45,230 nucleotides of DNA from assembly GCA_903642275.1 (NCBI GenBank), contig CAHJWK010000027.1, forward strand, positions 1-45,230, written 5' to 3'. The notes beneath the pieces are model-generated. The model made no database searches. It saw nothing but the letters and a program-made list of their open reading frames with translations, and was not told the DNA's origin. The translations under genes and the position numbers were made by a program. Numbering within the stretch: position 1 is the stretch's first letter; each line of letters opens with the position of its first letter. This DNA is from Chitinophagaceae bacterium (GTDB lineage: Bacteria; Bacteroidota; Bacteroidia; Chitinophagales; Chitinophagaceae). Of this stretch, positions 1 through 45,230 are shown one piece after another.

Positions 1-1115
1 AAACGAGAATTAAAATTACTGCTCATTTCAAAACCATAAGCGCCGGCATTATAAAACACAAGATAATCGCCTTCCCGCACTTCATTTAATTTCCTGTCCC
101 AGGCAAACGTATCTGTTTCGCAAATGTTTCCAACAACAGTATAAATGCGTTCCGCGCCACGTGGATTGTTAATGTTTTCTATGCGATGATAGGCTTCATA
201 AAACATTGGCCTTATCAAATGATTAAAGCCGCTGTTTACACCTGCAAAAACCGTAGCAGTCGTTTGTTTGATAACATTTGCTTTTACAACAAGATAGCCT
301 GCTTCGCTTACTAAAAACTTTCCGGGCTCAAACCATATTTCTAATTTTCGGTTGCTTTCTTTTTCAAATTTTGCAAACGCAACAGCCAGCTTTTTTCCAA
401 GGTCATGTACATTTGTTCTTACATCATCATCATAATAAGGCACTTTAAAGCCACTGCCTAAATCAATAAAATTTATTGATGGAAAATGACCCGCCATTTC
501 AAACATTATATCAAGGCCTTCAATAAAAACATTGGTATCTTTTATCTCGCTCCCGGTATGCATGTGCAGGCCTTTTACATTAAGCCCGGTTGATTTTATA
601 ATGCGCTCAATATGCCTTACCTGGTGAATAGATATGCCGAACTTGCTATCAACATGGCCGGTTGAAATTTTAAAATTACCACCTGCCATTATATGTGGAT
701 TAAGGCGAATAAAAACCGGATAACTGCCGCCATATTTATTACCAAAGTGTTCCAGCATAGAAATGCTATCTATATTAAGATGCACGTTTAAATTTTTACC
801 GGCTTCTATTTCATTAAAGTCAACACAATTCGGCGTAAATAAAATTTTATCTGGCATGAAGCCTGCTTTTAAACCAAGCTGTACTTCATAAATGCTCACA
901 CAGTCTAAACCAGCGCCAAGCTTTTGAATAAACTTTAAAATATTAATGTTGCTTAAAGCTTTACATGCATAAAAAAACTTTGCATTGCACTCTTTAAAGG
1001 CTTTACTTAATTCTTTTAATTGTGCTTCTATTTTTTCTGCATGATATACGTACAACGGCGTACCGAATTGTTCTGCAGCTTCTACCAATTGCTTTTTGCT
1101 CAATGATTCAGACAT
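1..1115 (-). CDS. lysA: Diaminopimelate decarboxylase, 3' end cut by window edge
   Basis: PLP-dependent enzyme that decarboxylates meso-diaminopimelate to L-lysine, the last step of lysine synthesis in the cytoplasm. I translated it by hand because it has no stop inside the window. The start ATG at 1115-1113 gives MSESLSKKQL, and 371 residues are visible. Lys52 in FFYACKA is the expected Schiff-base lysine. HMHTGSEI is the fold III PLP decarboxylase signature. Cys332 in NICETD matches the catalytic cysteine of the C-E-x-x-D motif. GAYG near the left edge is the usual C-terminal motif, so probably only about 15-30 residues are missing. It lies 54 bp downstream of eutC on the same strand, so it could be co-transcribed, though no functional link to ethanolamine is known. 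Confidence 0.93.
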   Translation of the reverse strand, partial: MSESLSKKQLVEAAEQFGTPLYVYHAEKIEAQLKELSKAFKECNAKFFYACKALSNINILKFIQKLGAGLDCVSIYEVQLGLKAGFMPDKILFTPNCVDFNEIEAGKNLNVHLNIDSISMLEHFGNKYGGSYPVFIRLNPHIMAGGNFKISTGHVDSKFGISIHQVRHIERIIKSTGLNVKGLHMHTGSEIKDTNVFIEGLDIMFEMAGHFPSINFIDLGSGFKVPYYDDDVRTNVHDLGKKLAVAFAKFEKESNRKLEIWFEPGKFLVSEAGYLVVKANVIKQTTATVFAGVNSGFNHLIRPMFYEAYHRIENINNPRGAERIYTVVGNICETDTFAWDRKLNEVREGDYLVFYNAGAYGFEMSSNFNSR

Positions 1116-1169
1116 ATACGTTGCAAAATTAAGCCGACTTAAAGAATATGCAGGCTCTTTGTTTTATAC

Positions 1170-1943
1170 TTATGAAAGCTTAAAGGTATCATCACTGTTT
1201 TCTTTAAGTGTAACACCAGAAAGCTTTAATCTCAATGCTTCCTTTATAAGATAAAATGTTTTATCTGCAGCCTGTTTATATTGCAAGCCTTCCTTTCTTA
1301 TGTTTGATATGCAGTTGCGTGCTTCATCAGTTAAACCAACTTTTGGATTATACGTAATGTAAGCGCCAAGACTATCAGGTGAACTTAAGCCCGGCCTTTC
1401 TCCAATTAATATTATAGAAATTTTCGCGTTGAGCAATGAAGCTGCTTCATCTGCAACAGCAACTCTTCCATTTTCAATTAAACATATTGGTGCAATACTG
1501 ATGTTTGATGAAGCAAGCATTGGTATCAATAATACTAATAATTGCATTGCATGATTATTAATTGCTGTCGCAGATAAACCATTAGTTATGCTTATGCTTA
1601 CATCATAAGTTATATTTGTTGATGATAACTGGTTAACAGAATCATCACTTAATTGCCTTCCCAAATCTGGTCGTCTTAAATAAATATGTTTATCGGCAGC
1701 TTTGCTTTTTAAAAGATATACCGGTAACCGAAACGATGATAGCTGTTTAATTAATTCATCAATATTTAATAAAGAAAAAACAGCATCTCTTGCATGCGCA
1801 TGTGCCATTTTAAATTTAAGCACTTCTTTTAACGAAACAGAAACACCCGTTTTTCCTAGTGCAATTCTTGCGTCAGTAAATTTCTTTAAGGCAGACCATT
1901 CATTAGCAATAACAATTTTCTTATCATTAACTTTTTCAATCAC
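1170..1943 (-). CDS. eutC: Ethanolamine ammonia-lyase small subunit EutC
   Basis: Light chain of the adenosylcobalamin-dependent lyase that converts ethanolamine to acetaldehyde and ammonia. The 257 residues are somewhat shorter than the roughly 295 of the E. coli protein, the difference lying at the N-terminus. Family signatures seen are FTDARIALGKTG near residue 22, KMAHAHARDAV near 45, LRRPDLGRQLS near 90, and GERPGLSSPDSLGAY near 175, which belongs to the cobalamin-contacting region. The start codon overlaps the end of eutB at position 1943, typical of translational coupling between two subunits of one complex. No reactivating factor EutA and no microcompartment shell gene is adjacent. 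Confidence 0.95.
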   Translation of the reverse strand: MIEKVNDKKIVIANEWSALKKFTDARIALGKTGVSVSLKEVLKFKMAHAHARDAVFSLLNIDELIKQLSSFRLPVYLLKSKAADKHIYLRRPDLGRQLSDDSVNQLSSTNITYDVSISITNGLSATAINNHAMQLLVLLIPMLASSNISIAPICLIENGRVAVADEAASLLNAKISIILIGERPGLSSPDSLGAYITYNPKVGLTDEARNCISNIRKEGLQYKQAADKTFYLIKEALRLKLSGVTLKENSDDTFKLS

Positions 1944-3328
1944 TATGCTGATATAAATTTCTCTGTGAGGTGTTGTTGGAACTTATGTGAAGTAAGTATG
2001 TTTCCTTTATCGTCCATAATATCGTGTTGCATTAACCAGCTTTCAAATTCAGGTGCAGGTTTTAAGCCAAGTACTTTTCTAACAAACAATGCATCGTGAA
2101 AAGATGTTGACTGATAGTTAAGCATAATATCATCCGCACCGGGAACACCCATAATAAAATTGCAACCTGCAGCGCCAAGCAATAACAATAAGTTATCCAT
2201 ATCATCCTGGTCTGCTTCCGCATGATTGGTATAACATATATCAACACCCATCGGCAAGCCTAAAAGCTTTCCACAAAAATGGTCTTCCAGCGCAGCACGT
2301 GTTATTTGCTTGCCATCATATAAATATTCAGGGCCGATAAAACCAACTACAGAATTTACAAGATGTGGTTTAAAATGACGGGCCACAGCATACGCTCTTA
2401 CTTCGCAGGTTTGCTGGTCAACACTATGGTTAGCATTGGCAGATAAGGATGAGCCTTGTCCTGTTTCAAAATACATAACATTATTGCCAATAGTTCCGCG
2501 GTTTAATGATAAGGCCGCATCATTAGCTTCTTTTAGCATTGATAAATTTATTCCAAAGCTACTATTAGTTTTTTCTGTTCCGCCAATGGATTGAAACACC
2601 AAATCAACAGGTGCATTTTTATTAATAAGTTCTATTGTTGTTGTAAGATGTGCCAAAACGCAAGCCTGCGTTGGTATTGAAAATTTACTGATAAATGCAT
2701 CCAGCAAATTTAATAACAGATGTACATGTGCAGGATTATCTGTCGCAGGATTAATACCAATAACTGCATCGCCGCTGGCATATAATAATCCATCAATAAT
2801 ACTTGCAGCAATACCTTTTGTATCATCTGTCGGGTGATTGGGTTGAAGCCGCGTAGAAAATCTTTTTTTCAACCCAATAGTATTTCTGAAGTGAGTAACA
2901 ATTTCACATTTTTGAGCAATAATTATCAAATCCTGGTTGCGCATAATTTTACTTACGGCAGCAACTATTTCAGGTGTAAATGCAAATTGTAATTGTTGTA
3001 ATGTATGAGTATCAGCTGCATCACTCAATAACCAATCTCTTAATTCACCAACGGTAAATGATTCTATTAATGAGAAGCTTTTTTTATCATGCGTGTCAAC
3101 TATCAGCCTTGTTACTTCATCATCCTCATACGGAATTATTGTTTCATTTAAAAAAGTTGATAAAGGCAAATCCGCAAGACAAATCTGCGCAGCAATTCTT
3201 TCTTCATAACTATCCGCAGTCAAACCGGCTAATGCATCACCGCTGCGGTAAGGTGTCGCTTTCGCAAGCAATGCTTTTAAATCATTGAATGTATATATGT
3301 GATTATGTACTGTGTATTTATAAGCCAT
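1943..3328 (-). CDS. eutB: Ethanolamine ammonia-lyase large subunit EutB
   Basis: Catalytic TIM-barrel subunit of ethanolamine ammonia-lyase; it binds ethanolamine and forms the cobalamin-binding interface with EutC. Length 461 residues, against about 453 in E. coli. Visible signatures include YFETGQGSSLSANANH near residue 288, GPEYLYDGKQI near 332, and the near-invariant GVPGADDIMLNYQSTSFHD near 395-413. It starts 15 bp after the permease stop and overlaps eutC by one base, so the three genes form one tight operon. Cytoplasmic, with no targeting peptide. The enzyme needs adenosylcobalamin; no cobalamin riboswitch is visible in the short upstream gaps. Confidence 0.96.
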   Translation of the reverse strand: MAYKYTVHNHIYTFNDLKALLAKATPYRSGDALAGLTADSYEERIAAQICLADLPLSTFLNETIIPYEDDEVTRLIVDTHDKKSFSLIESFTVGELRDWLLSDAADTHTLQQLQFAFTPEIVAAVSKIMRNQDLIIIAQKCEIVTHFRNTIGLKKRFSTRLQPNHPTDDTKGIAASIIDGLLYASGDAVIGINPATDNPAHVHLLLNLLDAFISKFSIPTQACVLAHLTTTIELINKNAPVDLVFQSIGGTEKTNSSFGINLSMLKEANDAALSLNRGTIGNNVMYFETGQGSSLSANANHSVDQQTCEVRAYAVARHFKPHLVNSVVGFIGPEYLYDGKQITRAALEDHFCGKLLGLPMGVDICYTNHAEADQDDMDNLLLLLGAAGCNFIMGVPGADDIMLNYQSTSFHDALFVRKVLGLKPAPEFESWLMQHDIMDDKGNILTSHKFQQHLTEKFISA

Positions 3329-3342
3329 TGCATCATCTTAAA

Positions 3343-4659
3343 TCATAGCATAAATTCCTGTGCAGGTTGTTTGTATTTGCCTGATAAAAAAAGTATAATG
3401 AAAGCAACTCCCAGTCCTGCAAAGAAAATAATGCTCAGCATAAAATTATACCAAATAATGGCAATTAATGAAACTACTGACAGCAGTAATGCAATTGCAG
3501 GGAACCATGGATAAAAAGGTGTTTTAAAAAATGGCTGATATGTTTTCTGCTTTTTTAATTTAAATAAACTAATCATGCTGATGCAATACATAACTACTGC
3601 GCCTAATGCAGATATAATAATTACTTTGTCTGTTGTGCCGGTAAATAAAGATATCAAGCCAACAATCATTCCTGCTATTAAAGCCCAGTGCGGTGTTTGA
3701 AATTTTGAGTTTACATCGCTCAAAAATTTTGGCAAAAACCCACTTCTTGATAAAGCAAATATTTGCCTTGAATAACCGATTATCAAACTATGAAAAGATG
3801 CTATCAAACCAAACAAACCAATGCCGGCAAATATTTTCGTCCAGCTATTTGTTTTTCCTAACACCATGCTTATAGATGCAGGTAATGGGTAATCTATTTT
3901 GCTTAAGCTACGCCAGTTACCAATGCCACCGGAAAATATCATTACCGCTAATGCAAGTAACACCAATGTTGCAATACCTGCAATGTAACCTTTGGGAATA
4001 TTACGATGCGGCTCATGCACTTCTTCCGCAACCATGGCAACACCTTCAATACCTAAATAAAACCAGATAGCGAATGGCAATGCGGCAAACACGCCTGACC
4101 ATCCAAACGGCATATTATCATACATAAAATTCGAGACTTTAAAAGCAGGTGAAACAATACCAATAAAGATGAGTAATTCAATTACTGCTAAAATTGTTAC
4201 TATAAGATTGAATACTGCCGATTCTTTTATGCCTAATAAATTGATGATTGTAAAAAAAACATAACACGCAATTGCTGTAAACATTATCGGCACTGAAGCA
4301 AACAAAAAATGCACATAGCTGCCTAAAGCAAATGCAATAGCAGGCGGCGCAAATACAAACTCAATCAAGGTTGCATAACCTGCAATCAGGCCGCCAGTTT
4401 TTCCAAAAGTTTTATATGCATAAGCAAACGGGCCACCTGCATTTGGTATGCTGGTTGTAAGTTCAGTAAAGCTGAAAATAAAAGTTATGTAAAGAACGGT
4501 GATAATGATTGTTGCAATGAGAAAACCAACTGTACCAGCAACACTCCATCCATAATTCCAGCCAAAATATTCGCCTGAAATAACAAGTCCGATTGCCAAA
4601 GCCCAAATATGAATTGGCTTCAGCACTTTTTTTAAAGCACTCTTCGGCTGGCTGCTCAT
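3343..4659 (-). CDS. eat: Ethanolamine permease (APC superfamily)
   Basis: Inner-membrane permease of the amino acid-polyamine-organocation superfamily. Position and sequence fit ethanolamine uptake. The 438 residues carry about twelve hydrophobic segments. The N-terminal block ALAIGLVISGEYFGWNYGW (about residues 15-33) and the following SIPNAGGPFAYAYKTFG are characteristic of the ethanolamine permease subfamily and of the APC fold, in which the unwound first helix carries the substrate site. It is first of the three eut genes on the minus strand. The 72-bp gap before it (4660-4731) shows no clear TAnnTTTG promoter and no riboswitch. Substrate is inferred from family resemblance and from eutBC next door. 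Confidence 0.9.
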   Translation of the reverse strand: MSSQPKSALKKVLKPIHIWALAIGLVISGEYFGWNYGWSVAGTVGFLIATIIITVLYITFIFSFTELTTSIPNAGGPFAYAYKTFGKTGGLIAGYATLIEFVFAPPAIAFALGSYVHFLFASVPIMFTAIACYVFFTIINLLGIKESAVFNLIVTILAVIELLIFIGIVSPAFKVSNFMYDNMPFGWSGVFAALPFAIWFYLGIEGVAMVAEEVHEPHRNIPKGYIAGIATLVLLALAVMIFSGGIGNWRSLSKIDYPLPASISMVLGKTNSWTKIFAGIGLFGLIASFHSLIIGYSRQIFALSRSGFLPKFLSDVNSKFQTPHWALIAGMIVGLISLFTGTTDKVIIISALGAVVMYCISMISLFKLKKQKTYQPFFKTPFYPWFPAIALLLSVVSLIAIIWYNFMLSIIFFAGLGVAFIILFLSGKYKQPAQEFML

Positions 4660-4731
4660 GGCTTGAAACTACTTTATAAAACTGAAGGAAAGAAATCCGG
4701 ATGAAGGATGCTGCTTACTTAATATACTATT

Positions 4732-5556
4732 TTAAACTGAAGTTTTTTGTACTGTTTGTTTGATAACATTGTCTAATTCGTTTGCTTCAGAAATTGCGAG
4801 TTGTACAAGGTGATTTGTATCTGCATTTTCAGGCTTTGATTCTGAAATAAGATTTAAAAGGCTTTGAATATTAGTTAATGGCCTTCTTACTAAATGTGCT
4901 TCATTAAAAGCAATTTCGGTGAGCATCTTGTTTTGCTTTTCAATTTTATTTATAGCCGGGAAAAAAATAAATATAATTTCTGAAAAAATAAGCAACAGCG
5001 AAAAAAGCAGGATGCTGATTTCTTCAATTTTAAATTTTTTAACCTGTTGATTTGAGTAACTATTTAGTTTTGAAACAAATTCATCCAATTGTTGTAAATA
5101 ATTATTTTCTCCATTCAGCAATTGAATAAAATCTCCGTTAACATCGTTTGACAGGTTGATTGTTACGCTATTCATCAATTTTTTGTAGGCAATATCAAGT
5201 TGATTATAATCTGCATATAAGCTCTGCTTTAAAGGTGTTATATCCGTAGCACTGTCACCATTAAGAAAATCTTTTTCAAGGCTGGTAAAGTTGTTGATGC
5301 TGGTTTGTATTGCAGGGCCTTCTTCCTTTCCTTCTAAGTTATCTGCTGCTAACGAGTTTATGATTTGTTGTGAAAGTGTTCTTTGCCTGGTAGTAAGTTT
5401 TGTTACAGCGCTGTTTAAAAGTAAGGCGTTTGTAGAGGTTGAAATAAGAAAGTATGATATTAATGATAAAGTAATTATGGATAACGCTAAAATAATCCTG
5501 GGTACGAACAATACATTCTTTCTCTTCATAATCTTAAGATATTGGCGGCAAAACAA
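4732..5556 (-). CDS. Two-TM sensor protein with H-box but no kinase ATPase domain
   Basis: The 274 residues have TM1 at about 18-38 and TM2 at about 179-199, enclosing a helical periplasmic region. Residues 50-65 (VTKLTTRQRTLSQQI) resemble the start of the type IV pili/nitrate-sensor 'PilJ-like' chemotaxis transducer domain. After TM2, residues 218-232 read NEAHLVRRPLTNIQ, which matches the H-box of HisKA dimerisation domains (HxxRxPL), with His221 as the possible phospho-acceptor. A second helix follows and the protein stops at residue 274, so the HATPase domain (N, G1, G2 boxes) is absent and the 176 bp below the stop do not encode one. The likely true start is Met10 (5529), MKRKNVLF. It lies 72 bp upstream of the ethanolamine permease. 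Function unknown. Confidence 0.7.
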   Translation of the reverse strand: MFCRQYLKIMKRKNVLFVPRIILALSIITLSLISYFLISTSTNALLLNSAVTKLTTRQRTLSQQIINSLAADNLEGKEEGPAIQTSINNFTSLEKDFLNGDSATDITPLKQSLYADYNQLDIAYKKLMNSVTINLSNDVNGDFIQLLNGENNYLQQLDEFVSKLNSYSNQQVKKFKIEEISILLFSLLLIFSEIIFIFFPAINKIEKQNKMLTEIAFNEAHLVRRPLTNIQSLLNLISESKPENADTNHLVQLAISEANELDNVIKQTVQKTSV

Positions 5557-5678
5557 AAATCAGCTTATTAACGAAGTTACTTGTTATTAGCAAGCTCCGG
5601 TATTAATAAATTTGATACTATAAATAAAAATTAGCTAATATATAAAGCAAGCGTGATAAAAATTTGCCTTTTTAATCA

Positions 5679-6353
5679 TTAATTTTCAATATCATTTTTA
5701 ATTAAACTACGATCTTCATTTACTGAGAAATTGATTTCGTTGTCAGTTTCGGCAGTTTTAAAATCTGCATCATTAATTAAAGTTGGCTGTATAATTTGTT
5801 CAGAGATGACTTCTTTTATTTTAGGCAAATCTTCCGTAGTATTTATGCCGAAATAATCCATAAAATTTTTTGAAGTAGCATATACCAATGGTTTGCCGGG
5901 AAGGTTTTCACTTCGGCCAGTTATAACAATCAATTCTTTCTCTAATAATTTCTGAATGCTGTAATCACTGTTCACGCCGCGAATGCTTTCTATCTCACCT
6001 TTGGTGATGGGTTGTTTATAAGCGATGATTGCAAGCGTTTCCATGGCAGCCGTTGATAAACGCTTTAAAAATTTATCTCCGTTTAACTGTGCAACAGTTT
6101 TATGAAAATCTTTTTTTGTAAGAAACTGCCAGCCGCCGCCGCTTTCTTTTACTTCAAATGGATAAAATTCTGAATTATATTTTTCGCGGATGCCTTCTAT
6201 TGAACTTTCAACCTGGTCTAAATTAATGCGTTCATCCATAAAGCCAAGCGCATTATTAATAAGCTCAACAATATCTAATGCTGTTAATGGCTTTTCACTG
6301 GCAAAAATCAAAGCTTCAATGTGGGGTATGATGGTTTGAAGTTCCATTATCAA
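5679..6353 (-). CDS. scpB: Segregation and condensation protein B
   Basis: Winged-helix (kleisin-associated) subunit of the SMC-ScpAB condensin that organises and segregates the chromosome. Family landmarks are IEALIFASEKPLT near residue 12, AAMETLAIIAYKQPITKGEIE near 102-122 and IRGVNSDYSIQKLLEKELI, followed by the second winged helix with GRSENLPGKPLVYATSKNFMDYFG. The C-terminal tail beyond about residue 190 is acidic and variable, as is usual. The protein begins MIMELQTII; Met3 (6347) is an equally good start. It follows atpG by 16 bp on the same strand, so co-transcription is likely. scpA is not in the window. Confidence 0.92.
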   Translation of the reverse strand: MIMELQTIIPHIEALIFASEKPLTALDIVELINNALGFMDERINLDQVESSIEGIREKYNSEFYPFEVKESGGGWQFLTKKDFHKTVAQLNGDKFLKRLSTAAMETLAIIAYKQPITKGEIESIRGVNSDYSIQKLLEKELIVITGRSENLPGKPLVYATSKNFMDYFGINTTEDLPKIKEVISEQIIQPTLINDADFKTAETDNEINFSVNEDRSLIKNDIEN

Positions 6354-6369
6354 TTTTCAAATTGGCTGA

Positions 6370-7251
6370 TTATCCTTGTAACGCCGCTGCACCGCTTACA
6401 ATTTCTGTAAGCTCTGTTGTAATGGCTGCCTGCCTTGCACGGTTATAAGATATACGTAAATTTTTAAGCAATTCATTAGCATTATCACTGGCTTTATCCA
6501 TTGCTGTCATGCGTGCTCCATGTTCACTGGCGTTAGCATCAAGCACCGCTTTATATAATTGCGTGTTTAAAATTTTCGGCATCAGCTCGGCAATCAGTTC
6601 TTCTTTATCAGGCTCAAAAATAAAGTCCGCTTTTTTAGCGCCTTCTTTCTTTTTTACTTTTGGTATTGGTAAAAATTGTTCAACTATAAAACGTTGTGTT
6701 GCGGCATTTTTAAATTCACTATACACTAATTCAACAGCATCAAATTCGCCATTCTCAAATGCTTTCATGGCAGCCTGTGATGCTGCCTGTACCGTGTCAA
6801 ATTTCAGATTCAGAAAAATATCTTTATACTCATCTTTTGTTTTATATCCGGAACGTGTTAAGCTTTCATAACCTTTTTTCCCAATATTCCAAACTGTAAT
6901 ATTACCTTTTGAAAATTGTGTTTGATATTTCTCTGCCACTAATTGTTTTGCCAGCTTCACTACGTTTGCATTATAAGCACCACTTAAGCCGCGGTCGCTG
7001 GTAATTACAATCAGCAATACTTTTTCAACAGTTCTTTCTACAGCCAGTTTAATGTTTGTGCCGCCATCAATATTACTTATAATGTTGCTCAGCATTTCCT
7101 GCAGCTTTTGCGCATAAGGCCGCATTTGCAAAATAGATTCCTGTGCCCGGCGCAACTTGGCAGCACTCACCATTTTCATAGCTTTTGTAATCTGCTGCGT
7201 ACTTTGTACCGATTGAATTCTGTTTCTAACTTCTTTTAATTGACCAGGCAT
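6370..7251 (-). CDS. atpG: ATP synthase F1 gamma subunit
   Basis: Rotor shaft of the F1 sector of ATP synthase, coupling proton flow to ATP formation at the inner face of the membrane. The 293 residues are close to the usual 285-295. The N-terminal helix MPGQLKEVRNRIQSVQSTQQITKAMKMVSAAKLR... is the classic gamma signature. LIVITSDRGLSGAYNANV (about residues 82-99) is the conserved Rossmann-like core. The C-terminal helix carries SEHGARMTAMDKASDNA and NRARQAAITTELTEIVSGAAAL. No other atp gene flanks it: secA diverges upstream and scpB follows, so here atpG sits apart from at least its nearest expected partners. Confidence 0.97.
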   Translation of the reverse strand: MPGQLKEVRNRIQSVQSTQQITKAMKMVSAAKLRRAQESILQMRPYAQKLQEMLSNIISNIDGGTNIKLAVERTVEKVLLIVITSDRGLSGAYNANVVKLAKQLVAEKYQTQFSKGNITVWNIGKKGYESLTRSGYKTKDEYKDIFLNLKFDTVQAASQAAMKAFENGEFDAVELVYSEFKNAATQRFIVEQFLPIPKVKKKEGAKKADFIFEPDKEELIAELMPKILNTQLYKAVLDANASEHGARMTAMDKASDNANELLKNLRISYNRARQAAITTELTEIVSGAAALQG

Positions 7252-7399
7252 ATTGTATGTTGAACTTTACTTTAAATCGCCGTGAAGATAAGGTAATGAA
7301 AAATAAGTTTTAATAATCCGGAATTGCAGATGAAAATAATAGCTCTTTCAGTTCATTTAAAATCTTTGTCTTTTCTTTAAATGATTATAGCCGGTTAGC

Positions 7400-7431
7400 A
7401 TTGCTTCACTTCCATCAAACCATTAACTTTG
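7400..7431 (+). promoter_or_regulatory. Predicted Bacteroidota-type promoter of secA
   Basis: ATTG at 7400-7403 and TAACTTTG at 7424-7431 are separated by 20 bases. This matches the known Bacteroidota primary sigma pattern (-33 TTG or TTTG, -7 TAnnTTTG, spacer 19-21). It predicts transcription starting near 7438 and an untranslated leader of about 80 bases before the secA ATG. This is a pattern match only. Confidence 0.6.
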
Positions 7432-7518
7432 CAACCCTTTATGCTGCCAGTTTGACTTTATTAAACCAGCGCATAATTTTTGAGAACAAACGTTTCAATC
7501 GAATAAAGTTTATATATC

Positions 7519-10500
7519 ATGTTAAGTTTTTTAAGCAAGTTGCTTGGCGGAAATAAAAGTGAGAAGGATGTAAAAAAAGTTGAGCCGCAGGTTGAACAAA
7601 TCAATAATTTTTTTAACCAGTATCAAAGCCTTTCTAATGATGAACTGCGTGGTAAAACCAATGAGTTTAAAGAAAGAATAAAATTACATCTTGCTGAAAT
7701 TGATGAAGCCATATCAAGCAAAAAATCTGAAGCCGAAGAATTACCTGAAGCAGAAATGCATCAGCGTGATTTATTATATAAAGAAGCGGATGAATTAAAA
7801 AAAGACCGCGATAAAAAAATAGAAGAAGCATTGCTTGAAATTTTACCCGAAGCATTTGCCGTTGTTAAAGAAACTTCCCGCAGGTTTAAAGAAAACACTG
7901 AACTTGTTTCAACTGCCACACAACTTGACCGCGACTTAAGCATCAAAAAAGATTACATAAAAATTGCTGATGATAAATCAGTTTATAATAACAGCTGGAC
8001 TGCTGGCGGCAGCATTGTTACCTGGAACATGGTGCATTATGACGTACAGCTGATTGGCGGCATTGTGCTGCACCAGGGCAAGATTGCGGAAATGGCAACC
8101 GGTGAAGGCAAAACGCTGGTATCAACATTACCGGCATATTTAAATGCGCTGGCTGGTGAAGGCATGCATATTGTAACGGTAAATGATTATCTCGCCCGAC
8201 GTGATAGTGAATGGAACGGGACTATTTTTGAATGGCTTGGTTTAACTGTTGATTGCATTGATAAACATCAGCCTAACACTGAAGACCGCCGCAAAGCTTA
8301 CCTCGCTGATATAACGTATGGTACCAACAATGAGTTTGGTTTTGATTACCTGCGTGATAATATGGTGCACACGCCTGAAGAAATGGTGCAGCGCAAACAT
8401 CATTATGCAATGGTGGATGAAGTGGATAGTGTGTTAATTGATGATGCACGTACACCATTAATTATTTCCGGCCCGGTTGGAAGAGATAATACCACGCAGC
8501 AATTCTTTGAACTTAAGCCACGCATCGAAAAACTGGTTGAAGCGCAAAAGCGTTCGACCAACCAATTTTTAAATGAAGCAAAAAAGAAATTATCCGAAGG
8601 TGATGATGACCCGAAAAGCGGTGGTCTTGCTTTATTTCGTGCACATCGCGGTTTACCAAAAAATACAGCATTAATTAAGTTTTTGAGCGAACCGGGCATT
8701 CGTGTAAAGATGCAGAAGACAGAGAATTATTATCTCGCAGACCAACAAAAAGAAATGCCTAAGGTTGACGATGAATTATGGTTTTATATTGATGAAAAAA
8801 ATAATTCTGTTGAACTCACTGATAAAGGCATTCAGCTTATAACAAAAGGCGGGGAAGACCCAAACTTTTTTATTTTGCCCGATATTGCTGTTGACCTTAC
8901 ACAAATAGATAACGATGCAAATGTTGATGCTGATGCGAAGCTGCATAAGAAAGAAATTATATTGAATGATTATGCAACAAAGGCTGACCGTATTCATACA
9001 GTACAGCAATTATTAAAAGCATATACTTTGTTCGCAAAAGATGATGAGTATGTGGTGCTGGATGGCGCAGTTAAAATCGTTGATGAACAAACAGGTCGTA
9101 TAATGGAAGGCCGACGTTATTCTGACGGCTTGCACCAGGCAATTGAAGCAAAGGAAAATGTAAAGATTGAAGCCGCATCTCAAACGTATGCAACCATTAC
9201 GTTGCAGAATTTTTTCAGGATGTATCACAAGCTTGCAGGCATGACGGGCACTGCAGAAACAGAAGCTGCAGAGCTTTGGGATATTTACAAATTAGATGTT
9301 GTAACCATTCCAACAAATATTTCCTGTGTAAGAAAAGATGAGCAGGATTTAGTATATAAAACCAAGCGTGAAAAATATAAAGCTGTAATTGATAGCATTG
9401 AAGAATTGCGCAACGCAGGCCGTCCGATATTGGTTGGTACAACATCCGTTGAAGTAAGTGAATTGCTGAGCCGCATGTTACAGCAAAAGAAAATTCCTCA
9501 TAATGTATTGAACGCAAAGCAACATTCACGTGAAGCGCAGGTGATTGCAGAAGCAGGCTTAACCGGCAACGTAACCATTGCTACAAACATGGCTGGCCGT
9601 GGTACAGATATAAAGTTAGGTGCAGGTGTTAAAGAAGCAGGCGGGCTTGCTATTGTTGGTACTGAGCGCCATGATAGCCGTCGTGTAGACAGGCAGTTGC
9701 GTGGACGTGCAGGAAGACAAGGCGATCCGGGTTCATCTCAATTTTTTGTTTCGCTTGAAGATGATTTGATGCGCATGTTTGGCAGCGAACGTATTGCTAA
9801 AGTGATGGACTTTGCAGGTTATAAAGAAGGTGAAGTTATTCAGCATAGCATGGTTACAAAAAGCATTGAACGTGCACAAAAGAAAGTGGAAGAAAATAAT
9901 TTCGGCATAAGAAAGCGCTTGCTTGAATATGATGATGTGATGAACAAGCAGCGTACTGTTGTTTATACAAAACGCAATCATGCATTGTTCGGTGAAAGGC
10001 TTGCGCTTGATTTGGATAATGCATTTTATGATGTGTCTGAGGGATTGATAAACACGTTTAAAGAACGCAGCGATTATGAAGGATTCAAGCTTGAAACAAT
10101 TGTAAATCTTGGTTTGGATACAACCATTACTAAAGAAGAATTTGAGAAAGATAATTCGCAGCAACTTTCACAAAGATTGTATGAAGAAGCGTTTGCAAAT
10201 TATCAGCGTAAGCGTAAAGATGTAATGAAAACAGTTACGCCTGTTTTCAAAAACATCCGTGAAACGCAAGGCGCAAATATTGAAAATGTAGCGGTGCCGT
10301 TTACTGATGGAAGAAAACAAATACAGGTATTAACAAATCTCAGTAAAACATTACAAACAGCCGGTGCTGAATTGGTAACATCATTAGAAAAAAATACAAC
10401 GTTGTTTTTAATTGATGATGCCTGGAAAGAACATTTACGTGCCATGGATGATTTGAAGCAAAGCGTGCAGACAGCACATTATGAACAAAAAGACCCGCTG

Positions 10501-10839
10501 GTAATTTATAAAGGTGAAGCGTTTAATTTGTTCAGGCAGATGGATAGCCAGGTGAACACAAGCGTGGTGAGTTTTTTAAATCATGCTGAATTACCGGTTC
10601 AGCAAAATGCACCTGTTCGCGAAGCAAAACAGCAGAAGACTGACATGAGCAAGATGCATTCTAACCGTCGTGAAGTGGAAGCTGCGGGGCAGGATTATGC
10701 AGCCAATGAAAATGATTATTACGACCCATCAACAACAAAACAGGAACCTGTAAAAGTTGGTCCAAAGATTAGCCGTAATGCACCTTGCCCTTGTGGTAGT
10801 GGAAAGAAGTATAAAAACTGCCACGGCAGAGAAGAATAA
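7519..10839 (+). CDS. secA: Preprotein translocase ATPase SecA
   Basis: Motor ATPase that drives unfolded preproteins through the SecYEG channel. Walker A is GEGKT at residues 195-199; the DEVD Walker B is near 300-303, followed by SVLIDDARTPLIISGP. The helicase-like second domain has TNMAGRGTDIKLG and GTERHDSRRVDRQLRGRAGRQGDPG. The C-terminus ends in the zinc-binding SEC-C motif CPCGSGKKYKNCHG. At 1106 residues it is about 200 longer than E. coli SecA: extra sequence lies at residues about 60-100 (charged coiled coil) and in the crosslinking region about 330-490, as is common in Bacteroidota. It has its own promoter upstream and a strong terminator downstream. Confidence 0.98.
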   Translation: MLSFLSKLLGGNKSEKDVKKVEPQVEQINNFFNQYQSLSNDELRGKTNEFKERIKLHLAEIDEAISSKKSEAEELPEAEMHQRDLLYKEADELKKDRDKKIEEALLEILPEAFAVVKETSRRFKENTELVSTATQLDRDLSIKKDYIKIADDKSVYNNSWTAGGSIVTWNMVHYDVQLIGGIVLHQGKIAEMATGEGKTLVSTLPAYLNALAGEGMHIVTVNDYLARRDSEWNGTIFEWLGLTVDCIDKHQPNTEDRRKAYLADITYGTNNEFGFDYLRDNMVHTPEEMVQRKHHYAMVDEVDSVLIDDARTPLIISGPVGRDNTTQQFFELKPRIEKLVEAQKRSTNQFLNEAKKKLSEGDDDPKSGGLALFRAHRGLPKNTALIKFLSEPGIRVKMQKTENYYLADQQKEMPKVDDELWFYIDEKNNSVELTDKGIQLITKGGEDPNFFILPDIAVDLTQIDNDANVDADAKLHKKEIILNDYATKADRIHTVQQLLKAYTLFAKDDEYVVLDGAVKIVDEQTGRIMEGRRYSDGLHQAIEAKENVKIEAASQTYATITLQNFFRMYHKLAGMTGTAETEAAELWDIYKLDVVTIPTNISCVRKDEQDLVYKTKREKYKAVIDSIEELRNAGRPILVGTTSVEVSELLSRMLQQKKIPHNVLNAKQHSREAQVIAEAGLTGNVTIATNMAGRGTDIKLGAGVKEAGGLAIVGTERHDSRRVDRQLRGRAGRQGDPGSSQFFVSLEDDLMRMFGSERIAKVMDFAGYKEGEVIQHSMVTKSIERAQKKVEENNFGIRKRLLEYDDVMNKQRTVVYTKRNHALFGERLALDLDNAFYDVSEGLINTFKERSDYEGFKLETIVNLGLDTTITKEEFEKDNSQQLSQRLYEEAFANYQRKRKDVMKTVTPVFKNIRETQGANIENVAVPFTDGRKQIQVLTNLSKTLQTAGAELVTSLEKNTTLFLIDDAWKEHLRAMDDLKQSVQTAHYEQKDPLVIYKGEAFNLFRQMDSQVNTSVVSFLNHAELPVQQNAPVREAKQQKTDMSKMHSNRREVEAAGQDYAANENDYYDPSTTKQEPVKVGPKISRNAPCPCGSGKKYKNCHGREE

Positions 10840-10848
10840 AGTTTTAAG

Positions 10849-10870
10849 TCCCGCAACAGCGGGATTTTTT
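10849..10870 (+). terminator. Intrinsic terminator of secA
   Basis: TCCCGC, loop AACA, GCGGGA, then six T: a perfect GC-rich hairpin with a T-tract, starting 10 bases after the secA stop codon. Confidence 0.93.
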
Positions 10871-10894
10871 ATTTACATTGTTTCGAAATAATAC

Positions 10895-11407
10895 ATGATG
10901 AAAAAGACTGCTTTAATAATTGTTATTATGACTGCGTTTTGTTCAGGCTTCGCTTTTAATTCGATGCTGTCAAAACAAAAAAATGATGAGCCTTTTAAAA
11001 AAGTTACAGGTATCGGTGGTATATTTTTTAAATGTAAAGACCCTGAAAAAGTAAAGGATTGGTATAACAAGAACCTTGGCTTAAAAACAGATGAGTACGG
11101 AACTGTGTTTGTTTGGTACCAAGGCGCTGATTCAACCAAAAAGGGTTATACGCAATGGACACCATTTGCAAATAATACAAAATATTTTGGGACTTCATCT
11201 CAAGATTTTATGATTGATTACCGCGTTGCAGATTTGGATGCGCTTGTTGCGGAACTTAAAAAAAATAATGTAACAATTGTTGATTCAATTGAAAGATATA
11301 ATTATGGAAATTTTGTGCATATTTTAGATTGTGAAGGCAACAAAGTACAACTTTGGCAACCGATTGATACTGCGTATGGTAAATTTGAAAACGATCAAAC
11401 CAAATAG
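10895..11407 (+). CDS. VOC-superfamily (glyoxalase-like) protein
   Basis: A single vicinal-oxygen-chelate domain of 170 residues. Residues 1-24 are hydrophobic and basic at the start (MMKKTALIIVIMTAFCSGF), suggesting a signal peptide or membrane anchor, which is uncommon for this family. The domain shows VTGIGGIFFKCKDPEKVKDWYNKNLGL, a mid-domain YRVADLDALVAELK, and a closing HILDCEGNKVQLWQP, where His and Glu (VQLWQ has Gln in the place of the usual Glu) would lie at the metal site. Members include glyoxalase, fosfomycin-resistance and dioxygenase-like enzymes; nothing here selects one. It follows the secA terminator and stands alone. Substrate unknown. Confidence 0.75.
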   Translation: MMKKTALIIVIMTAFCSGFAFNSMLSKQKNDEPFKKVTGIGGIFFKCKDPEKVKDWYNKNLGLKTDEYGTVFVWYQGADSTKKGYTQWTPFANNTKYFGTSSQDFMIDYRVADLDALVAELKKNNVTIVDSIERYNYGNFVHILDCEGNKVQLWQPIDTAYGKFENDQTK

Positions 11408-11415
11408 CTTTATAA

Positions 11416-12167
11416 TTGAACGATAACACGCAACGCTTCAGCAACAGGGTTGATAATTATATAAAATATCGTCCAACATATCCAACAGAAATAATTTCTT
11501 TTCTTGAAAGAACAATTGAGTTTAACAAAAATTCTGTTGTCGCAGATGTTGGTTCTGGCACAGGCATTTTTCTAAATATTTTTAAAAAATAGTAATCATA
11601 TTTTTGGTGTTGAGCCAAACGAAGCAATGCGTTAAAAAGCAGAAGAATTACTACAAAATTATACTTCATTTAAAAGTATTGATGGCACTGCAGAACAAAC
11701 AACTTTATAAGATACAAGCATTAATTTAATAACAGCAGCGCAGGCTTTTCATTGGTTTAATTCAGATAAACCAAACCTGAATTTCAACGTATTTTAAAAC
11801 CAAATGGTTATTGTTGTTTGATATGGAATGAACGTTTGATTAACTCTCAATTTTTAAAAGCTTACGAACAGTTGCTGAAAGATTATTCAACTGATTATAC
11901 AAAAGTGGATCATAAGAATATTGATGATAAAAAAATTGAAGCTTTCTTTTCACCAAACAAAGTCATCAAACAATCCTTCAGCAATAAACAGGCTTTGATT
12001 TTGATGGATTGAAAGGCAGGCTGCTCTCCTCTTCTTATGCACCTGATGAGCATTATCCAAAACATAAAGACATAATTGAAACGCTGAAAAAAATTTTCAT
12101 TGCATTTAATCAGAATAGTTCTGTACAGTTTGATTATGAAACCAGGCTTTACATAGGTAAACTATAA
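11416..12167 (+). pseudogene. Decayed class I SAM-dependent methyltransferase
   Basis: Joining three frames gives a recognisable protein. It has an N-terminal QRFSNRVDNYIKYRPTYP, motif I VVADVGSGTGIFL, then IFGVEPNEAMR, AAQAFHWFN, LKPNGYCCLIWNERL and the end YETRLYIGKL. This matches the family of about 250-residue methyltransferases starting M-x-N-x-x-RFxxRVxxYxxYRPxYP. Lesions: a frameshift at about 11587-11593 with stop TAG; in-frame TAA at about 11633 and 11708; a frameshift near 11770-11785; and another near 11995-12005, next to TGATTTTGATG. The probable original start is TTG at 11416. Several independent lesions beside intact genes argue for a real pseudogene, not read error. Confidence 0.85.
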
Positions 12168-12213
12168 CATCAGTTAAAAAGAAATACTTTTATAAAAGAA
12201 TTCTTCTTTGCTC

Positions 12214-12246
12214 ATTGCAAATGATAATATCCTATTTTCATTTTTG
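12214..12246 (+). promoter_or_regulatory. Possible promoter of the DUF885 gene
   Basis: ATTG at 12214-12217 and CATTTTTG at 12239-12246 are spaced 21 bases apart. One base departs from TAnnTTTG in the -7 element. It would start transcription about 20 bases before the ATG. Weak pattern match. Confidence 0.3.
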
Positions 12247-12269
12247 AATGTTCATCAAACATCATTAAC

Positions 12270-14021
12270 ATGAAAAGTTTAATTACCGGCTTATTGCTTA
12301 TAATTATGGTTGCCTGTAACCAATCGTCCAACAACAATCAAACAACAACAAAAGATTCTTCATTCACTTCTATAACTAACGATTTTATTAATGGTTACCT
12401 GGCATGGCGGCCAATGCTTGCTGTGGCGGTTGGCTTTCATGAATACGATGGCAAAAACAGCGATTACAGCAAGGCATCGCTGGATAAAGAATTAAACCGG
12501 CTGCATAGTTTTAAAGATAAACTTGAAGCATTGGATACGGCTAAACTAAGCGCCGCGGATTTTTATGATTACCGCATTTTACTGTCTGCGATTAATGGTG
12601 AAATTTTCAACTTTGAAAACATGAAATCATATACGCACAACCCTATGGCGTATGCAGGCGCAGTTGATGTAAGCCTGTATATTAAAAGAAATTTTGCGCC
12701 GCTCGATGAGCGTGTGAAAGATATGATTGCAAGTGAACAAGCTATACCGGCATTGGTTGTTGCAGCCAAAAAAAATCTTGATGATTCGTTACCAAAACCT
12801 TATATAGAAACTGCTATAAGTATCGCAAATGGGAACATGGATTTTTTAAAAGGTGATTTGTTATTAGCCTTGAAAGATGTTAAAGACAGTGCGCTTATGA
12901 AAAGTTTTACAGCAGCCAATGACAGCGCCATTGCCGCATATAAAGATTTTGTTAACTGGCTGCAAAAAGAAAAGTTGCCTAAAGCAAATGCCGCTTATTC
13001 AATTGGTGAAGACAATTACAAAAAAATGCTGCTGAATGATGAAGGCATAACCATGGCACCGGAACAGATTCTTGCCATCGGTTTACAGGAGCTTAAAAAA
13101 GAACAGCAGCGTTTTAATGATGCAGCAAAAATCATCAATCCAAACAAAACACCCGAGCAGGTGCACGCAGATATTCAAAAAGAACATCCGTCTGCAGATA
13201 GCCTGATACCAACAGCAAAACAACATCTTGAAATGATAAGGCAGTTTCTTATTGATAAGCAGATTTGCACCATACCTTCTGAAGTGCGTGTGCTGGTAAA
13301 AGAAACACCGCAGTTTGCACGTGCAACAAGTACTGCATCTATGGATATGGTTGGTCCGTTTGAAAAGAAAGCCACTGAATCTTATTACTACATAACGCCT
13401 GTTGATGCAAGCTGGACAGCAAAACAAAAAGAAGACTGGTTAGGGCAGTTTGATTATTATACTACTGATAATATTACTATTCATGAAGCGTATCCCGGCC
13501 ATTATATGCAAGGCTTACATTTGAATGCTTCTTCAGCAACAAAGATTGAAAAGTTGTTTGGCAATTATGCATATATTGAAGGATGGGCACATTACTGTGA
13601 GTTGATGATGAATGAGCAGGGTTATGGTAATGATGGTGATTCTGTTAAAGCAGCAAAATACCGCATGATGCAATCGGGTGATGCATTGCTGCGTCTTTGC
13701 CGCCTTTGCGTTTCTATTAAAATGCATTGCCAGGGAATGACGATTGAAGAAGGAACAAAATTTTTAATGGACAATTGGTACCAGGGTGAGAAGCCTTCTT
13801 ACCAGGAAGCATTGCGTGGCAGCTTTGACCCTGGTTACTTGTTTTATACATTGGGCAAGCTGGAAATTCTTAAACTGCGTAATGATTATATGCAACAACA
13901 AGGCAGTAAGTATTCGCTGAAAGATTTTAATGATAAGATGATGGATAACGGCATGCCACCGGTTCGTTTATTGCGCGAAAGATTGCTTACAAATAAAACC
14001 AAATGGAATGATGTACTGTAA
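12270..14021 (+). CDS. DUF885 family lipoprotein, probable metallo-hydrolase
   Basis: The 583 residues begin with a lipoprotein signal (MKSLITGLLLIIMVAC, Cys16), so the protein is probably anchored in a membrane facing the periplasm or surface. The DUF885 hallmark HEAYPGH is at residues 405-411. It resembles an HExxH zinc site with a third ligand, and EGWAHYCE follows at 437-444, as in M32/M3-like gluzincin folds. The first half is helical and matches the family (FAPLDERVKDMIASEQAIP). Peptidase activity is proposed for the family but rarely shown, so treat the function as inferred. It stands between the methyltransferase pseudogene and GH97, with separate leaders. Confidence 0.85.
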   Translation: MKSLITGLLLIIMVACNQSSNNNQTTTKDSSFTSITNDFINGYLAWRPMLAVAVGFHEYDGKNSDYSKASLDKELNRLHSFKDKLEALDTAKLSAADFYDYRILLSAINGEIFNFENMKSYTHNPMAYAGAVDVSLYIKRNFAPLDERVKDMIASEQAIPALVVAAKKNLDDSLPKPYIETAISIANGNMDFLKGDLLLALKDVKDSALMKSFTAANDSAIAAYKDFVNWLQKEKLPKANAAYSIGEDNYKKMLLNDEGITMAPEQILAIGLQELKKEQQRFNDAAKIINPNKTPEQVHADIQKEHPSADSLIPTAKQHLEMIRQFLIDKQICTIPSEVRVLVKETPQFARATSTASMDMVGPFEKKATESYYYITPVDASWTAKQKEDWLGQFDYYTTDNITIHEAYPGHYMQGLHLNASSATKIEKLFGNYAYIEGWAHYCELMMNEQGYGNDGDSVKAAKYRMMQSGDALLRLCRLCVSIKMHCQGMTIEEGTKFLMDNWYQGEKPSYQEALRGSFDPGYLFYTLGKLEILKLRNDYMQQQGSKYSLKDFNDKMMDNGMPPVRLLRERLLTNKTKWNDVL

Positions 14022-14085
14022 AGATTTATTGCTTACTGAACTTACAATATCAACGGTTAATGATGCAGTGATTTATAATGTGATA

Positions 14086-14117
14086 TTTTAGTGCTTCCGA
14101 TAATCATTTTACGATTG
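14086..14117 (+). promoter_or_regulatory. Possible promoter of the GH97 gene
   Basis: TTTT at 14086-14089 and TACGATTG at 14110-14117 are spaced 20 bases apart. One mismatch to TAnnTTTG. The predicted leader is about 20 bases. Confidence 0.3.
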
Positions 14118-14144
14118 CGATTTATTAATCTTCAATAAATTAAT

Positions 14145-16286
14145 ATGTTTAAAAAGCTAAGCGTTTTTATAATTTGTTTGTCATGTTTATTGCTAAATGC
14201 AAAGGCACAAAATGAGAAGCCGACACAACAACTTGGCGATGTTCGTTTAGAGTTTGCTATAAATAAATCCGGCATTGCAGAGTATAGTGTGTATTATAAA
14301 AATCAACCTGTAATAAAACCATCTGCGTTAGGTTTTATGCTGAAGAATAACGATGCGTTCAATCATTTTAAATTAATTACATCTACAACAAAAACAGTAG
14401 ATGAAACATGGAATCCTGTTTGGGGTGAAGTGAAAACAATTCGTAATCATTACAATGAACTTACTGTTAACCTGCAGGAAGAAAATACACCTAACCGTTT
14501 ATTAAAAATTGTATTTCGTGTGTTTGAAGATGGCGTTGGTTTTCGTTATGAATTTCCTGTTCAGTCTAACTTAAAATACTTTATAATTGAAGATGAGTTA
14601 ACACAGTTCAACCTCACCGGTGATCATAAAACTTTCTGGATTCCCGGTGACTATGATGAGAACGAATATGCATATACAACATCAAAATTAAGTGAGGTAG
14701 AAGACTGGCATATTCCGCTTCTGTCAAGCAATCCCAAAGAAATAAATGAGCCTGATGAATATGCCGTACAAACGCCGCTGATGATGAAAACAAACGAAGG
14801 TTTATATATTAATATACATGAAGCAGCGCTGGTAAATTATCCATCTATGCAGTTGCATGTTGAAAGAGATAAACATGTGCTTTCATGCAATCTTGTACCA
14901 AATACATCGAGCGATAAAGCTTACATGCGTGCGCCTGCAGTTACACCGTGGCGAACAATTATCATTAGCGATAAAGCAACGGATATTCTTGCATCGAAGA
15001 TGATTTTAAATTTGAATGAACCATCAAAAATTCAAAACATATCATGGATAAAACCAATGAAATTTATGGGCGTCTGGTGGGAAATGCAAGCCGGTAAAAG
15101 CACCTGGAGTTATTCTGATAACCTTGATTCACTTGATGCAAACGGCAAGCTAATTCCTAATCATCATCATGGCGCAAATACAGCTAACGTTGAACATTAT
15201 ATTGACTTTGCGTCAAGAAATGGCATTAAAGGTTTATTGGTTGAAGGCTGGAACACCGGCTGGGAAGAATGGGCCGGAAACTGGCAGGGCAATCATTTTG
15301 ATTTCGTAACGCCTTATCCTGATTTTGATGTTAAGGCCATTGAGCAATATGCAAAACAAAAAGGCGTGAACATGATTATGCATAATGAAACCAGCGGCGA
15401 TGCATCAACTTATGAACGGCAGTTGGATACGGCTTATAAATTCATGAATAAGTTTGGATATACTTCTGTGAAAACAGGTTATGTCGGAAATATTATTCCG
15501 CGTGGCGAACACCACGACGGGCAGTGGATGGTGAATCATTATGTGCGTGTTGCACAAACTGCGGCTGCGCATCATGTAATGATTGACATGCATGAACCAG
15601 TGCGACCAACAGGCTTGTACCGTACTTATCCAAACTGGCTTGCCTGCGAAGCCGGACGTGGCAATGAATGGAATGCTTTCAGCAGTGGCAATACGCCTGA
15701 ACATGAAACCATAATGCCGTTTACACGCTTGATGGGCGGACCGATGGATTATACGCCGGGCATTTTTAAACTTACACATTATGCGGCTGATACAATGCAT
15801 CGTATGCATACAACATTAGCAAAGCAACTGGCTTTATACATAACAATGTATAGTCCTTTACAAATGGCTGCAGACCTGCCCGAAAATTATGCAGCACACA
15901 TGGATGCTTTTCAGTTTATAAAAGATGTGGCTGTTGATTGGGATGACACAAAATATATTGAAGCAGAGCCGGGCGATTATATAACGATTGCACGCAAAGC
16001 AAAAGGAACAGGCAATTGGTTTATTGGTGCAATAACAGATGAAAATGCAAGAACATCATCTTTTAAATTTGACTTTCTTGATGCGAATAAAAAATATGTT
16101 GCTACCATCTATCGTGATGCAGATAATGCCGATTGGAAAGCTAATCCTGAAGCATATACAATTGAAAAATTTATTGTTGATAATAACACTATACTCCATT
16201 TAAAATTAGCACCTGGTGGTGGTTGTGCGGTTAGTATCATGCCGGCAACGCCAACCGAGATAAATTCATTAAAAAGCTATCAGTAA
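14145..16286 (+). CDS. Glycoside hydrolase family 97, SusB-like alpha-glucosidase
   Basis: Exported glycosidase (signal MFKKLSVFIICLSCLLLNAKA) releasing terminal alpha-linked sugars, probably glucose from maltooligosaccharides. The 713 residues carry the N-terminal beta-sandwich, then a TIM barrel from FMGVWWEMQAGKS (about 305), LVEGWNTGWEEW (Glu367), HNETSGDAS (Glu415), VKTGYVG, DMHEPVRPTG (Glu484) and EAGRGNEW (Glu508). Glu367, 415, 484 and 508 have the same spacing as SusB Glu391, 439, 508 and 532 as I recall them, and VKTGYVG has Gly where retaining members carry the Asp nucleophile. It is therefore probably of the inverting, SusB-like type. It is not next to a SusC/D pair. It is convergent with the histone-like gene, one base apart. 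Confidence 0.93.
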   Translation: MFKKLSVFIICLSCLLLNAKAQNEKPTQQLGDVRLEFAINKSGIAEYSVYYKNQPVIKPSALGFMLKNNDAFNHFKLITSTTKTVDETWNPVWGEVKTIRNHYNELTVNLQEENTPNRLLKIVFRVFEDGVGFRYEFPVQSNLKYFIIEDELTQFNLTGDHKTFWIPGDYDENEYAYTTSKLSEVEDWHIPLLSSNPKEINEPDEYAVQTPLMMKTNEGLYINIHEAALVNYPSMQLHVERDKHVLSCNLVPNTSSDKAYMRAPAVTPWRTIIISDKATDILASKMILNLNEPSKIQNISWIKPMKFMGVWWEMQAGKSTWSYSDNLDSLDANGKLIPNHHHGANTANVEHYIDFASRNGIKGLLVEGWNTGWEEWAGNWQGNHFDFVTPYPDFDVKAIEQYAKQKGVNMIMHNETSGDASTYERQLDTAYKFMNKFGYTSVKTGYVGNIIPRGEHHDGQWMVNHYVRVAQTAAAHHVMIDMHEPVRPTGLYRTYPNWLACEAGRGNEWNAFSSGNTPEHETIMPFTRLMGGPMDYTPGIFKLTHYAADTMHRMHTTLAKQLALYITMYSPLQMAADLPENYAAHMDAFQFIKDVAVDWDDTKYIEAEPGDYITIARKAKGTGNWFIGAITDENARTSSFKFDFLDANKKYVATIYRDADNADWKANPEAYTIEKFIVDNNTILHLKLAPGGGCAVSIMPATPTEINSLKSYQ

Positions 16287-16287
16287 A

Positions 16288-16599
16288 TTATTTTCTCTTA
16301 ACAGCTGTAATCTTTTTAACAGGTGCAATTTTTTTAACAGCAACTCTTTTAATTGTTTTCTTCACTGGTTTTTTTACTGCCGTTTTAGCTTTTACCATTG
16401 CTGACTTTTTAGCAACCTTTCCTGTATGCGTGATTTTATGAATTGATGTTTTGATTGATTCAACTGCATCACCTGCCACTTCAACCAAATGGTCTTTACC
16501 TGAAACAAACTCGTCTTTTAAATACGATGCTGTTACACTAATTTTTTGCATAATTGTTTTTGGTACTTTCTTTTTTGAAGATGATTTTTTTGTTGCCAT
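16288..16599 (-). CDS. Lysine-rich histone H1-like protein
   Basis: A 103-residue, strongly basic protein. Residues 1-12 (MATKKSSSKKKV) and 60-103 are Lys/Ala/Val-rich with KKPVKKTIKRVAVKKIAPVKK-type near-repeats, as in bacterial histone H1-like or AlgP-type proteins. The middle part (about 18-55, ISVTASYLKDEFVSGKDHLVEVAGDAVESIK) is amphipathic and could form helices. Its likely role is DNA or nucleoid binding, inferred from composition only. The stop lies one base from the convergent GH97 stop, with no terminator between them. Confidence 0.65.
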   Translation of the reverse strand: MATKKSSSKKKVPKTIMQKISVTASYLKDEFVSGKDHLVEVAGDAVESIKTSIHKITHTGKVAKKSAMVKAKTAVKKPVKKTIKRVAVKKIAPVKKITAVKRK

Positions 16600-16645
16600 A
16601 GTTTTGATTTATACTTTAAATATATATAAAAATGCAAGTATTCAA

Positions 16646-17311
16646 TCAGGCATTAAATCTTTCGTCTGCATGATTATAATGAAACACATTCGTAAAATCA
16701 CCAATCACTGCTTTATTATTAATGAAGCGGAGTTTATCAAGCTTTAGCAATACAATATCTTCTGTAAAAACTTTTCTATACATGGGATGCATAGTGCCAC
16801 CTGTAACGCCTGCCGATTTGGATGGATCATATTGAAACTGCTCATCAACCAGTGTACCGCGTGGATACATAATCCGTGGAATGTCTTTGCCTCTGTAATC
16901 AAGATTGACCGGATGTTCCAGCCCAAGCGTATGACCATATTCATGCGCAGCTGTTGTAGAGCCAACATATAAATTTTCTAATTTAAAATAACCCGTGTTA
17001 CAACCAATGCTATCAACAAATGATATGTTACCATGTGCGTATTCTTCAATCCTGAAATAATTATTACGTGAGTTGGTGTTACTTAAAATTTCTATATCAT
17101 CAATAGAAGGTTGCAATAATGCAGTAATATGAAAGCTTACTAAAAATGAAACGCCTTTTATATTGATTGTTGCATGTGGTTCATTCCACATAGTTTCTAT
17201 TTCCGATCTTATGGATTCAGTTATAGTTTCATCGGCAGCATTTCCATAAGTAATGATATGAGAATGTATAATGATTATGCGGTTATTAGTATCTATCTCT
17301 GCTTCACCCAT
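16646..17311 (-). CDS. Metzincin-type zinc metalloprotease without export signal
   Basis: The 221 residues carry HEYGHTLGLEH at 123-133, an exact HExxHxxGxxH zinc motif with three histidines and the catalytic Glu124. RIMYP follows at 146-150, with Met148 placed as the Met-turn of metzincins. The N-terminus (MGEAEIDTNNRIIIIHSH) has no signal peptide, lipobox or prodomain cysteine switch. The zinc site occurs about 120 residues in, so the catalytic domain fills the protein. I do not recognise a named family; matrixin-like (M10) or archaemetzincin-like proteins are alternatives. It begins 15 bp after the DUF1223 stop on the same strand, so the two may be co-transcribed. Substrate unknown. Confidence 0.75.
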   Translation of the reverse strand: MGEAEIDTNNRIIIIHSHIITYGNAADETITESIRSEIETMWNEPHATINIKGVSFLVSFHITALLQPSIDDIEILSNTNSRNNYFRIEEYAHGNISFVDSIGCNTGYFKLENLYVGSTTAAHEYGHTLGLEHPVNLDYRGKDIPRIMYPRGTLVDEQFQYDPSKSAGVTGGTMHPMYRKVFTEDIVLLKLDKLRFINNKAVIGDFTNVFHYNHADERFNA

Positions 17312-17326
17312 TTAAAGCTAAGTATA

Positions 17327-18091
17327 TTATAACTGAACATCAGCTTTGGCAGCAGCAGTAATCTTCATATTCTTCGCATCCTGTGAAAATGCAATCACCT
17401 CGCAATCTTTTGCAGATAAACCCGCAGGTAAATTAAATGAAACATTTCCTGCATTTTTTTTAAGTGATATAGTCTGAAGGCTTCTTACAATGTTTACATG
17501 ATGCAATGTTGCGCCGCTGTTTTCACCACGCTGTATTTTTGATACAGCCATCAACTGCACCAATGCAATATTTAAATTGTTTGTTGCATTCGTTTGATAA
17601 GAAACATCAACCTGGTTTTTATCATTTGCTTTTACGCTTATCGATAAATCATTTGTTTCTGTTTGCTTTAAATCATTATTAATTGAGCTGTGCAATTTGT
17701 TTTCATCAGAACCAACAAATTCTTCTTCGCCATTAACAACAACCTGTGGTGTATAAATACTTGAGAGATTTAGAACCTGAGCATATCTTTTTTGCCGTTG
17801 TGTAAAAGCAGCACTGCTGAAAGCATCTTTCCAACCTAAGTTATCCCAGTAATCAACATGATAGCCGAGCACATAAACATTGTTGTTGTATTCTTTTAAA
17901 ACTTTGGCAACAGCAGCATCAGCAGGCGGGCAGCTTGAGCAACCTTCGGACGTAAATAATTCAACTACAGCAAAACCATTACCCGCATTTTGATTGTCAA
18001 TATTATTTTTTTTGTTGGAAGAATATATAAAGGTAAAAGCACTGGTTACAAAAACAAGTAAAGCAGCAACAGGAATCAAATATTTTTTCAT
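17327..18091 (-). CDS. DUF1223 family exported thioredoxin-like protein
   Basis: The 254 residues start with a hydrophobic signal or anchor (MKKYLIPVAALLVFVTSAFTF). Residues about 42-60 read FAVVELFTSEGCSSCPPAD, the family hallmark: a thioredoxin-fold strand followed by a CSSC pair and Pro-Pro-Ala-Asp. YVLGYHVDYWDNLGWKDAFSS and YTPQVVVNGEEEFVGS are the other conserved blocks. The CxxC suggests a periplasmic redox role, but the activity of the family is not established. It lies between pgmB-like HAD and the metzincin gene, same strand, with a 33-bp gap to the former. Confidence 0.85.
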   Translation of the reverse strand: MKKYLIPVAALLVFVTSAFTFIYSSNKKNNIDNQNAGNGFAVVELFTSEGCSSCPPADAAVAKVLKEYNNNVYVLGYHVDYWDNLGWKDAFSSAAFTQRQKRYAQVLNLSSIYTPQVVVNGEEEFVGSDENKLHSSINNDLKQTETNDLSISVKANDKNQVDVSYQTNATNNLNIALVQLMAVSKIQRGENSGATLHHVNIVRSLQTISLKKNAGNVSFNLPAGLSAKDCEVIAFSQDAKNMKITAAAKADVQL

Positions 18092-18124
18092 GATGTTTTT
18101 ATTAAAAGTATTAACGTAATATAA

Positions 18125-18778
18125 TTATTTCAGTTGCCGCAATTTTCTTAAAGAGACCTCTGTATAATCTTTAATGATAAGGTCAGCTTCTTTTATATCA
18201 TCCGCTGTATGCGTTGTTGTTAGTCCCACTACTTTCATCCCTGCAGCCTTTGCAGAACGTATGCCTGCAACAGAATCTTCAAACGCAATGCAATTTGTTG
18301 GGTCAGCATTAACTGCTGCAGCGGCTTTCAGAAATATCTCAGGATGTGGTTTGCCTTTTGTTATTTGCGATGCATCTATTACATCAGCATAATATTTTCT
18401 AATCGGCACATGTTCAAACATAAAATTTATGTTCGGTGCAATGCCTGATGTAGCAATTGTTTTTGGAATTTTCTCTTTTTCCAACTCATCTAAAAAATCA
18501 ATCAGGCCATCAATGGGTTTTATGTGTGGCGCATACAAATCACGATACATGGATTCTTTTTCAATTGAATATTCATCAATCATATCGGCACTTAAAATTG
18601 TATCGAAAACGTAATTAAAGATATCACGGTTAACCCGGCCGTTAATATTATTCATGTACTCTTTTTTCGAGAAAGGTTTGCCTATCCTTTCATAGAAAAC
18701 TTTCCATGCTTCTATATGGTATGCATTGTTATCTACGAGTGTACCATCAAGATCAAATATTACTGCCTCAGGAAACAT
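18125..18778 (-). CDS. HAD-superfamily phosphatase, beta-phosphoglucomutase-like
   Basis: A cytoplasmic HAD enzyme of 217 residues. Motif I is FDLDGTLVD with nucleophile Asp9 and acid/base Asp11. The helical cap at 15-85 has the EAWKVFYERIGKPFS block of the PGM subgroup. Motif II is TIATSGI near 112, motif III Lys lies in ITKGKPHPEIF, and motif IV is AFEDSVAGIRSAKAAGM near 172. Subgroup resemblance suggests beta-phosphoglucomutase or a small sugar-phosphate phosphatase; beta-PGM would fit the maltose-degrading genes elsewhere in the window, but that link is inference. Confidence 0.88.
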   Translation of the reverse strand: MFPEAVIFDLDGTLVDNNAYHIEAWKVFYERIGKPFSKKEYMNNINGRVNRDIFNYVFDTILSADMIDEYSIEKESMYRDLYAPHIKPIDGLIDFLDELEKEKIPKTIATSGIAPNINFMFEHVPIRKYYADVIDASQITKGKPHPEIFLKAAAAVNADPTNCIAFEDSVAGIRSAKAAGMKVVGLTTTHTADDIKEADLIIKDYTEVSLRKLRQLK

Positions 18779-18878
18779 GTTATAGATTAAATAGTAAAAG
18801 TATAAATAGAATTTTAGCTTATACTTTATAATTCATCACATTATTATAAAGTTTAGGCTGATTCATCATAAGTATATA

Positions 18879-20600
18879 TTAATAACCACTTACACTATCA
18901 TCACCGCGTATATCTGCAGCTGCTTCAAACTTACCGTCAGGCAAAATTTTGATTAATTCCGTTCTGCCTATTGCGTTATACATATATAATTTATAACCCA
19001 TTTTTTGCAGCTCATCTGCAGTTGTTTTATTAAATCCTTTTTCGAGATAAATGGTATCAGGCAACCATTGATGATGAAACTTTGGCTTATCAACCGCATC
19101 TTTTGCATCCATTCCAAAATCAACCACATTAACAATAGATTGAAACACCGATGTAGTTATAGTTGTGCCGCCGGGAGTACCCACCACCATAAATGGTTTA
19201 TGGTTTTTAAATACCAATGTAGGCGTCATTGAACTTAACATGCGCTTACCGGGAGCAATAGCATTAGCATCGCCGCCAACAGCACCAAACATATTCGGCA
19301 CTCCGGGCTTAATGCTGAAATCATCCATCTCATCATTTAAAAAAAATCCGGCGCCGCCAACAACGGTCTTGCTGCCGTAACCGTTATTCAACGTAGTAGT
19401 TACAGCCACCATGTTGCCCTTATCATCAATAATGCTTATGTGCGTGGTTTGATTGCTTTCATGCACATTGCCTGCTTTTATGTTTTTGCTTTCACTTGCT
19501 TTGGTTGAATCATAATCGCTCATTCTTTTTTTATTGTATGCATCACTTAATAAAATATTCTGCGGCACATTCCAGAATTCCGGATCACCTAAATGTTCCG
19601 CACGATCTGCATAAGCACGGCGTTCTGCTTCAATCATTAACTGCACACTTTGTTTTGTTTGAAAACCATAATCATGCATTGGATATGGCTCAATCATCTT
19701 CAGCATTTCGCCCAAAATAATTCCGCCGCTGCTTGATGGCGGCATGCTCACAACATTATAACCACGATAATCAAACTCAACAGGCTTGCGTGTTTTGCAC
19801 ACATAACTTTTCAGGTCATCATAACTTATTAATCCTTTGCCTCGCTGCATTTCCGCAACAACCAGTTTTGCCGTTTCGCCTTCATAAAAACCTTTCATTC
19901 CAAAATCACGAATACGCATTAAGGTCTTTGCAAGTTCTGGCTGAAAAAGTGTATCACCTTTCATCCATTTTTTTTGTTTTACAAATGCTGTCGGCTTTGT
20001 ATTATACTGAATGAAATCTTCGCGGTTTTCATTCAAACTGTTTGCCTGGCCATTGGTCAACACAAACCCATTTTGTGCCAAATCAATCGCAGGTTGAATC
20101 AATTCTGCAAACGGAAGCTTTGCGTATTTATGTTCTTCAAACAAGCCCGCAACAGTGCCGGGAACACCAACGGATAAATGGCCGTTCTGCGACCAGTCTG
20201 TTCTTGCATTTCCTGCAGAATCAATATACATATCACGGCTGCCTTTAAGCGGGGCCATTTCACGGTAATCTAATGCAATCAGAGAATCGTTGCTGGTTCT
20301 TGCAACTGTAAAACCACCACCACCAATATTACCGGCGTCAGGATAGACCACTGCCAGTGCAAGCTGTGTTGCAATCATTGCATCAAAAGCATTACCACCA
20401 CGTTTCATTACAGCCAGACCAACTTCGCTTGCAAGAGGTTCTGCACTTAAAACGCAACCATGTGTAATGGTTAAATTTTTTGTTTGAGTGAAATGATAAG
20501 GATCAACTTCTTTACCAACGCCAACGATGGACTGCCTTTTTTGCGCACAGGATGTTATAACGATAAGAAAAAATGAAATAAAGAAACTGCTTGTTTTCAT
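18879..20600 (-). CDS. ggt: Gamma-glutamyltransferase / glutathione hydrolase
   Basis: N-terminal nucleophile hydrolase that cleaves glutathione and other gamma-glutamyl compounds. The 573-residue precursor has a lipoprotein signal (ITSC, Cys18), so it is probably anchored in the envelope. MKRGGNAFDAMIA and GNIGGGGFTV are early family motifs. Thr385 in NQTTHISIID is the expected autocleavage nucleophile, giving a large subunit of 19-384 and a small one of 385-573. PNMFGAVGGDANAI and SSMTPTLVF, VGTPGGTTI are the C-terminal motifs. The gene is solitary, with a long non-coding stretch upstream; TAGGTTTG on the minus strand at 20606-20613 is promoter-like but lies too close to the ATG. Confidence 0.95.
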   Translation of the reverse strand: MKTSSFFISFFLIVITSCAQKRQSIVGVGKEVDPYHFTQTKNLTITHGCVLSAEPLASEVGLAVMKRGGNAFDAMIATQLALAVVYPDAGNIGGGGFTVARTSNDSLIALDYREMAPLKGSRDMYIDSAGNARTDWSQNGHLSVGVPGTVAGLFEEHKYAKLPFAELIQPAIDLAQNGFVLTNGQANSLNENREDFIQYNTKPTAFVKQKKWMKGDTLFQPELAKTLMRIRDFGMKGFYEGETAKLVVAEMQRGKGLISYDDLKSYVCKTRKPVEFDYRGYNVVSMPPSSSGGIILGEMLKMIEPYPMHDYGFQTKQSVQLMIEAERRAYADRAEHLGDPEFWNVPQNILLSDAYNKKRMSDYDSTKASESKNIKAGNVHESNQTTHISIIDDKGNMVAVTTTLNNGYGSKTVVGGAGFFLNDEMDDFSIKPGVPNMFGAVGGDANAIAPGKRMLSSMTPTLVFKNHKPFMVVGTPGGTTITTSVFQSIVNVVDFGMDAKDAVDKPKFHHQWLPDTIYLEKGFNKTTADELQKMGYKLYMYNAIGRTELIKILPDGKFEAAADIRGDDSVSGY

Positions 20601-21095
20601 ATAATCAAACCTAAAGAATATAGTGAGACATTGAGCGTTTAATTAACTGTTTGTTCAAATAAGCACAAAAACAAATTGAAATAGTGAAAAGAACTGCTAC
20701 TATATCATATTTCGAAATGAGTAATTTTATTTGTCAAAAAAAGATTTGACGCAGTGAAGCCAAGATATTTTTGTGCTAAAAATTATTAGTAAATGAAGTT
20801 GTGTCATTTTTTGCTGATGCTGGAGGTCTTATTTGATTTGAAAGCACCGTTTAAGTAGTCAAACTTTTATCGCCATTGTAAACACTTCTGATTTTTTATA
20901 TTAACAACAAAAACTTTCAGCGGAAACTACAATTTAAAGACAACAGCCAATTTAACTGTAACACTTACTGCCAGATTGATTTCATGTTTTTCTTTGTTGG
21001 GTAATGCGTAATGAAGATGAAGCAATTTTAATAGCCTACAAGATAGCCAGGTGAAATTATTATTTCGCTAAGGTTGAGATAATCACAGTCAGCTA

Positions 21096-21176
21096 CTAAA
21101 AAATAGAATACCCGATATAAAGGCCGCTGTAATTAAGGTCCCGCTCATACAAGTTTGCTATTTCAATATTAGTCAT
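21096..21176 (-). pseudogene. Possible remnant of a beta-barrel protein C-terminus
   Basis: Reads MTNIEIANLYERDLNYSGLY, then IGYSIF and a stop. The alternating pattern with a final aromatic residue looks like the last strand of an outer-membrane protein. The frame upstream is closed by stops. Very short, so chance is possible. Confidence 0.2.
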
Positions 21177-21193
21177 GTCTTTTTATTTTTCGG

Positions 21194-21219
21194 GAATCAG
21201 CAACCTTTATTGCTGATTC
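21194..21219. repeat. Perfect inverted repeat, 10-bp arms
   Basis: GAATCAGCAA, loop CCTTTA, TTGCTGATTC. No T-tract follows on either strand, so it is not a typical terminator. It lies 150 bp from the nearest gene end. Confidence 0.7.
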
Positions 21220-21367
21220 GCTCTTAATACCAATTACGGTTAAAGGCTGAAATTCTGAAACGTTATTATTCATGTTACAAGATAATCAGCTTAATAATTC
21301 AGTTGTAAGATAATAACCGTCCCTGCGTTTATACATTAAACCTTAATTGAGCCGCAACAATATCTTA

Positions 21368-21751
21368 TCAGCGGTTCAGTGTTTTATGTTCTTCGTATGC
21401 TTTTACCTGCCGTTTTGTGGCAAGCCCTTTCCAGCTTAATTCAAGAATTTCATGTAGCAAATCCCTGTTATAATTGTGCAGCCACATACATATGTAGGGA
21501 TACGGTTTAAAATGGTCTGGCACATGAAAAATTTCGGGGTAACTATCCAGGTATTTATCCCTGTTTTCAAAATCAAGATGAATGGGAATAAATTCACCGC
21601 TATCATGAAGCCTGCACATTAATTTGCCACGCATTTTTACTGACGGTGTTCCTTCATGTGATATACTTTCTTCTGTGCCCGGAAACTTCAGCGCAATATT
21701 TTTTACTGTATCAAAATCTGAATAATTAAAGTTTATGGTTTTATGTTTCAT
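21368..21751 (-). CDS. MmcQ/YjbR-family DNA-binding-like protein
   Basis: A small cytoplasmic protein of 127 residues. The family pattern is clear: an N-terminal helix with FDTVKNIALKFPGTEESISHEGTPSVKMRGKLMCRL, then a sheet with IHLDFENRD and the C-terminal LLHEILELSWKGLATKRQVKAYEE. YjbR-like proteins adopt a double-wing, CyaY-like fold and are often called DNA-binding on structural grounds only; the function is unknown. A solitary gene with no operon partner. Confidence 0.82.
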   Translation of the reverse strand: MKHKTINFNYSDFDTVKNIALKFPGTEESISHEGTPSVKMRGKLMCRLHDSGEFIPIHLDFENRDKYLDSYPEIFHVPDHFKPYPYICMWLHNYNRDLLHEILELSWKGLATKRQVKAYEEHKTLNR

Positions 21752-21902
21752 TGCAATGCAAACTTAACTGTTCGGCGTTTGTGTACGGTGTTGGTTAAAA
21801 GCCTTTGTGTGATGCTGCGAGACTGTATTTATAAAACCTGGTTAATTACAATTTGTACAATCAGGAATCCATTAATTTGGGTATGCCAACTTATAACGCA
21901 GG

Positions 21903-21953
21903 CCTCATGCTGCGCACATGCCATGAAATAAAGAATCTGCTGAGACGGAAGTG
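21903..21953 (+). repeat. Interspersed repeat 'GCTGCGCACA...GCTGAGACGGAAG', copy 1
   Basis: Shares with 24924-24971 the blocks ATGCTGCGCACA and CTGCTGAGACGGAAG, with a variable middle of about 20 bases. About three quarters of positions agree. The internal hairpin seen in the other copy is lost here. It lies in the gap between the YjbR-like and DUF2490 genes. Confidence 0.6.
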
Positions 21954-22021
21954 ATCACAGAGCACAAGCAGCTATGCACATTGCTCTGCGGCTTTTACTT
22001 GCGCGGTAATGGGGGGGCTTG

Positions 22022-22750
22022 TTAATCTGTATTAGACAAATGCACATTTGTTTTTGCTGCGGTATGATTTACATTGAAAAAGAATGTTGTCTGAATAAAA
22101 TTTTTACCTGTTCCGCCATCGCTCACACGGTAATCGAACTGCCTTATAAAACCTGTTTGTACTGTAAACAAATTATTAAACTGGTAACCTGCACCTGCAA
22201 ATACACGGTTACGTATAAAGTAGGGCGCTTTATCTGTAAAAAATACTTCATCAAACAAAGAGGCAAATACTGTATGCGGCACTACGGTGGCATGATTGAT
22301 AGCAATAACAGGGTTTAAGCGATAACGGAAACGGTTAAAATAATTGCCATTGATCCATCGCTGCTCTATACGATAGCGATGCTCAAGCCTTAAATGACTG
22401 AAGTTATTATTAAATACAAATTGTTCCCATAACCTGAATTCGTTGGCAGTTACAGGTTTTTTAAAGTCTCCCGGAAAAGTGTAGGTTTCATAATTGCCGA
22501 ACCCAATAAATACAGAACTTTTTTTAGGCAGGTTATACGTTAAGCCGCCTTTAAGTTCATGGTAAAAAAAATCCTTTGTAAAAGACTGGCTTCTTGCCTG
22601 CACTTCGCCATACAAAACAAATTTGTTATTAAGGTGATAGGTTAAGCTTGCAACATCCCAGCTACCGGTTTTATAGTTTTGGGCAGTTGCAGCTAAACAG
22701 CAACATAACCCAACAATTGTTGCAGCAAGCTTTGATGAAATCTTTTTCAA
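22022..22750 (-). CDS. DUF2490 family outer-membrane protein
   Basis: The 242 residues start with a signal peptide (MKKISSKLAATIVGLCCCLAATAQ). The body is rich in alternating aromatic and polar residues typical of a beta-barrel. The DUF2490 pattern is visible: HLNNKFVLYGEVQARSQ, EFRLWEQFVF, then LRLEHRYRIEQRWINGNYFNRFRYRLNP. Bacteroidota carry many of these; no substrate or partner is known. It ends with asparagine-rich loops and HLSNTD rather than a terminal aromatic residue. No neighbour on the same strand is close. Confidence 0.85.
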   Translation of the reverse strand: MKKISSKLAATIVGLCCCLAATAQNYKTGSWDVASLTYHLNNKFVLYGEVQARSQSFTKDFFYHELKGGLTYNLPKKSSVFIGFGNYETYTFPGDFKKPVTANEFRLWEQFVFNNNFSHLRLEHRYRIEQRWINGNYFNRFRYRLNPVIAINHATVVPHTVFASLFDEVFFTDKAPYFIRNRVFAGAGYQFNNLFTVQTGFIRQFDYRVSDGGTGKNFIQTTFFFNVNHTAAKTNVHLSNTD

Positions 22751-22791
22751 AAAAGTTTTTACAATAATAATAATTCTTCTTCACCTTCAGC

Positions 22792-22818
22792 CTTTGCTGG
22801 TGTTCTTTATCAGCAAAG
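22792..22818. repeat. Hairpin of the TGGTGTTC family, copy 1
   Basis: CTTTGCTG, loop containing GTGTTCTTTAT, CAGCAAAG: 8-bp perfect arms. It reads TGGTGTTC-TTT on the plus strand like the loop side of copies 2-4 on the minus strand. Confidence 0.5.
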
Positions 22819-22830
22819 CCTGACAATCTG

Positions 22831-22921
22831 CTTCTTTTTATTTTAATGAAGACAAGCGTTGGAGGTTTTTAACTCATTATGAAGGTTAGATACTTGTTGG
22901 TGAAGGAACACCAACAAGGCG
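22831..22921 (+). repeat. Composite direct repeat, left copy, with hairpin copy 2
   Basis: Contains an AT-rich run, AATGAAGACAAGCGTTGGAG (22845-22864), ACTCAT, and a perfect hairpin at 22893-22918: CTTGTTGGTG, loop AAGGAA, CACCAACAAG. The same order of blocks recurs at 23975-24064 in the same orientation. The two copies bracket the 22999-23952 gene. Confidence 0.7.
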
Positions 22922-22998
22922 GGAAAACGCAAAGCTTGTTCAATTGCTTAACTTCGTTTTGTCTCTGCTAACACAGAAAAAACAATCAACTTTTATTA

Positions 22999-23952
22999 AT
23001 GCCTGCAACATTTCTTAGTTCAGTAAAGGGGTTCCTGATGTTTGTGCTGCATCTTATTCTTACGGTTATGTTTGCATTTCTTACCTGGATATTCTGGGGC
23101 TTATATCACCAGGAAAAATTGTCTTACGAATTTCAGCAGCAAGGCAAGCCTGTAACTATTACAGTAAACGGTTACAATGATGCTAAAAAGAACTGGACAG
23201 ATTACCTGGGAAATATAAAATACATCAGCTTTACTTACAAAGGCAAAACTTATAATACCCGCTATACACAAGACAGTGTGTTTGTTACAGAAGGTACAAA
23301 ATTGACGTTGTTGTACAACCCATCATCAGATGCTTTCCGGCAACCTTCAAAAGAAATATACAGCTCAAAAAATAATGAATCCCTGTTAATAGGGTGGACG
23401 GGTGTTGCGCTGTTAAGCCCGCTGCATAAATCATTGCTGTCATTTCTCCTTGTCGCTCTTGCTTTCTTCTTCCTGCTTGCAGGTTTACTGGCACGCATCC
23501 CGGGTTTGTATGTTATAACCTCGGTTGCAGGTTTTGTTTTTTCCGTGTTGCTGCTGGCTGGTGTGGTATATGTTAGTTATGACGCATTTAATTATTACCG
23601 GTATTATCATCATATAAAAAACACAGGTGAAAAGCAGCAGGTTACTGTTTTAGATAAAGACGTTTATTATTTGTATAACGATAACGGTAATAACGGCAAC
23701 TTTGATCCTTTCCGCTATGTATATACAGCTACGGTTGATTTTAAAAATAATGATAGAACGATACCGGTAAGCCTGCATGATTATAACAGTTTGCAAAAAG
23801 GCAGCCGGCTGAATGTGTATTACGATACTACTTTAAATGATATGATGGCTGCAGACTATTCAATAAATCCATCTATTTTTATTTTCTCCGCTCTCCTCTG
23901 GCTTATTACAATTATTATTCTCAGCAAAAGATTCAGGAGAAAAAAAACGTAG
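22999..23952 (+). CDS. Membrane protein with two DUF3592-like modules
   Basis: The 317 residues have about four membrane segments: 10-32, 145-165, 170-195 and 290-307. Between them are two soluble stretches that look alike. Residues about 45-115 (VTITVNGY, KYISFTYKGKTYNTRYTQD, GTKLTLLYNPS) and 205-270 (VTVLDKDVY, YTATVDFKNNDRTIPVSLHD, GSRLNVYYDT) share the layout: beta-strand, target phrase F/Y-K-x-K/N, GS/GT-x-L-x-V/L-x-Y. This suggests an internal duplication resembling DUF3592. Function unknown. It is flanked on both sides by copies of one interspersed repeat. Confidence 0.6.
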   Translation: MPATFLSSVKGFLMFVLHLILTVMFAFLTWIFWGLYHQEKLSYEFQQQGKPVTITVNGYNDAKKNWTDYLGNIKYISFTYKGKTYNTRYTQDSVFVTEGTKLTLLYNPSSDAFRQPSKEIYSSKNNESLLIGWTGVALLSPLHKSLLSFLLVALAFFFLLAGLLARIPGLYVITSVAGFVFSVLLLAGVVYVSYDAFNYYRYYHHIKNTGEKQQVTVLDKDVYYLYNDNGNNGNFDPFRYVYTATVDFKNNDRTIPVSLHDYNSLQKGSRLNVYYDTTLNDMMAADYSINPSIFIFSALLWLITIIILSKRFRRKKT

Positions 23953-23974
23953 GCTGTTGCCTGGTATATTCATC

Positions 23975-24064
23975 ATCTTTTTTTTATTATAATGAAGATA
24001 AACGCCGGAGTTTTCTCACTCATACCAAAATTTGGCTTATTGGTAATGAACACCAACAGGAGCA
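23975..24064 (+). repeat. Composite direct repeat, right copy, with decayed hairpin copy 3
   Basis: Carries AATGAAGATAAACGCCGGAG (23991-24010), CACTCAT and a degenerate hairpin at 24036-24059: CTTATTGGT...ACACCAACAG, with an inner 5-bp stem. It is about 1146 bp from the left copy and in the same direction. Confidence 0.65.
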
Positions 24065-24073
24065 TAAATAAAA

Positions 24074-24096
24074 AAATCGCCCTCAAGGGACGATTT
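24074..24096. terminator. Bidirectional terminator between convergent genes
   Basis: AAATCGCCCT, CA, AGGGACGATTT: a ten-pair stem with one bulged A, A-rich on the left and T-rich on the right. It sits between the end of the membrane-protein gene and the end of the DUF4142 gene. Confidence 0.7.
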
Positions 24097-24115
24097 ATAT
24101 TTAGTGAGTAACTAT

Positions 24116-24742
24116 TTAAATCATTTTCAAAATATCTTTTGTAAGCACCACATGATCTTTAAACTGGCCAAGGGTTAACATTGCCAGGTGCCGGCCATGC
24201 ATTTCCTCCATGCTTGTCTGGTTTGCAGAGTTGGCTAAATAAGATGTGCCCAAGTCACGCAAAAATTCATGATTTAATAATTGAGCATTTATGTAAGCTT
24301 TATCAAACGCTGCACCTTTTGATGCACTTTGTATTTTTTGCAGTGTGGCGGTTGCAACAGCATCCATTGGCGGCACTGCTGTTCCTAAACTTTGCAATAC
24401 GGTGGTTACACCAATTGCTTCACGCAGTTCAAACTTTGCAAACTCAAGCGCCTTAGCGTTGGTTGCTTTGTCAACAGCTATTTTGCTGGTAGCAAGGGAA
24501 AGCATAGCAGGCCCGATAACACCATTACGAAAATCTGCTTCGGTTTGGGCGTTTGGTTTTGCCATAGGGTAATCATGGCCACTTTCTGCTTCCGGCTGGT
24601 CAGGCCCCGGGTCACTTTGCGCCTGTCCTTTAACTGCTAATCCAAATACTGCGGCACCTATACTTGTAATAGCAAGTCCCTTAAAAAACAAGCGGCGTTT
24701 TACAGGGTTTTTAACCGTTTTTTCAATCTCCTCAATGTTCAT
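24116..24742 (-). CDS. DUF4142 ferritin-like exported protein
   Basis: The 208 residues carry an N-terminal Tat-type signal: KRRLFFKG at about 15-22, then the hydrophobic AITSIGAAVFGLAV. Residues about 68-205 form the DUF4142 four-helix ferritin-like fold. Visible blocks are FRNGVIGPAMLSLATSKIAVDKATNAKALEFAKFE, DKAYINAQLLNHEFLRDLGTSYL, and MHGRHLAMLTLGQFKDHVVLTKDIL. The classic ExxH metal ligands of true ferritins are not obvious, although NHEFL and MHGRH carry His/Glu. Function unknown; members are often envelope-stress linked. Solitary and convergent with the gene to the left. Confidence 0.8.
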   Translation of the reverse strand: MNIEEIEKTVKNPVKRRLFFKGLAITSIGAAVFGLAVKGQAQSDPGPDQPEAESGHDYPMAKPNAQTEADFRNGVIGPAMLSLATSKIAVDKATNAKALEFAKFELREAIGVTTVLQSLGTAVPPMDAVATATLQKIQSASKGAAFDKAYINAQLLNHEFLRDLGTSYLANSANQTSMEEMHGRHLAMLTLGQFKDHVVLTKDILKMI

Positions 24743-24923
24743 AATTTTAATATTTAAGTTACTGTAAAAATTATCAATATCATGCCATATTAATTGCTTG
24801 TTGTGTTTAATTCTTTAGCAGAATATAAAGCCCAAATACCTAATAATGTGTACATAAATAGTCAATCTAATTGGGTAATAATGAGTGTTGAAAACACAAT
24901 GCGAAGTATTATAACTTATAGTC

Positions 24924-24971
24924 TGATGCTGCGCACAAGCTCAGCAATGAAGACCTTGCTGAGACGGAAGA
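24924..24971 (+). repeat. Interspersed repeat 'GCTGCGCACA...GCTGAGACGGAAG', copy 2
   Basis: ATGCTGCGCACA, then a perfect 8-bp hairpin CTCAGCAA-TGAAGACC-TTGCTGAG, then ACGGAAG. Matches copy 1 at 21903-21953. It sits in the divergent gap between the DUF4142 gene and the end of the DUF4328 gene. Confidence 0.65.
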
Positions 24972-25001
24972 GATTAGAAAAACAACTGATAAGTACAATT
25001 G

Positions 25002-25610
25002 CTACATATCAATGCTATTAACTAATCTTCTTACCAACATGTAATAATGAATAGAAACTGCATGTAAAAAAAGATAGCAATACTCCTCATTTAAAAATGT
25101 ATTCAGATCTTGTACAGTTTTGTAATGAATACTGAGAAACCTGTTGAGAATAAAAAGTGACACACTTAAAAACCACCATTGTTTTATCAGTTGTTTTCCT
25201 TCGTTTTCAATTGATATATCTCTGTTAAACACTGTCCATAAATCATTCATTATCCTATAAGGAGCAATCAGGTTAAAAATTGGAATGATGAATGAGAACA
25301 ATGCCCATATTGGTTTATATGACAGATTTATATTAGTTGTTTGATTTGCCTGTTTATATTTTAAGTATAACCAAATAGAAAAAGCTGTTACAAACAATAA
25401 ATAAATTATGGCTGAAAACCAATACTCAATTTTTATTTCTGAAAAGATAAAATGAACTGGTTTATCATAATTACCACTGCCGTGAAGCTGAAGATTTAAT
25501 ATAATAACATTAAACAGCCTGTCTAATACCTGGAATGATTTGACAATTATTGAAATGATTATAAAAGCATAAAATAACTGAAGCCACAATTTATTCTTCA
25601 TACAATTCAA
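25002..25610 (-). CDS. DUF4328 family membrane protein
   Basis: A 202-residue integral membrane protein with about five hydrophobic segments. The DUF4328 signature is YKPIWALFSFIIPIFNLIAPYRIMNDLW at about 95-125, with QWWFLSVSLFI in the following helix. The likely start is MKNKLWLQLF (Met4, 25601). It begins 3 bp after the stop of the next membrane-protein gene, so the two are co-transcribed. Function unknown. Codon use is clearly more AT-rich than in the neighbouring housekeeping genes. Confidence 0.75.
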   Translation of the reverse strand: MNCMKNKLWLQLFYAFIIISIIVKSFQVLDRLFNVIILNLQLHGSGNYDKPVHFIFSEIKIEYWFSAIIYLLFVTAFSIWLYLKYKQANQTTNINLSYKPIWALFSFIIPIFNLIAPYRIMNDLWTVFNRDISIENEGKQLIKQWWFLSVSLFILNRFLSIHYKTVQDLNTFLNEEYCYLFLHAVSIHYYMLVRRLVNSIDM

Positions 25611-25613
25611 GCA

Positions 25614-26144
25614 TTAATTTTTTCTTTTAAGCTCAATAAAATTTGTGAATAACCTTTGATTGCCCACAAGTACAAGACCTATTATAAGTTTTACAGTATA
25701 AATAATCATATAGCTAAAATCGTATGGTTTGTAAGCGCCAAAAGAAGCTTTTTGCATTTGCCGGTTTTGAAAATAAAGAATTATATAACGTATTAACGAC
25801 GGAAATGAATCTATAATAATAAGTGAACCGGTTACAATTATTGATATGCTGATGATTGTTGAACGATGAATGTTTAAAGGAAAATCAGTTTGTTCAAAGT
25901 CTTTATCAATTTTAAACTTTTCAATAAACCAGTTTGATTTTAAAATCAGAGCATACGTAAGTAAAACATACATAAACAATTGAAAAAAAGTAAATAATAC
26001 ATTGTATAGATAAATCTGTCCCCAATCTTGTTTGGGTAAGTTAGTTGCGGTTAAAATAAATTGAACAAACGTTTCTAATGTTTGTGGCAGCAAGAAAATT
26101 CCTGCTACTTTAAAAACAATATTTAATAAACTGCGTGGTGTCAT
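25614..26144 (-). CDS. Four-TM membrane protein, unrecognised
   Basis: I do not recognise a family. The 176 residues have hydrophobic segments at about 6-30, 45-68, 95-118 and 145-163. Between segments two and three lies a charged cytoplasmic-type loop (FIEKFKIDKDFEQTDFPLNIHR). It is translated just ahead of the DUF4328 gene with a 3-bp gap, so the products may act together. An inverted repeat (26156-26179) lies directly upstream of its start. Confidence 0.6.
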   Translation of the reverse strand: MTPRSLLNIVFKVAGIFLLPQTLETFVQFILTATNLPKQDWGQIYLYNVLFTFFQLFMYVLLTYALILKSNWFIEKFKIDKDFEQTDFPLNIHRSTIISISIIVTGSLIIIDSFPSLIRYIILYFQNRQMQKASFGAYKPYDFSYMIIYTVKLIIGLVLVGNQRLFTNFIELKRKN

Positions 26145-26155
26145 TATTAATTATT

Positions 26156-26179
26156 TCGGTTGGTGCGGACACCAACCGA
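26156..26179. repeat. Hairpin of the TGGTGTTC family, copy 4
   Basis: TCGGTTGGTG, loop CGGA, CACCAACCGA: 10-bp perfect arms. Same core GTTGGTG/CACCAAC as at 22893-22918 but with a shorter loop. It lies between a minus-strand stop and the next minus-strand start, where it could act as a terminator, but neither side has a T-tract. Confidence 0.65.
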
Positions 26180-26206
26180 TAGGGAAATATTACGCCAGTA
26201 TGGGAG

Positions 26207-26851
26207 TTATTTAAACCCCCAATTTAACCATGCTAAGTATTCTTTAACTAAGATTTCTCCAACGTTTAACACCTCTAAAGCTTGCGATTTTGTAATCATT
26301 GCTCCATGTGCTGCTGAATTACAAATACTCAATAATTTAAGTATAAATTGATTTTGTCTTGAAGTTATTGCTCCTTTTTCTGCAAGTTTTAATACAATTT
26401 TTGATGTAGCTGTTTTTCCTGTTATTTCAATTTTGAATCCTTTTGCTAAATTCTTCAACATTGTTTCAAGGTCAACTCTTAAACCAATTAAAGCTAGTCT
26501 TGGATCAGTATCGATTAAGTTGCGATAATAATCCAAGTTGAGCCCACTCGGTGAAGGAATTAATCCAAGTTCAATCATACGCTTATTTGCTTCGTTTTCA
26601 TTTGTTGATGTTACCTCATCAATTTCTTTTTGAACTTCTGGCTTGCGTTCGTTTTTTATCTCCTTTGATAGTGCTTTTACTTCAAGAATCTCTTTATCGA
26701 TTTCAACAGAAAATCCTCCTGGTAATGCTATTCTGTTTGCTTTGTCAAAGAATGTCTTTATACTTTTTCGGAAATAACAAACGATTGCAACTACGGTAAT
26801 TTGCCACGAAATCGCAGCTATAAAATCAAGAATCAATTTTAGGCAATTCAT
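26207..26851 (-). CDS. Membrane-anchored DUF4145/HEPN-like protein
   Basis: I prefer the start at 26851 (MNCLKLILDF) over 26905, because it leads directly into the hydrophobic anchor and avoids overlapping the next gene. That gives 214 residues: a TM at about 5-28, a charged linker with Lys/Glu coiled-coil character (EILEVKALSKEIKNERKPEVQKEIDEV), and a C-terminal helical domain. In this domain DPRLALIGLRVDLETMLKNLA and ILKLLSICNSAAHGAMITKSQALEVLNVGE resemble DUF4145/HEPN-type domains. The HEPN catalytic Arg of R-x4-6-H is not seen before AAH, so RNase activity is doubtful. Confidence 0.6.
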   Translation of the reverse strand: MNCLKLILDFIAAISWQITVVAIVCYFRKSIKTFFDKANRIALPGGFSVEIDKEILEVKALSKEIKNERKPEVQKEIDEVTSTNENEANKRMIELGLIPSPSGLNLDYYRNLIDTDPRLALIGLRVDLETMLKNLAKGFKIEITGKTATSKIVLKLAEKGAITSRQNQFILKLLSICNSAAHGAMITKSQALEVLNVGEILVKEYLAWLNWGFK

Positions 26852-26885
26852 AGTAAAATTTATGTTTGAAATGTAATGTGCACAG

Positions 26886-27146
26886 CTAAAGATATTTTGA
26901 AGCAAAATCCCTAACAGATTGAAGCAAATTTTGTACTTGACTTAAATCGTATTCTCTATGCTTTCCATGTGCTGCTTTATTCCTTAAATCAAGCCAAGCA
27001 GTAATTGACTTTTGAATTAATCCATTATATATCCCTGCTTTACACAGTTCAATGTTCATTGTTTCTGCTTTATGAAATTTGATTTTACCATTTGTATTGG
27101 TGGAAGAAATATCATTTCGGGCTCGTCCACTATCATTTTGGCACAT
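26886..27146 (-). pseudogene. 5'-truncated HEPN-like gene fragment
   Basis: An 86-residue frame. From about residue 20 it reads like the C-terminal end of a larger protein: KFHKAETMNIELCKAGIYN, then WLDLRNKAAHGKHREY with a clean R-x4-H HEPN motif, then a closing helix VRDFASKYL. The first 12 residues (MCQNDSGRARND) are encoded by the repeated motif at 27120-27156 and do not look like native protein. Most likely the 5' part of the gene was removed or displaced by a mobile element. A small intact HEPN protein cannot be excluded. Confidence 0.55.
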
Positions 27147-27156
27147 CCACTATCAT
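27120..27156 (-). mobile_element. Two repeats resembling an insertion-sequence end
   Basis: GGCTCGTCCACTATCAT (27120-27136) and GGCACATCCACTATCAT (27140-27156) differ at two of 17 positions and lie 20 bp apart. Closely spaced short repeats at a terminus are typical of IS21-family ends. No transposase is present. The family assignment is from memory of such ends and is tentative. Confidence 0.4.
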
Positions 27157-27479
27157 TCAATCATAACAACCCCGTTTCTGCGGATAATAACCACGTTTTC
27201 TTTTAACTGCACTTCGGCAATAAAACTTCAATCGTTGCAAACACAAATCTTCTTCTTTAATTTCCAGAGGGATAACAAACAAACCGTTACATAAAGGCCC
27301 GGAAGAGCAGTTTCAATTTACCGGTTTGGATTTTTTTCAGGGGATTTTTTGGTAATTGAAATTGCTTACCGAATATCGGCAGTATAAATGAAACCAGCAA
27401 ATTTTATAATAAAAAGAAGTTTGCTTTAATTAAAACCGGTTGCTGACAGGCATTGAAATACTTTCGCGAAAATTAAATA
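27147..27479. other. Intergenic region, no gene seen
   Basis: A 333-bp stretch between the truncated HEPN-like frame and the FMN reductase gene. No open frame looks coding and I recognise no RNA. It may be leftover of an element or of the missing 5' part of the neighbouring gene. TACTTTCG near 27463 is a weak -7-like sequence for the reductase. Confidence 0.5.
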
Positions 27480-28052
27480 ATGTATAAACTGAAAGTAATA
27501 TCATCTACGGTGAGGCCGGGAAGAAAAGGGCCGGTAGTTGCTAACTGGATAGCAGAACTGGCAAAGCAAACCAGCAATTTTGAAGTGGAAGTGCTTGACC
27601 TTGGCGAGATAAACCTGCCGCTGATGAACGAAGCGGTGCACCCGATGATGAAGCAATATGAGCATGAACATACCAAAGCCTGGAGCGCAAAAATTGAGGA
27701 AGCAGACGCCTTTATTTTTGTGAGCGCCGAATATGATTACAGTTATCCTGCCTCTTTAAAAAATGCGCTGGAATATTTGGTGCATGAATGGGCGTTTAAG
27801 GCTGCCGGGCTGGTTACTTATTCTGCAGGCCCGTTTGCTGGTGTAAGAGGCTGGATGAGTTTAAAAGTTGACCTTCTGTCTTTAAGATGTATAGCCGTTT
27901 CAGAAGGCGTGCATATACCTTTTGTAACACAGGCAATTAATGAGGATGGTATTTTTATGCCGAATGAACATGTTGTAAAATCTGCGGATATTATGCTTAC
28001 ACAACTGCTGCGCTGGACAAAAGGTATGAAGGCAATAAAAGAAGATAAGTAG
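27480..28052 (+). CDS. NADPH-dependent FMN reductase family protein
   Basis: A 190-residue flavodoxin-fold oxidoreductase of the cytoplasm, using FMN and NAD(P)H to reduce flavins, quinones or other acceptors. SSTVRPGRKGPVVANWI at about 6-22 is the phosphate-binding loop. VLDLGEINLPLMNEA, FVSAEYDYSYPASLKNALEYL (about 80-100) and the AGPFAGVRG loop are family marks. Chromate and azo reductases are relatives; the sequence does not choose between them. A strong two-way terminator follows. Confidence 0.9.
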   Translation: MYKLKVISSTVRPGRKGPVVANWIAELAKQTSNFEVEVLDLGEINLPLMNEAVHPMMKQYEHEHTKAWSAKIEEADAFIFVSAEYDYSYPASLKNALEYLVHEWAFKAAGLVTYSAGPFAGVRGWMSLKVDLLSLRCIAVSEGVHIPFVTQAINEDGIFMPNEHVVKSADIMLTQLLRWTKGMKAIKEDK

Positions 28053-28068
28053 AAAAGTTATAGCAATA

Positions 28069-28098
28069 AAAAAGGCTGAAGATTACTTCAGCCTTTTT
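28069..28098. terminator. Bidirectional terminator
   Basis: AAAAAGGCTGAAG, loop ATTA, CTTCAGCCTTTTT: a 13-bp perfect stem with A- and T-tracts at its ends. It serves the FMN reductase (plus) and the converging lipoprotein gene (minus). Confidence 0.93.
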
Positions 28099-28114
28099 AA
28101 TTAAAAATGTTGGT

Positions 28115-28525
28115 TTATTTCTTATAATCAGCATCAACAGTAACCCGGGCTGTAATGCCATTCTCTACAAAACTTGAATCAACGTTTAGATGCAAATCGC
28201 TGGAAGTAAGATTAGTAACATGAGCACTTTGGGTAACGCCATCAGTAGTAATCGATAACACTTTACTTGAAGAGTTGTATGTGTACGAACCGGTAGAAGG
28301 TCCAGTACTGTCAGTATCCGTATAGGTCCCATCGCTCCCAAAAACCAGGGTTTCGCCGGCAGTAGTTGTGTCTCCGCCAACTTTAATATTGTTTGCATAT
28401 TCTATCGTAATAATATTATTGGATTTCCATGTACCAACAATACTTGCGGGAGAATTGTCTGAACTTTTGCTACAGCCCGCTAAAATTATTCCGCCGGCAA
28501 AAACTGAAAACAGGATTTTTCTCAT
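28115..28525 (-). CDS. Small lipocalin-like lipoprotein
   Basis: The 136 residues have a lipobox LAGC (Cys18) and a serine/threonine-rich, beta-strand body. The opening SIVGTWKSNN and later GSDGTYTDTD, GSYTYNSSSKVLSIT are the pattern of the Bacteroidota 'lipocalin-like' domain, which adopts an eight-stranded barrel. The protein is probably tethered to a membrane in the envelope. Ligand unknown. Solitary gene with terminators on both sides. Confidence 0.75.
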   Translation of the reverse strand: MRKILFSVFAGGIILAGCSKSSDNSPASIVGTWKSNNIITIEYANNIKVGGDTTTAGETLVFGSDGTYTDTDSTGPSTGSYTYNSSSKVLSITTDGVTQSAHVTNLTSSDLHLNVDSSFVENGITARVTVDADYKK

Positions 28526-28638
28526 TGAGTTAAATTTATAGTTTTAAAAATTTTTCATATATACGTATTTAAATGTATTTTATTGCTGTGTTATATTCTT
28601 ACTTCTGTTTATTTATAATATTTTAGTATAATGGGCAA

Positions 28639-28670
28639 AAAAAAGCAGGCCTTTTAAAGCCTGCTTTTTT
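28639..28670. terminator. Bidirectional-type intrinsic terminator
   Basis: AAAAAAGCAGGC, loop CTTTTAAA, GCCTGCTTTTTT: a 12-bp perfect stem. It lies just beyond the stop of the DUF2382 gene on the minus strand. Confidence 0.92.
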
Positions 28671-28690
28671 ATTGGGTATAGGGATATGAA

Positions 28691-29479
28691 TTAGTTTTTG
28701 TTAGCATCAAGCTGCTCAATATCAACTTCAGTTTTGCGTACAGTATCACGTACAGTTTCTTCACGTTGGTTAACCTGTTTGTCTAAAGAAATTTCTTCAA
28801 CAACTCTGGCTTCTTTAGAAACAACCGGTATTTCGGCATATTCTTTCATTTCAATAGTGCCCTCATTAAAATTAGCAAAATCTGCATCAGAAGCAACCCT
28901 GTCAACTTTATTGCGGTTAACATTTACACGTTCTTCGCGTAATCTCAGACTTTCTTCAACTGGTTTTTCAACAATGCGGCTTTTAATGCGCACACCACCT
29001 GTAGAAACTTCCCTTTTGCCCACCTGTAATTTTTCTTCCACTACAGATATTTTTTTACCGGCATTGTTTCCTTTTGTATCGGTGTTGTTTGCATTAAAGT
29101 TTTGCGTATTTGAAGCTGATGTGTTTGTTAAATCATCAGAATCGTTATCAACATCAATAGCACCATATTGGTCAAGTATCACTGATGCACGGCTGGCTTC
29201 TTCTTCAGTTTGCGTATACACACTAACCACGGTGCCTCTCTCAGCAGCAGCGGAGTAACGTGCAGTTGCGTCATCATCATTAAACAGGTTCTTGAAGAAT
29301 CTTGAAATACCATTAGAGTTATCAGCATTAGCTGTTGTAGCTGCACTTGTTGCATAATCAGGTGAACTGCCTGCTTTTATATCAACATCACCGTTATCAA
29401 ATCCGTTACTTAATAACTGGTCAACTGCGTTTTGAGCGTCGGAAGCGCTGTTAAAAATACCGACTACTGTTTGTGTCAT
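28691..29479 (-). CDS. General stress protein 17M-like plus DUF2382 protein
   Basis: The 262 residues have two domains. Residues 1-110 (TVVGIFNSASDAQNAVDQLLSNGF, then VVSVYTQTEEEASRASVILDQYG) resemble the general stress protein 17M/YflT module. After a linker rich in Asn and Asp, residues about 140-250 form DUF2382: VVEEKLQVGKREVSTGGVRI, SLREERVNVNRNKVDRV, VVSKEARVVEEISLDKQ, EETVRDTVRKTEVDIEQ. Relatives (YsnF/AvaK-like) are linked to stress or desiccation; the biochemical role is unknown. The gene is downstream of a second DUF2382 gene, 30 bp away. Confidence 0.82.
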   Translation of the reverse strand: MTQTVVGIFNSASDAQNAVDQLLSNGFDNGDVDIKAGSSPDYATSAATTANADNSNGISRFFKNLFNDDDATARYSAAAERGTVVSVYTQTEEEASRASVILDQYGAIDVDNDSDDLTNTSASNTQNFNANNTDTKGNNAGKKISVVEEKLQVGKREVSTGGVRIKSRIVEKPVEESLRLREERVNVNRNKVDRVASDADFANFNEGTIEMKEYAEIPVVSKEARVVEEISLDKQVNQREETVRDTVRKTEVDIEQLDANKN

Positions 29480-29509
29480 AATTTTTAGTTGTTATTTATT
29501 GTTTGTGAA

Positions 29510-29959
29510 TTAGAGGCTTGTATTGTTAAGTGATGGAATACGTGTAACTGTAACTTCCTGTTTTTTTAAACTAACTGTTTCTGTGTGTTCTTTAGTGGTA
29601 GTATGTTTTGTTATATAAACTTCTTCAACCAGTAATAACTTTTTTTCAACTACTACCACTTCTTTTACAACAGGTATTATTATAACATTTCCTTCATGCC
29701 TTATTGCAGGCGTTTCTGAAACATAAGTGTTGATAAGAACTTTTTTAATTTCAATATCTTCACTAAATAGATTTAAAGAAGCTGTTTCATTTACTTCAAC
29801 AATCTTTCTTGTTATTTGAATTGTAGCGTTCTCAACAAGCTTTTTATCAAGGTGAAGTTGTTCTTCTATTATACTAATTGTAAATGGGCTGTTGCTATCG
29901 TTATCGTTGTTGTCATTCAAAGTAATCTTTAAAGTGATAAAACCATGCCACGAAAACAT
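29510..29959 (-). CDS. DUF2382 protein, stand-alone
   Basis: The 149 residues consist almost entirely of the DUF2382 repeat pattern: ISIIEEQLHLDKKLVENATIQI, NTYVSETPAIRHEGNVIIIPVVKEVVVVEKKLLLVEEVYIT, and HTETVSLKKQEVTVTRI. The N-terminal MFSWHGFITLKITLNDNNDNDS could be native or from an upstream start; Met1 is the only one available in the window. It is upstream of the GSP17M/DUF2382 gene by 30 bp on the same strand, so the two are probably a stress operon. Function unknown. Confidence 0.75.
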   Translation of the reverse strand: MFSWHGFITLKITLNDNNDNDSNSPFTISIIEEQLHLDKKLVENATIQITRKIVEVNETASLNLFSEDIEIKKVLINTYVSETPAIRHEGNVIIIPVVKEVVVVEKKLLLVEEVYITKHTTTKEHTETVSLKKQEVTVTRIPSLNNTSL

Positions 29960-30069
29960 TTAATTTTTTAATAACAAAATATTCATATTGCATTTTATTA
30001 AAGGAATTAAAATTTTAAATAAAATTTTCGCTATAATGAAACAGAATATAGTAACATTATTAGGTAATG

Positions 30070-30100
30070 TTTTTCAATGTATTTTTTACACATAAATTTG
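30070..30100 (+). promoter_or_regulatory. Possible promoter of the MFS/GH13 operon
   Basis: TTTT at 30070-30073 and TAAATTTG at 30093-30100, which fits TAnnTTTG, with a 19-base spacer. Transcription would begin about 10 bases before the ATG, a very short leader. Confidence 0.4.
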
Positions 30101-30117
30101 TTTGATAAACGATTGAT

Positions 30118-31503
30118 ATGTCAGCGTTAATTACCACGGATAATAAGCCAAGGCTTACCCTCTCGCAACTCTTTAATATGAGCTTCGGCTTCTTTGGGAT
30201 ACAGTTTGGTTTTGCCTTACAAAATGCTAACGTAAGCCGCATATTTCAAACGCTCGGTGCTGATCTTGATAATATCGCTATCTTATGGATAGCTGCACCA
30301 TTCACCGGCCTTATTATACAACCAATCATTGGTTATTTAAGTGACAGAACGTGGCACCCGTTCTGGGGCAGGCGGCGGCCATTCTTTTTTATTGGTTCGA
30401 TACTGGCATCTGTGGCGCTGTTATTAATGCCCAATTCCATTGCATTATGGATGGCTGCCATGCTGCTTTGGGTGCTCGATGCTTCTATCAATATTTCGAT
30501 GGAACCTTTCCGTGCTTTTGTGGGCGATAAGTTACCTGCATCGCAGCGCACTACCGGCTTTGCCATGCAAACATTTTTTATCGGGCTGGGCGCTGTTATT
30601 GCTTCGTTGCTGCCTTATATTTTCACTAACTATTTTCATATCAGCAATACAGCCCCGCATGGTATAATTCCACCTTCAGTAAAATATTCTTTTTATATCG
30701 GCGGCGTTGTTTTTTTATGCGCCGTTATGTGGACGGTTTTTACAACCAAAGAATTTCCACCGGATGATATTGTTAAATGGGAAGAAGAAAAACTGGAATC
30801 AAAAGGCCTGGCAAAAGGACTGGTCGAAATTGTAAAAGGCATTACTTCTATGCCGAAAACTATGTTGCAGTTAGCGGTTGTACAATTCTTTACCTGGCTT
30901 GCTTTTTTTTCCATGTGGATTTACACAACAGCAGGCATTGCACAAAATGTATATCATACCACAGATACAACTTCCAAATCTTTCCAGGATGCCGGCGATT
31001 GGGTTGGCGTTATGTTTATGGTGTATAATGGCATCTCTGCGCTGGCTGCATTCCTGTTACCGATGCTGGCAGCAAAAATCAGCAGGCGCTATACACACAT
31101 GATCTGTTTAATTCTTGGTGGCATCGGGCTAATATCCATATTCTTTGTAAAAGATAATCATACGCTGTTGCTATCAATGATATTAGTTGGGCTTGCATGG
31201 GCATCAACACTCACCATGCCTTACGCAATTCTTGCCGGCGCGTTGCCATCAAACAAAATGGGTTTTTATATGGGTGTGTTTAATTTCTTTATTGTGATTC
31301 CACAGATTTTAGCCGCTGCTATCTTAGGTTTTTTTGTAAAGCATGTTTTTAATGATGAAAGCATTTATGCATTGCTGGTTGGCGGTATTTCAATGATAAT
31401 CGCAGGATTTTTAAATGTGATTGTGAATGAAAATTATAAAGAAAATTCAAAAGAAATTACTGAAGATGTAGAGATGTTAAAAACTAATGTTGATTCAATA
31501 TAA
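30118..31503 (+). CDS. MFS sugar transporter, maltose/sucrose-proton symporter type
   Basis: Inner-membrane carrier of 461 residues with about twelve membrane helices. FWGRRRPFF (about residues 82-90) in the loop between helices 2 and 3, the early GFFGIQFGFALQNANVSRIFQ and the MEPFRAFVGDKLP block mark the GPH/SLC45-like family of disaccharide transporters. In Bacteroidota these sit beside alpha-glucan hydrolases. The next gene, 52 bp downstream on the same strand, is a GH13 cyclomaltodextrinase-like enzyme, so maltose or maltodextrin is the likely substrate. A candidate promoter lies at 30070-30100. Confidence 0.88.
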   Translation: MSALITTDNKPRLTLSQLFNMSFGFFGIQFGFALQNANVSRIFQTLGADLDNIAILWIAAPFTGLIIQPIIGYLSDRTWHPFWGRRRPFFFIGSILASVALLLMPNSIALWMAAMLLWVLDASINISMEPFRAFVGDKLPASQRTTGFAMQTFFIGLGAVIASLLPYIFTNYFHISNTAPHGIIPPSVKYSFYIGGVVFLCAVMWTVFTTKEFPPDDIVKWEEEKLESKGLAKGLVEIVKGITSMPKTMLQLAVVQFFTWLAFFSMWIYTTAGIAQNVYHTTDTTSKSFQDAGDWVGVMFMVYNGISALAAFLLPMLAAKISRRYTHMICLILGGIGLISIFFVKDNHTLLLSMILVGLAWASTLTMPYAILAGALPSNKMGFYMGVFNFFIVIPQILAAAILGFFVKHVFNDESIYALLVGGISMIIAGFLNVIVNENYKENSKEITEDVEMLKTNVDSI

Positions 31504-31555
31504 CAAAGAGCAATTCTATCATCAACCCAATAAATAAATTTTAAATTAACTGACC

Positions 31556-33454
31556 GTGATTCATAAAAAGCTTTTTTACTTTTTACTTTTTACGTCAATA
31601 TGCATAACAGTTACAGCGCAAAGTATAGACATCTATCCAACACATTGGTTTGTTGGAATGAAGAATCCTAACCTGCAACTAATGGTGCATAGTAATAAAA
31701 TTGCAGACAGGATACCAATTATAAAAATGGCTGATGCAGGCATTAAGATTGCCAATGGAATAACACTGGTTAGAATAGAGCGTGTTGAAAATGCTAACTA
31801 TATTTTTTTAGATCTGGTGATAGATAAAACCGCAAAAGCAGGTAAACGCATATTTAATTTTGGTTCAGGTGATAAAAAAATTTCAATTGATTATGAACTG
31901 AAAGCAAGAAGGCAAGGCAACGGAACTTTATATGCACAAGGTGTTACATCATCTGACCTTATTTATTTATTAATGCCTGACCGTTTCAGCAACGGCGATC
32001 CTTCAAATGATAAGTTCAGTGATATGAATGATACATCATCAGACCGCACCAGTCCTTTCCTTCGTCATGGCGGTGATTTTAAAGGCATCATCAATCATCT
32101 TGATTATTTCAATGATCTTGGTGCAACCACTTTATGGCTTACTCCGGTTGTTGAAAATGATATGGCTTTAACCAGTGAAGGCGGCACGATGCGCAGTACC
32201 TATCATGGTTATGCATTTACCAATCAATATAAGATAGATAAGCGTTTCGGCGGCAATGATGGTTATAAAGAGATGATTGATTCAGCTCATGCGCATCATT
32301 TAAAAATCATACAGGATGCGGTTTATAATCATGTTGGCGACAAGCATTTTTTATATACCGACATGCCTTCAAAAGATTTCTTTAATCAATGGCCGACATA
32401 TACAAATACAACTTATAAAGATCAGCCACTTGTTGATGCGTATGCAGCGAAAAGTGATTATGATATTTCTGTGAAAGGATGGTTCACACCTTTCTTGCCT
32501 GACTTAAATCAACAAAATCCTTTTGTTGCCAATTATCTTATTCAATATGCAATCTGGGCTGTTGAAGAATTTGGTATTGATGGATGGCGCGTTGATACTT
32601 ATTTCTATAGCGACTGCGATTTTCTTAATAATATTAATGAGGCTTTGGTTGGTGAGTTTCCGCACATAACTGTGTTTGGAGAAACAACCATGCACTCGGT
32701 TACTGAACAGGCTTATTATTGTCAGAATAATATCAACACAAACTGGAAAAGTAACCTGCAGGGAGTTATAGATTTTCAACTGGAAGGCGGCATGCAGGCA
32801 GCGCTAAACGAACCGTTTGGCTGGGAGAATGGTTCCACACGGTTGTATGATATTCTGGTGCAGGACATTTTGTATAAAAACCCGATGTGCAATCAGATAT
32901 TATTGGATAACCATGACCAGGATCGTTTTTATTCTGTAATTGGTGAAGACTTTAATAAGTATAAACAAGGCATTACTTTATTGCTTACTGAACGTGGCAT
33001 TCCGCAGTTATATTATGGTACAGAAATACTGATGAAAAATTTTAAAAACCCAACTGATGCAGAAGTAAGAAAAGATTTTCCCGGCGGCTGGCAGGGCGAT
33101 TCATCCAATAAATTTATTGCAGCAGGAAGAACGCAGCAGGAAAACGATGCATATAATTATGTAAAAACATTAGCGCATTTCAGGATGAATGCATCAGCCA
33201 TTAAAACAGGAAAGCTTATGCAATATGTTCCGGCTGATGGCTTGTATGTTTACTTCAGGTATGATGATAAGCAAACTGTAATGATTATACTAAACACAAG
33301 CGACAAAGATCAATCAATAGATTTTAAAAAATATAGTCAGAGAACGAATGGTTTTTCTAAAGCAATAAATGCGATAGATAGTTCATCAAACAATATTTCT
33401 GCTGCATTAAATATTGGTGCGCATCAAAGCTTTATATTGAATTTGTTGAAATGA
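31556..33454 (+). CDS. Cyclomaltodextrinase/neopullulanase-like GH13 enzyme
   Basis: The 632-residue alpha-glucan hydrolase starts at GTG and has a signal peptide ending near FTSICITVTAQ, so it probably acts in the periplasm. The N-terminal domain PTHWFVGMKNPNLQLMVH (about 28-45) is the Cyc-maltodex_N module. The GH13 barrel carries DAVYNHVG (region I), GWRVDTY (region II, nucleophile Asp347), VFGETTMHS (region III, acid/base Glu376) and LDNHDQDRF (region IV, Asp454). The C-terminal beta domain ends at LNLLK. It resembles SusA and related enzymes. It follows the MFS transporter, suggesting degradation outside and import of the product. A hairpin overlaps the stop codon. Confidence 0.92.
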   Translation: MIHKKLFYFLLFTSICITVTAQSIDIYPTHWFVGMKNPNLQLMVHSNKIADRIPIIKMADAGIKIANGITLVRIERVENANYIFLDLVIDKTAKAGKRIFNFGSGDKKISIDYELKARRQGNGTLYAQGVTSSDLIYLLMPDRFSNGDPSNDKFSDMNDTSSDRTSPFLRHGGDFKGIINHLDYFNDLGATTLWLTPVVENDMALTSEGGTMRSTYHGYAFTNQYKIDKRFGGNDGYKEMIDSAHAHHLKIIQDAVYNHVGDKHFLYTDMPSKDFFNQWPTYTNTTYKDQPLVDAYAAKSDYDISVKGWFTPFLPDLNQQNPFVANYLIQYAIWAVEEFGIDGWRVDTYFYSDCDFLNNINEALVGEFPHITVFGETTMHSVTEQAYYCQNNINTNWKSNLQGVIDFQLEGGMQAALNEPFGWENGSTRLYDILVQDILYKNPMCNQILLDNHDQDRFYSVIGEDFNKYKQGITLLLTERGIPQLYYGTEILMKNFKNPTDAEVRKDFPGGWQGDSSNKFIAAGRTQQENDAYNYVKTLAHFRMNASAIKTGKLMQYVPADGLYVYFRYDDKQTVMIILNTSDKDQSIDFKKYSQRTNGFSKAINAIDSSSNNISAALNIGAHQSFILNLLK

Positions 33455-33482
33455 TAAAGGCTACGTAAACAGCCTTTATCAT
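33451..33482. terminator. Hairpin at the end of the GH13 gene
   Basis: ATGATAAAGGCT, loop ACGTAAAC, AGCCTTTATCAT: 12-bp perfect arms. The GH13 stop codon TGA (33452-33454) is inside the left arm. No long T-tract follows on either strand, so it is a less typical two-way terminator toward the convergent gene at 33492. Confidence 0.6.
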
Positions 33483-33491
33483 CATTGATAA

Positions 33492-33782
33492 CTATCTCCA
33501 ATAACCTCTTTTCCAGTAATAACCACGGCCACCGCGAACCCATGTGCCACCTGTCCATACACGGTGTGCTCTTGGTTGCGCCCAATAACCGTTACGATAC
33601 GTATATCTTCCGCCACGATAATACCAGTCGCCATCAACCCAAACATAATTAGGATTTGGTGCAACCGGGCGTTCATATACAGGAGCAACGGGCTGATCAA
33701 CTACTGAATAACGTGCAGGCCCGCAACTGCTGAGAGTTATAATGCCTGATATAAGCATTGTGAACAAAATAAACTTTTTCAT
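33492..33782 (-). CDS. YXWGXW-repeat lipoprotein
   Basis: The 96 residues have a lipobox LSSC (Cys20) and a body with repeating aromatic motifs: YVWVDGDWYYRGGRYTYRNGYW, then VWTGGTWVRGGRGYYWKRGYW. This is the YXWGXW-type repeat common in small Bacteroidota lipoproteins. The protein ends directly after the last repeat. Role unknown; envelope anchored. It begins after a 107-bp gap downstream of the TraB/GumN gene (minus strand). Confidence 0.8.
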   Translation of the reverse strand: MKKFILFTMLISGIITLSSCGPARYSVVDQPVAPVYERPVAPNPNYVWVDGDWYYRGGRYTYRNGYWAQPRAHRVWTGGTWVRGGRGYYWKRGYWR

Positions 33783-33889
33783 CGTAATATTTTTAAGTTT
33801 TAAAATCAGCTAACAATATGCCAGCGTTATATAGAATGACCCAGACGTAAGTAGCTTAATCAATAAATGCTAATACAATGAAAAATTCT

Positions 33890-34753
33890 TTAATAATTTA
33901 CAGGCGTAACTGAGTAACTTTGTTTAATTAAAGAATGAATGAGACCAGTAATGCCACCCAAATGCCCGGCGCCAACGGCAAAAAATGTTGGCTGAAGCTT
34001 CGCCTGCTCAATAATTTCAGGTACCCATTTTTTATTACGATTGTTTAGGAGCAGATCATCATACTGAGACAACTCATCATCTTCACTTAACATTTTGCTT
34101 AAAGCATCTAAATTTTTCTCTCTGTAAAATGTAATGAGCTGATTAAAGCTTTGCTTTGTGCTGTCAATATCTTTAAGTGTTTCTCTTAATTCTTTAGCCT
34201 GGTTTGCATAAGGTATTTCGTCAAAAATTTTTAACTGGTCTTCTACATTTTCAAGACCACTGACTCCCATATTGTTTGCTTTAGCCAGTTGCACAAATTT
34301 TTGTTCCCATGCTTCTGCACCTTCGCAACCAAGCAACGCAGGATAGATCATTGCCTCTGCCAATTCAGGCTTCACTTTATCAATCATTGTTAAAGCAACA
34401 CCGGTTAATTTTTTAAACTGAACAGCAAGTGAATCATATTGAACAGCAGACATTAATTGCTTCAGCGTTGTATCATTCTTCATGTTCATCTGCTGCATTG
34501 TTTTTGTCATCACAGACGGATCGTCAAGATTAACTTCTAAAAATAATTTCTGTGCTGAATAAAATTTTGCTCTTAAAGTATCGCTTACTATGATCTCATC
34601 CGGGCACATTAAATGAATAGTGCCATATAAATAAGATGGCTTGCTGATGCCCGGTCCGGTTATTTGCCATAATAAAGTTTTAGCCAATGTGTCCTGCGCT
34701 GCAATGTGTGCAACACAAACAATAAACAATATAGCAACACTTAAACGGCGCAT
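33890..34753 (-). CDS. TraB/GumN family protein
   Basis: The 287 residues start with a signal peptide (MRRLSVAILFIVCVAHIAAQ). LYGTIHLM at 42-49 is the first family motif (GTxH). VNLDD near 75, LENVEDQLKIFDEIPY near 180, and FFAVGAGHLGGITGLIHSL near 252-270 carry the second. Structurally the family belongs to the EreA/ChaN-like clan with conserved Glu and His residues and may bind metal; some relatives act as proteases. The function of the Bacteroidota members is unknown. It follows the GH20 gene on the same strand, 37 bp apart. Confidence 0.85.
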   Translation of the reverse strand: MRRLSVAILFIVCVAHIAAQDTLAKTLLWQITGPGISKPSYLYGTIHLMCPDEIIVSDTLRAKFYSAQKLFLEVNLDDPSVMTKTMQQMNMKNDTTLKQLMSAVQYDSLAVQFKKLTGVALTMIDKVKPELAEAMIYPALLGCEGAEAWEQKFVQLAKANNMGVSGLENVEDQLKIFDEIPYANQAKELRETLKDIDSTKQSFNQLITFYREKNLDALSKMLSEDDELSQYDDLLLNNRNKKWVPEIIEQAKLQPTFFAVGAGHLGGITGLIHSLIKQSYSVTPVNY

Positions 34754-34790
34754 GAAATTTTTGTTTTGCTTCGCGATAAGAACGTGTTCA

Positions 34791-36746
34791 TCATTTCTGG
34801 GTTGCTCTTCCCATTAACACTTTTATAGGCATTGCAATCATTCTTCCGATTGGTTTACCATTACGGTATGTGATAACTTTTAATTGCATTGCATCAACCG
34901 GTGCAATTAAAGGCGCTGTGTATTTAGGATAGAATTTATCAGGATAAGAATTATCAAAGCTGTAATAAATGTCAAGCCCGTTCACTTCATTCTTTAGTTC
35001 AATTTTTAATGTACTGTCCGGCTGAAGTGCAGGAATAAATTCGGGATCATACATACTCGGTGCATACTTCACTTCTTCCACATTAAAGCGCTTAAATTGT
35101 TGTTCAACTCTATTTACAAAATCATCCCAGTTTTTATTTGCAGACGGCGACCATGTATCTTCTGCTAATGCAAAAGCACGTGGCCATGTCATGTATTCAG
35201 CCTGGCGAAAGTTATACACCTGTTCCGTCCACAAATTTGCCTGCGCACCTAATATATATTTTTGATATTGCTGATCAATTCCTGCCGGCATAACGTTGAA
35301 ACTATACACCTTGTTTAAACGCAGCGTAGAATATACATATGGCTCCATGAGGCTATCACTTTGCATATAATCAATGTATACAAATTCAGTTGGTGTCATC
35401 ACAACATTATGACCCATTGAAGCAGCAGTTACGGCAGCACTTGTATTTTTTCTTGTACTGTCAGTTGAAATTCCGTCTTTCCAACTGCGCCAATCCATTA
35501 CGGCTGCATCAGGTGCAAGGCCACCTTCCAGAATTTCATCCCAGCCCATAAATCTTTTGCCCTTTGATTCAACAATTTTCTCTAATCTTTTTTCAAAATA
35601 ACTCTGCACTTCTTCATAAGTTTTTAAATTTTCTTTTTGCATTAATGCATGAACAGAATCACTTTTTGCCCAGAAATTTTTCGGGCATTCATCACCACCG
35701 CAGTGAATATAGGCAAACGGAAAAAGAGCTGCTATTTCTGTCATTATTTTATCTAAATACACATATACTTTTTCGTTGGCAGGGCAAAGTGTATTATCTA
35801 CCAATGCAACCGGCGGGTTTTGCGACCAATCCATTATTTCTTCACCGGAACGCACTTTATAATTTTCTGCACCGGCTGTGCATGACAACTCAGGATAGGA
35901 TGCAATCAACGCCAGGCTATGGCCGGGCACATCAATCTCGGGCATAATATTTACAAATCTTTCTTTAGCATACTGCACCATTTCTTTTATATCATCCTGC
36001 GTATAAAAACCACCATACGTTCTAGGCTCATTTACCGGTATTGGTTTGAAATCCCCAAAGTGGCCAACACGTTTTGCATTGTATGCACCCACTTTTGTAA
36101 GGTTAGGCAGGCTCTTGATTTCAACACGCCAGCCTTCATCATCGGCTAAATGCAAATGCAATAAGTTTAGTTTATACTTTGCCATCTGGTCAATGTATTT
36201 TTCTACTTCGGGTTTTGTAAAGAAGTGACGCGAAACATCAAACATTAAACCACGCCAGCTAAACTTTGGATAATCTGTTATCTCCAAGCAAGGTATTTTC
36301 CACTCTGTAACATCAGCCTTTACACTGTCTTCAATTGCCGCAGGAAATAATTGCATTAATGTTTGCACACCATAAAAAACACCTGCCGGTTTATTGGCTT
36401 TAATAATTATTTGTTTTGATGTAACTGATAAAGTATAACCTTCATCTCCAAGCACTCCATCATTCGGTTTGTTCAGCATTAATTGTATAACAGCCGTTGG
36501 CATATTGCCTGATATTAAAACTTTATAACCTGTGGGAACGGATAATCTTTTCTGAAGATCCACTACAGTTTGCTTCAGTTCTGTTGTTTCAACTGTTTGA
36601 ATAGTTACTGTATGCGGCAACATAAAACTGCCGGTCTTTTTTTCAAGTTTTACAGGTTGCGGAATTATGGCAATGGAAGAATCGATATTACAGAATGCTG
36701 TAAAATAAACTCCAAGGCAACAAACAAACAAGCTGATTTTTTTCAT
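34791..36746 (-). CDS. GH20 beta-N-acetylhexosaminidase
   Basis: Exported enzyme that removes terminal GlcNAc/GalNAc from glycans or chitooligosaccharides. I take the start at 36746 (MKKISLFVCCLGVYFTAFC), a proper signal peptide, giving 651 residues. The GH20b domain is at about 20-150, the TIM barrel follows from YPKFSWRGLMFDVSRHFF. HCGGDECPKNFW carries the Asp-Glu catalytic pair, at about 352-353 in this numbering. Asp stabilises the substrate acetamido group and Glu is the acid. MDWRSWKDG and LWTEQVYNFRQAEYMTWPRAFALAE follow. The C-terminal region after about 570 is beta-rich and may be an extra binding domain. Confidence 0.95.
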   Translation of the reverse strand: MKKISLFVCCLGVYFTAFCNIDSSIAIIPQPVKLEKKTGSFMLPHTVTIQTVETTELKQTVVDLQKRLSVPTGYKVLISGNMPTAVIQLMLNKPNDGVLGDEGYTLSVTSKQIIIKANKPAGVFYGVQTLMQLFPAAIEDSVKADVTEWKIPCLEITDYPKFSWRGLMFDVSRHFFTKPEVEKYIDQMAKYKLNLLHLHLADDEGWRVEIKSLPNLTKVGAYNAKRVGHFGDFKPIPVNEPRTYGGFYTQDDIKEMVQYAKERFVNIMPEIDVPGHSLALIASYPELSCTAGAENYKVRSGEEIMDWSQNPPVALVDNTLCPANEKVYVYLDKIMTEIAALFPFAYIHCGGDECPKNFWAKSDSVHALMQKENLKTYEEVQSYFEKRLEKIVESKGKRFMGWDEILEGGLAPDAAVMDWRSWKDGISTDSTRKNTSAAVTAASMGHNVVMTPTEFVYIDYMQSDSLMEPYVYSTLRLNKVYSFNVMPAGIDQQYQKYILGAQANLWTEQVYNFRQAEYMTWPRAFALAEDTWSPSANKNWDDFVNRVEQQFKRFNVEEVKYAPSMYDPEFIPALQPDSTLKIELKNEVNGLDIYYSFDNSYPDKFYPKYTAPLIAPVDAMQLKVITYRNGKPIGRMIAMPIKVLMGRATQK

Positions 36747-36809
36747 GTATATAATTAAAGGTGAGCGATAAAAATAAGGCACGAAGCAACATCAACGCGC
36801 TTAAAGCCA

Positions 36810-37865
36810 TTAATTTTTAGAAGCAATATCTTTTATAATGATTTGTGGATAGTTAAATGGTTGTTCTTCTATATTCAGCTTATACCTTAATACAATGTCA
36901 CCGTTATAAATTACCTGCAGCCATTGCGGGTTTTGAGATTCAACCACATAACTGCATTTAATTTTATTGCCTGATGTAACTGCTGTTTTATTTACAACAG
37001 AAGCAGAGTCTGCATTGGCAATAGTGATTGAATCTGTGTTGGGATAATCTATAACACATAATCTTTTGTTCTCATCAATTGTTTGCAATTCAATGTTTAT
37101 TGTATCGCCAACCGTTGTATTAATAATACCTTTTAAAGGAGCATAAGAAATTATGTTATGACGATTAAAAGCTGATTGCTTAAAAGGCGAGTTTTTAAAC
37201 TCGTTCAATGTTGGCGGATCATTTAGTAACGTCCACTTTACATCTTCAGGATAATGGTCTTCTATAAAATATTTTGGCGGCGTAAGAAAATAATAATCGT
37301 TGTAATCTCGTATGAATTGCGTGCCTGAAAAACTTAAGTAACCACTTGCCCATGTTGCATCCAGCAGGTACCAGTTGCTGTCAATCATTACGGCATTCCA
37401 GTTGTGGTTGCATTGAAATTTTTTAGAGCCAGAATTTGATCTTGCATAACCACAAATTATTTCACTTTTTATTCCTGCAAAATCACAAAGCGTTTTAAAT
37501 AATCTCGAGTAACCTTCACACACTGTTTGCCTTCTTTTTAAAACAATGCGTGCAACTCTTTCATCCAACGGTCTCAAGCCGGGCAAGCTGTCCTCTTCAC
37601 TTTCAATTCCATCGTCATGATATTTTATATAAGGCTGAAAGCGCAGCGTATTGTATTCAATGTGTTCTGTTATCCATATGAAGATAGAGCGTACTTTATC
37701 AAGTTGAGTAGTGTAAGATGCAGTAAGCAATTGCGCTAACGTATCAGGTGAGTTAGAGTTTATATCTTCTGCACGCCAGTCAATAGCAGAGAAATTTTTT
37801 TTACTGGTTTGAGAAAAACAAGAAGATGAAAATAAAATAAGGCAGCAACAAATCAACAGCTTCAT
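36810..37865 (-). CDS. Exported transglutaminase-like protein
   Basis: From Met4 (37865, MKLLICCCLILFSSSC) there are 351 residues with a signal peptide. The core shows the cysteine-histidine-aspartate arrangement: Cys116 in QTVCEGYSRLFK, His154 in NHNWNAVMIDSNWYLLD and Asp169 in LLDATWASG. The region after about 200 is beta-rich, probably an Ig-like domain. Such proteins are usually cysteine proteases or peptidoglycan/protein-modifying enzymes in the envelope. No substrate can be assigned. The gap to the GH20 gene is 63 bp, same strand. Confidence 0.88.
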   Translation of the reverse strand: MKLLICCCLILFSSSCFSQTSKKNFSAIDWRAEDINSNSPDTLAQLLTASYTTQLDKVRSIFIWITEHIEYNTLRFQPYIKYHDDGIESEEDSLPGLRPLDERVARIVLKRRQTVCEGYSRLFKTLCDFAGIKSEIICGYARSNSGSKKFQCNHNWNAVMIDSNWYLLDATWASGYLSFSGTQFIRDYNDYYFLTPPKYFIEDHYPEDVKWTLLNDPPTLNEFKNSPFKQSAFNRHNIISYAPLKGIINTTVGDTINIELQTIDENKRLCVIDYPNTDSITIANADSASVVNKTAVTSGNKIKCSYVVESQNPQWLQVIYNGDIVLRYKLNIEEQPFNYPQIIIKDIASKN

Positions 37866-37935
37866 ATCACACAATATCTTGCAGTAAAATTATTTAAAAA
37901 TGGAGTTGATTAAGCAAATACTTTTTTAAAATATT

Positions 37936-38377
37936 CTACAATTTTGCAATAACCGAAGCCGGAGCAATGTAAAGCTTAAGCGCTTTTGCAACGGTTCCGT
38001 AAGCATTAGCAGCAAATAATATTATAATAAACGTTGCGCCGTCTGAGCCTTGAATAATAACCGGCACACCACTTATTTTTCCTGTTTTGGAATTAAGTGT
38101 TAAGCCTTGCGGTAACCCTTGGATTAAAGTTTTGTGCGTTTGTATAATTCGGATAGCTTACATACGGATATTGCGTTTGATGTAAAATAGTAGAAGCGCT
38201 TACGCCAAAATTACCTATCAAATCTTTGCTTAAAATCTTTTGTAACTGGCTCGGATAACTTAATGAATCAGCAATTCCATATCCTGCGGTAATACTTGTG
38301 CCTGTACAGGAAACTTTTATTTGTGCATAATTGTTCAGCCAACTAAACAACAAAACAACAGAGAGTGCAGATTTCAT
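37936..38377 (-). pseudogene. Decayed SGNH hydrolase fused to a He_PIG Ig fragment
   Basis: From 38377 (MKSALSVVLLFSW, signal peptide) the frame reads CTGTSITAGYGIADSLSYPSQLQ, the first SGNH block of an esterase, and VGNFGVSASTILHQ. It stops being esterase after NAQNFNPRV, just where GTND should come, and terminates at 38093. In the next frame the same DNA continues as GLPQGLTLNSKTGKISG, a textbook putative-Ig (He_PIG) segment, down to SVIAKL and a stop at 37936. So the catalytic centre (GTND and DxxH blocks) is missing and the two parts are out of frame, around 38110-38120. An internal deletion in one esterase-Ig gene is the simplest explanation. Confidence 0.8.
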
Positions 38378-38470
38378 TTCTTCTTTCAGCAATAAAATGT
38401 TTGCTGAGTTGAAGTTATACATTCATGGCTGAAATAAAAGCAGTAACTGTAATAATTGTAACCAGTTTAT

Positions 38471-38953
38471 TTAAAACGCATAACGTACACCCAAGCCACC
38501 CCAGCCACCTTCAAAATAATTGTAGCCAACAAAGTTGAATGATGGCTGCCAGTCAAGGCTTACATCTATTGGCGCACCATTAATTTTATAGTCAAGTCCA
38601 ATCACACCATCAACACCAAACATTAATCCATCAGAACGTTCTGGGTATTTGTTTTGCCAATGATTATTCCAGAAACCTAAATGAGCACCCGGCCCTAAAT
38701 AATATTTCAACCCTTCAATGCCATTAATGTCGCCGTGAATTTCATACAAGCCGGTAATACGTGTGCCGTAATTCCAGAAATACAACAGCCCTTCCAGCGC
38801 AACATCATCTTTTATAAAAGTTTTTGCGGATATAGCGCCCGGATAAATTTTTACACCGATAGCCGTTTTATAATCATCGCCCAGTGCCATTTTCTGTGCA
38901 TAAATATTTGCCGTGATTGCAATAAGCACAGTAATAAAGAATAGTTTTTTCAT
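38471..38953 (-). CDS. Small barrel-like exported protein, tandem copy A
   Basis: The 160 residues start with a signal peptide (MKKLFFITVLIAITANIYAQ). The body matches the neighbour copy B through the shared frame AIGVKIYPG, GLYEIHG, YYLGPGAHLGFWN, GVDGVIGLDYKINGAPIDVSLDWQP and a final GGLGVRYAF. Alternating aromatic residues and the terminal Phe fit an eight-stranded outer-membrane beta-barrel. Family resembles Bacteroidota OmpW-type or 'outer membrane insertion signal' proteins, but no function is known. Encoded 21 bp from copy B. Confidence 0.7.
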   Translation of the reverse strand: MKKLFFITVLIAITANIYAQKMALGDDYKTAIGVKIYPGAISAKTFIKDDVALEGLLYFWNYGTRITGLYEIHGDINGIEGLKYYLGPGAHLGFWNNHWQNKYPERSDGLMFGVDGVIGLDYKINGAPIDVSLDWQPSFNFVGYNYFEGGWGGLGVRYAF

Positions 38954-38974
38954 GATAGATTTTGAAGTGAATAA

Positions 38975-39439
38975 TTAAAATGTATATCGAACTGCAAAGC
39001 CGCCAAATGCTGGTGTAAAACCGGCAGAGCCAACTAATGTTACAGCAGGCTCCCAATCAACACTTACATTAATGGGTGCATCTTTTATTTTATAATCAAG
39101 CCCGATGATTCCATCAATACCTAAATCTATATCTGAATTATAGCTGTCTTTATAAGCGCTTTTCCAGAAGCCAAGATGTGCGCCGGGACCAACAAACCAT
39201 GACAGTTCCGGCACTTCATCAAATGCATAAAAATTAAACTCATATAAACCTGATGCCCGAAAGCCTTTATGCCATAAGGTGACCTGCGCTTCGATGTTAC
39301 GTGTATCAGTTACAAACTGTTTATACGTTGCAGAAAAACCACCGGGAAATTTCAAACCGATTGCACGGTCATAAGGTGCCTGTGCATTTGCATTAATGAT
39401 GAGTATTGTACAAAGAAATACAAACAGGAGTTTATGCAT
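38975..39439 (-). CDS. Small barrel-like exported protein, tandem copy B
   Basis: The 154 residues have a signal peptide (MHKLLFVFLCTILIINANAQ) and the same frame as copy A: RAIGLKFPGGFSATYKQF, SGLYEFNFYAF, WFVGPGAHLGFWK, GIDGIIGLDYKIKDAPINVSVDWEP, GGFAVRYTF. About half the aligned residues agree, so this is an old tandem duplication. Transcribed first of the pair. Presumed outer-membrane barrel, function unknown. Confidence 0.7.
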   Translation of the reverse strand: MHKLLFVFLCTILIINANAQAPYDRAIGLKFPGGFSATYKQFVTDTRNIEAQVTLWHKGFRASGLYEFNFYAFDEVPELSWFVGPGAHLGFWKSAYKDSYNSDIDLGIDGIIGLDYKIKDAPINVSVDWEPAVTLVGSAGFTPAFGGFAVRYTF

Positions 39440-39539
39440 GGTGTTGTAATAAGTAAAACTGAAACGAATATGAATTAAAAAAATTTACAAAGCACTTGTT
39501 AATTCGTGTTGTTGATACGTTTGTTTATTTTAAAAGTTC

Positions 39540-40214
39540 TTACCTGCATTTATTATATTCTTCAACAATTCTTTTTATTACCTCATTCTTTTTTGCATCT
39601 AATGAAACTTGTTTAAGAGCATAGCCGTTTTGCTTTTGCTCAATCTTTTCCGCCAATAAAGGACAATCAGATACAATTTTACTCATCTTATCTTCAAAGT
39701 CCGGGAAAAATTTAATGCCACGAATGCTCCATGACACAAATCTGTTTTCATTACTAAAAGATACATAGTAATCATATTGGTCAAACTCTTCTAATGAGTT
39801 ATTCTTTGACCTATATAACTCAAAAAGCTGAAGCTTTGCACTATCGTTAGTCAGCCGCTTTAAAAACAAGATATTATTTACATCAGGTGTAAATAATTTG
39901 TCTTTGTAAGGAATTTGATACGCTTCAAGATTTATTGCTTTTGGAAAATACAAGGCGTTATTATACTTGTAATATTTAATGTCTGTTGCTAATATTTCTT
40001 TGTCTGTAGTTGTATTTGTAATAATTTTTAAAAGCTTGTTGTTATCATGTCCGGTTTCAAATTGAATGGTTAATTTTCCATCTACTTCTGTACCATCATT
40101 TAAAAAAACCTGGCAACTTTCATTTAATAAATTATTCGGGCTATTAAAATACGAATATGTTTTGCAACCTTGCGTTATTAAATAAAATAATAATAGAATT
40201 GTGAGCTTATACAT
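39540..40214 (-). CDS. Lipoprotein of unknown function
   Basis: I choose the start at 40214 because MYKLTILLLFYLITQGC has a clean lipobox (Cys17); the longer frame to 40289 would start in a charged, non-signal stretch overlapping the repeat array. That gives 224 residues. After the signal, residues about 30-150 appear beta-rich (DGTEVDGKLTIQFETG, LATDIKYYKYNNALYFPKA). The C-terminal part is helical and charged (KMSKIVSDCPLLAEKIEQKQNGY). I do not recognise the family. Its upstream region is the 21-bp repeat array. Confidence 0.65.
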   Translation of the reverse strand: MYKLTILLLFYLITQGCKTYSYFNSPNNLLNESCQVFLNDGTEVDGKLTIQFETGHDNNKLLKIITNTTTDKEILATDIKYYKYNNALYFPKAINLEAYQIPYKDKLFTPDVNNILFLKRLTNDSAKLQLFELYRSKNNSLEEFDQYDYYVSFSNENRFVSWSIRGIKFFPDFEDKMSKIVSDCPLLAEKIEQKQNGYALKQVSLDAKKNEVIKRIVEEYNKCR

Positions 40215-40286
40215 TGCTGCTGTTTTGGTAAGAAAATTTACAATTTTACACCTGTTTTTCGAACTTAAAAAATTCGTCCGTCTGTG

Positions 40287-40538
40287 CAACTCTTAATTTT
40301 ACGAAAGTCAAATTGTATATTCAAAGAGTAAAATTATACTCTCTTAGTGTCTCCCTTGACTCTCAAAGCATCAAACGAGACTATCAAAGCATCAAATAAG
40401 ACGTTTAAAGCATCAACGTTGACTTTAAAAGAGTCTCTATTAACTCTCAAAGCATCTCTGGTGACTCTCAGAGAGTCAAATTTAACAGTAATAGAGTCTC
40501 CGCTCATTCTCAAAGAGTCTGCGTTGACTCCCGGAGAG
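40287..40538 (+). repeat. Array of about twelve degenerate 21-bp repeats
   Basis: Nine clear units begin at 40350 and end at 40538, each 21 bases. Read in the plus-strand frame a unit encodes S-x-x-T-x-K-(A/E). Units 40308-40328 and 40329-40349 fit the spacing, and 40287-40307 weakly so. Recurrent cores are ACTCTCAAAGCATC and GAGTC/GACTC, which create local palindromes such as TGACTCTC-A-GAGAGTCA (about 40458-40474) and TTGACTC-CCGGA-GAGTCAA. It lies between the divergently or serially arranged minus-strand genes at 40214 and 40609. Confidence 0.85.
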
Positions 40539-40549
40539 TCAACTTGTCA

Positions 40550-40587
40550 TCAAATAACAAAAAAGGAGAAGCAAAATGCTTCCCCTT
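40550..40587 (-). terminator. Intrinsic terminator of the 40609-41085 gene
   Basis: On the minus strand AAGGGGAAGC, loop ATTTT, GCTTCTCCTT (one A-C mismatch in ten pairs) is followed by TTTTTTGTTATTT. It sits 22 bases beyond the stop codon. Confidence 0.85.
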
Positions 40588-40608
40588 ATGCAATTGCAAA
40601 AACCAAAT

Positions 40609-41085
40609 CTAAGCCGTTGGTGGTTTTATTTCCTTTTGATGCGCTTTTGCAAAACGCACCTTCAGGTCATCATAAATAGCTTTTGCGCCCGGCATGTTAC
40701 GCCTTGCACCTTCTTTTACCGAGTTGTAATACATTAATGCCACCGTGTACGCTTCGCTGCCGGCAATTGTAATCGTATCATCTAATTGCGTAACAAGGTT
40801 TTTAAGCGGCTGCTCAATTGAAGTAAGGCCGCTTACGGCTGCAACATCATCATTTAAATCTTTAGTGTTCATATAGCCCGGCGCAAATTGCGGGGCACTT
40901 TCTGCATAACTCAATGCTTTTGAAACAAACGCAATGGTTTTGTCGCCCATTTTTAAAATTCCGTGCTTTTCATCCGGCGTAAGTGCCTCCATGTAAGGCG
41001 TTAATAATGTAGTAATCTGGTTTGATAAATCCAATGCCTGGGCAATTACTTCAGGCGGAATTGCGGTAACTTGATTGTCTGCCAT
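40609..41085 (-). CDS. Conserved small helical protein, unrecognised
   Basis: The 158 residues have no signal and no membrane segment. They are predicted helical, with regular Leu/Ala spacing: EVIAQALDLSNQITTLLTPYMEALTPDEKHGILKMGDKTIAFVSKAL, then QPLKNLVTQLDDTITIAGSEAYTVALMYYNSVKEGARRN. I recognise it only as a type often annotated as hypothetical in Bacteroidota. The stop is followed by a good terminator, and the 21-bp repeat array lies right after that. Role unknown. Confidence 0.7.
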   Translation of the reverse strand: MADNQVTAIPPEVIAQALDLSNQITTLLTPYMEALTPDEKHGILKMGDKTIAFVSKALSYAESAPQFAPGYMNTKDLNDDVAAVSGLTSIEQPLKNLVTQLDDTITIAGSEAYTVALMYYNSVKEGARRNMPGAKAIYDDLKVRFAKAHQKEIKPPTA

Positions 41086-41192
41086 GTTTTAAAGTTTTTC
41101 ATTAAGAAATTGTAATGAAAGTTAAAACGATTTACTGCTTTAGAATAAACATTGTGGCTGATTAGGATGTAAATGTGTTGTTTTACCCAAAT

Positions 41193-41225
41193 AAAAACGC
41201 CCCGTTTTTCAACGAAGCGCTTTTT
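41193..41225 (-). terminator. Terminator of the SusC/SusD operon
   Basis: On the minus strand AAAAAGCGCTTCGTT, loop GAAA, AACGGGGCGTTTTT pairs over about 15 positions with G-U pairs, then T-rich sequence. It starts about 18 bases beyond the SusD stop codon. Confidence 0.85.
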
Positions 41226-41243
41226 GAGCAGCACAAAAACTAT

Positions 41244-42626
41244 TTAATAACCCGGGTTTTGCGTAAGATTACTGTTTACATCAATTTCGCGTTGCGGTAT
41301 GGGCAATACAAGTTTAGGATCATTATAAGGAAAATCACCAACATTAAGCTTAAGCCGTTTTAATGTCCATAACCTGTCGCCTTCAAAACCTAATTCTCTG
41401 AAGCGTTCATCAACAAAATCCCCGGCAGACAAGTCAGTAATACCGGTTGCTCCGGCACGTTCTCTTACTTTATTTATATCCTGCAGAGGGGTTACTCCGC
41501 CAACCGGTGAACCACCTTTACGAAAATTTGCTTCACCTCTTGTTAAATACATTTCTGCTAAACGCACAACCGGTACTACGCGGTAAAACGTAAGCCATTT
41601 TTGGGTATAGGTTCCGGCATTACCTGCAATGCTGGAACCATCCAACGTAAAGCTGCCCCTGAAATCATTTGCGTCAAAATACGTGAGGTAATTCGGGTCA
41701 ACCTGTGCATCACCCCTGCCACCTTTGTTATTTCCATCAGCATCATATGCATAACGGTAAAATGTTACTATACCATTATCTTCTGTACCTGCGTTGCTTT
41801 GCGGCGTTTGCTGTATGCCAAATATATCTTCCGTTGAATTGCTGGGATTATTAAATGCCTGGTTAAAGGTTGAAGTAAGTGTAAAAATGCCTGATGTAAT
41901 TACAGTATTTGCAGCAGTTGCAGCGTTTGCATAATCACCCATGTTCATATACACTCTTGCAAGAAAAGCCTGTGCTGCATAAGTTGTTGCCCTTGCATTG
42001 TCCGCCGTTTCAGGCAGGTTACCGGCAGCATCAGTAAGATCGCTTATTACCTGTTTATATACATCTGCAATAGTTGCACGTGCAGGTTTATTTTTTGTTG
42101 AATCATAGTTGTATGTTGGCTGTAAAATAAGCGGCACGCCTGCATTGGCTGATGTATTACCGGCTGAATATGGCTGTGCAAAATAATTAATCAACTCATA
42201 GTAAGCCACGCCACGTATAAACTTTGCTTCTGCAGCAATTTCTTTTTGTTCAGATGTATCAACCAGCGAAATCTTATCTAAAACAATATTCATATTTTCA
42301 ATAAGCAGGTAAGAATTCTCCCACATATTTGTTGGAATAACATTGGTTTGCGTTTGCTGCTTATTTGATAAATCTTTATAGTCAGTAAACGTTCCTATAA
42401 AATCAAGCTGGTTATCACTTGCCAGCAGGTCTGATGCAAAAATGTATTCTTCACCAAACGCAGATGCATTTTGCATTAATGAATAGCCACCAAATAATAA
42501 TGCAGTTACATCATCGCCGGTTTCTATAGCTGTAACATTATTTTGAGGTAATACATCAAGTTTTTTATTGCATGAAAATATCGCTACAACAAAAGCTGTT
42601 ACCAGTAAATATTTAAAGTATTTCAT
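41244..42626 (-). CDS. SusD/RagB family glycan-binding lipoprotein
   Basis: Surface lipoprotein that caps the SusC channel and captures a nutrient ligand. The 460 residues start MKYFKYLLVTAFVVAIFSC with the lipobox Cys19, then the typical CNKKLDVLPQN. The TPR-like helical region has AEAKFIRGVAYYELINYFAQPY (about 132-153) and NARATTYAAQAFLARVYMNMGDYANAA. The C-terminus has VPVVRLAEMYLTRGEANFRKGG, INKVRERAGA and ELGFEGDRLWTLKRLKL near the end, all SusD family marks. It starts 19 bp after the SusC stop. The ligand cannot be told from this gene pair. Confidence 0.95.
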   Translation of the reverse strand: MKYFKYLLVTAFVVAIFSCNKKLDVLPQNNVTAIETGDDVTALLFGGYSLMQNASAFGEEYIFASDLLASDNQLDFIGTFTDYKDLSNKQQTQTNVIPTNMWENSYLLIENMNIVLDKISLVDTSEQKEIAAEAKFIRGVAYYELINYFAQPYSAGNTSANAGVPLILQPTYNYDSTKNKPARATIADVYKQVISDLTDAAGNLPETADNARATTYAAQAFLARVYMNMGDYANAATAANTVITSGIFTLTSTFNQAFNNPSNSTEDIFGIQQTPQSNAGTEDNGIVTFYRYAYDADGNNKGGRGDAQVDPNYLTYFDANDFRGSFTLDGSSIAGNAGTYTQKWLTFYRVVPVVRLAEMYLTRGEANFRKGGSPVGGVTPLQDINKVRERAGATGITDLSAGDFVDERFRELGFEGDRLWTLKRLKLNVGDFPYNDPKLVLPIPQREIDVNSNLTQNPGY

Positions 42627-42645
42627 AATTAAATTTTAAAGCAGG

Positions 42646-45230
42646 TTAAAATTTTACGTTCAATCCAAAAGTGAAAGTTCTTGCCTGCGGAACAGTATAA
42701 AAATCCTGGCCGCCGCCAATATTGGCAATAGTTTCTGTGTTCACTTCCGGGTCTCCGGGGTAATGCGTAATGGTTATTAAATTAGTGCCCATTACATACA
42801 ATCTTGCTGAAGTAAAATGCATGCGCTTAATAAAATTACCTGAATATGTATAACCAATACTTGCATTTTTAAGGCGTATGTATTCACCGTTATATAAAAA
42901 GCGAGATGAGTTTTGATAGCCTGAACCGTTAAAATATCCTATGCGTGGAATATTGGTTATATCACCGGGTTTTTTCCAGGAGTTAAGCTCATCAGTAGTT
43001 TCATTATCAAAGCCATTATATAAACCGCTTGACTGGTAAACACCTGCGGCATTATAGATTTCATTACCTGCTACAAACGAGAAGAAAATACTTAAATCAA
43101 GACCCTTGTAAGAGAACGTATTAGTTAAGCCGCCAGTCCATTTTGGGTTTGAATTACCAAGTGCAACTCTTTTCGCGGTACCATAATCAGTGGTTGGCTT
43201 TCCATCTTCACCCAAATACTGTGCATCGCCTGTTTTAGGGTCAACACCAATAAACTTTTGACCATAAAATTCTCCTATTGGTAAACCTTCAATGGCACGT
43301 TGCGTTAACCCGAAGCCGCCTTCAATAATTTGTCCGCCTATATTTAATACTGTATTTTGATTGAACGCAGCATTGGCTGATGTTGTCCATTTAAAATATT
43401 TGCCATCAATATTGGTTGATGTAATACCAACTTCAGCACCTTTATTGCGCATGTTGCCAAGATTTCTGGTAAGAATAGTATAACCCGTAGTCGCAGGTAC
43501 GTTTATGTTTAATAAAAGGTCAGATGTTTTTTTATAGTACACATCAACTTCACCTGATATGCGGCTATTTAAAAATCCAAAATCAATACCTGCATCTGAT
43601 TGAACTGTTTTCTCCCACTTTAAATCAGGATTAGGTAATTGTGATGGAATATAGCCGGGCAGTTCAGGATAATTACTTACCTTATACAAATTGAAATAAG
43701 AAGTGTTACCGATTTCTGCATTCCCGGTTAAACCATAACTTGCTCTTAATTTAAGAAAGCTCAATGTTTTGCTATCTTTTAAAAAGTTTTCATCGCTTAA
43801 AATCCAGCCGGCAGAGACTGCAGGAAACCACCCATAACGATTATTCGGACCAAAGCGTGAAGACCCGTCATCTCTTACACTTGCCGTTATTAAATATTTT
43901 TCATTAAACACATAATTAGCTCTTAAAAAATAAGACAAGAAATTATAACGGTCATCAGTTGATGTTGCTGCGGTGATTGAAGTTGTGCCGCTTAGATTTT
44001 TTATTTTATCTGACGGTGTTTGTTCTGCATTGGTTAAAGACTGCTTACTATCATTCTGCAGGTAGCTCATGCCAACCACGGCAGATACTTTATTCTTATC
44101 GCCAAGGTTTGGCGTATAGGTAAAATAGTTATTGGTATTATAAGTTGTAGCAAGAGAAATAATAGTATTTGCCTTGCCGATGCCTGCTCCATCTGTTGTT
44201 TGCTTGCCCTGGAATGCTTCCTGGTAAAGGTTAAGAATGTCTGCGCCAAACTCTGAACGAAATGCAAGCGATGGAATGATTGTAAGATTTGCATATACAT
44301 TACCCACCGTTCTGTTGGTAACCTGCCTGTCAGAATTAAATTTGGCATCGAATAAACCGTTAGGATAAAGCGTGTTGCTGTTTAATTCATGTGTAGTTGG
44401 GTCATACAAAGGATTAAGCGGTGGTTGAGCCACCAACTGGCCGGGTGTAGAAAAAGCATTATCTGTTGTAACCCTGTTTAACTGCGACCTGTCAACAGCA
44501 ATATTGATTCCTATAGAAAGGTTCTTAGTTGGATTATGTTCAAGGTTTATTCTTCCGCCATAACGATAAAATTTATTATTAATAACAATTGCATCCTGCG
44601 TATCATAAAAACCTGATGCAAAAAATCTTGTTTTATCATCACCGCCTGTAGCAGAAAGATTAATCTGGTTAGATGGTGCATTTTTATTCAGGGAAAGCTT
44701 TTGCCAGTTTGTATTTGTCTTATTATAATCACCACCATCTGCAAGATCACTCAAGCTAAGCCCATAAGTTGAATATAAGTTTCTATAATCTGCAACAGCA
44801 TCAGCTAAAGAGGCATACAGTCCATTGGTATAATCGTACAATGCATCACTTCTTATGCCCTGATCGTAAAATTTTATATACTCCGGCCCGTTCATGAAAT
44901 GTCTTTCTTTAGCCGGATTGCTGATGCCTGTATTTGCATCTAGCTCAAAAACTGTTTTCTGATTGTTGCGCCCTTTTTTGGTAGTTATTAAAACAACACC
45001 GTTCGCAGCACGTGCACCATAAATTGCAGAAGCAGATGCATCTTTTAATACTTCCACAGATTCAATATCATTAGGGTTTATATCGGCTAACGGATTTGTA
45101 TCGTCATTACCCGGATCAGATTGGCTTGTAGAAGTAATGGGCAAGCCATCAACCACATACAAAGGCTGGCTGTTTGCAGATATAGATGAAGTGCCCCGAA
45201 TTCTTATTTTAATGCCTTGCCCAACTTTAC
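42646..45230 (-). CDS. SusC/RagA TonB-dependent receptor, 5' end cut by window edge
   Basis: Outer-membrane channel that imports oligomers with energy from TonB; partner of the SusD protein. The frame is open to the right edge, so the carboxypeptidase-like domain, signal and TonB box lie outside the window. The visible N-terminal part reads [20 protein letters not shown], then [10 protein letters not shown] and [33 protein letters not shown], the plug-domain signature of SusC. The rest is a barrel of about 800 residues ending FTFGLNVKF. The TTG at 45162-45160 is inside the gene, not its start. Confidence 0.96.

Follow-up and report, generated by a model that had tools for sequence, protein, structure and literature searches.

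The tandem array at positions 40288 to 40539 of the DNA analysed here, a stretch of 45,230 nucleotides from a Chitinophagaceae bacterium (hereafter the window), is, as comparison of related loci suggests, one case of a widespread association, apparently not described before, between a small helical protein and an array of palindromic sites spaced by helical turns. The features concerned are the following:

40288..40539, minus strand: array of twelve 21-bp units with the consensus ACTCTTTGAGAGTCAAATTTG and inverted GACTC/GAGTC half-sites (repeat scoring and permutation)
40559..40585, minus strand: terminator-like hairpin between the 158-residue gene and the array (by eye; stems 40578-40585 and 40565-40572, then a minus-strand T run)
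40609..41085, minus strand: 158-residue family gene, the partner of the array, with an acidic product and an all-helical model (homology searches and AlphaFold2)

The array and its neighbouring gene

The register of the array is constant across all 12 units, from 40539 down to 40288 on the minus strand, without a single indel (z 17.9), which bears out the initial annotation's description of twelve degenerate 21-bp repeats at constant spacing. The consensus is matched at 14-17 of 21 positions by 11 of the 12 units and at only 10 of 21 by the last (ending at 40288). Self-matching at lags of 21, 42 and 63 averaged 0.582 against 0.268 in shuffles (n=2000, s.d. 0.018, maximum 0.329), and in a lag-21 scan of the whole window the array scored best (0.586; runner-up region 0.386). 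The orientation of the half-sites, read from the aligned units, flips approximately every 10.5 bp, and the array is dyad-symmetric (row L001; z 4.4, reached by 0 of 500 column permutations), so that the GAGTC/GACTC palindromes noted earlier are likewise upheld. The core palindrome with up to two mismatches has six matches in the window's genome, five of them inside the array (two of these being both strands of one place), and a search of that genome with the whole array returned only short partial matches elsewhere.

Several further features were seen nearby. The window's own genome contains another stretch with a 21-bp period (G000:C15, L004:233-443), which is rich in A/T and has TATAG/TATAA elements; there is no family gene on the 1.7 kb examined, and a gene-less array is possible. 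Within the window, two adjoining small minus-strand ORFs (38471-39439; 160 and 154 aa) are alike by eye, perhaps through tandem duplication, and had no Pfam match up to E 1, and a 109-aa minus-strand ORF (38093-38422) resembles, on inspection by eye, the beginning of a GDSL-type hydrolase and may be truncated. Rfam gave nine matches over 39500-41300, none at the gathering score.

The 158-residue protein had no match near the curated cut-offs of NCBIfam or Pfam. Searches with 20 family members against Pfam, PHROGs and PADLOC yielded weak matches only, nearly all to single members (best E 0.001), and a profile built from 74 relatives found nothing below E 0.5 among PDB sequences. No RHH or HTH DNA-binding domain was matched near the Pfam cut-off, either for the window protein or for the 20 members, and no recombinase-like match appeared in the same searches. 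The AlphaFold2 model (pLDDT 89.8, pTM 0.69) consists of helices only, one of them 55 residues long; neither a fold search against the PDB (best E 4.8) nor a second comparison with 34 chains (best Z 3.9) gave a clear match, a known fold still being possible, and the best hit in a viral structure library had an E of 0.8. The 74 relatives all have K45, P69, D80, G109 and Y120, and 93-95% of them have R40, K49 and K56; several of these eight residues are missing in distant members such as the ortholog cluster of a distant genus. The proteins are acidic (pI 5.1 for the window protein; median 5.5, n=74). A family of hundreds of members appears to be unnamed and to have no recognised relative in the libraries searched; open-licence PubMed Central papers on it or its arrays were not found, which is weak evidence of absence given the narrow search terms.

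Distribution of the family and linkage to arrays

At E<=1e-6, family members were found in 18 of the 147 genomes searched from the bacterial family, in at least 31 of 395 genomes of the phylum (a lower bound, as up to nine candidates were scored per genome) and in 66 of 148 genomes of one distant genus, with four copies in the window's own genome and 12 in another (G032). A scan of 84,980 species genomes returned at least 469 loci encoding the family. Among the best 80 of these, the named isolates were of Epilithonimonas, Chryseobacterium, Flavobacterium, Solitalea, Taibaiella and Labilibacter, and contig titles included Melioribacteraceae, KSB1, Planctomycetaceae, Treponema and Azoarcus, these phylum labels being titles of metagenome-assembled genomes in which mis-binned contigs are possible.

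The patchy distribution, the multiple copies and the several phylum labels would suit a reading in which an undescribed mobile or selfish element has the 158-residue gene as its sole gene and the array as its insertion target, its end or its copy-control region, as would the gene-less arrays described below and the absence of any neighbour gene in more than four loci among 1156 flanking ORFs (1.5-3 kb flanks; one larger ORF cluster, of 11 loci, apparently consists, by position, of arrays read as ORFs). We nevertheless regard this reading as improbable: viral contigs and phage records held no family relative with the queries used, 72,556 plasmid records gave one weak homolog (query L105 gave none), no recombinase-like match was found, and four of five orthologous loci compared retain the same chromosomal neighbours. 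The plasmid homolog, WP_100922920.1 (L173:2414-2881), is distant; its gene lies on a plasmid of Thiodictyon, flanked by polyamine and pyruvate kinase genes, and inspection by eye showed no obvious array downstream. A comparison with empty sites gave no readable boundary; the SusD neighbour has orthologs in two genomes (G007 and G004), but gene order is lost past SusD.

The linkage between gene and array was measured across the family. At z>=4, indel-tolerant self-alignment detected a downstream array for 142 of 192 family genes and an upstream array for 20 of 180, and at z>=10 the counts were 113 downstream versus 7 upstream; 50 of the 192 genes, which include orthologs and close paralogs and are not independent, have no downstream array at z>=4. 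Of the 146 family genes for which 250 nt or more of downstream sequence was available, 98 reached a simple-lag autocorrelation of at least 0.45 in the downstream region and 7 in the upstream region; no shuffled region did. The position beside the 158-residue gene, whose conservation the initial annotation had proposed to check, is therefore conserved, and the gene is a regular partner of the array, not merely a possible neighbour; the periodic arrays that it had proposed to seek in relatives are there as well, the period being 21 bp in 62 of the 98 array-bearing genes, 42 bp in 24, 43 bp in 6, 22 bp in 4, and 32 and 54 bp in one each. The arrays have a median size of 10.3 units. In three loci of one genome from another family of the same order (L012, L025 and L033 of G046), strong 21-bp arrays lie upstream instead of downstream. 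Some loci of this genome contain masked N stretches; most locus analyses used only the first family gene per locus and left such stretches in place. At one further locus (L054), the repeats behind the family gene are 54 bp long and look different.

Terminator-like hairpins lie within 110 nt past the stop codon in 83 of 150 family genes, compared with 20 of 150 shuffled sequences. In four loci (L084, L103, L105 and L155), the stem of the gene's terminator is made of the same GACTC/GAGTC motif as the array behind it. The next gene past the family gene is codirectional in 52 of 77 cases and convergent in 25, at a median distance of 235 bp, and this loose placement disfavours regulation of that gene by the array. 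Autoregulation through the promoter was likewise dropped, as the DNA upstream of the gene holds no excess of the motifs: against 20 shuffles per case the mean z was 0.18, and 10 of 87 cases reached P<=0.05, approximately the chance level. No motor NTPase gene recurs beside the family gene in the 1.5-3 kb flanks; a distant motor gene is possible.

Symmetry, motif classes and conservation of the arrays

Symmetry, mismatches and AA/TT phasing were analysed in arrays with a clean 21/22 period and at least five units, mixed-period arrays being excluded. Dyad symmetry was found in 65 of 92 such arrays at P<=0.05 and in 55 at P<=0.01 (this set is not independent either, and L146 is counted twice). 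AA/TT steps were strongest at half the unit length in 51 of the 92, as against 22% of simulated tandem arrays, with a mean power of 13.6 versus 5.5. Among 20 fetched orthologs from the distant genus, AA/TT power at 21.2 bp exceeded that at 10.6 bp in 19 and the reverse held in one; turn-by-turn phasing is not universal among the arrays.

The initial annotation had offered two ideas, a phased binding or bending array and a translated heptapeptide repeat, and only the first has stood. Stops are present in all six frames over the full window array, part of which is open in one frame per strand; at least one open frame exists in 44 of 79 period-21 arrays, the mean number being 1.10 against 0.90 after column permutation, and four tested 22-bp arrays have none. 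As the relatives' periods of 22, 43 (21+22) and 32 bp are not multiples of three, there is no heptapeptide repeat, and translation from GTG 40347 or from a minus-strand frame can be given practically no credence. The phased reading, with the units as putative binding sites, is supported by whole-turn periods, dyad symmetry, cross-species conservation, linkage to genes related to the 158-residue one and, in approximately half of the arrays, AA/TT phasing. The annotation had thus named a true and unusual feature, and the DNA nature of the array was correct as one of its two options.

A role as transcribed RNA, for example as the repeat-RNA antitoxin of a type III toxin-antitoxin system, was weighed on similar grounds. 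The repeats adjoin a terminator and a small gene, and among stem mismatches G-U exceeded A-C (244 versus 170; expected 213 ± 10 of 414), although other mismatches dominate (891). In 64 arrays, the mean complementarity between the two arms of a unit did not exceed that between arms of different units, a value depressed by arrays with slipping register or an inverted half; in L114 the second half is inverted (by eye). Furthermore, folding the alignment of 18 orthologous arrays gave a weak consensus structure (541 columns, -14.1 kcal/mol), its 18 pairs comprising eight in the terminator, the only real stem, and ten scattered in the array. Two of these ten have changes on both sides in 4 of the 18 orthologs, which, like the modest G-U excess, speaks in favour of RNA. 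The fold model leaves out pseudoknots, which are typical of type III toxin-antitoxin repeat RNA. The array also lies behind the terminator and not ahead of the gene, and we consider the RNA reading quite unlikely; as these comparisons suggest, the array is a DNA element, a peptide being rejected and an RNA improbable.

The motifs differ between loci and, as judged from sequence clustering, form loose recurring classes that are not wholly private to each locus. In 99 loci, thinned at 60% ungapped protein identity, at least three copies of TC-N1-GA were present downstream in 43 versus upstream in 9, and at least three of CT-N3-AG (N3 being mostly AAA/TTT, CCG/CGG, CAA/TTG or CAG/CTG) in 31 versus 4; these two were the best of 144 symmetric patterns and were chosen afterwards. 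Clustering at a loose cut placed 88 of 101 arrays in 12 clusters of at least three. The class near the window's motif (TTGAGTCTTTNAGACTCAA) holds 15 arrays with a median protein identity of 43% and titles from Spirochaetia to Chryseobacterium, and the closest same-genus relative of the window protein (66% identical) has a different array sequence. Mean motif similarity was 0.77 for protein pairs above 80% identity, 0.56 at 70-80% and 0.30 below 30% (null 0.29), and 40% of the pairs at 70-80% identity (n=98) had no significant motif similarity. Paralogs within one genome can share a class (L011/L019 and L024/L027) or belong to three separate clusters (L176, L216 and L226, all of G614). Residues tracking the motif were weak: columns 137, 148 and 50 exceeded the permutation 95% quantile (0.14) and stayed below its maximum (0.18), column 151 fell outside the permuted range, and in the largest cross-phylum motif class the best column, H41, had a P of 0.0017 that would fail correction.

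These data bear on the possibility that a general host protein, be it HU/IHF-like, gyrase or some other nucleoid protein, recognises the arrays as DNA that is curved or wraps easily, the 158-residue protein having a different role nearby. The half-unit AA/TT peak despite differing motifs, the weak motif-tracking residues and an acidic family protein with no known DNA-binding fold are consistent with it. A host protein of this general kind would leave unexplained why the arrays stand behind one gene family and why different conserved palindromes coexist in G614, and one ortholog group shows no turn-by-turn AA/TT phasing; we therefore hold this reading to be possible yet rather unlikely.

Conservation was examined in the distant genus, probably Chryseobacterium-like to judge by named loci such as L094 and L105, where 20 loci of one protein cluster formed an ortholog set. 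Eighteen arrays, built on AACSTATC-CG-GATASGTT every 21-22 bp, were aligned, and two (L223 and L226) were omitted because they carry another palindrome, AACCGAA...TTCGGTT-like. Per column, the information content was highest around the terminator (1.55 bits), followed by the array (1.21) and the region past it (0.76). The sites are spaced by whole helical turns: all but approximately 5 of 175 spacings between palindrome-like matches lie near whole turns, odd counts included (31-32 and 53-54), and alignment gaps of more than three columns are 21-24, 43 or 64 long in 15 of 19 cases, the 83 one-base gaps arising from the 21/22 alternation and from the alignment itself.

Arrays of the same genus also occur away from the gene. 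Two genomes (G614, as a second array there, and G666) have gene-less arrays beside the same neighbour genes, with no family gene in the 7.5 and 10 kb examined around them. These two agree in 315 of 378 alignment columns (83%) and show no gap, their flanks are unalignable, and by virtue of their synteny they make up a single event. Nor was a family gene seen in the approximately 3 kb examined at two other arrays, L256/L287 in G666 and L252 in G605. The array is thus a discrete element that can persist without an adjoining gene. With the gene-less array as query, a broader search hit 19 of 148 genomes, 18 of which also hold a gene of this cluster, and in the nineteenth (G580) the match is 46 bp and the family hit elsewhere is truncated; this agreement says little past the gene-less arrays, because most matches are the gene-linked arrays themselves. 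Slippage is a common origin of tandem repeats, and some arrays are nearly perfect repeats (L090 and L134), as would be expected of a neutral minisatellite spread in this way. The gene-family linkage, the dyad symmetry, the whole-turn spacing and the gap-free gene-less array kept in two species make this explanation very improbable.

Proposed mechanism and relation to known systems

We propose that the array works as double-stranded DNA, its palindromic putative protein sites standing in a row with one site per two turns of B-DNA, a spacing that would place all sites on one face of the helix, and that the AA/TT steps occurring each turn in many arrays would favour bending or wrapping. The cognate protein is the simplest candidate for the reader of the array; most likely this protein, or a partner of it, would bind there cooperatively. 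We infer that the product of the adjacent 158-residue gene is the binder: probably as symmetric dimers, it would bind its own array cooperatively and form a compact nucleoprotein patch, which would most likely be a locus-marking or anchoring element (centromere-like or insulator-like). The same protein could also act in trans at other chromosomal sites, on gene-less arrays that carry the same motif, and the paralogous gene-array pairs within a genome would often, not always, use different motifs. Cooperative binding of its own phased array by this protein, yielding a marking or anchoring patch, is the reading we favour, tentatively and at somewhat under even chances. The protein is acidic and has no recognised DNA-binding domain or clear fold match, and the similarity of motifs among orthologs may be plain shared descent. 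Furthermore, because paralogs can share motifs and one ortholog group has no turn-by-turn AA/TT, the weight of this cognate-binder reading was lowered and that of two rivals slightly raised.

If correct, the cognate-binder reading predicts a sequence-specific, cooperative DNA-binding protein without a known fold, for which the arrays would be ready test substrates, paralog by paralog, and natural protein-site pairs for studying the divergence of recognition. The conserved gene-less arrays hint at action at a distance, which would bear on genome organisation or segregation in Bacteroidota. More speculatively, and on balance unlikely, the family could constitute an undescribed chromosomal system of several bacterial groups, in which helical proteins with their own arrays and distant gene-less arrays mark or tie sites in a centromere-like network, recognition diversifying between paralogs.

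Several known systems invite comparison. In type III toxin-antitoxin loci (ToxIN), repeats lie upstream of the toxin gene with a terminator between them. The loci described here share with ToxIN a small gene, a terminator and tandem repeats side by side; they differ in the reversed order (repeats downstream in 142 of 192), in the 21/22-bp repeats, in the lack of any conserved RNA fold seen and in the all-helical model. ParR/parC and plasmid iterons have tandem sites next to the gene of their binder, and here too tandem sites stand beside the gene of a putative binder; in contrast to them, no ParM-like or Rep gene and no plasmid context were found, and the motif differs between paralogs. In ParABS and ParMRC partition systems, centromere sites form a tandem array, the adaptor has an RHH or HTH fold and its gene stands beside that of a motor NTPase; the arrays here have approximately ten units, to which a partition protein might conceivably bind. 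The closest detail comes from pSM19035 parS, a partition centromere in which a ribbon-helix-helix ParB (omega) binds contiguous arrays of short sites with 7-10 repeats, six such sites are present per plasmid and full activity needs at least four contiguous repeats (PMC9499535). The contiguous array of short sites is common to both; pSM19035 has non-palindromic 7-bp repeats in promoter regions, a ParA ATPase partner and a plasmid (PMC9499535), whereas the units here are palindromic, 21/22 bp long, behind the gene and chromosomal; the protein is helical and belongs to no known family, and a motor gene was not found. Tandem binding-site arrays are a known kind of object in general, but the motor or Rep gene and the plasmid location by which those systems are defined were not found here. 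By analogy with these systems, the small helical protein and its array may be a new kind of pairing that works like a centromere or an anchor.
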